From NCBI GenBank assembly GCA_017937805.1, contig JAGBCX010000046.1, positions 1-36,857 on the forward strand: DNA of 36,857 nucleotides, read 5' to 3'. The position numbers were made by a program, and so were the translations under genes. The stretch is from Alistipes sp. GTDB taxonomy: Bacteria; Bacteroidota; Bacteroidia; Bacteroidales; Rikenellaceae. The notes beneath the pieces were generated by a model. The model worked only from the letters and a program-made list of their open reading frames with translations, did no database searches and was not told the DNA's origin. Numbering within the stretch: the first letter of the stretch is position 1; each line of letters opens with the position of its first letter. Positions 1 to 36,857 of the stretch are shown piece after piece.

Positions 1-20
1 AATACATTGTAGCGGTTTTA

Positions 21-170
21 CTATTTCATAAACTCTGCTACCTGGTCGTTTGGAAGAACTGCCTCCTTGAAAATGTAAGCACCGGTCTTCTCCGACTTAA
101 CCATCTTGATGCACTTGGTAAACTGCTTACCTACACCTGTTCTAAGGGTTGCGACTGCTTTCTTTGCCAT
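21..170 (-). CDS. DUF4295 family small protein
   Basis: A 49-residue basic protein read from ATG at 170 to TAG at 21; it begins MAKKAVATLRTGVGKQFTKC and ends VAEFMK. Small proteins of this kind (DUF4295) follow rpmB and rpmG in Bacteroidota and are thought to be ribosome-associated; their function is not established. It lies 16 bases after rpmG on the same strand, so it is very likely the third gene of that operon. The 20 bases beyond its stop contain a possible ATG at positions 7-5 of the minus strand, but too little is present to call a next gene. The identification rests on sequence style plus conserved neighbourhood. Confidence 0.85.
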   Translation of the reverse strand: MAKKAVATLRTGVGKQFTKCIKMVKSEKTGAYIFKEAVLPNDQVAEFMK

Positions 171-186
171 AACTCTTTACCTCCTA

Positions 187-369
187 TTACTTAATTTCAC
201 GATGTAAAGTTACCCTCTTCAAGTATGGATTGTACTTCTTACGCTCCAAACGGTCAGGGGTGTTCTTCTTGTTCTTTGTGGTGATGTAGCGCGACATTCC
301 TGGTACGCCACTCTCCTTCTGCTCGGTGCACTCCAAGATGACCTGAACTCTGTTACCTTTCTTTGCCAT
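187..369 (-). CDS. rpmG: 50S ribosomal protein L33
   Basis: A 60-residue basic protein of the normal L33 length, with the family's hallmark central segment ([20 protein letters not shown]) and the usual KYNP-containing C-terminus. L33 sits in the large ribosomal subunit near the E site. Only one cysteine is present (LECTEQK), so the paired CxxC zinc motifs of the C+ form are absent and this is the zinc-independent form. It starts 13 bases after rpmB and is followed 16 bases later by the DUF4295 gene, the usual Bacteroidota arrangement. Confidence 0.96.
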
Positions 370-382
370 GTCTTGTTAAATT

Positions 383-616
383 TTAGTAGATTTTCTTGGG
401 AGCAGCAGCACCTTTGAGAGCGGCAGCGAGTCCCTTCTTGTTAATTGTTTTGATTCCCGAAGTCGAAACCTTCAAGGTAATCCATCGGCCTTCCTCCTCC
501 GACCAGAAACGCTTAGTCTTCAAGTTTGGATTGAACTTGCGCTTGGTCTTAACGTTGGAGTGCGAAACATTGTTTCCCACGAGGGCCACTTTTCCTGTAA
601 TTTCGCAAACTTTCAT
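383..616 (-). CDS. rpmB: 50S ribosomal protein L28
   Basis: A 77-residue protein beginning [20 protein letters not shown], the diagnostic L28 N-terminus, followed by the [14 protein letters not shown] block. L28 is a structural protein of the large ribosomal subunit needed for assembly. It is the first gene of the rpmB-rpmG-DUF4295 operon; a consensus -7 element lies about 40 bases upstream of its start (655-662). There is no overlap with the downstream gene. Length and start agree with the family. Confidence 0.97.
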
Positions 617-654
617 TGTTACTAAATTTTTTAATTAAATCCCATTTGGGGTTG

Positions 655-686
655 CAAATATACAAACTATTTTTGGGATATGCAAT
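655..686 (-). promoter_or_regulatory. Promoter of the rpmB operon
   Basis: On the minus strand TATATTTG (662-655) matches the Bacteroidota -7 consensus TAnnTTTG. A near-consensus -33 element, ATTG, lies 20 bases upstream (686-683). The predicted transcript would start about 30-35 bases before the rpmB start codon. Assigned by motif and position only. Confidence 0.7.
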
Positions 687-709
687 TGTGCAGTGAAAAT
701 TTTAGAAAT

Positions 710-740
710 TTTGCAAAAATGCAGAAAAAGAGTAACTTTG
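710..740 (+). promoter_or_regulatory. Promoter of the GH42 gene
   Basis: TTTG at 710-713, a 19-base spacer and TAACTTTG at 733-740 form an exact match to the Bacteroidota sigma consensus TTTG-N19-TAnnTTTG. The element lies about 32 bases before the GH42 start codon and is oriented towards it. Confidence 0.8.
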
Positions 741-772
741 TGCCAAATGACTTAATAGATACCTAAACTAAT

Positions 773-2872
773 ATGAAACAGATTTTTCTTTCGTTATTCG
801 CGTTGTTCCTCGTAGTAGGAGGAGTCGCAACTGCATCGGCACAGGAGCGTATTGATGTCGGTGCAGAGTTGTGGATTGAGCCATCGCAGACCGAAGCCGA
901 GGTCGAGGGCTGGGTTAAGACCATGGCAGATAGCAAGATGCGTTCGGCTCGCGCCTTCCTGATGTGGAACTACATCGAAACAGCCCCAAAGGTCTACGAC
1001 TTCCACCTCTACGATGCGTTGTTCCGTGCTGCCGAGAAGTATGGTGTTGAGATTGAGGCAACTCTATTCTGTACCCACGCTCCGGTATTCTACTGCAAGA
1101 AGTATGGCTACTCATCGCAGCGCCATGTACTCTACTACTCGAAGGAGATTAAGGCTCTCTCTGACGACTTTGTGCGCGAGTGCGTAGTGCGCTATCGCGA
1201 TAGCAAGGCTCTCGGCTCGTGGTGGATTCTCAACGAAGCTCGCAGCTTCAAGGCAAATGACCCTTACACGGTCGAATTTACGCAAAATTGGTTGCGCAAC
1301 AAATACGGCACTATCGAGGCTCTCAACAGAGAGTGGATTGCCGATTTTGAGTCGTTCGAGGAGGTCAAATACGACCAGATGTGGCAGTCTAACAAGGCAT
1401 TTGTATGGAACACCGCCCACAGGGATTGGGTAGATATCTCACGCGATATTTTGACTCACACCTTCGCAGAGATTACCAAGACTGTACGCAAGTACGACCA
1501 GAAAACCCCTGTTACATCAAACCCCGCCGACTTCTTCGGCTCGCTCGACCGTTACGACCTCACAACTTTGCGAGGTGTATTCGACATCTTCGGAGCTTCG
1601 ATGCATGCCGCTTGGCAGTTGCGTATGATGTCACGAGATAAGTTTGCCTATTCAACCGCAGGAATCTGCGAGATTTTACGAGCTCACGCCCCTAACAACC
1701 ACTTCTGGGTAGGCGAGATGCAAGCAGGAAATAACATCTTCTCGGGTCGCACTCCTATCTGTCCTGAACGCGCAGACCTTGCACAGTGGGTATGGTCGGG
1801 CATTGGCACGGGTGCACGCAAGATTATCTATTGGAGTGCCAACTACCGCCGTCAGAGTGGCGAGGCTGGCGAATGGGGTGTCTTTGGCTTCAAGGGCGAA
1901 GATACCGACCGCTCGCTTGTTACAAAGGAGATAAACGAGGTTATCGAGAATAATAACGACTTCTTCAAGGCTTCGAAGCCCGAGTTGTCGAACATAACTC
2001 TCATTTTAAGCCCCGAGACACAGCGTATGTTGCGCCATATTCGCACCGAGAAAGTTGGCGTTCCCGAAACAGAGCCTAATTCACAGGTATATACCACATT
2101 CCATTGGTTCGAGGCGTTGTCGGAGCGTGGCTATCAGCCACAGATGCGCTACTTCACGGACTACGAGTGGGAGAAGCGTGGTGAGGGCGATGTTGTCATC
2201 GTAGCCAATGCCTTTGCCGTTCCAAGCAGCATAGTGCCTCGAATGGTTGAGTTCGTAAAACGAGGAGGTAAAGTTATATTGGAAGGCCTCGTAGGCTTCT
2301 ACAACGAGAATGAGGTATGCACCTCGCTTTCACAGTTCGATTTGGAGCCACTCGTGGGTGGTGTGTATGAGGATATCCGCTACCGTGAAACACCGCAGTA
2401 CTTCGAGATTGAGGGTATAGGAAAGGTCCTCGGACACGCTTGGCACCCAATACTCCGTGCAACAGCCCCTACGGCACGAGTTATCGGCAATGGCGCAGAG
2501 GGCGCAGTGGCTTTGCACAACAAGATTGGCAAGGGCGAGGTGTATTGGATTGCTCCATCGGTGTCGATGTCGCAACTCAAAAAGGGAGAGTCTGGTGAGT
2601 TGTCGCACTTGGCAGATGCACTCCTCTCGGAGCAACTTGCCGAGCAGCCATTCCACTTTGCAGGATATGCCAATGGTGCTTTGATGCGAGTATTGCGCAG
2701 TGGTAACGAGTATGTAACCATCATCACAAACAATTTGGCAACCCCTTGCAATTTGAAACTTGTCGCTCCGAAGGGTATGACTGCAACACCAATCTTCGGT
2801 ACAGCAAAATTCAGCAAGTCTGGCAAAGTGACTCTCGGTAGTCGTGAAACATTGGTACTCCGTTGGAGATAA
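773..2872 (+). CDS. Secreted beta-galactosidase-like glycoside hydrolase, GH42 family
   Basis: A 699-residue protein with a signal peptide (hydrophobic residues 4-20, probable cleavage after ATASA at about residue 23), so it acts in the periplasm or outside. The N-terminal TIM barrel (about 28-390) has the GH42 acid/base pair in WWILNE (Asn154, Glu155) and a nucleophile candidate Glu315 in WVGEMQAG. A middle domain (about 400-620) resembles the GH42 trimerisation domain, with a small beta domain at the C-terminus. GH42 enzymes remove terminal beta-D-galactose, and some prefer arabino-galactooligosaccharides; the substrate here is unknown. It stands alone with its own promoter and terminator and has no SusC/SusD genes beside it. 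Assignment to a close GH-A clan relative cannot be excluded without a profile search. Confidence 0.82.
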   Translation: MKQIFLSLFALFLVVGGVATASAQERIDVGAELWIEPSQTEAEVEGWVKTMADSKMRSARAFLMWNYIETAPKVYDFHLYDALFRAAEKYGVEIEATLFCTHAPVFYCKKYGYSSQRHVLYYSKEIKALSDDFVRECVVRYRDSKALGSWWILNEARSFKANDPYTVEFTQNWLRNKYGTIEALNREWIADFESFEEVKYDQMWQSNKAFVWNTAHRDWVDISRDILTHTFAEITKTVRKYDQKTPVTSNPADFFGSLDRYDLTTLRGVFDIFGASMHAAWQLRMMSRDKFAYSTAGICEILRAHAPNNHFWVGEMQAGNNIFSGRTPICPERADLAQWVWSGIGTGARKIIYWSANYRRQSGEAGEWGVFGFKGEDTDRSLVTKEINEVIENNNDFFKASKPELSNITLILSPETQRMLRHIRTEKVGVPETEPNSQVYTTFHWFEALSERGYQPQMRYFTDYEWEKRGEGDVVIVANAFAVPSSIVPRMVEFVKRGGKVILEGLVGFYNENEVCTSLSQFDLEPLVGGVYEDIRYRETPQYFEIEGIGKVLGHAWHPILRATAPTARVIGNGAEGAVALHNKIGKGEVYWIAPSVSMSQLKKGESGELSHLADALLSEQLAEQPFHFAGYANGALMRVLRSGNEYVTIITNNLATPCNLKLVAPKGMTATPIFGTAKFSKSGKVTLGSRETLVLRWR

Positions 2873-2893
2873 AACGCCACTATACCATACAAC

Positions 2894-2921
2894 AAAAAGA
2901 CCTGCAATCGCAGGTCTTTTT
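2894..2921. terminator. Bidirectional intrinsic terminator
   Basis: A perfect 12-bp stem (AAAAAGACCTGC, loop AATC, GCAGGTCTTTTT) with A-tract and T-tract on opposite sides, so it can work in both directions. It lies between the convergent GH42 gene and ruvC and would close the long polysaccharide/housekeeping transcript. Confidence 0.9.
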
Positions 2922-2941
2922 ATTGTTGTCGGATACTCCCA

Positions 2942-3556
2942 CTATTTCACCCTCTCGGGATTTTCCCGCAGGAACTGCTCCCACGATTTTGTACCGCATT
3001 TGCGAGCCTTCTTGTCGCCACCCAAGCCCTTAACTTTAGCTCCTCCGAGTGCCTGATTTATTGGCGAAGATATCGAATAGTAGTGACACAACGCCACCGC
3101 CATACCGTCTGTAGCATCTAACTTTCTCGGAGCCTCCTCTATATGCAGAGTGCGCATTACAACCCCTGCAATCTGCTCTTTCGATGCCGAGCCTAAACCC
3201 ACAACCGACTGCTTAATTCGTGAGGGGGCATACTCAAAGACATCAACCTCCTGACTCAGTGCCGCAGCCATAGCCACGCCCTGCGCACGACCGAGTTTGA
3301 GCATAGACTGTACATTCTGCCCAAAGAATGGTGACTCCAAAGCCACCTCACGAGGTTTATACTCCGCAACCAATCGGCTGACACTCTTGAAGATATATTG
3401 TAACTTTGCGTACGGGTCCGAAATTTTGTGCAGGTCTATCTCTCCCATTACAACAGCTCGCAACTCCCTACCATCGACCTCCAACACTCCATAACCCGTA
3501 TAGTTTGTGCCTGGGTCTATGCCCAAAATACGATATATCTCCTTCGGTTGTGCCAC
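2942..3556 (-). CDS. ruvC: Crossover junction endodeoxyribonuclease RuvC
   Basis: A 204-residue Holliday-junction resolvase that nicks four-way DNA junctions symmetrically together with the RuvAB branch-migration motor. The RNase H-like fold is recognisable from RILGIDPGTNYTGYG at the N-terminus, and the four acidic catalytic residues are visible as Asp14, Glu74 (ALESPFF), Asp147 and Asp150 (DATDG). A basic tail of about 30 residues extends beyond the usual core. It is the last gene of the long minus-strand run, starts 2 bases after the stop of the TlpA-like gene, and is followed by the bidirectional terminator at 2894-2921. Confidence 0.96.
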   Translation of the reverse strand: MAQPKEIYRILGIDPGTNYTGYGVLEVDGRELRAVVMGEIDLHKISDPYAKLQYIFKSVSRLVAEYKPREVALESPFFGQNVQSMLKLGRAQGVAMAAALSQEVDVFEYAPSRIKQSVVGLGSASKEQIAGVVMRTLHIEEAPRKLDATDGMAVALCHYYSISSPINQALGGAKVKGLGGDKKARKCGTKSWEQFLRENPERVK

Positions 3557-3558
3557 CT

Positions 3559-4641
3559 CTATTTGAATAATTCAGCCAACTTTTCAAGTACCGCCTCGCC
3601 TCGCAAATTCTTCGCTACAATAACGCCATTCGAGCAGTCAATAAGGTAGTTTGTAGGTATTGACTCTACAGCATAATCCTCTGCTGCCGGATTGTCGAAA
3701 CGCTCCAACGTGCTAACATTCACCCACTTCATATTCTGCTTCTTGATGGCTGCTTCCCAAGCCTCCTTCTTGGCATCGAACGATACGCCATAAATCTCAA
3801 AACCCTTCTTGTGGTAGAGTTTATACGCCTCCTTCAAATGTGGCATCTCGGCCATACAAGGTCCACACCACGAAGCCCAGAAATCGAGCAGTACATAGCG
3901 ATTTTTCTTATTCTCAACAACCGACTGCAACGATACCATCTCTCCTGCCGGTGTTGGTTGCTCGATATTGATATAGTGAGGAACATAGTCGCTACCCTCC
4001 ACTTGTGGCTCAGTCTTAAATTTACGCTCGGCAGAGGCCTTCATGCCTTCAGCTATCGGCAGAGCCTTCATATCCTCAGGCAACTGCTCCAACTTACCAA
4101 GCAACTCCATCGAAGGCATTGAGTAAGATTGCTGTTTAAGCATAAACAGACCAAACACATTCTCCTTGTTCTGTTCAAAAAACTCCTCCTGCATCTGAGT
4201 ATGCTCGTTATCAATAGCCTCAGCCGTAGCCGTATCCCCTGCAGTAACAGCATCGCGATACTTAGATACCAACTCTCTATTGCGTGCCATCATCGCTGTG
4301 AAAGCATCATTAGCAGGTGTTCCGCTACACATATTATCACCTAAATTAGCATCTCCTGCGATACGCACTTTTCCATTCTCAACAAATAGATATGAAACCG
4401 GACGACCACTCTCCAATACCAATTGCGCAAATGTTGGCTCGTGTTTAACTCGCTTAAAATGGAAGGTATTACCATTCTCCAACTTCACCGAGTCGATAAC
4501 TGTTCGTGCATTCCACATATCAGTCAAATAGACATAACCAATAGCGTTAAAGTTGTCAAGACGACCAACAATCTCACATTTGTTCGAGCTACAACTAACA
4601 AATGCAAATACAGATGCCAAAATAAAAAATAACTTTTTCAT
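3559..4641 (-). CDS. TlpA-like thioredoxin-fold lipoprotein with DUF4369-type N-terminal domain
   Basis: A 360-residue protein. The lipobox FVSC places the lipidated cysteine at residue 17, so it is a membrane-anchored periplasmic protein. Residues about 20-115 form the DUF4369-like beta domain common in Bacteroidota, residues about 115-215 are helical, and the C-terminal part (about 225-360) is a TlpA/AhpC-type thioredoxin domain with the redox motif WCGPC at 258-262. Such proteins reduce or exchange disulfides in the envelope; the partner is unknown. It lies between lpxD and ruvC in the same transcript, 27 bases after lpxD. The context gives no further hint of its target. Confidence 0.88.
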   Translation of the reverse strand: MKKLFFILASVFAFVSCSSNKCEIVGRLDNFNAIGYVYLTDMWNARTVIDSVKLENGNTFHFKRVKHEPTFAQLVLESGRPVSYLFVENGKVRIAGDANLGDNMCSGTPANDAFTAMMARNRELVSKYRDAVTAGDTATAEAIDNEHTQMQEEFFEQNKENVFGLFMLKQQSYSMPSMELLGKLEQLPEDMKALPIAEGMKASAERKFKTEPQVEGSDYVPHYINIEQPTPAGEMVSLQSVVENKKNRYVLLDFWASWCGPCMAEMPHLKEAYKLYHKKGFEIYGVSFDAKKEAWEAAIKKQNMKWVNVSTLERFDNPAAEDYAVESIPTNYLIDCSNGVIVAKNLRGEAVLEKLAELFK

Positions 4642-4668
4642 ATAGACTATAAATTTCTCCTTAGTTTT

Positions 4669-5700
4669 TTACCTCTCTTTTTCTGCCAATTCAGCCTCCA
4701 ACTTCATCACACGACGACGCAAATCCGGCAACTCCTTAAATACCGCGAACGAACGGTGATAGTTGATGCCAGCCAATGCCGGACTACCAAAACGAATCTC
4801 TCCGTCAGGTACATCTTTATCTATACCACTCTTTGCGCCAATCTTCACTCTGTCGCCAATCGTAACATGGTCAGCAACACCAACCTGACCTGCAAGGAAG
4901 CAGTTTGCTCCAACCTTTGACGTACCTGCAATGCCTGTTTGAGCCGAAGATACGGTATTCTCGCCCACGATAACATTGTGACCTATCTGGATAAGATTAT
5001 CCAACTTCACACCCTTGCGGATAATGGTAGAGTCTGTTTTAGCACGGTCTATACACGAGTTTGCTCCAATCTCAACATTATCCTCAATGATAACATTTCC
5101 GAGCTGTGGTATCTTATCGAAACCTCCTGCCGCATTTGGTGCAAAGCCAAAGCCGTCTGCTCCAATCACAACTCCTGCATGCAAGATACAACTCTCTCCT
5201 ATCGAGCAACCTTCATAAATCTTAACGCCCGGATGGAGTGTTGTCTTGGCTCCAATCTTTACATTGTCGCCAACATAGCACTGTGGATATATCTTCGCGC
5301 CATCACCTATAACTGCGCCAGCCTCTATAACCACGAAATCACCAATATAGCAATCCTTACCGATAGTGGCCTTTTTCGATATCGAAGCCAACTTCGAGAT
5401 ACCCTTCTTCTGAGGCTTCATGGCATTGTACATGTCGAGCAAACGCAACACACAGGCATTTACATTATCAACCTTGATAAGCGTTGCCGAGACCTTCTCT
5501 TTTGGTTCGAAATCGCGTTCGACAAGCACCACCGAGCACTTTGTTGTATATAAATACTGTTCAAAACGAGGGTTGGAAAGATATGCCAATCCACCCTTCT
5601 TGCCACCCTCTATCGAAGAGATGGTGTAGATTGATGCGTTTTCATCGCCAACAACATCTCCGGCCAACAAACCGGCAATCATTTGTGCTGTAAATTCCAT
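4669..5700 (-). CDS. lpxD: UDP-3-O-(3-hydroxyacyl)glucosamine N-acyltransferase LpxD
   Basis: A 343-residue lipid A enzyme that adds the second hydroxyacyl chain, from acyl-ACP, to UDP-3-O-acylglucosamine in the cytoplasm. The uridine-binding N-terminal domain spans about residues 1-100. A left-handed beta-helix of hexapeptide repeats runs from about 105 to 310, contains the catalytic His241 (IGHNVIVGEN) and the GADGFGFAP loop, and is followed by a C-terminal helical tail (ELPDLRRRVMKLEAEL). Length agrees with the family. In Bacteroidota lpxD is often grouped with other lpx genes; here it instead sits between coaD and a TlpA-like lipoprotein at the distal end of the polysaccharide operon. Confidence 0.96.
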   Translation of the reverse strand: MEFTAQMIAGLLAGDVVGDENASIYTISSIEGGKKGGLAYLSNPRFEQYLYTTKCSVVLVERDFEPKEKVSATLIKVDNVNACVLRLLDMYNAMKPQKKGISKLASISKKATIGKDCYIGDFVVIEAGAVIGDGAKIYPQCYVGDNVKIGAKTTLHPGVKIYEGCSIGESCILHAGVVIGADGFGFAPNAAGGFDKIPQLGNVIIEDNVEIGANSCIDRAKTDSTIIRKGVKLDNLIQIGHNVIVGENTVSSAQTGIAGTSKVGANCFLAGQVGVADHVTIGDRVKIGAKSGIDKDVPDGEIRFGSPALAGINYHRSFAVFKELPDLRRRVMKLEAELAEKER

Positions 5701-5719
5701 ATTAAGTCAAAAATTTGGG

Positions 5720-5747
5720 CTATTAACTATTAGCTGTTAGCCATTAG
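5720..5747. repeat. Period-7 degenerate tandem repeat between coaD and lpxD
   Basis: Four consecutive 7-base units (CTATTAA, CTATTAG, CTGTTAG, CCATTAG) fill the coaD-lpxD gap; the last unit overlaps the coaD stop codon (5744-5746). Other period-7 arrays of different sequence occur at 27185, 27294 and 29614. Confidence 0.6.
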
Positions 5748-6229
5748 CTTTCTACTCTATTTATATAGTTTTCAATCTTTATATTCTGTGGCAGATACTC
5801 CTTGATATCTCGACCAAATGCCAGCAATTCGCGCACCATGCTCGAAGAGATATGCATATACTCGGCCGGCGTTGATATCAGCACTGTAGTCAACTCCGGA
5901 AACAGCTCTCTGTTTGTCGCTTCGATAGTACGCTCAAATTCGAAATCAACCGTATTACGAACACCTCGCACCAATACAGTTGCACCTACTTCGCGAGCAA
6001 AATCGCCTGTCAATGTCGAGTAGCTCTTTACTCGCACGCGGTTATTATTTTTATAGATATCTGCAATAAGTCGGCAACGCGCCTCAACCGACAACAGCGA
6101 CTGCTTGGCGACATTTTCACCCACACCTATTACAACCTTATCAAAAAGGCGTAATGCCATTTCGACAACAACCTCGTGCCCACGAGTAAATGGGTCAAAC
6201 GACCCCGCAAAGAGTGCGATTTTTGCCAT
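5744..6229 (-). CDS. coaD: Phosphopantetheine adenylyltransferase
   Basis: A 161-residue cytoplasmic enzyme for the penultimate step of coenzyme A synthesis: it joins ATP and 4'-phosphopantetheine to give dephospho-CoA and pyrophosphate. The nucleotidyltransferase signature FDPFTRGH (residues 11-18, the T/HxGH motif) is intact, and the C-terminal ISSSMVRELL segment matches the family's second nucleotide-binding motif. Length is typical. It starts 2 bases after the rmlB stop codon, so translational coupling with rmlB is likely. CoaD is normally essential, which makes its place downstream of sugar-nucleotide genes notable. Confidence 0.96.
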   Translation of the reverse strand: MAKIALFAGSFDPFTRGHEVVVEMALRLFDKVVIGVGENVAKQSLLSVEARCRLIADIYKNNNRVRVKSYSTLTGDFAREVGATVLVRGVRNTVDFEFERTIEATNRELFPELTTVLISTPAEYMHISSSMVRELLAFGRDIKEYLPQNIKIENYINRVES

Positions 6230-6231
6230 TT

Positions 6232-7377
6232 TTATCTGTTACTATATTGCTCCTCGTAGTAGTGCTCGTAGGCTCCACTTGTGATATTATCAAGCCATGC
6301 CTCATTATCCAAGTACCACTTTACGGTCTTCTCTATACCCTCTTCGAACTGCAAACTCGGCTCCCAGCCCAACTCTTTCTGCAACTTAGTGCTATCAATT
6401 GCATAGCGCGCATCATGGCCAAGACGATCCGTAACATAGGTTATCAAACCGAGGGAGTGACCTTCAGGGTTTCCGAGCAAACGATCAACCGTTTTAATCA
6501 TCACTTTTATAAGGTCGATATTTTTCCACTCATTGAAGCCTCCGATATTGTATGTTTCGGCAACCTTGCCATTATGGAAAATCACATCAATGGCTCTCGC
6601 ATGGTCCTCAACAAAGAGCCAATCACGCACATTCTCACCCTTACCATATACAGGCAATGACTTTCCTTTGCGGATATTGTTGATAAAGAGCGGAATCAAC
6701 TTCTCGGGGAATTGATATGGGCCATAGTTGTTCGAGCAGTTGGTCACGATGGTCGGCATGCCGTATGTATCGTGGTATGCTCGCACAAAGTGGTCGCTCG
6801 AAGCCTTCGATGCCGAATATGGCGAATGTGGATTATACTTTGTGGTTTCGTAGAAGAAATCATCTCCATAAGCCAAATGGTGCTCTGTCGAAGATGCTGT
6901 AGTCGAGAATGGTGGCTCGACACCCTCGGGTTTATTCATCTTCAATGCGCCATAGACCTCATCGGTCGATATGTGGTAGAACAATTTTCCATCATAGCCC
7001 TCCGGCAACGACTCCCAATACAACTTTGCCGCCTGCAACAGTGCGAGCGTACCCATAACATTCGTGCGAGCGAAGGTGAATGGGTCTTTGATACTGCGGT
7101 CCACGTGGCTCTCGGCAGCAAGGTGAATAATACCATCAATCTGCTCCTCCTGCATCAACTTATAGAATGCATCGAAGTCGCAGATATCCATCTTCACAAA
7201 TTTGTAATTAGGTTTATCCTCAACATCTTTCAGATTTGCCAAATTACCTGCGTACGTCAATTTATCGAGATTGATAATATTGTATTCAGGATACTTGTTC
7301 ACGAAAAGACGCACCACATGCGAGCCTATAAATCCCGCACCTCCGGTGATAACGATATTTCTCTTCGAAACAGCCAT
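6232..7377 (-). CDS. rfbB: dTDP-glucose 4,6-dehydratase
   Basis: A 381-residue extended short-chain dehydrogenase converting dTDP-D-glucose to dTDP-4-keto-6-deoxy-D-glucose. Visible features are the NAD-binding TGGAGFIGS (11-19), the catalytic triplet region STDEVYG (Thr138, Asp139, Glu140), the YSASK motif (Tyr187, Lys191) and the family segment NCSNNYGPYQFPEKLIP. An insert at about 145-180 makes it somewhat longer than the roughly 350-residue enteric enzyme. It follows rfbA by 6 bases. No rmlD and no complete rmlC are seen in the window, so its product must be used by enzymes encoded elsewhere or by the RmlC-like cupin at 13130-13564. Confidence 0.96.
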   Translation of the reverse strand: MAVSKRNIVITGGAGFIGSHVVRLFVNKYPEYNIINLDKLTYAGNLANLKDVEDKPNYKFVKMDICDFDAFYKLMQEEQIDGIIHLAAESHVDRSIKDPFTFARTNVMGTLALLQAAKLYWESLPEGYDGKLFYHISTDEVYGALKMNKPEGVEPPFSTTASSTEHHLAYGDDFFYETTKYNPHSPYSASKASSDHFVRAYHDTYGMPTIVTNCSNNYGPYQFPEKLIPLFINNIRKGKSLPVYGKGENVRDWLFVEDHARAIDVIFHNGKVAETYNIGGFNEWKNIDLIKVMIKTVDRLLGNPEGHSLGLITYVTDRLGHDARYAIDSTKLQKELGWEPSLQFEEGIEKTVKWYLDNEAWLDNITSGAYEHYYEEQYSNR

Positions 7378-7383
7378 ATTGGT

Positions 7384-8268
7384 CTATCGTAGATCTCTCT
7401 CCACAAGTCTAATCATATATTGTCCGTATGCGCAACCCTTCATCTGCTCTGCCAAGCGCAATATGTCCTCATCGGAGAGCCAACCCTTACGCCAAGCAAT
7501 CTCCTCCAAGCAGGCTATTTGCACACCTTGACGACTCTCAACAACCTCCACAAAACGAGAAGCATCGAACAGACTTTCGTGCGTACCCGTATCAAGCCAT
7601 GCAAAGCCTCGTCCCATAATCTGCAACTTCAAATCGCCACTCTGTCGGAAATGCTCGTTTACATCGGTTATCTCCAACTCGCCACGAGCCGAAGGCTTGA
7701 TTGTTTTGGCAACCTCAACCACACTATTCGGATAGAAATAGAGTCCGGCAACAGCATAGTTCGATTTTGGATTTTGAGGTTTCTCCTCAATGCTCAATAC
7801 ATTCCCCTCAGCATCGAATTCTGCAACACCAAAGCATTCGGGGTTGGCGACTTCATGACCGAAGATTGTAGCCTTGCTATTCTGTTCAGCAGTAGTAACT
7901 GCCATCTGCAACATTCCGGTAAAACCTTGACCATAGAAGATATTATCACCGAGTACCAAACATGCACAGTCATCACCAATAAACTCCTTGCCAATAATAA
8001 ACGCCTGCGCCAAACCATCTGGCGAAGGTTGCTCGGCATACTCAAAGTGTACGCCATAATTGGAGCCATCACCCAACAATCGCTCAAATGCTGGTAGATC
8101 GTGTGGCGTAGAGATAATCAAAATATCTCGAATACCCGCCAGCATCAGAACCGATATCGGGTAGTATATCATCGGCTTATCGTAGACAGGTAGCAACTGC
8201 TTGCTTATACCCTTTGTAATAGGATATAAGCGAGTACCACTACCTCCTGCCAAAACTATACCTTTCAT
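7384..8268 (-). CDS. rfbA: Glucose-1-phosphate thymidylyltransferase
   Basis: A 294-residue nucleotidyltransferase that makes dTDP-glucose from glucose-1-phosphate and dTTP, the first step of dTDP-deoxysugar synthesis. The N-terminal nucleotide-binding motif is GGSGTRL (8-14), followed by the [19 protein letters not shown] segment typical of Rml[10 protein letters not shown] and the C-terminal helical RmlA extension are also present, and full length matches the family. It lies between a nucleotidyltransferase-fold protein gene (12 bases upstream) and rfbB (6 bases downstream) on the same strand. Confidence 0.96.
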
Positions 8269-8280
8269 GGTTTTTATATC

Positions 8281-9378
8281 TTAATCCTCCTCGGGGTGGG
8301 TTAAAAATCCCCAAACCAACGATACAAATTTAGTAAAAATTCCTTGATTTGAAAATGCTTTATACTTCCATCGAGAAACAAACATGTTTTGTACTAACAT
8401 AATTCGTTTACGCCAAGGCCCAATATTCTGTGAAAAAATAGCATTGTCATCATTTATGACAGAATCAAGAACCTGCATGGAATATGGGCTCTCCACAACT
8501 ATTTGAGGGTTCGCAATTTGTATTCCGAAAATTTGTGCCGCTATTGCCGTAATGCAATCGACAAATGCTCGCATATTGTACTCCTCACACAACTCGTAGA
8601 ATCTACGCCAATCGAAATTCGCTTGCTCTTTTTGGAGGAACAATGCCCAATCAAGAATGTGTCGCAAACGAATACCCTCCGAGAGGAAGTGCGTGAGCGA
8701 GTGGTAGTTCATAAACAAGGCATTAAACATCGGTGACGGCATCTCAATCTTTGTGTCAAAGATTGGCTTGCGCTCCTCGTTCCGTGCTATATTATCGAGC
8801 AGTTTATGCAAATTCTTCATCTTCTTACCACCTCGTACAGCAACGATAAAGCGGTGATTTTCAATCATCACCTTGCGGTAGATTATCTCGGAGTGTTTGT
8901 ACATCTCCTCATCGACCTTTGCGCCAAGCTTTCGCAGGATATCGTTGCCCCTTGCATAGTCATCGTATAGGTAACAGTCGAAATCTCCGCACTCACGATG
9001 GTTCGGCACAGGATAGTATGTACTAAATGCCAAACCCTTCATGCAAAGAGTCTTAATGTCGTTCTCTGCCAATTTCTCGGCGAGTTCAGCACACACCTCA
9101 CGCTGTCGTTCGTAACGCTGTTCGATATTGAATGCGGCATTTATCCACTGTAATTTGAGTGGTTGTGGGAAGGATTTAGCGAACTCTTTATCCTGCTCGA
9201 ACAACTTCACCAGACCATCGAATGCAATAGCCAATACACCCTGCTTACGGGCAAAATTATATACCGCCCGCCAAGAGATACCCTCGCTATTCAAAGTACA
9301 TACACTCGCCCCCTCCGTACCGATAGCGATACGAAGCAAATGAGAAAGAATCAAAGCTATACTATTCGGCTCGTTCAT
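8281..9378 (-). CDS. Uncharacterised nucleotidyltransferase-fold protein (NTP_transf_5-like)
   Basis: A 365-residue soluble protein. The region at 112-140 (CMKGLAFSTYYP, then HRECGDFDCYL with Asp132 and Asp134) resembles the active site of the DNA polymerase beta-like nucleotidyltransferase fold as found in the family often annotated as NTP_transf_5. Genes of this family recur in Bacteroidales polysaccharide loci, but I know of no assigned reaction. The rest is mostly helical, with no signal peptide or membrane segment. It sits between a WbuB-like glycosyltransferase (1-base gap) and rfbA (12 bases), clearly co-transcribed. Nucleotidyl or phosphosugar transfer onto a glycan or carrier is a guess, not a finding. 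Confidence 0.65.
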   Translation of the reverse strand: MNEPNSIALILSHLLRIAIGTEGASVCTLNSEGISWRAVYNFARKQGVLAIAFDGLVKLFEQDKEFAKSFPQPLKLQWINAAFNIEQRYERQREVCAELAEKLAENDIKTLCMKGLAFSTYYPVPNHRECGDFDCYLYDDYARGNDILRKLGAKVDEEMYKHSEIIYRKVMIENHRFIVAVRGGKKMKNLHKLLDNIARNEERKPIFDTKIEMPSPMFNALFMNYHSLTHFLSEGIRLRHILDWALFLQKEQANFDWRRFYELCEEYNMRAFVDCITAIAAQIFGIQIANPQIVVESPYSMQVLDSVINDDNAIFSQNIGPWRKRIMLVQNMFVSRWKYKAFSNQGIFTKFVSLVWGFLTHPEED

Positions 9379-9379
9379 T

Positions 9380-10591
9380 CTAATCGTTCATTATTGTTTC
9401 GAGCATATTCATTTGTAACTCGAAATTGAAATACTTTGCAGAAAAAGTCCTACCTTTCTCACCTAACTCACTACGCTGCTCGGATGACATCTGCGATAGG
9501 TATAATACCGCATCTGCAAAGGCTTTTGCATCGCCTGCATCAACAGCTATACCACAACCTATGTCCTCTATCAACTCTTTTGTCTCACCATTTATCATCG
9601 TAATAATCGGCTTTCCGGCGGACATATAAGCCTGAATTTTAGCCGGTACCGTCAATGCAAAAACAGGCTCATCTTTTAATGCTGCAAACAAGACATCGGC
9701 CTTTGCAAAAGTTGCAGGCATAGCCTCCAATGGATAAGAACCGACACAATGTACCGTAGCAGATAAATTGCGTTGAACAATTTGGTCCTCAACCCAACCT
9801 TTCGCACGACCATTTCCGACAATTACGAAATGGATATTAGTATTATCTTTAAGTTGTTCCGCTGCTTTCAACACTGTTCCGAAATCTTGCGACTCACCTA
9901 TATTTCCAGTAAACATCGCCACAAAGCCATTCGGTACGGTCGGGGTTTCAACATCAGCATTCATAGTAAGTGCCGAATCTACCCAATTCGGAAAATAGAC
10001 AACTTTCGATGCAAAATTACCCTTCTCGCAAATAGAGCGCTCAAAGCCCTTTGAACTGATAAGAATTTTATCCGAATTGCGATAAAACCACTGCACCATC
10101 TTCGAAAAGAAACCAAGGATATATTTGTTACGCATACCTATCGCAGCCGTAAGGCTTTCGGGCCAAAGATCAAGTACCCAAAAATACATTGGTATGCGTT
10201 GTATCTTCTTAACAAAAGTCGCAGCAACGCCAATTGTTACAGGCGAAACTTGATGAACAAAAACCGCATCATATCTATACCTCAGGACCAGATACAATGC
10301 AATAAAGCATGAGGACACAAGATAGCTCAAATAATTAAGAGCAAGCAAGATTTTGCTGTCTTTACCACGAGGTACAACAAATCCTCGAATAATATGCACT
10401 CCATTAAGAACCTCCGTACGGCGTTTAAAAAGACCATAGCCATCAAAGAACTTACCTTGCGGATAGTTAGGAATAGCTGTCAGCACAGTCACCTCATGAC
10501 CACGCCTTTGCAACTCAAAGGCAATATCGTTGCATTTGAAATTTTCAGGCTGAAAATACTGTGTTACAAGGAGTATTCTTTTGCAAGTCAT
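9380..10591 (-). CDS. GT4 glycosyltransferase, WbuB-like (probable L-FucNAc transferase)
   Basis: A 403-residue GT-B glycosyltransferase. The N-terminus (LLVTQYFQPENFKCNDIAFE, then LTAIPNYPQGKFFDGY) is characteristic of WbuB-type enzymes, and the C-terminal half holds the donor-site region with GNIGESQDFGTVLKAAE and an AKIQAYMSAGKPII segment. In enterobacterial O-antigen clusters wbuB directly follows the UDP-L-FucNAc genes fnlABC, and WbuB is assigned as the FucNAc transferase. Here the gene likewise follows capE-capF-capG, by 11 bases. The hydrophobic stretch around residues 85-110 suggests membrane association. Donor UDP-L-FucNAc is inferred from family plus context. Confidence 0.82.
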   Translation of the reverse strand: MTCKRILLVTQYFQPENFKCNDIAFELQRRGHEVTVLTAIPNYPQGKFFDGYGLFKRRTEVLNGVHIIRGFVVPRGKDSKILLALNYLSYLVSSCFIALYLVLRYRYDAVFVHQVSPVTIGVAATFVKKIQRIPMYFWVLDLWPESLTAAIGMRNKYILGFFSKMVQWFYRNSDKILISSKGFERSICEKGNFASKVVYFPNWVDSALTMNADVETPTVPNGFVAMFTGNIGESQDFGTVLKAAEQLKDNTNIHFVIVGNGRAKGWVEDQIVQRNLSATVHCVGSYPLEAMPATFAKADVLFAALKDEPVFALTVPAKIQAYMSAGKPIITMINGETKELIEDIGCGIAVDAGDAKAFADAVLYLSQMSSEQRSELGEKGRTFSAKYFNFELQMNMLETIMND

Positions 10592-10602
10592 ATTTCACTA
10601 CT

Positions 10603-11772
10603 CTACTTCCTCCAAACCATTTTGTTTACGACGCCGGTGTAGGACTGAATCAGTTTTACGACCTTGGTCGAAACATTCTCGTCTGTGTAATTTGGTACAG
10701 GTATGCCGTTGTCGCCATTTGCAACCATCTCAACCGCTGTATCCACTGCCTGTAAAAGCGACTTTTCGTCAATACCTGCCAAGATAAAACAGCCCTTATC
10801 CAATGCCTCTGGACGCTCAGTCGAAGTACGAATACATACCGCAGGGAACGAGTGGCCAACACTTGTAAAGAACGAACTCTCCTCTGGCAATGTTCCGCTA
10901 TCGCTAACCACCGCAAAGGCATTCATCTGCAAGCAGTTATAGTCGTGAAAGCCAAGAGGTTCGTGCTGAATAACTCGCTTATCCAACTCGAAACCACTCG
11001 AAGCCAATCTATTACGGCTGCGTGGGTGGCATGAGTAGAGAATTGGCATATCGTACTTCTCCGCCATCTTATTAATTGCGGTAAAGAGCGATGTAAAGTT
11101 CTTCTCTGTATCAATATTCTCCTCACGGTGAGCCGACAAAAGAATATACCTACCCTTCTCCAAGCCCAATCGCTTATGGATATCGCTTGCCTCAATCTCT
11201 GCCAAATTCTCGTGCAGCACCTCCGCCATTGGCGAGCCACTAACATAGGTACGTTCCTTCGCCACACTCGATGCGTTGAGGTAGCGGCGTGCGTGCTCCG
11301 AGTAGCAGATATTCACATCCGAGATTATATCCACGATACGGCGGTTGGTCTCCTCCGGCAAGCACTCATCGAAGCAACGATTTCCAGCCTCCATGTGGAA
11401 GATTGGAATATGCAGACGCTTTGCGCCGATAACCGAAAGGCACGAGTTTGTATCGCCCAAGACCAACACTGCGTCAGGCTTAATCTCAACCATCAACTTA
11501 TACGATGCGTTAATGATATTGCCCATTGTTGCGCCGAGGTCGTCGCCCACAGCGTTGAGATATACCTCAGGCTCAGCGAGTTTCAAGTCGCGGAAGAAGA
11601 TACCGTTAAGGTTATAATCGTAGTTCTGTCCCGTATGAGCAAGAATACAATCGAAATACTTTCGGCACTTATTAATCACCGCTGCAAGGCGGATAATCTC
11701 GGGGCGAGTACCTACGATAATCAAGAGTTTGAGTTTGCCATTCTCGGCAAATTTTACATTTGAAAAGTTCAT
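10603..11772 (-). CDS. capG: UDP-N-acetyl-sugar 2-epimerase, CapG/FnlC-like (UDP-L-FucNAc synthesis)
   Basis: A 389-residue GT-B-fold epimerase of the WecB family with GTRPEIIRL near the N-terminus, and the SAHREENID, SCHPRSRNR and VSDSGTLPEESSFF blocks. In the CapE-CapF-CapG (FnlABC) pathway this enzyme inverts C2 of UDP-N-acetyl-L-pneumosamine (the 6-deoxy-L-talose product of CapF) to give UDP-L-FucNAc. Assignment to CapG rather than the UDP-GlcNAc/ManNAc epimerase WecB rests on immediate linkage to capE and capF and on the PEESSFF-type C-terminal block. It is separated from capF by a 125-bp repeat-like element at 11801-11925. Confidence 0.88.
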   Translation of the reverse strand: MNFSNVKFAENGKLKLLIIVGTRPEIIRLAAVINKCRKYFDCILAHTGQNYDYNLNGIFFRDLKLAEPEVYLNAVGDDLGATMGNIINASYKLMVEIKPDAVLVLGDTNSCLSVIGAKRLHIPIFHMEAGNRCFDECLPEETNRRIVDIISDVNICYSEHARRYLNASSVAKERTYVSGSPMAEVLHENLAEIEASDIHKRLGLEKGRYILLSAHREENIDTEKNFTSLFTAINKMAEKYDMPILYSCHPRSRNRLASSGFELDKRVIQHEPLGFHDYNCLQMNAFAVVSDSGTLPEESSFFTSVGHSFPAVCIRTSTERPEALDKGCFILAGIDEKSLLQAVDTAVEMVANGDNGIPVPNYTDENVSTKVVKLIQSYTGVVNKMVWRK

Positions 11773-11800
11773 ATCTTTTTTGTTTGTTTTGCTCTATTCT

Positions 11801-11925
11801 ATAAATTTGTATAGCGATGATGATTTCAAGGCTTGCGAACTCCGAAAAACCGCAGCATACTCAAGCGTATGTGAGGATTTTGAGGAGGAGCGTAACGCAG
11901 AAAGCGCATTGCTATACGGATTTAT
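11801..11925. repeat. MITE-like element with 19-bp terminal inverted repeats
   Basis: A 125-bp stretch between capG and capF bounded by inverted repeats: ATAAATTTGTATAGCGATG at 11801-11819, and the reverse complement at 11907-11925 reads ATAAATCCGTATAGCAATG, 16 of 19 identical. It contains an internal hairpin (CATAC-GTATG around 11860-11875) and a palindromic GCGTTACGC-type core. It encodes no credible protein. The right repeat overlaps the capF 3' end and provides its last codons and TAG stop. It is the only large gap in the surrounding tight operon. No clear target-site duplication was seen. A dispersed non-autonomous repeat is inferred. Confidence 0.55.
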
Positions 11926-13123
11926 CCACCTTCTCAAAATATGTATCGGGCTTATTCGGGTCAAACGCCTCATTTGCCCACATCACCGTTACCAAATCCT
12001 CCGTATCGGAGAGGTTGATGATGTTGTGGGTATAGCCCGGTAGCATATGTACCGCCTCTATCTTCTCACCACTAACCTCAAAATTCAACACCTCGTCAGA
12101 GCCTACTCTGCGTTGCTGAATCAAGCCCTTGCCCGACACCACAATAAAGAACTCCCACTTGGTATTGTGCCAATGTTCGCCCTTTGTAATACCTGGCTTC
12201 GAGATATTTACACTTACCTGCCCGCACTTCTCGCTACGCAACAGCTCGGTAAATGAGCCTCGTGCATCGCAGTTCATCTTCAACTCGAACGATACCTTCT
12301 CCTTTGGTAGATAGCTCAAATAGGTCGAATATAGCTTCTTAGCAAAGGAGTTATACGGAATCTCAGGCACAACAAGTGTCTGCGGTTGTGCTTTGAACGA
12401 CTCCAACAAATCGACAATCTCACCGAGCGTGATTTTATGCGTCGTAGGCACAGCACAATACTTGCCGTTGTCGCATAAAACAGTCTCTACACCATCGAAC
12501 TCGCAGTGATGCTCCTTGCCTTTGAGTGCGCCAATCATCTCGTCCACCAAGTCATCGATATAAAGCAGTTCCAACTCTGTTGAACGGTCATTCACCATAA
12601 TAGGCAGATCGTTGGCTATATTATTGCAGAAGGTTGCCACTGCCGAGTTGTAGTTCGGGCGGCACCATTTGCCAAACAAGTTCGGGAAGCGATAGACCAG
12701 TACGCGCGCGCCCGTGCGTGTACTATAATTAAAGAATAACTCCTCACCAGCACGCTTGCTACGTCCATACTCGCTATCGCCAAAGCGGCCCGCCAATGTT
12801 GCCTGAATCGAAGACGACAACATCACAGGAGCCGTATTGCCATACTTTTCGAGCGTATCTAGCAGCGTCGAAGCAAAGCCGAAATTGCCCGCCATAAACT
12901 CCTCTGTATTCTGCGGACGGTTTACGCCTGCAAGGTTAAAGACAAAGTCCGCCTCCTTGCAGTAGCTATCCAACTCCTCCGCCGTAGAGTCGATATCGTA
13001 CTCGAAAACCTCCTCAACAACGACATCTCCATAGCACTTCGCCTTGCCGTCGCGAATATTTTTGAGTTGCGCGCAGAGATTCTGACCAACAAAACCCTTT
13101 GCGCCTGTAACTAATATCTTCAT
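11912..13123 (-). CDS. capF: Bifunctional C3-epimerase/C4-reductase CapF (UDP-L-FucNAc synthesis)
   Basis: A 403-residue two-domain enzyme. The N-terminal short-chain dehydrogenase has GAKGFVGQNL (7-16), a serine cluster at 103-105 and YGRSK (Tyr119, Lys123). The C-terminal cupin (about 275-395) has the metal-binding pattern GEHWHNTKWEFF (His317, His319) and His366. In Staphylococcus CapF the cupin epimerises C3 of the CapE product and the dehydrogenase domain reduces C4. Length is slightly above that homologue. The last four residues (DKSV) and the stop come from the inverted repeat of the 11801-11925 element, so the native C-terminus may have been altered. It starts 6 bases after the cupin gene. 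Confidence 0.92.
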   Translation of the reverse strand: MKILVTGAKGFVGQNLCAQLKNIRDGKAKCYGDVVVEEVFEYDIDSTAEELDSYCKEADFVFNLAGVNRPQNTEEFMAGNFGFASTLLDTLEKYGNTAPVMLSSSIQATLAGRFGDSEYGRSKRAGEELFFNYSTRTGARVLVYRFPNLFGKWCRPNYNSAVATFCNNIANDLPIMVNDRSTELELLYIDDLVDEMIGALKGKEHHCEFDGVETVLCDNGKYCAVPTTHKITLGEIVDLLESFKAQPQTLVVPEIPYNSFAKKLYSTYLSYLPKEKVSFELKMNCDARGSFTELLRSEKCGQVSVNISKPGITKGEHWHNTKWEFFIVVSGKGLIQQRRVGSDEVLNFEVSGEKIEAVHMLPGYTHNIINLSDTEDLVTVMWANEAFDPNKPDTYFEKVDKSV

Positions 13124-13129
13124 AATTCG

Positions 13130-13564
13130 TTAGTATTTCGACCAGTCCACCCAGAGGTTTTTGTCATATCGCCAACTATCTTTGAGCGCCTCCTCCAGAA
13201 TCTTACCCGAGAAGACGAGCAAGATGGAGTCCTTCTCGTGCGCTTTGATGCAGTTGGCATAACCCTCTGGTACGCATATTATCTTGCTATCGCTATCTGT
13301 CAATTCGTAAATCTCTGCCTCCAAGTCGGGTGATGGGTTCTCCCAATTATCCACTTCGACAAGAGCCACCGTGAATGAGCCCTTAATGCAGTAAAACCAC
13401 TTCTTCTCGAATTGGTGTCCGTGCCAACCGCGAATTACCGAAACGTCGGGGTGGTGGATAAAGTAGCAACGCTCCACACCCGGAAAACGAAAGGCATTTA
13501 GCGATGAGATTTGTCCACGAGCATCGCGGAAAATCTCGCCTTCAACAACTGTTACCTTTGCCAT
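13130..13564 (-). CDS. RmlC-like single-domain cupin (sugar-nucleotide epimerase/isomerase family)
   Basis: A 144-residue jelly-roll cupin. RDARGQISSL, RGWHGHQFEKKWFYCIKG and the ICVPEGYANCI segment resemble dTDP-4-dehydrorhamnose 3,5-epimerase (RmlC) and related FdtA/WxcM isomerases, but it is shorter than typical RmlC (about 180). I place the start at the ATG at 13564, four bases after the capE stop; a GTG twelve bases upstream is possible. It lies between capE and capF, which already carries its own cupin, so its role in FucNAc synthesis is not obvious. Alternatives are an RmlC/FdtA-type step on the RmlB product or a non-catalytic partner. Confidence 0.72.
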   Translation of the reverse strand: MAKVTVVEGEIFRDARGQISSLNAFRFPGVERCYFIHHPDVSVIRGWHGHQFEKKWFYCIKGSFTVALVEVDNWENPSPDLEAEIYELTDSDSKIICVPEGYANCIKAHEKDSILLVFSGKILEEALKDSWRYDKNLWVDWSKY

Positions 13565-13568
13565 AATG

Positions 13569-14642
13569 CTACTCACTACGAATCTCCTTTGCCTTCGAAC
13601 GCGGCTGCAAGCCCAAATCCTCGCGGATAAAGCGCAACTTCAACAACAACTCCTTCATACCCTCAACATCAAGACGGCGTGTATTGTGCGAGTGGTAATC
13701 CTCAATTTTCGACACCTTCTCGTTGCCCTCAACAAAGAATTTGTCGTAGTTCAAGTCGCGAGTGTCGCAAGGGATACGGTAGTAGTCGCCCATATCGACA
13801 GCCTTTGCCATCTCCTCGCGTGTTACGAGGGTTTCGTACAACTTCTCGCCATGGCGTGTACCGATAACCTTAACCTCGGTCTCGCCGTATGCAGGGTTAA
13901 CCTTTGCGTAGGTCTGCTTCAATGCCTCTGCCAAAGTTGAGAGTGTAGCTGCCGGAGCTTTCTGAACGAACAAGTCACCATTCTCGCCGTGAGTGAAGGC
14001 GTAGACAACCAAATCCACTGCATCGTCCAAAGTCATCATAAAACGAGTCATCTCTGGGTCTGTAATGGTGATAGGCTTACCCTGCTCCATCTGCTCAACC
14101 CACAATGGAATAACCGAGCCACGCGATGCCATAACGTTGCCATAGCGAGTACAGCAGATTGTAGTAGCGGCGCCCTGACCGAGTTCACGACCTTTGGCAA
14201 TAGCCACCTTCTCCATCAACGCCTTCGAAATACCCATAGCATTGATTGGATAAGCAGCTTTATCGGTCGAAAGAACAACAACATTCTTCACACCATGCTC
14301 GATAGCAGAGAGGAGAACGTTGTTTGTACCGATGACATTGGTCATAGTAGCCTCCATAGGGAAGAATTCGCACGAAGGCACTTGCTTCAATGCAGCCGCA
14401 GCGAAGACATAATCAACACCGCGCATAGCGACATCGACAGAAGCCTTTTCGCGAACGTTGCCGATATAGAACTTCACTTTTGGGTTTTGTAATGCGTGAC
14501 GCATATCATCTTGCTTCTTCTCATCGCGCGAGAAGATACGAATCTCCTTGATATCGGAATCAAGGAATCTACGAAGCACGGCGTTTCCGAAACTGCCCGT
14601 ACCGCCTGTAATCAACAGGACTTTGTCTTTAAAGATTGACAT
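13569..14642 (-). CDS. capE: UDP-GlcNAc 4,6-dehydratase/5-epimerase CapE (FnlA/FlaA1-type)
   Basis: A 357-residue soluble extended short-chain dehydrogenase with TGGTGSFG (12-19), STDKAAYP (Thr126, Asp127, Lys128) and AMGISK, where Met136 replaces the usual catalytic Tyr ahead of Lys140, as expected of CapE/FlaA1-type dehydratases. It converts UDP-GlcNAc to a UDP-4-keto-6-deoxy-L-sugar, the first step towards UDP-L-FucNAc. The start is set at the ATG at 14642; an upstream in-frame ATG at 14693 would add 17 low-complexity residues and overlap the acetyltransferase gene. A -7-like motif lies 49 bases upstream of this start (14691-14698). Next genes are the cupin and capF. Confidence 0.93.
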   Translation of the reverse strand: MSIFKDKVLLITGGTGSFGNAVLRRFLDSDIKEIRIFSRDEKKQDDMRHALQNPKVKFYIGNVREKASVDVAMRGVDYVFAAAALKQVPSCEFFPMEATMTNVIGTNNVLLSAIEHGVKNVVVLSTDKAAYPINAMGISKALMEKVAIAKGRELGQGAATTICCTRYGNVMASRGSVIPLWVEQMEQGKPITITDPEMTRFMMTLDDAVDLVVYAFTHGENGDLFVQKAPAATLSTLAEALKQTYAKVNPAYGETEVKVIGTRHGEKLYETLVTREEMAKAVDMGDYYRIPCDTRDLNYDKFFVEGNEKVSKIEDYHSHNTRRLDVEGMKELLLKLRFIREDLGLQPRSKAKEIRSE

Positions 14643-14670
14643 TGTGTGAAAATTATTGTATTGTTTTTTA

Positions 14671-15288
14671 TTATTTTTTTTGATGTTGAGCAAAGATAGA
14701 TTCTAACTCCTCACGAGAGAATCTCTCCTCTTCAGGGTATAGTATTGATTCGTGTTCTAGTATTTCGTTGATAGTCCATTTAAATTTTATAAATTTTGCC
14801 GGAACACCACCAATCACTGCGTATGGTGGAGTACTTTTATTCACTACTGCACCCGCAGCAACTGTACAGCCACGACCTATGGTTACACCAGACAACAAAG
14901 TTACATTACAGCCAATCCAAACATCTTTCTCAATGATAACATCCTCATCATAGCCTTTAGGTTTGTTTGATTCCATTATGTCTGTAATAAACATACCCTT
15001 AATATAGGCGTGATTACCAGTATGCACAGTAAAGTTTTCCGCTATCGCTGTATTGCCTTTTATAATACACTTTGCGTTTAGGCAAGACAAGTTTGCATAT
15101 GGGCCTATTCCCACGCTCTCACCAACATATAAGTTTTTATAGTTCGCGCAACTTAGGGGGGGGGTAATTGTCGCATTATCAGCAATATAGCCAAATGATT
15201 TTCGGCTATATCCGAAATAATTCTTATACAAAAAATACAATCCTCGTATAAATCTATTGTTCTTTATTCGGTGTTTAAGCCTCTTCAT
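14671..15288 (-). CDS. Hexapeptide-repeat acetyltransferase with a C9 homopolymer
   Basis: A 205-residue left-handed beta-helix acyltransferase of the WcaF/maltose O-acetyltransferase kind: hexapeptide repeats from about residue 50 to 160, the catalytic region VHTGNH (His89, His93), the IIEKDVWIGCNVTLLSGVTIG block and the terminal GGVPAK (160-165). It probably O- or N-acetylates a residue of the glycan, using acetyl-CoA in the cytoplasm. The start at 15288 forms an ATGA overlap with the preceding glycosyltransferase; a longer in-frame start exists at 15330 but lies inside that gene. Codons 42-45 contain nine consecutive C bases (minus strand, 15164-15156). One base less gives an immediate TAA and one more gives a stop a few codons later. 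Confidence 0.85.
   Translation of the reverse strand: MKRLKHRIKNNRFIRGLYFLYKNYFGYSRKSFGYIADNATITPPLSCANYKNLYVGESVGIGPYANLSCLNAKCIIKGNTAIAENFTVHTGNHAYIKGMFITDIMESNKPKGYDEDVIIEKDVWIGCNVTLLSGVTIGRGCTVAAGAVVNKSTPPYAVIGGVPAKFIKFKWTINEILEHESILYPEEERFSREELESIFAQHQKK
14691..14698 (-). promoter_or_regulatory. Possible internal promoter upstream of capE
   Basis: TATCTTTG on the minus strand matches TAnnTTTG and lies within the last codons of the acetyltransferase gene, about 49 bases before the capE start. No -33 element at the usual distance is obvious, so it could be a coincidence of coding sequence. Confidence 0.35.
15156..15164. repeat. G9/C9 homopolymer inside the acetyltransferase gene
   Basis: Nine G on the plus strand (nine C in the coding strand) at codons 42-45 of the acetyltransferase. 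Such tracts are prone to slipped-strand length change. The reading frame is open at length nine as given. Confidence 0.8.
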
Positions 15289-16388
15289 TGTACTATTGTT
15301 TCTCTCCATATATTGACCATCTGTCGCCATACAGATTCTATATCATACCTCTTATTAACCCTCTGTTGTACGTTTACACGGCACTCTTTTTTGAACTCTA
15401 CATCCAACAACATCTTCTCAATTGCCGTTTTCAGGTGTTCAACATTTTGAGGTTCGACCATAATACCATAATGCTTATTGTTCTCTTCTTCGAGCATCTC
15501 CGGAATAGCACCAACCGAAGTCGTAACAATAGCACAGCTACAAGCCATGCCCTCTAAAATAACGTTCGGAAATCCCTCCGTATAGGTTGGCAGAACAAAT
15601 ATATCACATTTGCACATCTCCCGGATTACATTTTCATAAGGAATTTCCCCCTTAATCTCTAACCACTCGGCATGGTTAGCATAACAATACAGGTCATCTT
15701 TTGTTGAATCCAATATCGCACCCAACATTTTGACCTTGATATTAGGGATTTCACGACAGGCGTCTATCAATTCATAGATTCCTTTTGTTCGCAAGCCATG
15801 ACCAACAAATAACACACTTCTATCCTCTCGACTCTCTTGCGCAAATCTTGTAGCAATTTCTACAACTTGGGGCGCAACAGGATTTGGCAACCGCTTAACA
15901 TTCGTAAATCCCATCTCCAAGAGTGTATCGTAAGAGGATTTATCCAATACTATGACTCCATCTGCAATCTTAACAACTTTACACAAGAGTTTCCATTCCC
16001 AATTATTTTGATCTCGTAACTCCGGAATACGACCAAATCGAAAATGGACAACAGCCTTCACGCCATGCCTGTGAGCAACCTCAATCATGAAGATATCCTT
16101 TAATAAACTTATGGAGGCACTCGAAGCTATATGGATAAGATCATATTTTTGGTCTTTTAAAATCTTATTCTCTTGTTGTATAACTTTGTAATAACCGATA
16201 AGTCCACGCTTTATTCTATGGTACATGCCCTTGCTGATAACATTCTGTTCGTGGTCTAATGTCATAGACAGAAAGTCCATATCACAAGAATCTGTCCCCT
16301 TAATTTTTGCGTAATAATCAAGAATATGACCTGTCCAACGAGCAATACCACCTGCCCTACCGATTGGAGATGCTAACAATACTCTCAT
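15285..16388 (-). CDS. GT4-family glycosyltransferase
   Basis: A 367-residue GT-B glycosyltransferase. The N-terminal acceptor domain starts RVLLASPIGRAGGIARWTG, a glycine-rich loop typical of GT4. The C-terminal donor domain has LFVGHGLRTKGIYELIDAC and the E-x7-E-type block EGFPNVILEGMACSCAIVTT. It should add one sugar to the lipid-linked repeat unit at the cytoplasmic face of the inner membrane; donor and linkage cannot be told. Its stop codon overlaps the acetyltransferase start (ATGA at 15288-15285), and it directly abuts the upstream glycosyltransferase, which points to translational coupling. Base composition is AT-rich compared with the flanking housekeeping genes. Confidence 0.88.
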   Translation of the reverse strand: MRVLLASPIGRAGGIARWTGHILDYYAKIKGTDSCDMDFLSMTLDHEQNVISKGMYHRIKRGLIGYYKVIQQENKILKDQKYDLIHIASSASISLLKDIFMIEVAHRHGVKAVVHFRFGRIPELRDQNNWEWKLLCKVVKIADGVIVLDKSSYDTLLEMGFTNVKRLPNPVAPQVVEIATRFAQESREDRSVLFVGHGLRTKGIYELIDACREIPNIKVKMLGAILDSTKDDLYCYANHAEWLEIKGEIPYENVIREMCKCDIFVLPTYTEGFPNVILEGMACSCAIVTTSVGAIPEMLEEENNKHYGIMVEPQNVEHLKTAIEKMLLDVEFKKECRVNVQQRVNKRYDIESVWRQMVNIWRETIVQ

Positions 16389-17558
16389 CTAATTTGCACT
16401 AAAAAAATCTAAAAGTCCTTGAATATAAGTTTCAGCATTAAAAACCTTTTTTGCTTTTACCATAGCACGAATCGCCATTTCGTGGCTCTCTTGCTTATTG
16501 TTTTCTACATATAACAAATTCGTGGCAATTGACTCTATATCCATAGGGTTCGAGAACTTCACCTCTGTATCCGCCTCAACATATTTCAAAAGGCTTCCCG
16601 CTACGGTAGCTACAATCGGAACCCCAGACAACATATACTCGCCTAACTTTGTCGGAAAGCCGCCTGACGGATACGAATTTGGTGTTGTCATCAAACACGA
16701 TGCACCTGCTAATATGCCTGGCAATTGGTCATTCGGTAATAATCCGCATATATGAATACATTCCTTATATTCACTACTAATAATTTCTTCATCCAATACG
16801 ACCTTATTCGGCATACCATCATAGTTACCTACTAACAACAGATGATAGCTGCCTCCCAACTCCCTGTATCTATTATAAGACTTTATACTCTCCAATAGCC
16901 CATCTCGATTATGCACACCAAAGACTACCGCAATATAATTACAGTCAATCTTCGGCTTAACGACATTATCAAATCTATGGCAATCAATGGTCATCGGCAA
17001 CAGAAAAGTCTGCTGCCTATTTTTCAGCAGATTAGAATAGTAATTGACCAACTCTTCTGTCATGAGAATCATGCCATCAAACCATCGAATCTTCATTTTG
17101 TATATCCATCGCCTATATCTTGAACATATGTACTTATGCAAAGGATACTCGCTCCTATCTCCGTAATACTTAATACGATTTAGCGAACAGACTATCTTAA
17201 AAAACAAATTGATTGGCCACGGATTCTCCCCATATAGAATGAGAGTATTGATTCGATCCTTACGTATTAATCGGCAGCAATTCACTAAGCCTACAATCAG
17301 ATAGAACAGCATTGTGAATGCATTCCTGCAATTCAGAGTAATTTTGCCGGATGTATATACATAGTGTATGCCATTATGTATGCCGTACAATTCAGTATTA
17401 TGTTTTGCAGTGCGAGATGGAGCGAAAATATACACCTTTGCAAAACACCCTACTTGTGCAATAGCTCGCATATAGCTAGAATAGCGGATTGTCGCCACAT
17501 TCCCAATAGGGAATGGGTTTATGGTCACCATTGCACACCTAACCTCTGAATTTATCAT
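16389..17558 (-). CDS. GT4-family glycosyltransferase
   Basis: A 389-residue protein with the GT-B layout. The N-terminal part (about 1-190) is diverged, with a hydrophobic patch near residues 80-95 suggesting peripheral membrane contact. The C-terminal part has VFGVHNRDGLLESI and the donor-site block GGFPTKLGEYMLSGVPIVAT, which fits GT4. Predicted to extend the repeat unit; the sugar is unknown. Its start overlaps the end of the upstream GT2 gene by four bases (17555-17558), and the next gene starts immediately after its stop. It belongs to the AT-rich variable core. Confidence 0.82.
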   Translation of the reverse strand: MINSEVRCAMVTINPFPIGNVATIRYSSYMRAIAQVGCFAKVYIFAPSRTAKHNTELYGIHNGIHYVYTSGKITLNCRNAFTMLFYLIVGLVNCCRLIRKDRINTLILYGENPWPINLFFKIVCSLNRIKYYGDRSEYPLHKYICSRYRRWIYKMKIRWFDGMILMTEELVNYYSNLLKNRQQTFLLPMTIDCHRFDNVVKPKIDCNYIAVVFGVHNRDGLLESIKSYNRYRELGGSYHLLLVGNYDGMPNKVVLDEEIISSEYKECIHICGLLPNDQLPGILAGASCLMTTPNSYPSGGFPTKLGEYMLSGVPIVATVAGSLLKYVEADTEVKFSNPMDIESIATNLLYVENNKQESHEMAIRAMVKAKKVFNAETYIQGLLDFFSAN

Positions 17559-18457
17559 GCTATCGCCCCAAAAATATATTGTAGTACAGATATAGGCTGA
17601 CGGAAAAACAATCTAAATAATATAATCAACCTACGAAGCTTTGGATTACCAATACAACTCTCTTCAAACGACATAATATTCATCTTAATTATCAGCAGAC
17701 GAAGCCCATCTTTACAATGCGATTCATTATATCGTTCAAGAGCTTTTGCGTATATACGTTGACTGAGACCTCTCTTAAACTCCTTAGTCGATGATTTTGT
17801 CAATTGATTATTAACGAATCCTTCGATATAATATGTCGCTCCAACAAAGTCAAGGAATCGACCTTTGCTAACCTCTGAAATTCTTATCCACATATCGGAG
17901 TCTTGCCCATTCATAAGAGTTGTGTCAAATGCTCCTACTAGATCCAATACGTTTCTACGACACATTATACTTATAGTGCATATACAATATGCACGATGTA
18001 GTACATGATATTTCTTATCTACATATGAGAGAGATGCGCGAGTCCATGGTTTTACATCTATGCTGTTATCGGTAGCACGAGTACATTTATTAACTCGACA
18101 AAACACATATCCTAATTTTTCGTCATTGGATAGCGCTTCGTAACAACGTGTCAAGAAGATTGGTTCATAAGCATCATCGGAGTCAAGGAAACATACATAA
18201 TTTCCCTTTGATACATCTATTCCCCTATTTCTTGCACCCGCTGCTCCTTGGTCCTTACAACCATCAGGCTTTCTAACCAGGATAACACTCTCTTTATACT
18301 TATCTTCTACAAGTTCAATAGTGCCATCCGTAGAGCCATCATCTGATACAATTATCTCATAACTACCACGAAAATCTTGCGATAAAACACTATTTATAGC
18401 GCGCTCAATAGACCCTACTCTATTGTAAGACGGAATTATAACTGAAATATCAATCAT
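17555..18457 (-). CDS. GT2-family glycosyltransferase
   Basis: A 300-residue GT-A glycosyltransferase with the classic N-terminus SVIIPSYNRVGSIERAINSV, the nucleotide-binding Asp pair in VSDDGSTDGT (Asp39, Asp40) and the metal-binding DSDD motif (92-95, LDSDDAYE). No C-terminal membrane helices of the processive synthase type are evident, though the tail (LIILFRLFFRQPISVLQYIF) is hydrophobic. Likely adds a single sugar to the undecaprenyl-linked intermediate. It ends with a 4-base overlap with the downstream GT4 gene and follows the Wzy gene by 10 bases. Confidence 0.9.
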   Translation of the reverse strand: MIDISVIIPSYNRVGSIERAINSVLSQDFRGSYEIIVSDDGSTDGTIELVEDKYKESVILVRKPDGCKDQGAAGARNRGIDVSKGNYVCFLDSDDAYEPIFLTRCYEALSNDEKLGYVFCRVNKCTRATDNSIDVKPWTRASLSYVDKKYHVLHRAYCICTISIMCRRNVLDLVGAFDTTLMNGQDSDMWIRISEVSKGRFLDFVGATYYIEGFVNNQLTKSSTKEFKRGLSQRIYAKALERYNESHCKDGLRLLIIKMNIMSFEESCIGNPKLRRLIILFRLFFRQPISVLQYIFGAIA

Positions 18458-18467
18458 ACGGCATTAA

Positions 18468-19628
18468 TTAGACACTATAACTATTTGGATGAGTCATTTT
18501 GGTAAATACCATAGAATTCACGCCCCATATCATCATAACAATGTATAAATATAGTGCCGAAGCCTCTATGATAGGCTCAACCATACATGATAAAAGGAGT
18601 GCAACGTTTAATCCTAATAAATATGGTGCAATCTCCATATCACGACCTTTCAGAATATGCCAAACTTGTTTATAGTTGATAAATGTAGCAACTATAAATG
18701 GAACAAATGGCAAAAAGCCCGCTACACGAATAATATCCAACCACATGTTATGCGCATAGCTCTCTTCTGGCATTCCGAATGGATTATAGAACATCTTCTG
18801 CATGACATTCAATGATAATTTAAAACGACCTCCTCCCGAAGCTAAATCAAAGTCGGCATCCTCCTCACGAGAAAGATAGGCCTCAAATATTTCATCTGTT
18901 GTCAAATCGGGCAAAACCCAATACAGCACAGCCACTACGACTCCACTACACACTCCCAACAAAAGTAGTTTTTTCAACATACTACCCTTCGTTGAATATA
19001 ATATCGCCAGCAATAAACAAACAACAAGAATAATTAGTCCTGTTCTATTTACAAGATGGATTGTTGTCAGCAAGGCTGCTATAACACAACACAATGCCAA
19101 AATCTTATATATAAGAACCTTTTGCATACGTGTAAACAACATAGATACACATGCAAGTCCTAACGAAGCATACAAGCCATAGTATGTAGCACCGATTGTA
19201 TCATCCTCAAATCCCTCTGAGCCTAATGTTCTGTATATATTTACAAATTCACCGGTCTTTACAATACTATCTATTGTTGACATTAATAACGGGAAGGTAA
19301 GACATGCCGCCAACATTGTCAATATTATCACAAGACCTCTCTTTGTTGTTTTGTCAGCAATATAGACTCCCATTCTATAAAACAATATAGGACATATGGC
19401 ATAAGAAATTGTGTTAGCCCAACTAATAACTCTATCGTCAATTATGAGTACCGATGCGTATAATATAGAAAATAGTACTATAAAAATTGACTCTTTATCC
19501 CAATATTTATACTTCGGTATCAGCAAGAATGAGGCTGCACTAATTAATACCACGAGATAGATGTTAAAACTGGATAGTGACGACAATAGCGCCATCGCTA
19601 TCAGAAATATTAAAATTATAAAATTCAT
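18468..19628 (-). CDS. wzy: O-antigen/capsule polymerase-like membrane protein (Wzy)
   Basis: A 386-residue inner-membrane protein with about ten or more hydrophobic segments and a large periplasmic loop at about residues 240-310. That loop carries the pattern GGGRFKLSLNVMQ, NPFGM and HNMWLDI, as in the Wzy/WaaL (Wzy_C-type) family, with the arginine and histidine expected to contact the pyrophosphate-linked donor. Wzy polymerises repeat units at the periplasmic face; WaaL ligates them to lipid A core. Polymerase is favoured because it sits next to the wzx-like flippase inside the biosynthetic core. Strongly AT-rich, as is usual for wzy. Confidence 0.8.
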   Translation of the reverse strand: MNFIILIFLIAMALLSSLSSFNIYLVVLISAASFLLIPKYKYWDKESIFIVLFSILYASVLIIDDRVISWANTISYAICPILFYRMGVYIADKTTKRGLVIILTMLAACLTFPLLMSTIDSIVKTGEFVNIYRTLGSEGFEDDTIGATYYGLYASLGLACVSMLFTRMQKVLIYKILALCCVIAALLTTIHLVNRTGLIILVVCLLLAILYSTKGSMLKKLLLLGVCSGVVVAVLYWVLPDLTTDEIFEAYLSREEDADFDLASGGGRFKLSLNVMQKMFYNPFGMPEESYAHNMWLDIIRVAGFLPFVPFIVATFINYKQVWHILKGRDMEIAPYLLGLNVALLLSCMVEPIIEASALYLYIVMMIWGVNSMVFTKMTHPNSYSV

Positions 19629-19654
19629 TCTACAACCAATTTGCGGTATATTCT

Positions 19655-20899
19655 CTATGACTGTTTTTGGGTTTTTCGCTTAGATACAATCAACACAATT
19701 ACGCCCAACAACGTTAACATTATAAATGATATTGTTTGCCCCCACGCTGCACCAATAAAACCATATTCGCGTATTACAAAGTAGAACATGCAACAAGAGA
19801 GCATGGCTCCAACAATACGAACAAATAATTCCTGTTTCACATATCCGTAGCCCACCAACAACTTCACAACCATATAATAACAAGCCATCGCTATATTATG
19901 GATAGAGAGAATACGTGCGAATTGCGTGGATTCTATATATCTATTTGCAGTCAATAATCCTATAACGTACGGTGCTAAACCGATAAATACGATATTGGCA
20001 ACTATTGTTGTACCCAAGATAATGCTTATTACTAATGCTAATTTCCTTTTATTCTCTTGTGCAATCGCTTGGTATATATCCGGTTCGAATGTATTAGCAA
20101 CAGTCGTATAGAAAATTGTTAAATATCCTACGATTTGCAAACCAACACTATACAAGCCAAATGTGTAAGAGTCATTCAAATCCTCCAAGAACATTCTATC
20201 TATACCCGTAATACAGTACCAAAATAGTGCTGATATCACCAATGGTGTACAAAATCGTAAGCCCTTCTTTAATATGCCAATATTTATTCTTAGTTTATTA
20301 AAAGAACGATAGAGAGCATATGATGATGCTATTATGGAGCCCAGTAGTGCACCTAACAACTTGCCGGTTGCTCCTTGTTTGAGACAAACGACAAAAAATA
20401 GCGAGAATAGAGCTACAATTATACACTGCCAAATCGCAAACTTTGCATATTGTTTAGCATTTCGCGTAATACGCAATTTTGTAAGATAGAAAGAGGATAT
20501 ATTAGCTACATATAGTTGTACAAATGTCAATATTGCATACGGATAAAATGGAAAGTTGTTATCGCTGAACCTATAAATCACATAAAATATGGATGTAAAT
20601 AAAAACAGCGAAATTAAACCTATAACGATTGAACTCCATAATACGGTATCGCCTAATTCTTCCCTCTCCTCTTCGGGCGTAAAATAATAGCTACGCGAAT
20701 AAAATGAATATAAACAATAGTTTAATAAAGGAATTAGCAGCAGATTAAATGAAGAGTAATAACCAATGATAGCATAATCCTCATGAGAAAGGTTCATTGC
20801 AAAGATTGGATTCAATAAAACACCAACCAAAGCAACGACTATACTTGACACGAAGTATAATCCTACATTGTGTATGTATCCGCGATACTTTGCTATCAT
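19655..20899 (-). CDS. wzx: Polysaccharide flippase (Wzx-like, MATE/PST superfamily)
   Basis: A 414-residue polytopic membrane protein with roughly twelve hydrophobic segments. It starts YIHNVGLYFVSSIVVALVG, with an N-terminal conserved NPIFA block typical of PST-type exporters. It is predicted to flip the undecaprenyl-pyrophosphate-linked repeat unit across the inner membrane so that the adjacent Wzy can polymerise it. It lies 26 bases upstream of wzy and 12 bases after the wbpO-like gene. AT-rich composition and low conservation are usual for this family; the call rests on topology, length and context. Confidence 0.85.
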   Translation of the reverse strand: MIAKYRGYIHNVGLYFVSSIVVALVGVLLNPIFAMNLSHEDYAIIGYYSSFNLLLIPLLNYCLYSFYSRSYYFTPEEEREELGDTVLWSSIVIGLISLFLFTSIFYVIYRFSDNNFPFYPYAILTFVQLYVANISSFYLTKLRITRNAKQYAKFAIWQCIIVALFSLFFVVCLKQGATGKLLGALLGSIIASSYALYRSFNKLRINIGILKKGLRFCTPLVISALFWYCITGIDRMFLEDLNDSYTFGLYSVGLQIVGYLTIFYTTVANTFEPDIYQAIAQENKRKLALVISIILGTTIVANIVFIGLAPYVIGLLTANRYIESTQFARILSIHNIAMACYYMVVKLLVGYGYVKQELFVRIVGAMLSCCMFYFVIREYGFIGAAWGQTISFIMLTLLGVIVLIVSKRKTQKQS

Positions 20900-20911
20900 T
20901 ACAACGAATTA

Positions 20912-22180
20912 CTACAATCTACCGTCTACAATATCTCTTGGCAATACGCCTTTGACATCGTATATTACAGCATTATCCTTCACGAGTTTTGTCACATCCA
21001 ACGACTTAAACTCATTGTGTGCAACTGCCATTATTGCAGCATCAAACTTATTGGTAGGCAACTCATTTGTTACGACAAGTCCATACTCGTGTTCTGCAAT
21101 TGCAGGATTTGCCCAAGGATCATAAATAGTGATATTCAAGTTATACTCTTTCAAGGCATTGACAATATCAACAACCTTTGTATTACGAACATCCGGACAG
21201 TTCTCCTTAAAAGTAAAACCGAGTATTACAATATCTGAGTGCAATACTTGTATGCCCTTCTTTAACATTAATTTAACGACCTGATTAGCTACATATTCGC
21301 CCATGCCATCATTCATACGGCGACCAGCCAAAATAATCTCCGGATTATATCCATAACGTTGAGCACACTGTGCCAAGTAATATGGATCAACTCCAATACA
21401 GTGACCACCTACCAATCCCGGCTTAAATGGCAAAAAGTTCCATTTTGTAGAAGCAGCCTCCAAAACATCAAGGGTATCAATACCCATCTTTGTAAAGATT
21501 CTCGACAACTCATTCACGAAAGCAATATTTATATCGCGTTGTGAATTTTCGATAACCTTTGCAGCCTCTGCAACCTTAATTGTTGGAGCAAGATGAGTTC
21601 CCGCAGTGATTACCGAAGAGTACACCTCGTTCACATACTCTCCAATTTCAGGTGTTGAGCCAGATGTCACCTTCTTAATCTTCTCTACTGTGTGTAACTT
21701 ATCACCCGGATTGATACGCTCCGGCGAATAGCCAGCAAAGAAGTCCTCGTTAAATTTGAGCCCACTAACTTTCTCTACAACAGGTAGACACTCATCCTCT
21801 GTAACGCCCGGATAAACTGTTGACTCATACACAACAACATCACCTTTTGAAATAACCTTTCCAACGGTTGTACTAGCACCATACAAAGGTGTCAAATCAG
21901 GGTTATTATTCTCATCAACGGGTGTTGGTACAGCAACAACATAGAAATTACAATCCTTAATATCCTCCAATTTTGTAGTGCATACAAATCCATGGTTATT
22001 TATTGCATCCTGCAACAATTCATCACTCACTTCAAGTGTTGCATCGTGACCTGCCATCAAAGCATCTACTCTGCGCTGACTCATATCAAAACCTATTGTT
22101 TGATATTTTGTTGAAAATAAACGAGCCAATGGTAATCCTACATAACCAAGTCCAATCACACAAATTTTAGTCTCTTTCAT
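20912..22180 (-). CDS. UDP-N-acetyl-D-galactosamine/hexosamine 6-dehydrogenase (WbpO/TviB-like)
   Basis: A 422-residue nucleotide-sugar dehydrogenase performing a two-step NAD-dependent oxidation of C6 to a carboxylate. The N-terminal Rossmann motif is GLGYVGLP (10-17), and the catalytic cysteine Cys261 lies in [29 protein letters not shown] in the C-terminal domain is the version seen in TviB/WbpO-type enzymes rather than in UDP-glucose dehydrogenase. Pairing with a WbpP-like 4-epimerase 31 bases upstream suggests UDP-GalNAc as substrate and UDP-GalNAcA as product. UDP-GlcNAc or UDP-ManNAc (WecC) remain possible, but no WecB partner specific to ManNAc is seen. Confidence 0.88.
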
Positions 22181-22211
22181 ATCTTTTGGTTTTTATAGAT
22201 TATTACAATTC

Positions 22212-23186
22212 TTACAAATTATTTTTATACCACTCTATTGCCTCATCAAGACCTCTCTTAAAATCATATTCCGGCTCATATCCGAGCATCTTCTGAGCCT
22301 TTGAGATATCCGCATTGGAGTGCTTTATATCTCCTTTTCTATCCGGACCAAATATTGGTTCTATATCCTTACGCAGAGCGTGTGTCAGAGCGTGATAAAT
22401 GTCTATCAAGTACTCTCTACCTCCATAAGCAATATTGAAAGCCTCTCCGGCACACTCACTCGGAGCCAAACATGCCTTCAAATTTGCTTCTATAACATTT
22501 TCGATATAGGTAAAATCTCGACTTTGTTTTCCATCGCCATTGATAGTTGGCTGTTCATCGTTAAGCAATTGCTTTATAAACTTCGGAATCACTGCTGCAT
22601 ACGCTCCATGTGGATCCTGACGGCGACCAAATACATTGAAATAGCGCATTCCGTACGTATCCAAACCGTAATGCCTTGTATATTGCTTTGCCCACTCTTC
22701 ATCACAACGCTTGGTCAATGCATACGGTGAGAGCAGATTGCCCTCTACACCTTCTCTCTTAGGTAGATGTTCTTCATCTCCATATACCGAAGAGCTCGAT
22801 GCATAAACAAACTTTTTTACTCCACACTGACGAGCCGCTTCCAACATATTGAGTGTTCCCTGTATATTGTTGGCACAATAGAAAAGAGGCATCTCAATTG
22901 AGCGTGGCACACTTCCCCATGCAGCCTGATTAAGAACATAGTCCACTCCCTTGCAAGCCTCAACACACGTATTAAAATCTTTGATATCTCCCTTGATAAA
23001 CTCGTAATTTGGGTTATCAACTAACATATCCACATTCGCCTGTTTTCCTGTACTCAAATCATCTAAACAACGAACACGATAGCCCATATCGAGTATCGCT
23101 TCGCATAGGTTAGAACCGATAAAACCTGCTCCGCCTGTCACCAAAAAAAGTGAATCCTTCGGAAAAACTAAATGTTTGTATGCCAT
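22212..23186 (-). CDS. UDP-N-acetylglucosamine 4-epimerase (WbpP/TviC-like)
   Basis: A 324-residue extended short-chain dehydrogenase with TGGAGFIGS (17-25), the SSSVYGDEEHLPKRE block, catalytic YALTK (Tyr155, Lys159) and the family-typical GSVPRSI loop (91-97) seen in WbpP enzymes that prefer N-acetylated sugars. It interconverts UDP-GlcNAc and UDP-GalNAc, supplying the neighbouring WbpO-like dehydrogenase. The FNVFGRRQDPHGAYAAVIP segment is also characteristic. It lies between ugd (51-base gap) and the wbpO-like gene (31 bases). Confidence 0.9.
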   Translation of the reverse strand: MAYKHLVFPKDSLFLVTGGAGFIGSNLCEAILDMGYRVRCLDDLSTGKQANVDMLVDNPNYEFIKGDIKDFNTCVEACKGVDYVLNQAAWGSVPRSIEMPLFYCANNIQGTLNMLEAARQCGVKKFVYASSSSVYGDEEHLPKREGVEGNLLSPYALTKRCDEEWAKQYTRHYGLDTYGMRYFNVFGRRQDPHGAYAAVIPKFIKQLLNDEQPTINGDGKQSRDFTYIENVIEANLKACLAPSECAGEAFNIAYGGREYLIDIYHALTHALRKDIEPIFGPDRKGDIKHSNADISKAQKMLGYEPEYDFKRGLDEAIEWYKNNL

Positions 23187-23237
23187 ATTCGAAACTTATT
23201 TCTTAATGTTCGACTTGTTTAATATTACTGCTATTTT

Positions 23238-24446
23238 TTAATCTCGTCCAAAGATGTCGCGAGTATAAATTCGCTCTGCGACATCGGCAAGCGACTTGTC
23301 GTTTCGGTTTGCCAAAATCACTCCCGACAACTCCTTAAATCGTTCCAAATCATTCACAACCTCGCAGCCAAAGAACTTCTCTCCTCCCTGCAAAGTCGGT
23401 TCGTAAATCACGACCTCTGCACCCTTCGCCCTCAATCGGCGCATTATGCCCTGTATTGCACTATGGCGGAAATTATCAGAATCGGTCTTCATCGTCAAGC
23501 GATAGATGCCGACAACCATTCGACCGCCACCACTCAACCGTTCTGCCTTATGCAACACCTGCTCCGCAATAAAATCTTTGCGCGTTCTGTTGCTCTCAAC
23601 TATCGCCGACATCATATTCTGCGGAACATCGTCATAGTTCGCCAACAACTGCTTCGTATCCTTCGGTAAGCAATACCCTCCATAGCCAAACGAAGGATTG
23701 TTATAGTGCATTCCGATTCGAGGGTCAAGACCGACACCCCGAATTATCGACTCCGTATCGAGCCCTTTCACCTCAGCGTAGGTATCCAACTCATTGAAAT
23801 AGCTTACTCGCAACGCCAAAAATGTATTGGCAAAGAGTTTCACTGCCTCCGCCTCGGTCAGGCCCATAAATAGAGTCGGAATATCCTGCTTCAATGCCCC
23901 CTGCTGTAACAATGCCGCAAATGTGTGTGCAGCCTTATCGAGGTGTTCATCGTCTTTCGGGCAACCAACAATAATGCGGCTCGGATAGAGGTTGTCGTAC
24001 AACGCCATACTCTCACGCAAAAACTCCGGAGAGAAGAGCAGCTTTGCAGGTGCATACTTCGCACGAGCCATCTCCGTAAATCCAACCGGAACGGTCGATT
24101 TCACAACCATCACTGCATCCGGATTCACCTCCATCACGACCTTTATCACCGCCTCGACTGCCGAAGTGTCGAAGAAATTTCTATCGCTATCGTAGTTTGT
24201 CGGGGTAGCAATCACAACAAAGTCGGCACCACTATATGCCAACTTGGCATCAAGCGTTGCTCGAAGGTTCAAACTCTTCTCAGAGAGGTATTTTTCGATA
24301 TATTCGTCCTGAATTGGCGATTGGCGATTATTCACCTTTTCGACCTTTTCGGGCATTATATCCACAGCAACGACTTCGTTATGCTGAGCCAGGAGTGTCG
24401 CAATCGACATTCCCACATAACCCGTACCTGCTACCGCAATTTTCAT
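23238..24446 (-). CDS. ugd: UDP-glucose 6-dehydrogenase
   Basis: A 402-residue dehydrogenase of the short enterobacterial Ugd type: GTGYVGMS at 7-14, the TPTNYD loop, [17 protein letters not shown], the [17 protein letters not shown] block with catalytic Cys259, and the cap-domain segment [16 protein letters not shown]. It oxidises UDP-glucose to UDP-glucuronate with two NAD. UDP-glucuronate can enter the glycan directly or be converted to other sugars; no such converting enzyme is seen here. It is second in transcription order, 29 bases after the wecA-like gene. Confidence 0.94.
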
Positions 24447-24475
24447 TACCTATAACCTCTAACCGATGAGCAAAA

Positions 24476-25648
24476 CTACATACGGTCCACAACTCTTTGC
24501 AGTGCAACCCAACTCTTATGCTCTTCCATCTTCGTCTTTGCGCCAACTTTTTGCACAAGCTTGGAAATGGCGCTATTGCGAGCTATCTGAACACGCATAA
24601 ATTTGTACAAGCCCATTGTTAATAGCAAGCCGACCACCATCACAACGTAGAATTGTACATCCACTGATGCCCCCAATTTATACGAAATCCACCAACTAAA
24701 TATCACAAGCGTATTGAGCAACAACTCACACACGGTTGTTCCCACGTGCGAAAATCCCAACTCGATAAACAGATGATGCAAATGAGTCTTATCAGGATGA
24801 AATGGCGATGTATGGCGAATAATTCGCATAAACATAACTCTCACCGTATCAAACACAGGAACACACATCACAGCAAGCGTAAACGGTACAAGTCCCATTC
24901 CGCACTCCGCGCATTTTTCACATGCCTCACCAGAGGATATCGTTGCAACCACACAGGTAGACATAACCATACCCATCATCAACGAACCTCCATCACCAAT
25001 AAACATCTTGGAGGTCTTTCCGAACACATTGTGGAAGAAGAATGGCAATAATGCTCCGACCGATATTGCACAAAGAAGCAACATAGTTACACTTCCCGCG
25101 TGGAAGAACATAATACCGAAAGCGATACAAGCCATTATGCAATAGCCGGAAGACAATCCATCAACACCATCAACAAGATTTATTGCATTGATAATTCCGA
25201 CAACAGCCACTATTGTCAATGGCACAGATACCCACATAGGTACCTCTCCAATGCCCCACAGTCCCTGAAAGTCATTTAGCGAAATGCCTGTCATAAATAC
25301 CAACATTACCGTCACGGCAATCTCAATAACGAATCGCAACAGAGGAGAGAGCCCCGCAACATCATCGGCAACACCGACACACAACATAACAGACATAGCC
25401 ACAAACATCGGCAGCAGTGGCTTTATATCCATAAAAGGCGTTGCCACACACAATCCGACCAACAAACCAAAGAAAACCGCAACACCGCCCAAAACAGGGA
25501 CAGGTTCACGCTGCAACTTTCTGCCATTAGGCACATCAACCACCTTGTATCTGAATGCGAATTTAATCACTCGGGCATGAATCAACAAAACCACAAGCAA
25601 GGAGGCAACAAATGCCGCCAACACTCCAAGCAAAGACAAGAATTCCAT
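24476..25648 (-). CDS. wecA: Undecaprenyl-phosphate sugar-1-phosphate transferase (WecA/TagO-like)
   Basis: A 390-residue polyprenyl-phosphate phosphosugar transferase with about ten or eleven membrane segments. Motifs visible are the VADDVAGL Asp pair (95-96), NLVDGVDGLSSG (Asp160, Asp163), FIGDGGS (216-222) and the HLHH motif (289-292) that distinguishes WecA-type GlcNAc-1-P transferases from MraY. It should start the repeat unit by putting GlcNAc-1-phosphate, or a related HexNAc-1-phosphate, on undecaprenyl phosphate. It is the first gene of the polysaccharide run and is preceded by a consensus promoter with a leader of about 180 bases. Confidence 0.93.
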   Translation of the reverse strand: MEFLSLLGVLAAFVASLLVVLLIHARVIKFAFRYKVVDVPNGRKLQREPVPVLGGVAVFFGLLVGLCVATPFMDIKPLLPMFVAMSVMLCVGVADDVAGLSPLLRFVIEIAVTVMLVFMTGISLNDFQGLWGIGEVPMWVSVPLTIVAVVGIINAINLVDGVDGLSSGYCIMACIAFGIMFFHAGSVTMLLLCAISVGALLPFFFHNVFGKTSKMFIGDGGSLMMGMVMSTCVVATISSGEACEKCAECGMGLVPFTLAVMCVPVFDTVRVMFMRIIRHTSPFHPDKTHLHHLFIELGFSHVGTTVCELLLNTLVIFSWWISYKLGASVDVQFYVVMVVGLLLTMGLYKFMRVQIARNSAISKLVQKVGAKTKMEEHKSWVALQRVVDRM

Positions 25649-25836
25649 AAATTTGATTTTTGGTTAATTTGTTTCAAGGTTGTCCCACCTCACAACAGCA
25701 CACACCTCTGGGGCTTCGGCAAGCATACAACACATTGATTTACAGTATATTGCGCGCTCACCAACAAAAAACACAAGCACCAAAATACAACATTTCCAAT
25801 GTCGCAGTGCGAGTATTATGGGCTATTATTACTCAG

Positions 25837-25868
25837 CAAATATAAGTAAAATATTGCGAATTATCAAA
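25837..25868 (-). promoter_or_regulatory. Promoter of the polysaccharide operon
   Basis: TATATTTG (25844-25837, minus strand) with TTTG 20 bases upstream (25868-25865) matches the Bacteroidota TTTG-N19-21-TAnnTTTG promoter. It predicts a transcript start near 25830 and a leader of about 180 bases ahead of wecA. The C9 tract lies about 42 bases upstream of the -33 element. Confidence 0.75.
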
Positions 25869-25909
25869 CAAAACAGCAAATTTGGTCGATTTTTTTCGCA
25901 AAAATTTCA

Positions 25910-25918
25910 GGGGGGGGG
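25910..25918. repeat. G9 homopolymer upstream of the polysaccharide promoter
   Basis: Nine consecutive G on the plus strand (C on the strand of transcription), about 42 bases upstream of the -33 element of the operon promoter. It lies in otherwise AT-rich intergenic DNA. Confidence 0.7.
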
Positions 25919-25987
25919 AAATACGCTGACAATCAATTAGTTACAAAAGTTGCATAAATATTAAATTATACGCTACGCGTTTTATGC

Positions 25988-26035
25988 AAAAAAGAGGGCT
26001 CTTGCCGCGCTTGAAAGCCACAACAAGAAGCCCAC
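25988..26035 (-). terminator. Intrinsic terminator after the tspO-sod gene
   Basis: Minus-strand hairpin whose arms GGGCTTCTTG and CAAGAGCCC pair with one bulged base, followed by a run of six T. It lies about 25 bases after the gene's stop codon and separates it from the polysaccharide operon promoter. Confidence 0.75.
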
Positions 26036-26060
26036 TTTTTATCACAAATCGAACATATAG

Positions 26061-27134
26061 CTACGCGTGCATCATTCGAGATGCCGCCTTATCCCAATCA
26101 ATCAAATTCATATACTCCTTTACAAAATCTGCACGGCGATTTTGATAATCGAGATAGTAGGCATGCTCCCAGACATCAACACACATCAAGGGGTTAAGAT
26201 GGTGACGTATAGGATTATCCGCATCTTTTGTCGGCATAACAGAGAGTTGCCCTTTGCTATTCTCAACCAACCAAACCCACCCCGAGCCGAATAGCCCGAC
26301 CGCCGTTTCAGCAAACTTTTTATTAAACTCTTCAACCGAGCCAAAGTCACGAATAATACGCTCTTTGAGTTTTGCGGGTATCACTTTTTGAACAGGAGTC
26401 AGGCCATCAAAATAGATGCGATGATTCAAGGCTTGTGCCGCATTATTAAATATCGCACCGTCCGATTTCTTTACAATCTCTTCAAGTCCTAAACCCTCGT
26501 ACGGAGTACCCTCGATAAGCCTATTCGTATTGTCAATATAGGTCTTGAAGTGTTTTCCGTAGTGGTAGTCAATAGTCTCTTTGCTCATTGTGGGAGCAAG
26601 CGCATCGGCAGCGTAAGGGAGTGCCGGCAACGCAAATTTCACAGCAGTTGTACTCATAGTAATTTTACCTTTTGGTTTTTGGTTATTTATGTAAATATAT
26701 CCATTCAAATATGTAGCAAATATCAGCCATAACATATACGGCACAAACAACCACGCCGCAGCAGAACGGCGACCTGCCGTATATATTATGTATGCTATCA
26801 CCGTAACATCGAGGGCGAGAATCACGAGCAGACCCATAAACGGACTGCGCAGAGCAAAGAAACAGACACTCCACAAGAAGTTGAGCAATAGCTGCAGCAG
26901 CCACAACCTCAATACGCTCATATCACCCTTTGCCAGCATCGTACCCGCCGAAACTCCGATTAAAACATAGAGAATACTCCACGCAATCGGGAAGACAATA
27001 GCAGGTGGCGTAGCGGGAGATTTTACGAGGTAGGGATACCACTCTTTGAGCGCATCACCCTGAATATACGAGCCGAGCGCACCAATGGCGAAAGCGAGAA
27101 GAATAGGTATAAAATAGGCAAAAAACTTTCTCAT
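26061..27134 (-). CDS. TspO/MBR membrane protein fused to Fe/Mn superoxide dismutase
   Basis: A 357-residue continuous frame with two complete domains. Residues 1-150 are a TspO/MBR (tryptophan-rich sensory/translocator) protein with five membrane segments and the conserved PATPPAIVFPIAWSILYVLIG. Residues 160-357 are a full Fe/Mn superoxide dismutase: ligands His191 (YHYGKH), His238 (AQALNH), Asp320 and His324 (DVWEHAYY), with the outer-sphere Gln234 placed as in iron-type or cambialistic enzymes. The linker NQKPKGKIT looks like translated intergenic DNA, and Met160 (ATG at 26655-26657, weak AAAGG upstream) could start a separate dismutase. TspO binds porphyrins and is linked to oxidative stress, so the pairing is sensible. 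A lost stop codon or a base error in the source sequence would give the same picture. Confidence 0.8.
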   Translation of the reverse strand: MRKFFAYFIPILLAFAIGALGSYIQGDALKEWYPYLVKSPATPPAIVFPIAWSILYVLIGVSAGTMLAKGDMSVLRLWLLQLLLNFLWSVCFFALRSPFMGLLVILALDVTVIAYIIYTAGRRSAAAWLFVPYMLWLIFATYLNGYIYINNQKPKGKITMSTTAVKFALPALPYAADALAPTMSKETIDYHYGKHFKTYIDNTNRLIEGTPYEGLGLEEIVKKSDGAIFNNAAQALNHRIYFDGLTPVQKVIPAKLKERIIRDFGSVEEFNKKFAETAVGLFGSGWVWLVENSKGQLSVMPTKDADNPIRHHLNPLMCVDVWEHAYYLDYQNRRADFVKEYMNLIDWDKAASRMMHA

Positions 27135-27184
27135 AATTGTATCGATTTTGCACTGATTCTTGCAAAGAATAAGCCAAAAAAGCG

Positions 27185-27286
27185 GAGAGTTGAGAGTTGA
27201 AAGTAGTGAGTAGTAAAATTAGGGAATTTAGAGAGTTTAATGGAAAAATCCCTATTCTCCCTAAATTCTCTAAACTCTTTAAATTC
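27185..27286. repeat. Short tandem and inverted repeats upstream of yqaA-like gene
   Basis: Four 7-base units (GAGAGTT twice, then GAAAGTA and GTGAGTA) occupy 27185-27212. A 16-base arm at 27224-27239 (GAATTTAGAGAGTTTA) is the inverted copy, 15 of 16, of 27271-27286. The right side is itself a 9-base tandem (TAAATTCTC, TAAACTCTT, TAAATTCTC at 27262-27288). A long imperfect hairpin is possible. No coding potential is seen. Confidence 0.5.
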
Positions 27287-27293
27287 TCTATCA

Positions 27294-27319
27294 TTTTTAA
27301 TTTTTAATTCTTAATTTTG
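27294..27319 (+). promoter_or_regulatory. Period-7 AT repeat running into the promoter of the yqaA-like gene
   Basis: Units TTTTTAA, TTTTTAA and TTCTTAA (27294-27314) lead straight into TAATTTTG (27312-27319), a match to the -7 consensus TAnnTTTG. No -33 TTTG is visible. The start codon at 27328 is only eight bases beyond the motif, so the transcript would have almost no leader. The 18-mer TTTTTAATTCTTAATTTT recurs before rpsF. Confidence 0.55.
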
Positions 27320-27327
27320 CACTTGCT

Positions 27328-27774
27328 ATGGATTGGCTATTAGACTTAGGATATTTCGGACTCTTTATCGGGTCGTTTCTCGCTTCAACGGTTGTGCCGT
27401 TCAGCGCAGATGTTCTGTTGGTGGGTATGCTCGTTGCTGGTGGCTCGCCTTGGGCAGTTATCACCATAGCTACAATCGGCAACTTCCTCGGTGGTCTTAC
27501 CTCATACGGCATAGGGCGCATGGGTAAATGGGAGTGGATAGAAAAGCTCGGAGCCAAGCCCGAATCCATAGCCAAACACAAAGCCAAAATCGACAAATAT
27601 GGCGCTTGGGTAGCACTCCTCTCGTGGGTGCCTTTCATCGGTGATGTACTCGCCATTGCGCTCGGTTTCTTCCGTGTAAAATTTGTACCATCGGCACTCT
27701 TTATGTTCCTCGGCAAGTTCGGACGATTTGTGGCATGGTACTACATTTGGCTATTCACCACAAACAACTTATAA
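27328..27774 (+). CDS. YqaA-like DedA/VTT-family inner-membrane protein
   Basis: A 148-residue membrane protein with four or so hydrophobic segments. The arrangement GLFIGSFLASTVVPFSADVLL, then NFLGGLTSYGIGRMGKWEW and WVPFIGDVLAIALGFF, matches the short YqaA branch of the DedA/SNARE-associated superfamily. Relatives are linked to envelope homeostasis and undecaprenyl phosphate or lipid flipping, but this branch has no firm function. The gene is monocistronic, with a promoter motif directly before it, and is convergent with the lipoprotein gene at 27837-29513. It has no Shine-Dalgarno site, because the leader is too short for one. Confidence 0.85.
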   Translation: MDWLLDLGYFGLFIGSFLASTVVPFSADVLLVGMLVAGGSPWAVITIATIGNFLGGLTSYGIGRMGKWEWIEKLGAKPESIAKHKAKIDKYGAWVALLSWVPFIGDVLAIALGFFRVKFVPSALFMFLGKFGRFVAWYYIWLFTTNNL

Positions 27775-27783
27775 TCAACAAGA

Positions 27784-27803
27784 AGAGCGTATTTCTACGC
27801 TCT
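27784..27803. terminator. Hairpin between convergent genes
   Basis: Perfect 8-bp stem AGAGCGTA / TACGCTCT with loop TTTC, ten bases after the yqaA-like stop codon and about 33 bases from the end of the convergent lipoprotein gene. There is no T-tract on either side, so it may only partly terminate or protect the 3' end. Confidence 0.5.
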
Positions 27804-27836
27804 CCATCACCATTAACAGAAGTTGTATAGCAAGTA

Positions 27837-29513
27837 TTATTTCAGTTTGACAATTGCATATATCGGATAGTGGTCCGACACGAATATCACATCATTATAT
27901 TGTTCATTTATGGTGTGATACTCGGCAACTCTCAAATAGTTGCTACAATAGATATGGTCAATAATATTTTGCTTGCCTGTTGTAAAGCCATTATATGTCG
28001 TATTGTAGTCGGTAAGGCCCGCCTGTGCGACATCACGAACATTGTACATATACGGTTCAATAACATCGAATGCCTCGTGGTCAGAGGACATATTGAAATC
28101 GGCAGTCAGGAATAGAGGACAGGACTCCTTATACTTCTCAAAATATGTCGAAATAAGCTTCATACCCTCAACCTTTGCCAATGCAGATTGGTGGTCGATA
28201 TGGGTATTGATATAGTAAAATATCGAGCCTGTCGATTTATGCTTAAACAAACCCCAAGTTGCACATCTACTGTGATTCGCACCAAAGCCCTTAGATGGCT
28301 CATCGGGGGTTTCGGAGAGCCAGAATGTTCCGCCCTCTATCTTTTCGATACGACTCTTATTGTACAAGATACCCATAGTCTCGCCATTACCACTCTCTGC
28401 GCCCGTATCACGATTAACACCATAGCCATCGTAACTACCTGCGAGTTGCTCTTTCAGATAGAGCCACTGCGTTGTATATTTCGCCTCCTGAAAGCCAACA
28501 ATATCAGGTCGGTGGTCAAAGAGAAGTTTTATGCAAGTGGCTTGTCGATTTACCCAATTGTTCGCAGGGTCGGACTCGGTAGTGCTGGTACGGACATTAA
28601 AACTCATAATTTTAAGTTCGTTGTCGCCGGCATACTTTTTACGGATAAGAATCATCTCATCTTCCTCAACCATCATTGGCGACAACATACCCTGTGTGCC
28701 ATGTTTATAGAGAATGGTCTTAAACTCACGAACAACACCTTTTGTTGCAGATTTGCTATCCCAATAGCAAGTCATACTGTCACCCGACTGTTCCACGAAC
28801 TCCACCTTGCAAACACCTACATTTATCGCAGGTAATGCAATATAGAACACACTCTCTTCACTTGTCGAAAGTTCGAAATTATCGGGCAAAATATAAGTTA
28901 TGCTATTAGAACTATTTGCTGTTGCCGAGATATCCGCTGTTTCACAATCCACACTAAACTCACCTGCGATTTTAGAGCCATCTACCGGCGATATCACAAT
29001 CTTCTCCAAGATAACGCCCCCACATAGAGCCTTTACCGGAAAACGCAAAATCGCTGCAAGATGCGACAAGGTTATAGCTTCATCTGTACTCTTGGCATAT
29101 CCGCACATTGGCGCACTACCCGAAGCAAATGTACCCTCCACATACTCCTGCTCGGCAGGGAAATCAACAATAGGTCTTTCAGCAGAGGTCGCCTCGCAAT
29201 AAGGGTATGTGATACAAAGAGGTGCTACGGGCAAAGGATTTACCGTAAACTTAGCCCAGCTACGATTATCTGCATCAATCTGAACCTCGTCAGATAGTGT
29301 ACCGTTTACTACGATTTTATCACCCTCGCTCCAATTGACAGGGTAGGTATCGCCAATCTTTCCACCCATTGAGATACGGGTTTGTGCAAGCGATATGATC
29401 AGCGTTGCGCCCCCTTTATCACCACCTTCAACCCAACTATCGGCAGGCTGAAAGGTTTGGCAACCGACAGCAAACATGGCTGCCACAACCAGAACAAGTA
29501 AAAGTTTTTTCAT
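27837..29513 (-). CDS. Lipoprotein with N-terminal beta domain and C-terminal endonuclease/exonuclease/phosphatase domain
   Basis: 558 residues from the ATG at 29513; an upstream in-frame start at 29600 lies beyond the promoter motif and would spoil the signal peptide. Lipobox FAVGC places the lipidated Cys at residue 18. Residues about 35-270 are beta-rich and resemble the fimbrillin/Mfa-type surface domains of Bacteroidales. Residues about 298-558 form an EEP domain with Asn306 (SFNVR), Glu343 (GFQEAK), His438/Asp440 (NTHIDH), Asp472/Asn474 (TADFN) and the terminal SDHYP (Asp547, His548). This is the metal-dependent phosphodiesterase set found in DNase I-like nucleases, sphingomyelinases and inositol phosphatases. 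The substrate is unknown; the lipid anchor implies an extracytoplasmic role. Confidence 0.83.
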   Translation of the reverse strand: MKKLLLVLVVAAMFAVGCQTFQPADSWVEGGDKGGATLIISLAQTRISMGGKIGDTYPVNWSEGDKIVVNGTLSDEVQIDADNRSWAKFTVNPLPVAPLCITYPYCEATSAERPIVDFPAEQEYVEGTFASGSAPMCGYAKSTDEAITLSHLAAILRFPVKALCGGVILEKIVISPVDGSKIAGEFSVDCETADISATANSSNSITYILPDNFELSTSEESVFYIALPAINVGVCKVEFVEQSGDSMTCYWDSKSATKGVVREFKTILYKHGTQGMLSPMMVEEDEMILIRKKYAGDNELKIMSFNVRTSTTESDPANNWVNRQATCIKLLFDHRPDIVGFQEAKYTTQWLYLKEQLAGSYDGYGVNRDTGAESGNGETMGILYNKSRIEKIEGGTFWLSETPDEPSKGFGANHSRCATWGLFKHKSTGSIFYYINTHIDHQSALAKVEGMKLISTYFEKYKESCPLFLTADFNMSSDHEAFDVIEPYMYNVRDVAQAGLTDYNTTYNGFTTGKQNIIDHIYCSNYLRVAEYHTINEQYNDVIFVSDHYPIYAIVKLK

Positions 29514-29549
29514 TGTGTAATCACTGTAATCACTCTTCACTCCGTTCCA

Positions 29550-29557
29550 CAAATATA
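29550..29557 (-). promoter_or_regulatory. Promoter -7 element of the EEP lipoprotein gene
   Basis: TATATTTG on the minus strand, about 37 bases before the chosen start codon at 29513. No -33 element at the expected distance. It supports 29513 rather than 29600 as the start. Confidence 0.55.
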
Positions 29558-29613
29558 GTATTTTTTTGCTGGAACTGCACAATAAATCACAACAAATCAA
29601 CTTTTTCGGAAAA

Positions 29614-29658
29614 TTTTTAATTTATAATTTTTAATTCTTAATTTTTGTCGTATCTTTG
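29614..29658 (+). promoter_or_regulatory. Period-7 AT repeat and promoter of the rpsF operon
   Basis: Four 7-base units (TTTTTAA, TTTATAA, TTTTTAA, TTCTTAA) at 29614-29641 precede TATCTTTG at 29651-29658, a consensus -7 element. The leader to the rpsF start is about 35 bases. No -33 TTTG at the standard distance. Confidence 0.65.
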
Positions 29659-29699
29659 CACCCGCTAAATAGCACAAAACATTTAATAATTAAACAATT

Positions 29700-30047
29700 A
29701 TGAACAATTACGAAACCGTTTTCATTGTCACTCCGGTGCTCTCTGAGGCTCAGGTAGCAGAGGTTGCTGACAAATTCCAGGGAATCATTACCGAGAACGG
29801 TGGTCAGATTGTGAATGTAGAGAATTGGGGCTTGAAGAAGCTTGCATACTCGATTCAGAAGAAGACAACCGGTTTCTATTTCTTGGTAGAGTTCACCGGC
29901 GAGGGCTCGTTGATTAACACCCTCGAAACACAGTATCGCCGTGATGAGCGAGTTATCCGTTTCTTAACTTTCAAGCAGGACAAGTACGCAGTAGAGTACT
30001 CTGAGAAGCGTCGTGCCAAGCTTGCTAACAAAAACAAGGAGGAGTAA
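29700..30047 (+). CDS. rpsF: 30S ribosomal protein S6
   Basis: A 115-residue S6 with the family N-terminus [17 protein letters not shown], the central [18 protein letters not shown] and the [12 protein letters not shown] segment. S6 binds the central domain of 16S rRNA as a pair with S18, whose gene follows after 3 bases. An acidic and basic tail ([13 protein letters not shown]) is usual for Bacteroidota. First gene of rpsF-rpsR-rplI. Confidence 0.97.
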
Positions 30048-30050
30048 ACT

Positions 30051-30326
30051 ATGGCAGAGATGAATCAGGGTGGCGAGTTGCGCTACCTCAACCCAGTATC
30101 GGTTGATGTTAAGAAGAAGAAGTATTGCCGTTTCAAGAAGCTCGGCATTAAGTATGTAGATTACAAGGATGGCGAATTTTTGAAGAAGTTCCTCAACGAG
30201 CAGGGAAAGATCCTTCCTCGTCGTTTGACCGGTACTTCGCAGAAGTTCCAGAAGAAGGTGGCACAGGCTGTTAAGCGTGCCCGTCACCTCGCAATTTTGC
30301 CATTCGTAACCGATTGCATGAAATAA
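30051..30326 (+). CDS. rpsR: 30S ribosomal protein S18
   Basis: A 91-residue S18 with [18 protein letters not shown] and the diagnostic [18 protein letters not shown] and [12 protein letters not shown] blocks. It pairs with S6 on the small subunit. Only one cysteine lies in the N-terminal motif, so there is no zinc site of the CxxC type. It starts 3 bases after the rpsF stop, so coupling is likely, and it is followed after 17 bases by rplI. Confidence 0.97.
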
Positions 30327-30343
30327 TAAGGAGGAGAAGCACT

Positions 30344-30784
30344 ATGGAGATTATTTTGATTAAGGATGTAGAGAACCTCGGATACGCAAACGACATCGTT
30401 GTTGTAAAGCCGGGTTATGCGAACAACTACCTCATTCCACAGGGTTTCGCAAAGGCTGCTACTGCTTCTGCAAAGAAGGTTTTGGCAGAGAACCTCAAGC
30501 AGCGTGCTCACAAGGACGCTAAGATTTTGGCAGACGCTCAGGCACTCGCAGAGAAGATCGCCAACCTCCCACTCTCGTTTGCTGTTAAGGCAGAGGAGGG
30601 TCGCATCTTCGGTACAATCACTTCGGCCGACATCGCTGAGGCTCTCGCAGCTAAGGGCGTAGAGGTAGAGAAGAAGAACATCACCGTAGAGGCAATCAAC
30701 ACCGTAGGTGAGTACAAGGCAACCGTTAAGCTCCACCGCGAGGTTAAGGGTGAGATCACTCTCTCGGTAGTTGCAGAGGAGTAA
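30344..30784 (+). CDS. rplI: 50S ribosomal protein L9
   Basis: A 146-residue L9: N-terminal domain MEIILIKDVENLGYANDIVV and PGYANNYLIPQGFA, a long connecting helix, then the C-terminal domain with EGRIFGTITSADIAEAL. L9 binds 23S rRNA domain V and reaches out from the L1 stalk base. The start is the ATG at 30344, preceded by the strong AAGGAGGAG at 30328-30336. An in-frame ATG at 30314 would lie inside rpsR and add ten unrelated residues, so it is rejected. The transcript ends at the terminator at 30803. Confidence 0.97.
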   Translation: MEIILIKDVENLGYANDIVVVKPGYANNYLIPQGFAKAATASAKKVLAENLKQRAHKDAKILADAQALAEKIANLPLSFAVKAEEGRIFGTITSADIAEALAAKGVEVEKKNITVEAINTVGEYKATVKLHREVKGEITLSVVAEE

Positions 30785-30802
30785 TCTTATACTACTTCAA
30801 AT

Positions 30803-30834
30803 AAAAAAGACAGACTTTCGAGTCTGTCTTTTTT
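30803..30834. terminator. Bidirectional intrinsic terminator
   Basis: Perfect 14-bp stem (AAAAAAGACAGACT, loop TTCG, then AGTCTGTCTTTTTT), with A- and T-tracts allowing use from both sides. It lies between rplI (plus) and mnmE (minus), which converge. Confidence 0.9.
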
Positions 30835-30864
30835 TGTTATATCACACCGCCTCCACCTGCCGAT

Positions 30865-32193
30865 CTACTTGCCGATGCAGAAGTTGGCGAAGACATTTTT
30901 GAGGATGTCGTCGCTTGTGATGCGGCCGGTGATCTCGGCGAGAGCATTTATGGCACTGCGGATATCCTCCGCCAGCAGCTCCTCCGACACACCCATATCG
31001 AGGGCCTTTACAGCCGCTTGCAACCCTTCGTGTGCTCGGCTCAATGCCTCGAAGTGGCGCATATTCGACACCACAACCTCTCCCCTATACAATCCCTCGG
31101 TATCGACCGTCGAGCGCAGTGCGTGGCGTAGAGCATCCACCCCCTCGCCACCGCGAGCCGAGATATACAATGCACCCTCAATATTTCGTTCCGAGGTTGC
31201 ATCCATCTTATTGACAACCACCAACATAGTCTGCTCGTCCGAGAGCGTTGGCAGTTCAAATTCACACTGCGAAGGTTCAACCATATAGAGCACAATCTGC
31301 GCCTGGCGGATTGCTCGTTCAGTGCGTTCGATACCCATCTTTTCAAGTCTGTCATCGGTATCGTGCAGACCCGCAGTATCGATAAAACGGAAGCGTATAT
31401 CGTCAATCACTACACTCTCCTCGATGGTATCGCGCGTAGTGCCGGCAATATCCGACACCATAGCTCTGTCATCCCCCACAAGGCGATTCAGCAGTGTACT
31501 CTTGCCCACATTCGGACGACCGACAATAGCCACCGAGACGCCCTCGCGGATGGCATTTCCCACGCGGAACGACTCCATAAGGCGCACCACAGCACCATCC
31601 GTCTGCTCCAACATCGAGCGCAGGCGCTCACGATCGGCGAACTCGACATCCTCCTCCGAGAAGTCCAATTCGAGTTCGAGCAAAGTGGTAATATTGAGCA
31701 GCTCCCCACGCAGTTTTTCGAGCAGTTCCGAGTAGCCGCCACGCATCTGCGTAGCAGCCACAGCGTGTGCTGCACGCGACTCGGCAGCAATCAAATCTGC
31801 CACCGCCTCCGCCTGTGAGAGGTCGATACGCCCTGCCGCCAAAGCTCGCTGTGAGAACTCTCCGGCCTCCGCCATACGGGCACCCTGTTCGCACAAAAGG
31901 CGCATAACCTCATGCGCGATATATCGTGAGCCGTGAATCGAAATCTCGACCGACTCCTCGCCCGTATAAGAGTGTGGGGCACGGAATACCGCAACCACAA
32001 CATCGTCTACCACGCGCTCGCCATCGCATATCGATCCGTAGCGGATAGTGTGCGACTTCGCCTCTGCGAGGGATTTGCGTCCCTTGAAAAGGTTGCCGCA
32101 CAGAGCCACCGAGCCCTCGCCACTCATACGAATAACGGCGATTGCACCGCCCAAAGCAGTTGCCGGTGCTACGATTATATCTCTACTCTGCAT
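30865..32193 (-). CDS. mnmE: tRNA uridine-5-carboxymethylaminomethyl modification GTPase MnmE
   Basis: 442 residues from the ATG at 32193; the longer in-frame start at 32223 lies upstream of the promoter motif. With MnmG it installs the 5-carboxymethylaminomethyl group on wobble U34 of certain tRNAs. The N-terminal folate-binding domain (DTIVAPAT-like start, here DIIVAPAT, about 1-120), a helical domain, the inserted G domain with GRPNVGKST (225-233) and DTAG (272-275), and the terminal CIGK (439-442, catalytic Cys) are all present. Length is typical. Single gene with its own promoter, sharing a terminator with rplI. Confidence 0.97.
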   Translation of the reverse strand: MQSRDIIVAPATALGGAIAVIRMSGEGSVALCGNLFKGRKSLAEAKSHTIRYGSICDGERVVDDVVVAVFRAPHSYTGEESVEISIHGSRYIAHEVMRLLCEQGARMAEAGEFSQRALAAGRIDLSQAEAVADLIAAESRAAHAVAATQMRGGYSELLEKLRGELLNITTLLELELDFSEEDVEFADRERLRSMLEQTDGAVVRLMESFRVGNAIREGVSVAIVGRPNVGKSTLLNRLVGDDRAMVSDIAGTTRDTIEESVVIDDIRFRFIDTAGLHDTDDRLEKMGIERTERAIRQAQIVLYMVEPSQCEFELPTLSDEQTMLVVVNKMDATSERNIEGALYISARGGEGVDALRHALRSTVDTEGLYRGEVVVSNMRHFEALSRAHEGLQAAVKALDMGVSEELLAEDIRSAINALAEITGRITSDDILKNVFANFCIGK

Positions 32194-32212
32194 ATATCTC
32201 ACTTTTGATAGG

Positions 32213-32220
32213 CAAAGGTA
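32213..32220 (-). promoter_or_regulatory. Promoter -7 element of mnmE
   Basis: TACCTTTG on the minus strand, 19 bases before the mnmE ATG at 32193. It implies a short leader and excludes the upstream in-frame start. No clear -33 element. Confidence 0.55.
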
Positions 32221-32249
32221 CAAAAAAATATGGAATTATAAATCTCTAT

Positions 32250-32285
32250 AAAAAGGGCTGCTCAACATGAAAGTTGAGCAGCCCT
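32250..32285 (-). terminator. Intrinsic terminator after the glycoside-hydrolase-like lipoprotein gene
   Basis: Minus-strand perfect 13-bp stem AGGGCTGCTCAAC / GTTGAGCAGCCCT, loop TTTCAT, followed by TTTTTAT. It lies 22 bases after the stop codon at 32307. Confidence 0.9.
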
Positions 32286-32306
32286 ACAAATATCACAAGT
32301 CACTAT

Positions 32307-34454
32307 TTACTCTTTTTCAAAGAGAAGTACTGCTACATCATACTGACCCAACTTTACCTTCTTGCCATTTTTTGCTACTTCGCCATTGCCGAGAGTTGAA
32401 GACTCGACATAGCGATAACCAGGTACCGAAATCTTGGTCGAAAGCTCCGCCTTATCGAACTCGTTAGTGGCAACTACAACCATTTTATCCTTGCCCCAGA
32501 ATCCCTTTGCCTGCACCTCCTTATTTGAGTTCTCGAAGCCCAAAACATCGCGGAAAGTACCATACTGGAAACACTCCTTGTATCTATCTCGAATACCATT
32601 CACCTTAGCCAAATACGATTGATAGTGAGGAGTCTTATCGATAAGGTCGCGACAACGGTAAATCTCGATGTCGTTAATCAAACCCTTTATCAATGTCATA
32701 TTCACACGCGATTCAATATCTCTATCGTCACGAATGCGACGATCCGAGAAAGGAATCTCAGGGAATGTATAGCGGAACAATTCAGCGAAATTCTCATAAC
32801 CAGGCTGTATCTTGATTATATGAACAAAGTCGCATCGCATTGCTGTGAAATCTGCCAACATCTCCGTACCAATCGCAAAATCTGGATTGCACTCCTCGCT
32901 GATGAAATCGTGTAAATCCTTCAAGAGGTAGGAGTTGTCAGCCAAAAGTCGGATGTTTGGCACTGGGAACTCGCGCGACAAATCCCACGGCACCATCTGG
33001 CGCAAGCCCTTGCCGAGCTGGTCGAAGAAGATACAGTCGGCACCATTATTATAGGCGCGAATCGCCAAGTTCTTCATATGCTGATGCCACTCTGGAGCGC
33101 GCGCATCTGCCATAGCAAACGACACCGCCTGATACTCTGCGGTATATGTGCCTCGACCCGAGAAACGATACTGGTCGATAAATTCAGGACCACCAGGACT
33201 CTTGTAGCTTATCCTACGACCAACCTTACTATTGTAATATTTGCTATTCGTATCCATCAAGCGACCATTGGCATAGACCATCAACTTCTGACCGCTCTCC
33301 TTGAATTTGAGAATCGCCTCGCGGAAGCCTGCGTCACCGCCTTGGCTATCGTCTGGAGTGAAGTCTGGGTAACAATTATCCATACCCTCTTTCCACCATC
33401 CAAAGGCGTGAACAGCACTCGCGCCAACGCTCTCACCCACCTGCTGAATGCGACCATACAAATCGGAATATTTGAAGAATTGCTCTCCGTACTGATGACG
33501 GAAGATTATGCGCTGCCACGACTTCATCTCGCGCACCCACTGAGGAACCTCCTGACGCTCCCACCAAGTTGAACGCACCCACGCACCATACTTGTCGGCT
33601 GCTGCGTGCCACGAGCCATTGTAAGGCGAGAGAACATTCGAGGCGTTGCTCCACTTCTCACCTGCAAAGCAGTGCGGATATTTCGACATACCGAACTCGG
33701 GGATAGTATGCTTGCCATCCTTGTCGGCATATACACGCAATATGTGCCAAGTATCTTGCACATCCTCATCGTGGCTACCGACATACAAGCCCTGCTTCTC
33801 GCCCGAGAGCATAAAGCAGTTCATCGATGCCAAACCTCCGTAGTGCAAATCTAACTGACGGAATATCTGAGCAGGGGTCATATATGCCACCTTGTTCGAT
33901 TGAGACATAATAGCCTCTAACGGATCGTCATAACGACGACCTCCCTCGGTCGAAATAAGCAACTTGTGGTCGGTAGGGTAATTTGTGCCGTGAACGAGAG
34001 GGTAATGCAACTCACGAACAATCGAGTGTGCAAGATTGTTATGCATATCCGAAGCAAATCTAACCAAGTCGCCCTCCAAAGTGATGGTTAACTTCAACTT
34101 CATATCGACCTCAGTGCCTCGAACAACAAGCTTGTCGTAGACAATCACGATGCTCTGACCATCGCAAGTGACATTCGGATGCTGTCCACTGCCGAGAATC
34201 TCTATCTCGCGTTCGCCGTGAGTGTCGTAGTACATACGCCACAAGTAGCCTCCAGTAGCATAGTTGTGTCCCGTCGTGAGGTTTTTGAGCGAAACAAGGT
34301 TACCTTCGGCATCGACGCTGACCTCGACAAGGTCGTTCTTTAGCATAAATTCGCCTGAGGTTGTGCTCTCATTAACTGATGGTGTCGAACTGCAAGCGTA
34401 AAAACAGACCAAGCTACACCATAGTAGAATCGTAAGTAAAATCGGTTTTTTCAT
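32307..34454 (-). CDS. Large glycoside-hydrolase-like lipoprotein (DUF6259-type)
   Basis: 715 residues with a lipobox (FYAC, lipidated Cys21), so it is anchored in the envelope. Residues about 30-290 form a beta-sandwich of the carbohydrate-enzyme supersandwich kind (MLKNDLVEVSVDAEGNLVSL). The middle (about 300-610) reads as a TIM barrel with YANGRLMDTNSKYY, GADCIFFDQLGKG (candidate catalytic Asp) and AIGTEMLADF (candidate Glu). A beta C-terminus follows. The layout fits the DUF6259 family of putative glycosidases; substrate and reaction are unknown. It follows the permease gene by 128 bases containing an unusual G/C hairpin and may be co-transcribed with the ribokinase and permease genes. 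Confidence 0.68.
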   Translation of the reverse strand: MKKPILLTILLWCSLVCFYACSSTPSVNESTTSGEFMLKNDLVEVSVDAEGNLVSLKNLTTGHNYATGGYLWRMYYDTHGEREIEILGSGQHPNVTCDGQSIVIVYDKLVVRGTEVDMKLKLTITLEGDLVRFASDMHNNLAHSIVRELHYPLVHGTNYPTDHKLLISTEGGRRYDDPLEAIMSQSNKVAYMTPAQIFRQLDLHYGGLASMNCFMLSGEKQGLYVGSHDEDVQDTWHILRVYADKDGKHTIPEFGMSKYPHCFAGEKWSNASNVLSPYNGSWHAAADKYGAWVRSTWWERQEVPQWVREMKSWQRIIFRHQYGEQFFKYSDLYGRIQQVGESVGASAVHAFGWWKEGMDNCYPDFTPDDSQGGDAGFREAILKFKESGQKLMVYANGRLMDTNSKYYNSKVGRRISYKSPGGPEFIDQYRFSGRGTYTAEYQAVSFAMADARAPEWHQHMKNLAIRAYNNGADCIFFDQLGKGLRQMVPWDLSREFPVPNIRLLADNSYLLKDLHDFISEECNPDFAIGTEMLADFTAMRCDFVHIIKIQPGYENFAELFRYTFPEIPFSDRRIRDDRDIESRVNMTLIKGLINDIEIYRCRDLIDKTPHYQSYLAKVNGIRDRYKECFQYGTFRDVLGFENSNKEVQAKGFWGKDKMVVVATNEFDKAELSTKISVPGYRYVESSTLGNGEVAKNGKKVKLGQYDVAVLLFEKE

Positions 34455-34483
34455 AAAGTTAATAGTTATAATAAATTAGGGTT

Positions 34484-34491
34484 TATCTTTG
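34484..34491 (+). promoter_or_regulatory. Promoter-like motif on the plus strand in the permease/lipoprotein gap
   Basis: TATCTTTG matches the -7 consensus but points away from both neighbouring minus-strand genes and towards the hairpin at 34512-34549. No -33 element. It may be chance or drive a short RNA. Confidence 0.25.
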
Positions 34492-34511
34492 TAATGGGCT
34501 GATATCTAACT

Positions 34512-34556
34512 AAATACCCCTCCCCCAAAAAAATCGGGGGGGGGTATTTGATACCC
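34512..34556. repeat. G/C-run hairpin with two competing stems, including a G9 tract
   Basis: AAATACCCCTCCCC (34512-34525) pairs with GGGGGGGGGTATTT (34536-34549), giving 14 bp with one G-T pair and a ten-base loop. The overlapping GGGTAT (34542-34547) also pairs with ATACCC (34551-34556), so the two stems exclude each other. The G9 tract is 34536-34544. There is no T-tract, so it is not a standard terminator. Confidence 0.6.
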
Positions 34557-34582
34557 TTTGTTATAATATACTTAGGTATGTC

Positions 34583-35590
34583 TTAGTTACCCGCAACAAC
34601 GATAATGCCCAAGCCCACAATAAAGAGCAGGAACATAAGGCCGAGCAACCAATTGGTCTTCTTGTCTGCACCCTTGAACTCCTTCCAGATGAACACACCC
34701 CAGAAAGCTGCAATCATAGGAGCACCCTGACCGAGTGCATACGATACTGCTGCACCTGCCTTACCTGCTGCGATATAGCTAAACGCAGTACCAAGGCACC
34801 AAATCATACCGCCAAGGATACCTACGAGGTGAGTCGAGAACGAACCCTTGAAGTACTCGCTATACGATACAGGTTCGCCAACGAACGGCTTCTTCATAAC
34901 AAAGGTATTGAAGATGAAGTTCGAGAGAAGCACACCTATCGAGAAGATAAAGATTGCCGAGTATGGAGTGAGCATACCTGCCGCAGGCTGCTCGAAGTTG
35001 TCGATATCCATACCCTTAACCACGAAGCGGTAGAAGGTTGACATAAGCAAACCTGCCACGATAGCGAGGACAACGCCCTTCTTGCGACCTGCATTCTGCT
35101 CGCCACCCTTCGCTACGCGACCTGCTGCCATACCGTTGCAGACGATAGCCACGACTACGAACAACACGCCCAAGCCGAGCAACCATGGGTTACCCTTTGC
35201 CTGTTCGAGGTAGTTGTTGATAACGCCCAAAACGAGAGCCAAACCGCAACCGAGAGGGAATGCCACAGCCATACCCGCCAACGAAGTCGAGGCCGAAAGG
35301 AGAATGTTCGAAGCGTTGAAAATCACGCCACCGAGCAATACCCACAATACGCTCTCATAGTTAGCCTGTGCCAAGTCGGCAACAAAGCCGCGACCCTCGG
35401 TGCCGATGCTACCCATCGTAAAACCAAGCAACAAAGTGAAGAGGACCATACCGATAACATAGTCCCAATAGAAGAGTTCGTAACGCCAAGTCTTACCTGC
35501 GAGTTTCTGGGTGTTACCCCACGAACCCCAACACAACATTGTGATAAAGCAGAATACAACTGCCAAAGTGTAACTGTTGATAATAAACAT
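34583..35590 (-). CDS. DMT-superfamily sugar/ureide permease-like transporter
   Basis: A 335-residue inner-membrane protein with about ten hydrophobic segments: CFITMLCWGSWGNTQKLAGK at the N-terminus, then GGVIFNASNILLSASTSLAG and AGAAVSYALGQGAPMIAAFW. The pattern matches the ten-helix sugar- or ureide-permease branch of the drug/metabolite transporter superfamily, often mislabelled as a multidrug DMT permease in Bacteroidales. It follows ribokinase by 34 bases on the same strand, so uptake of ribose or a nucleoside-type sugar is the natural inference. Substrate cannot be read from sequence alone. Confidence 0.8.
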   Translation of the reverse strand: MFIINSYTLAVVFCFITMLCWGSWGNTQKLAGKTWRYELFYWDYVIGMVLFTLLLGFTMGSIGTEGRGFVADLAQANYESVLWVLLGGVIFNASNILLSASTSLAGMAVAFPLGCGLALVLGVINNYLEQAKGNPWLLGLGVLFVVVAIVCNGMAAGRVAKGGEQNAGRKKGVVLAIVAGLLMSTFYRFVVKGMDIDNFEQPAAGMLTPYSAIFIFSIGVLLSNFIFNTFVMKKPFVGEPVSYSEYFKGSFSTHLVGILGGMIWCLGTAFSYIAAGKAGAAVSYALGQGAPMIAAFWGVFIWKEFKGADKKTNWLLGLMFLLFIVGLGIIVVAGN

Positions 35591-35624
35591 AATAGTACTA
35601 TTTTAGATTGGTTAAATTTCTCCA

Positions 35625-36527
35625 TTAAAAGTTGTCAACCTCCTCGCGTGATGGAATCGACGGCTGTGCGCCCACTCGCGTAACCGATATCGCCGAGGCC
35701 TTTGTCGCAAAGCGCAACGCCTCGCGCAACGACATTCCCTCAGCCAAAGCGGCACACAAAGCTCCGTTATAGACATCGCCCGCTGCGGTGGTATCTACGG
35801 CATCGACCTTGTGAGCAGGGATAACCTCAGCCTTGCCATCCTCGTAGAGCATCGCTCCGTCGCTACCCAGAGTGATAACAACCTTCTTCACACCAAGTCG
35901 GCAAAGCTCCTCGGCAGCCAGACGAGCGGTTGTTTCGTTCTTCACCTCAACGCCTGTCAGAATCTCCGCCTCGGTCTGGTTCGGTGTTATAAGATAGAGT
36001 TTCGAGAGCGCCGACTCGCTAACCTTTGCCGCAGGGGCAGGATTTAAGATTACACGGGCACCCTTTGCCTCTGCTACACCGATGCACGCTTCGACCGTTG
36101 CCATCGGTATTTCGAGCTGCAACAGTACGATATCGCCCTCTTCGATGGTGTCGAGTGCAGGCATTACATCCTCCAACGACAGCTCATTATTTGCACCAAG
36201 GGCCACCGAGATCGAGTTTTGTGCCGACGCATCGACCAAAATCAACGCCACACCCGATGGGCACTCCTTGTGAACAATATAGGAGGTGTCGATACCATAG
36301 TGCTGATAGCGTGTTACCGCCTCGTCGCCAAAGATATCCTTACCTACGGCAGCCGCAAAGATTACGGGATGTCCCATCTTCGCAATCGCAACAGCCTGGT
36401 TGGCACCCTTGCCACCTCCGGCCATCATAAAACCTCCACCCAAAACCGTCTCTCCCGGACGCGGAAGATGCTCCGAGCGAACGACCATATCGGTATTCGA
36501 ACTACCAATTACAATGATTTTTTTCAT
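35625..36527 (-). CDS. rbsK: Ribokinase (PfkB family)
   Basis: 300 residues from the ATG at 36527; an in-frame start at 36572 lies upstream of the promoter motif and is rejected. It phosphorylates D-ribose at O5 with ATP. Visible are SSNTDMVV near the N-terminus, the sugar-binding GGGKGANQA (37-45) and the anion-hole/catalytic motif DTTAAGD (245-251, base Asp251), where Ala replaces the usual Gly in DTTGAGD. Length is as expected. It heads the transcript continuing into the permease gene and probably the glycosidase-like lipoprotein. Another PfkB-type sugar substrate is possible. Confidence 0.9.
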   Translation of the reverse strand: MKKIIVIGSSNTDMVVRSEHLPRPGETVLGGGFMMAGGGKGANQAVAIAKMGHPVIFAAAVGKDIFGDEAVTRYQHYGIDTSYIVHKECPSGVALILVDASAQNSISVALGANNELSLEDVMPALDTIEEGDIVLLQLEIPMATVEACIGVAEAKGARVILNPAPAAKVSESALSKLYLITPNQTEAEILTGVEVKNETTARLAAEELCRLGVKKVVITLGSDGAMLYEDGKAEVIPAHKVDAVDTTAAGDVYNGALCAALAEGMSLREALRFATKASAISVTRVGAQPSIPSREEVDNF

Positions 36528-36549
36528 ATTTACGACCACATAGTTTTTA

Positions 36550-36557
36550 CAAATATA
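36550..36557 (-). promoter_or_regulatory. Promoter -7 element of the ribokinase operon
   Basis: TATATTTG on the minus strand, 23 bases before the rbsK ATG at 36527. The nearest TTTG upstream is at a non-standard 23-base spacing. Confidence 0.55.
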
Positions 36558-36581
36558 GTAATATTTTTTCAAAAATCATAC

Positions 36582-36613
36582 AAAAAGAGCCATTCATTGT
36601 TCCGAATGGCCCT
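36582..36613 (-). terminator. Intrinsic terminator of the pyruvate:ferredoxin oxidoreductase gene
   Basis: Minus-strand stem GCCATTC / GAATGGC with loop GGAACAAT, followed by TCTTTTTG. It lies about 20 bases after the stop codon at 36634. Confidence 0.8.
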
Positions 36614-36633
36614 TTGAGTGAAGATTATTTATT

Positions 36634-36857
36634 TTAGAACTCCATCTTCGAGCGACGCACATAACCCTCATAACGCCACTTTGCATTCTCCTCGGCTGCC
36701 TGGTAGAGCTCCTCTGCCTCCTGAGGGAAGGTCTTCTGCAACGAGGTGTAACGCACCTCCTTCAACAAGAAGTCGCGGAACTTCGACCAATCCGGCTCCT
36801 TCGAGTCGAGAACGAACGGATTCTTGCCCTCCTCTTCGAGAAGTGGGTTGTAGTGCC
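36634..36857 (-). CDS. Pyruvate:ferredoxin (flavodoxin) oxidoreductase, C-terminal fragment
   Basis: Only the last 73 residues are inside the window; the gene continues beyond the right edge. The fragment has HYNPLLEEEGKNPFVLDSK, then FRDFLLKEVRYTSL and the terminal NAKWRYEGYVRRSKMEF, which match the C-terminal end of large homodimeric PFOR/NifJ enzymes. These oxidise pyruvate to acetyl-CoA and CO2 with ferredoxin as acceptor in anaerobes, which fits an obligate anaerobe of the gut. The stop is TAA at 36634-36636, followed by a terminator. Confidence 0.82.
   Translation of the reverse strand, partial: HYNPLLEEEGKNPFVLDSKEPDWSKFRDFLLKEVRYTSLQKTFPQEAEELYQAAEENAKWRYEGYVRRSKMEF

Follow-up and report, generated by a model that had tools for sequence, protein, structure and literature searches.

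The gene analysed here joins a TspO/MBR membrane protein and a complete iron/manganese superoxide dismutase (SOD) in a single open frame. It lies in the window (the whole stretch of 36,857 nucleotides that was analysed, from Alistipes sp.), and the in-frame TspO-SOD fusion is real and conserved among related genomes. The explanation favoured here, with somewhat better than even confidence, is that the fused gene came from a tspO-sod pair and provides a membrane-tethered SOD plus, probably, a free SOD from an internal start. The full-length product would be a TspO membrane protein carrying the SOD on a flexible C-terminal linker, and superoxide would be removed at the membrane, next to TspO. 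The old sod start would have been kept inside the frame in most lineages, the window's included, and the same mRNA would probably also yield a free SOD some 198 aa long. We infer that the protein inserts into the membrane, that its SOD is active, that the internal start is used and that the two parts cooperate in function.

The function of TspO has long been disputed, porphyrins and oxidative stress being the leads. A conserved fusion with SOD that likely stems from a gene pair and was probably formed more than once ties TspO genetically to superoxide and makes the connection testable on one polypeptide; should the internal start be used, the gene would also be a clean natural case of one gene giving a tethered and a free enzyme. 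A passage of one article describes TSPO as found together with mitochondrial manganese SOD in liver (PMC4237140). No description of a TspO-SOD fusion was found in the literature searched, most subscription papers lying outside that search; the architecture may also stand, uncommented, in protein databases.

Architecture of the fused protein

The frame comprises 357 aa on the minus strand, from an ATG at 27134 to a TAG at 26061-26063, and the plus-strand translation of 26061-27134 contains stops. The sequence-only reading had placed the gene at these coordinates, which stand, and had left the strand unstated. The features of the gene are as follows.

26061..27134, minus strand: tspO-sod fusion gene, 357 aa plus stop (one open frame; Pfam; 18 other genomes of the genus)
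26691..27104, minus strand: TspO/MBR domain, residues 11-148 (Pfam PF03073; five helices in the model)
26658..26677, minus strand: A-rich stretch, 55% A, before the internal ATG (base composition)
26655..26657, minus strand: internal ATG (Met160), candidate start of a free SOD (matched on A content and folding together by none of 984 other internal Met codons)
26646..26675, minus strand: disordered linker core, residues 154-163 (pLDDT <50; length and sequence differ among relatives)
26400..26639, minus strand: SOD alpha-hairpin domain, residues 166-245, with presumed ligands His191 and His238 (PF00081)
26076..26372, minus strand: SOD C-terminal domain, residues 255-353, with presumed ligands Asp320 and His324 (PF02777)

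The Pfam matches, all above cut-off, are TspO_MBR at residues 11-148 (E 6.8e-37; 126.9 bits against a cut-off of 24), Sod_Fe_N at 166-245 (E 1.5e-25) and Sod_Fe_C at 255-353 (E 1.4e-38); together with the 357-aa frame they bear out the initial description of a TspO domain followed without interruption by a complete dismutase. The five-helix TspO domain proposed at the same time agrees with an AlphaFold2 model (mean pLDDT 87.4, pTM 0.57), in which five long helices are predicted at residues 2-31, 47-67, 72-94, 98-120 and 124-150 and the SOD part is ordered; a pTM of 0.57 gives no confident placement of the two parts relative to each other. The presumed metal ligands H191, H238, D320 and H324, described earlier as intact, are invariant in all 19 fusions of the genus, the window's included, as are Q234 and the TspO residues W32, W52, N85, W88 and W136. 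We take the four ligands to be the counterparts of H26, H73, D156 and H160 of the E. coli FeSOD, with which alignments to solved SODs agree, and Q234 to occupy the position of the active-site Gln of Fe-type SODs; the five TspO residues may map to the aromatic ligand pocket.

The N-terminal part resembles bacterial TspO/MBR proteins (PF03073; 4UC1 and 4RYI, presumably the TspOs of R. sphaeroides and B. cereus, respectively) in its profile match, its detectable similarity to solved TspOs and the five helices of the model. Unlike the solved bacterial TspOs, which have 155-181 aa and no second enzyme, the window protein bears an SOD on a C-terminal linker. The latter is a complete two-domain Fe/Mn SOD with the corresponding ligand residues (1UES, 2.2e-64; 1QNN, 4.2e-64; 1ISA, 4.4e-61) and differs from these stand-alone proteins of 191-192 aa in being preceded in frame by a membrane protein. 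1QNN and 1UES are taken to be the SOD of P. gingivalis and 1ISA the FeSOD of E. coli, all presumably soluble. Relatives of the genus also encode a related SOD fused to another partner, a C-terminal rubredoxin in place of a membrane protein (L055:1528-2262, L110:650-1387 and L056:1345-2262, by Pfam). The L056 frame may, by eye, start with a signal peptide, which would suggest an exported SOD.

Upstream of the gene, many fused relatives show, by eye, a TTTG-containing element some 25-50 nt ahead of the start; that of the window (27161-27166, minus strand) may be a promoter element of the Bacteroidota type.

Distribution and genomic background

The genus search covered 180 genomes, the window's own included, and found the same single-frame fusion in 19 (52-95% identity to the window's protein), among them Rikenellaceae bacteria SIG168, SIG179 and SIG180 and Alistipes sp. 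RGIG7672. One copy (L051, in G212) carries a frameshift near residue 331, in the last part of the SOD, that leaves the junction unaffected; the shift of this SOD end to another frame reflects either decay or an assembly error. Among 393 genomes of the order searched, three more fusions were detected, all in one genus of another family. Seven genomes represent that genus: three fused, one with the two genes apart and three without a match, these last being 70-83% complete and judged at a threshold of E 1e-20. Within a draw of 395 genomes from the phylum, the window's own genome alone matched both parts at E 1e-90, a threshold that could miss more diverged fusions; G437 reached it with the SOD part. 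Other phyla were covered via plasmid and phage records and one pattern scan of genome contigs. Carriage of the fusion by plasmids or phages was rejected, as none of the matching records (0 of 222 and 0 of 228 for plasmids, 0 of 31 for phages) covers 80% of the query.

The fusion is the sole Fe/Mn SOD match in all 19 fused assemblies of the genus (the two matches in G212 are the halves of the one frameshifted gene), although an additional SOD could be missed because the assemblies are incomplete (85% for the window's). It is also the sole substantial TspO in these genomes, apart from an incomplete copy in G181 and a match below threshold in G151. Superoxide reductase occurs in 14 of the 19; it was not found in the other five (G153, G203, G147, G195 and G204), in G247 or in the other family's three fused genomes. 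The match in the window's genome (G000:C74:31894-32142) sits in an open frame of 367 codons and those of 14 relatives in frames of 126-155 codons; this is possibly due to chance. Cytochrome bd oxidase is encoded in four of the 19 (G029, G144, G195 and G204) and also in G101, G247 and G352. Respiratory-chain superoxide was considered as a general reason for the fusion and rejected: cytochrome bd in 4 of 19 gives no general support to a place near a respiratory superoxide source.

The candidate internal start and the predicted membrane face of the SOD

It had been suggested from the sequence that a weak AAAGG ahead of Met160 might let a free dismutase start inside the frame. The motif is present (as AAAAGG), but Shine-Dalgarno pairing is rarely used in Bacteroidota, according to passages of PMC6847099 and PMC9976891, and the relevant signal is the A-rich context; the former source describes initiation as favoured by A at -3, -6, -12 and -13 and by low structure. 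The internal ATG of the window, with an MFE of -2.0, fits this pattern at positions -3, -6 and -13, which are A, and departs from it at -12, which is G; at the 19 best junction ATGs position -3 is mostly A, otherwise G, with T in L043. A Met stands 5-10 residues ahead of the SOD core in 19 of the 22 fused copies, approximately where unfused SODs start, and the 20 nt before the internal ATG contain on average 46% A, against 20% at 160 other Met codons inside these genes.

To build a background, 13 fusion or TspO ORFs were set aside, and 984 internal in-frame Met codons were taken from 123 other mechanically picked ORFs in 12 fetched loci and the window. On A content and folding jointly, less than 1% of these codons match the best junction ATG in 15 of the 19 fusions, and none of them does so in 13, the window's included, with the reservation that Met codons of folded domains are an imperfect control for a linker Met. 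In G144 and G153, the ATG entered in this comparison stands immediately before the SOD core. Among ORF starts, 3-40% do as well as the best junction ATG of the same 15 fusions, which places it within the range of starts. The exceptions, which have no convincing internal start, are G168 (12%), G057 (79%), G180 (5.7%) and G137 (15%). The internal ATG also falls within the least-structured fifth of its ORF in 15 of the 17 rows compared. Since a start-like context is found in 15 of 19 fusions, one gene probably makes both a tethered and a free SOD; the chance that the candidate start is used is put, from such sequence features, at even to fairly good. For the free dismutase proposed at the outset, this supports a start-like internal ATG, from which such a product may be made. 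In having one frame and two expected products, the fusion resembles genes with in-frame internal translation starts, such as cas11b (PMC11899642); the difference is that the candidate start here would descend from the original start of a downstream gene that became fused.

An unlikely reading, and yet the strongest of the rivals, is that the full-length membrane-tethered SOD is the sole product, the start-like ATG being a remnant or a by-product of an A-rich linker. It agrees with the four of 19 fusions that persist without a good internal start and with the weakness of the A excess in synonymous codons (mean z 0.62, 13 of 17 above zero, the rows being related); the K/N/T/Q-rich composition of the linker accounts for much of the A-richness. 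Two observations weigh against it. Fourfold sites are 0.36 identical among 15 representatives, against 0.26 expected by chance, and at this near-saturated divergence neutral survival of the ATG in its A-rich context is unlikely. Furthermore, of the 12 linkers long enough to compare, 10 are more A-rich in the 20 nt just ahead of the ATG than in their more distant upstream part. The same evidence bears on the proposal that the linker is former intergenic DNA: its position does correspond to the intergenic DNA of the unfused pairs in G247 and G101, but it is probably not a mere leftover, because a start-like ATG has been kept in most lineages despite near-saturated synonymous sites.

The face of the membrane on which a tethered SOD would lie is predicted differently by different evidence. 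Of the two sides of the TspO helices, the N-terminal one is richer in Lys and Arg in 21 of 22 fused proteins (the remaining one is a tie) and in 31 of 31 unfused ones, by a count for which the author set the loop limits; with five helices in the inner membrane, this bias predicts an SOD on the outside. Published predictions for other TspOs say inside: passages of PMC2699550 and PMC4237140 give a cytoplasmic C-terminus for the proteins of R. sphaeroides and P. fluorescens. A passage of PMC4237140 also calls the first loop periplasmic, which fits poorly with a cytoplasmic C-terminus in a five-helix protein. The R. sphaeroides TspO made in E. coli is described, in part of PMC2911597, as residing mainly in the inner membrane. 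A doubtful extension of the charge bias is that one gene would serve two compartments, with the TspO N-terminus inside, an Fe-type SOD on the outer face of the inner membrane and the internal start giving a cytosolic SOD.

Slightly more doubtful still is the view that the internal start is mainly used for a free cytosolic SOD, the joined form being minor, tolerated and devoid of special function. That none of the 19 assemblies yielded a second Fe/Mn SOD speaks for it, as do the five of 19 genomes without a superoxide reductase match, which would need a cytosolic SOD if the fused one faces outward. However, 22 genomes have an open frame across the junction, which probably originated on two or more occasions, though unfused pairs exist, and some lineages retain the fusion without a good internal start. 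A sequencing or assembly artefact merging two genes, feared earlier because a one-base shift would expose a TAA, is refuted for practical purposes, as 18 other genomes of the genus at 52-95% identity, with linkers of differing length, share the single open frame across the junction. The relatives are thus not all of the two-gene kind that would have spoken against the fusion. A TAA in G195 and G204 was considered as an inter-domain stop and rejected, being the terminal stop.

Probable origin from a gene pair and probable loss of the SOD part

The favoured derivation of the tethered and free SOD from a gene pair draws on two genomes in which tspO and sod are separate neighbours: G247, of the genus of the distant fusions (29-nt gap), and G101, of the window's genus (49-nt gap), where tspO stands directly before the gene of an SOD that ends in a rubredoxin domain. 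These adjacent unfused pairs make a tspO-sod pair the likely source. TspO occurs in 72 of the 180 genomes of the genus, fused in 19 and adjacent to sod in one; among the matches listed no other TspO lies within 20 kb of an SOD on the same contig, many tspO/sod pairs being on different contigs of draft assemblies. A divergent gene of one family lies directly beside tspO in G247 and beside the fusion in G203, and about 2.6 kb from the fusion in G195, whose member is CorA by Pfam; this shared neighbour suggests an old common locus.

One clade of the SOD tree (100/99) unites 16 of the genus's fused copies; G203, G195 with G204, and the fused copies of the other family, which group with the unfused SOD of G247 (100/94), fall outside it. 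A single origin of all fusions was rejected on this tree (22 fused rows as one clade, p 0.023) and one clade of the 19 genus fusions was not (p 0.143), both p values being optimistic because the constraint groups were chosen after the tree was seen. The rejection of one 22-copy clade suggests two or more fusions. The TspO tree, the backbone of which is weak, gives an unlike picture, with the fused copies of the other family grouping with G101 (92/87) and G247 on a long unplaced branch; it also rejects the 22 fused rows as one clade (p 1.3e-58). An ancestral gene pair, at least two fusions and later losses constitute the simplest reading; alternatively, a fused gene may have split in G247, or parts may have been exchanged.

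TspO without an SOD match occurs in at least 10 genomes of the genus (G046, G152, G036, G158, G120, G028, G027, G005, G043 and G047), the absence of SOD having been checked with an SOD profile for G046 alone, and the SOD part would thus be dispensable there. Eight of them branch among the fused TspOs, with G043 and G047 on other branches of the TspO tree; for G046, placement inside versus beside the seven nearest fused TspOs gave p 0.413. No convincing SOD remnant was seen behind the TspO-only genes at nine loci, and loss of the SOD part is the likeliest cause of these arrangements. In G046, TspO stands alone at the window's locus with the same neighbours by protein similarity: a glycosyltransferase 4, an epimerase and UDP-sugar dehydrogenases on one side, and on the other a VTT protein, an endonuclease/phosphatase and three further genes taken for rpsF, rpsR and rplI by look. 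In the window, the genes for the glycosyltransferase 4, sugar-nucleotide dehydrogenases and the epimerase occupy 20912-25648, adjoining the fusion on the same strand.
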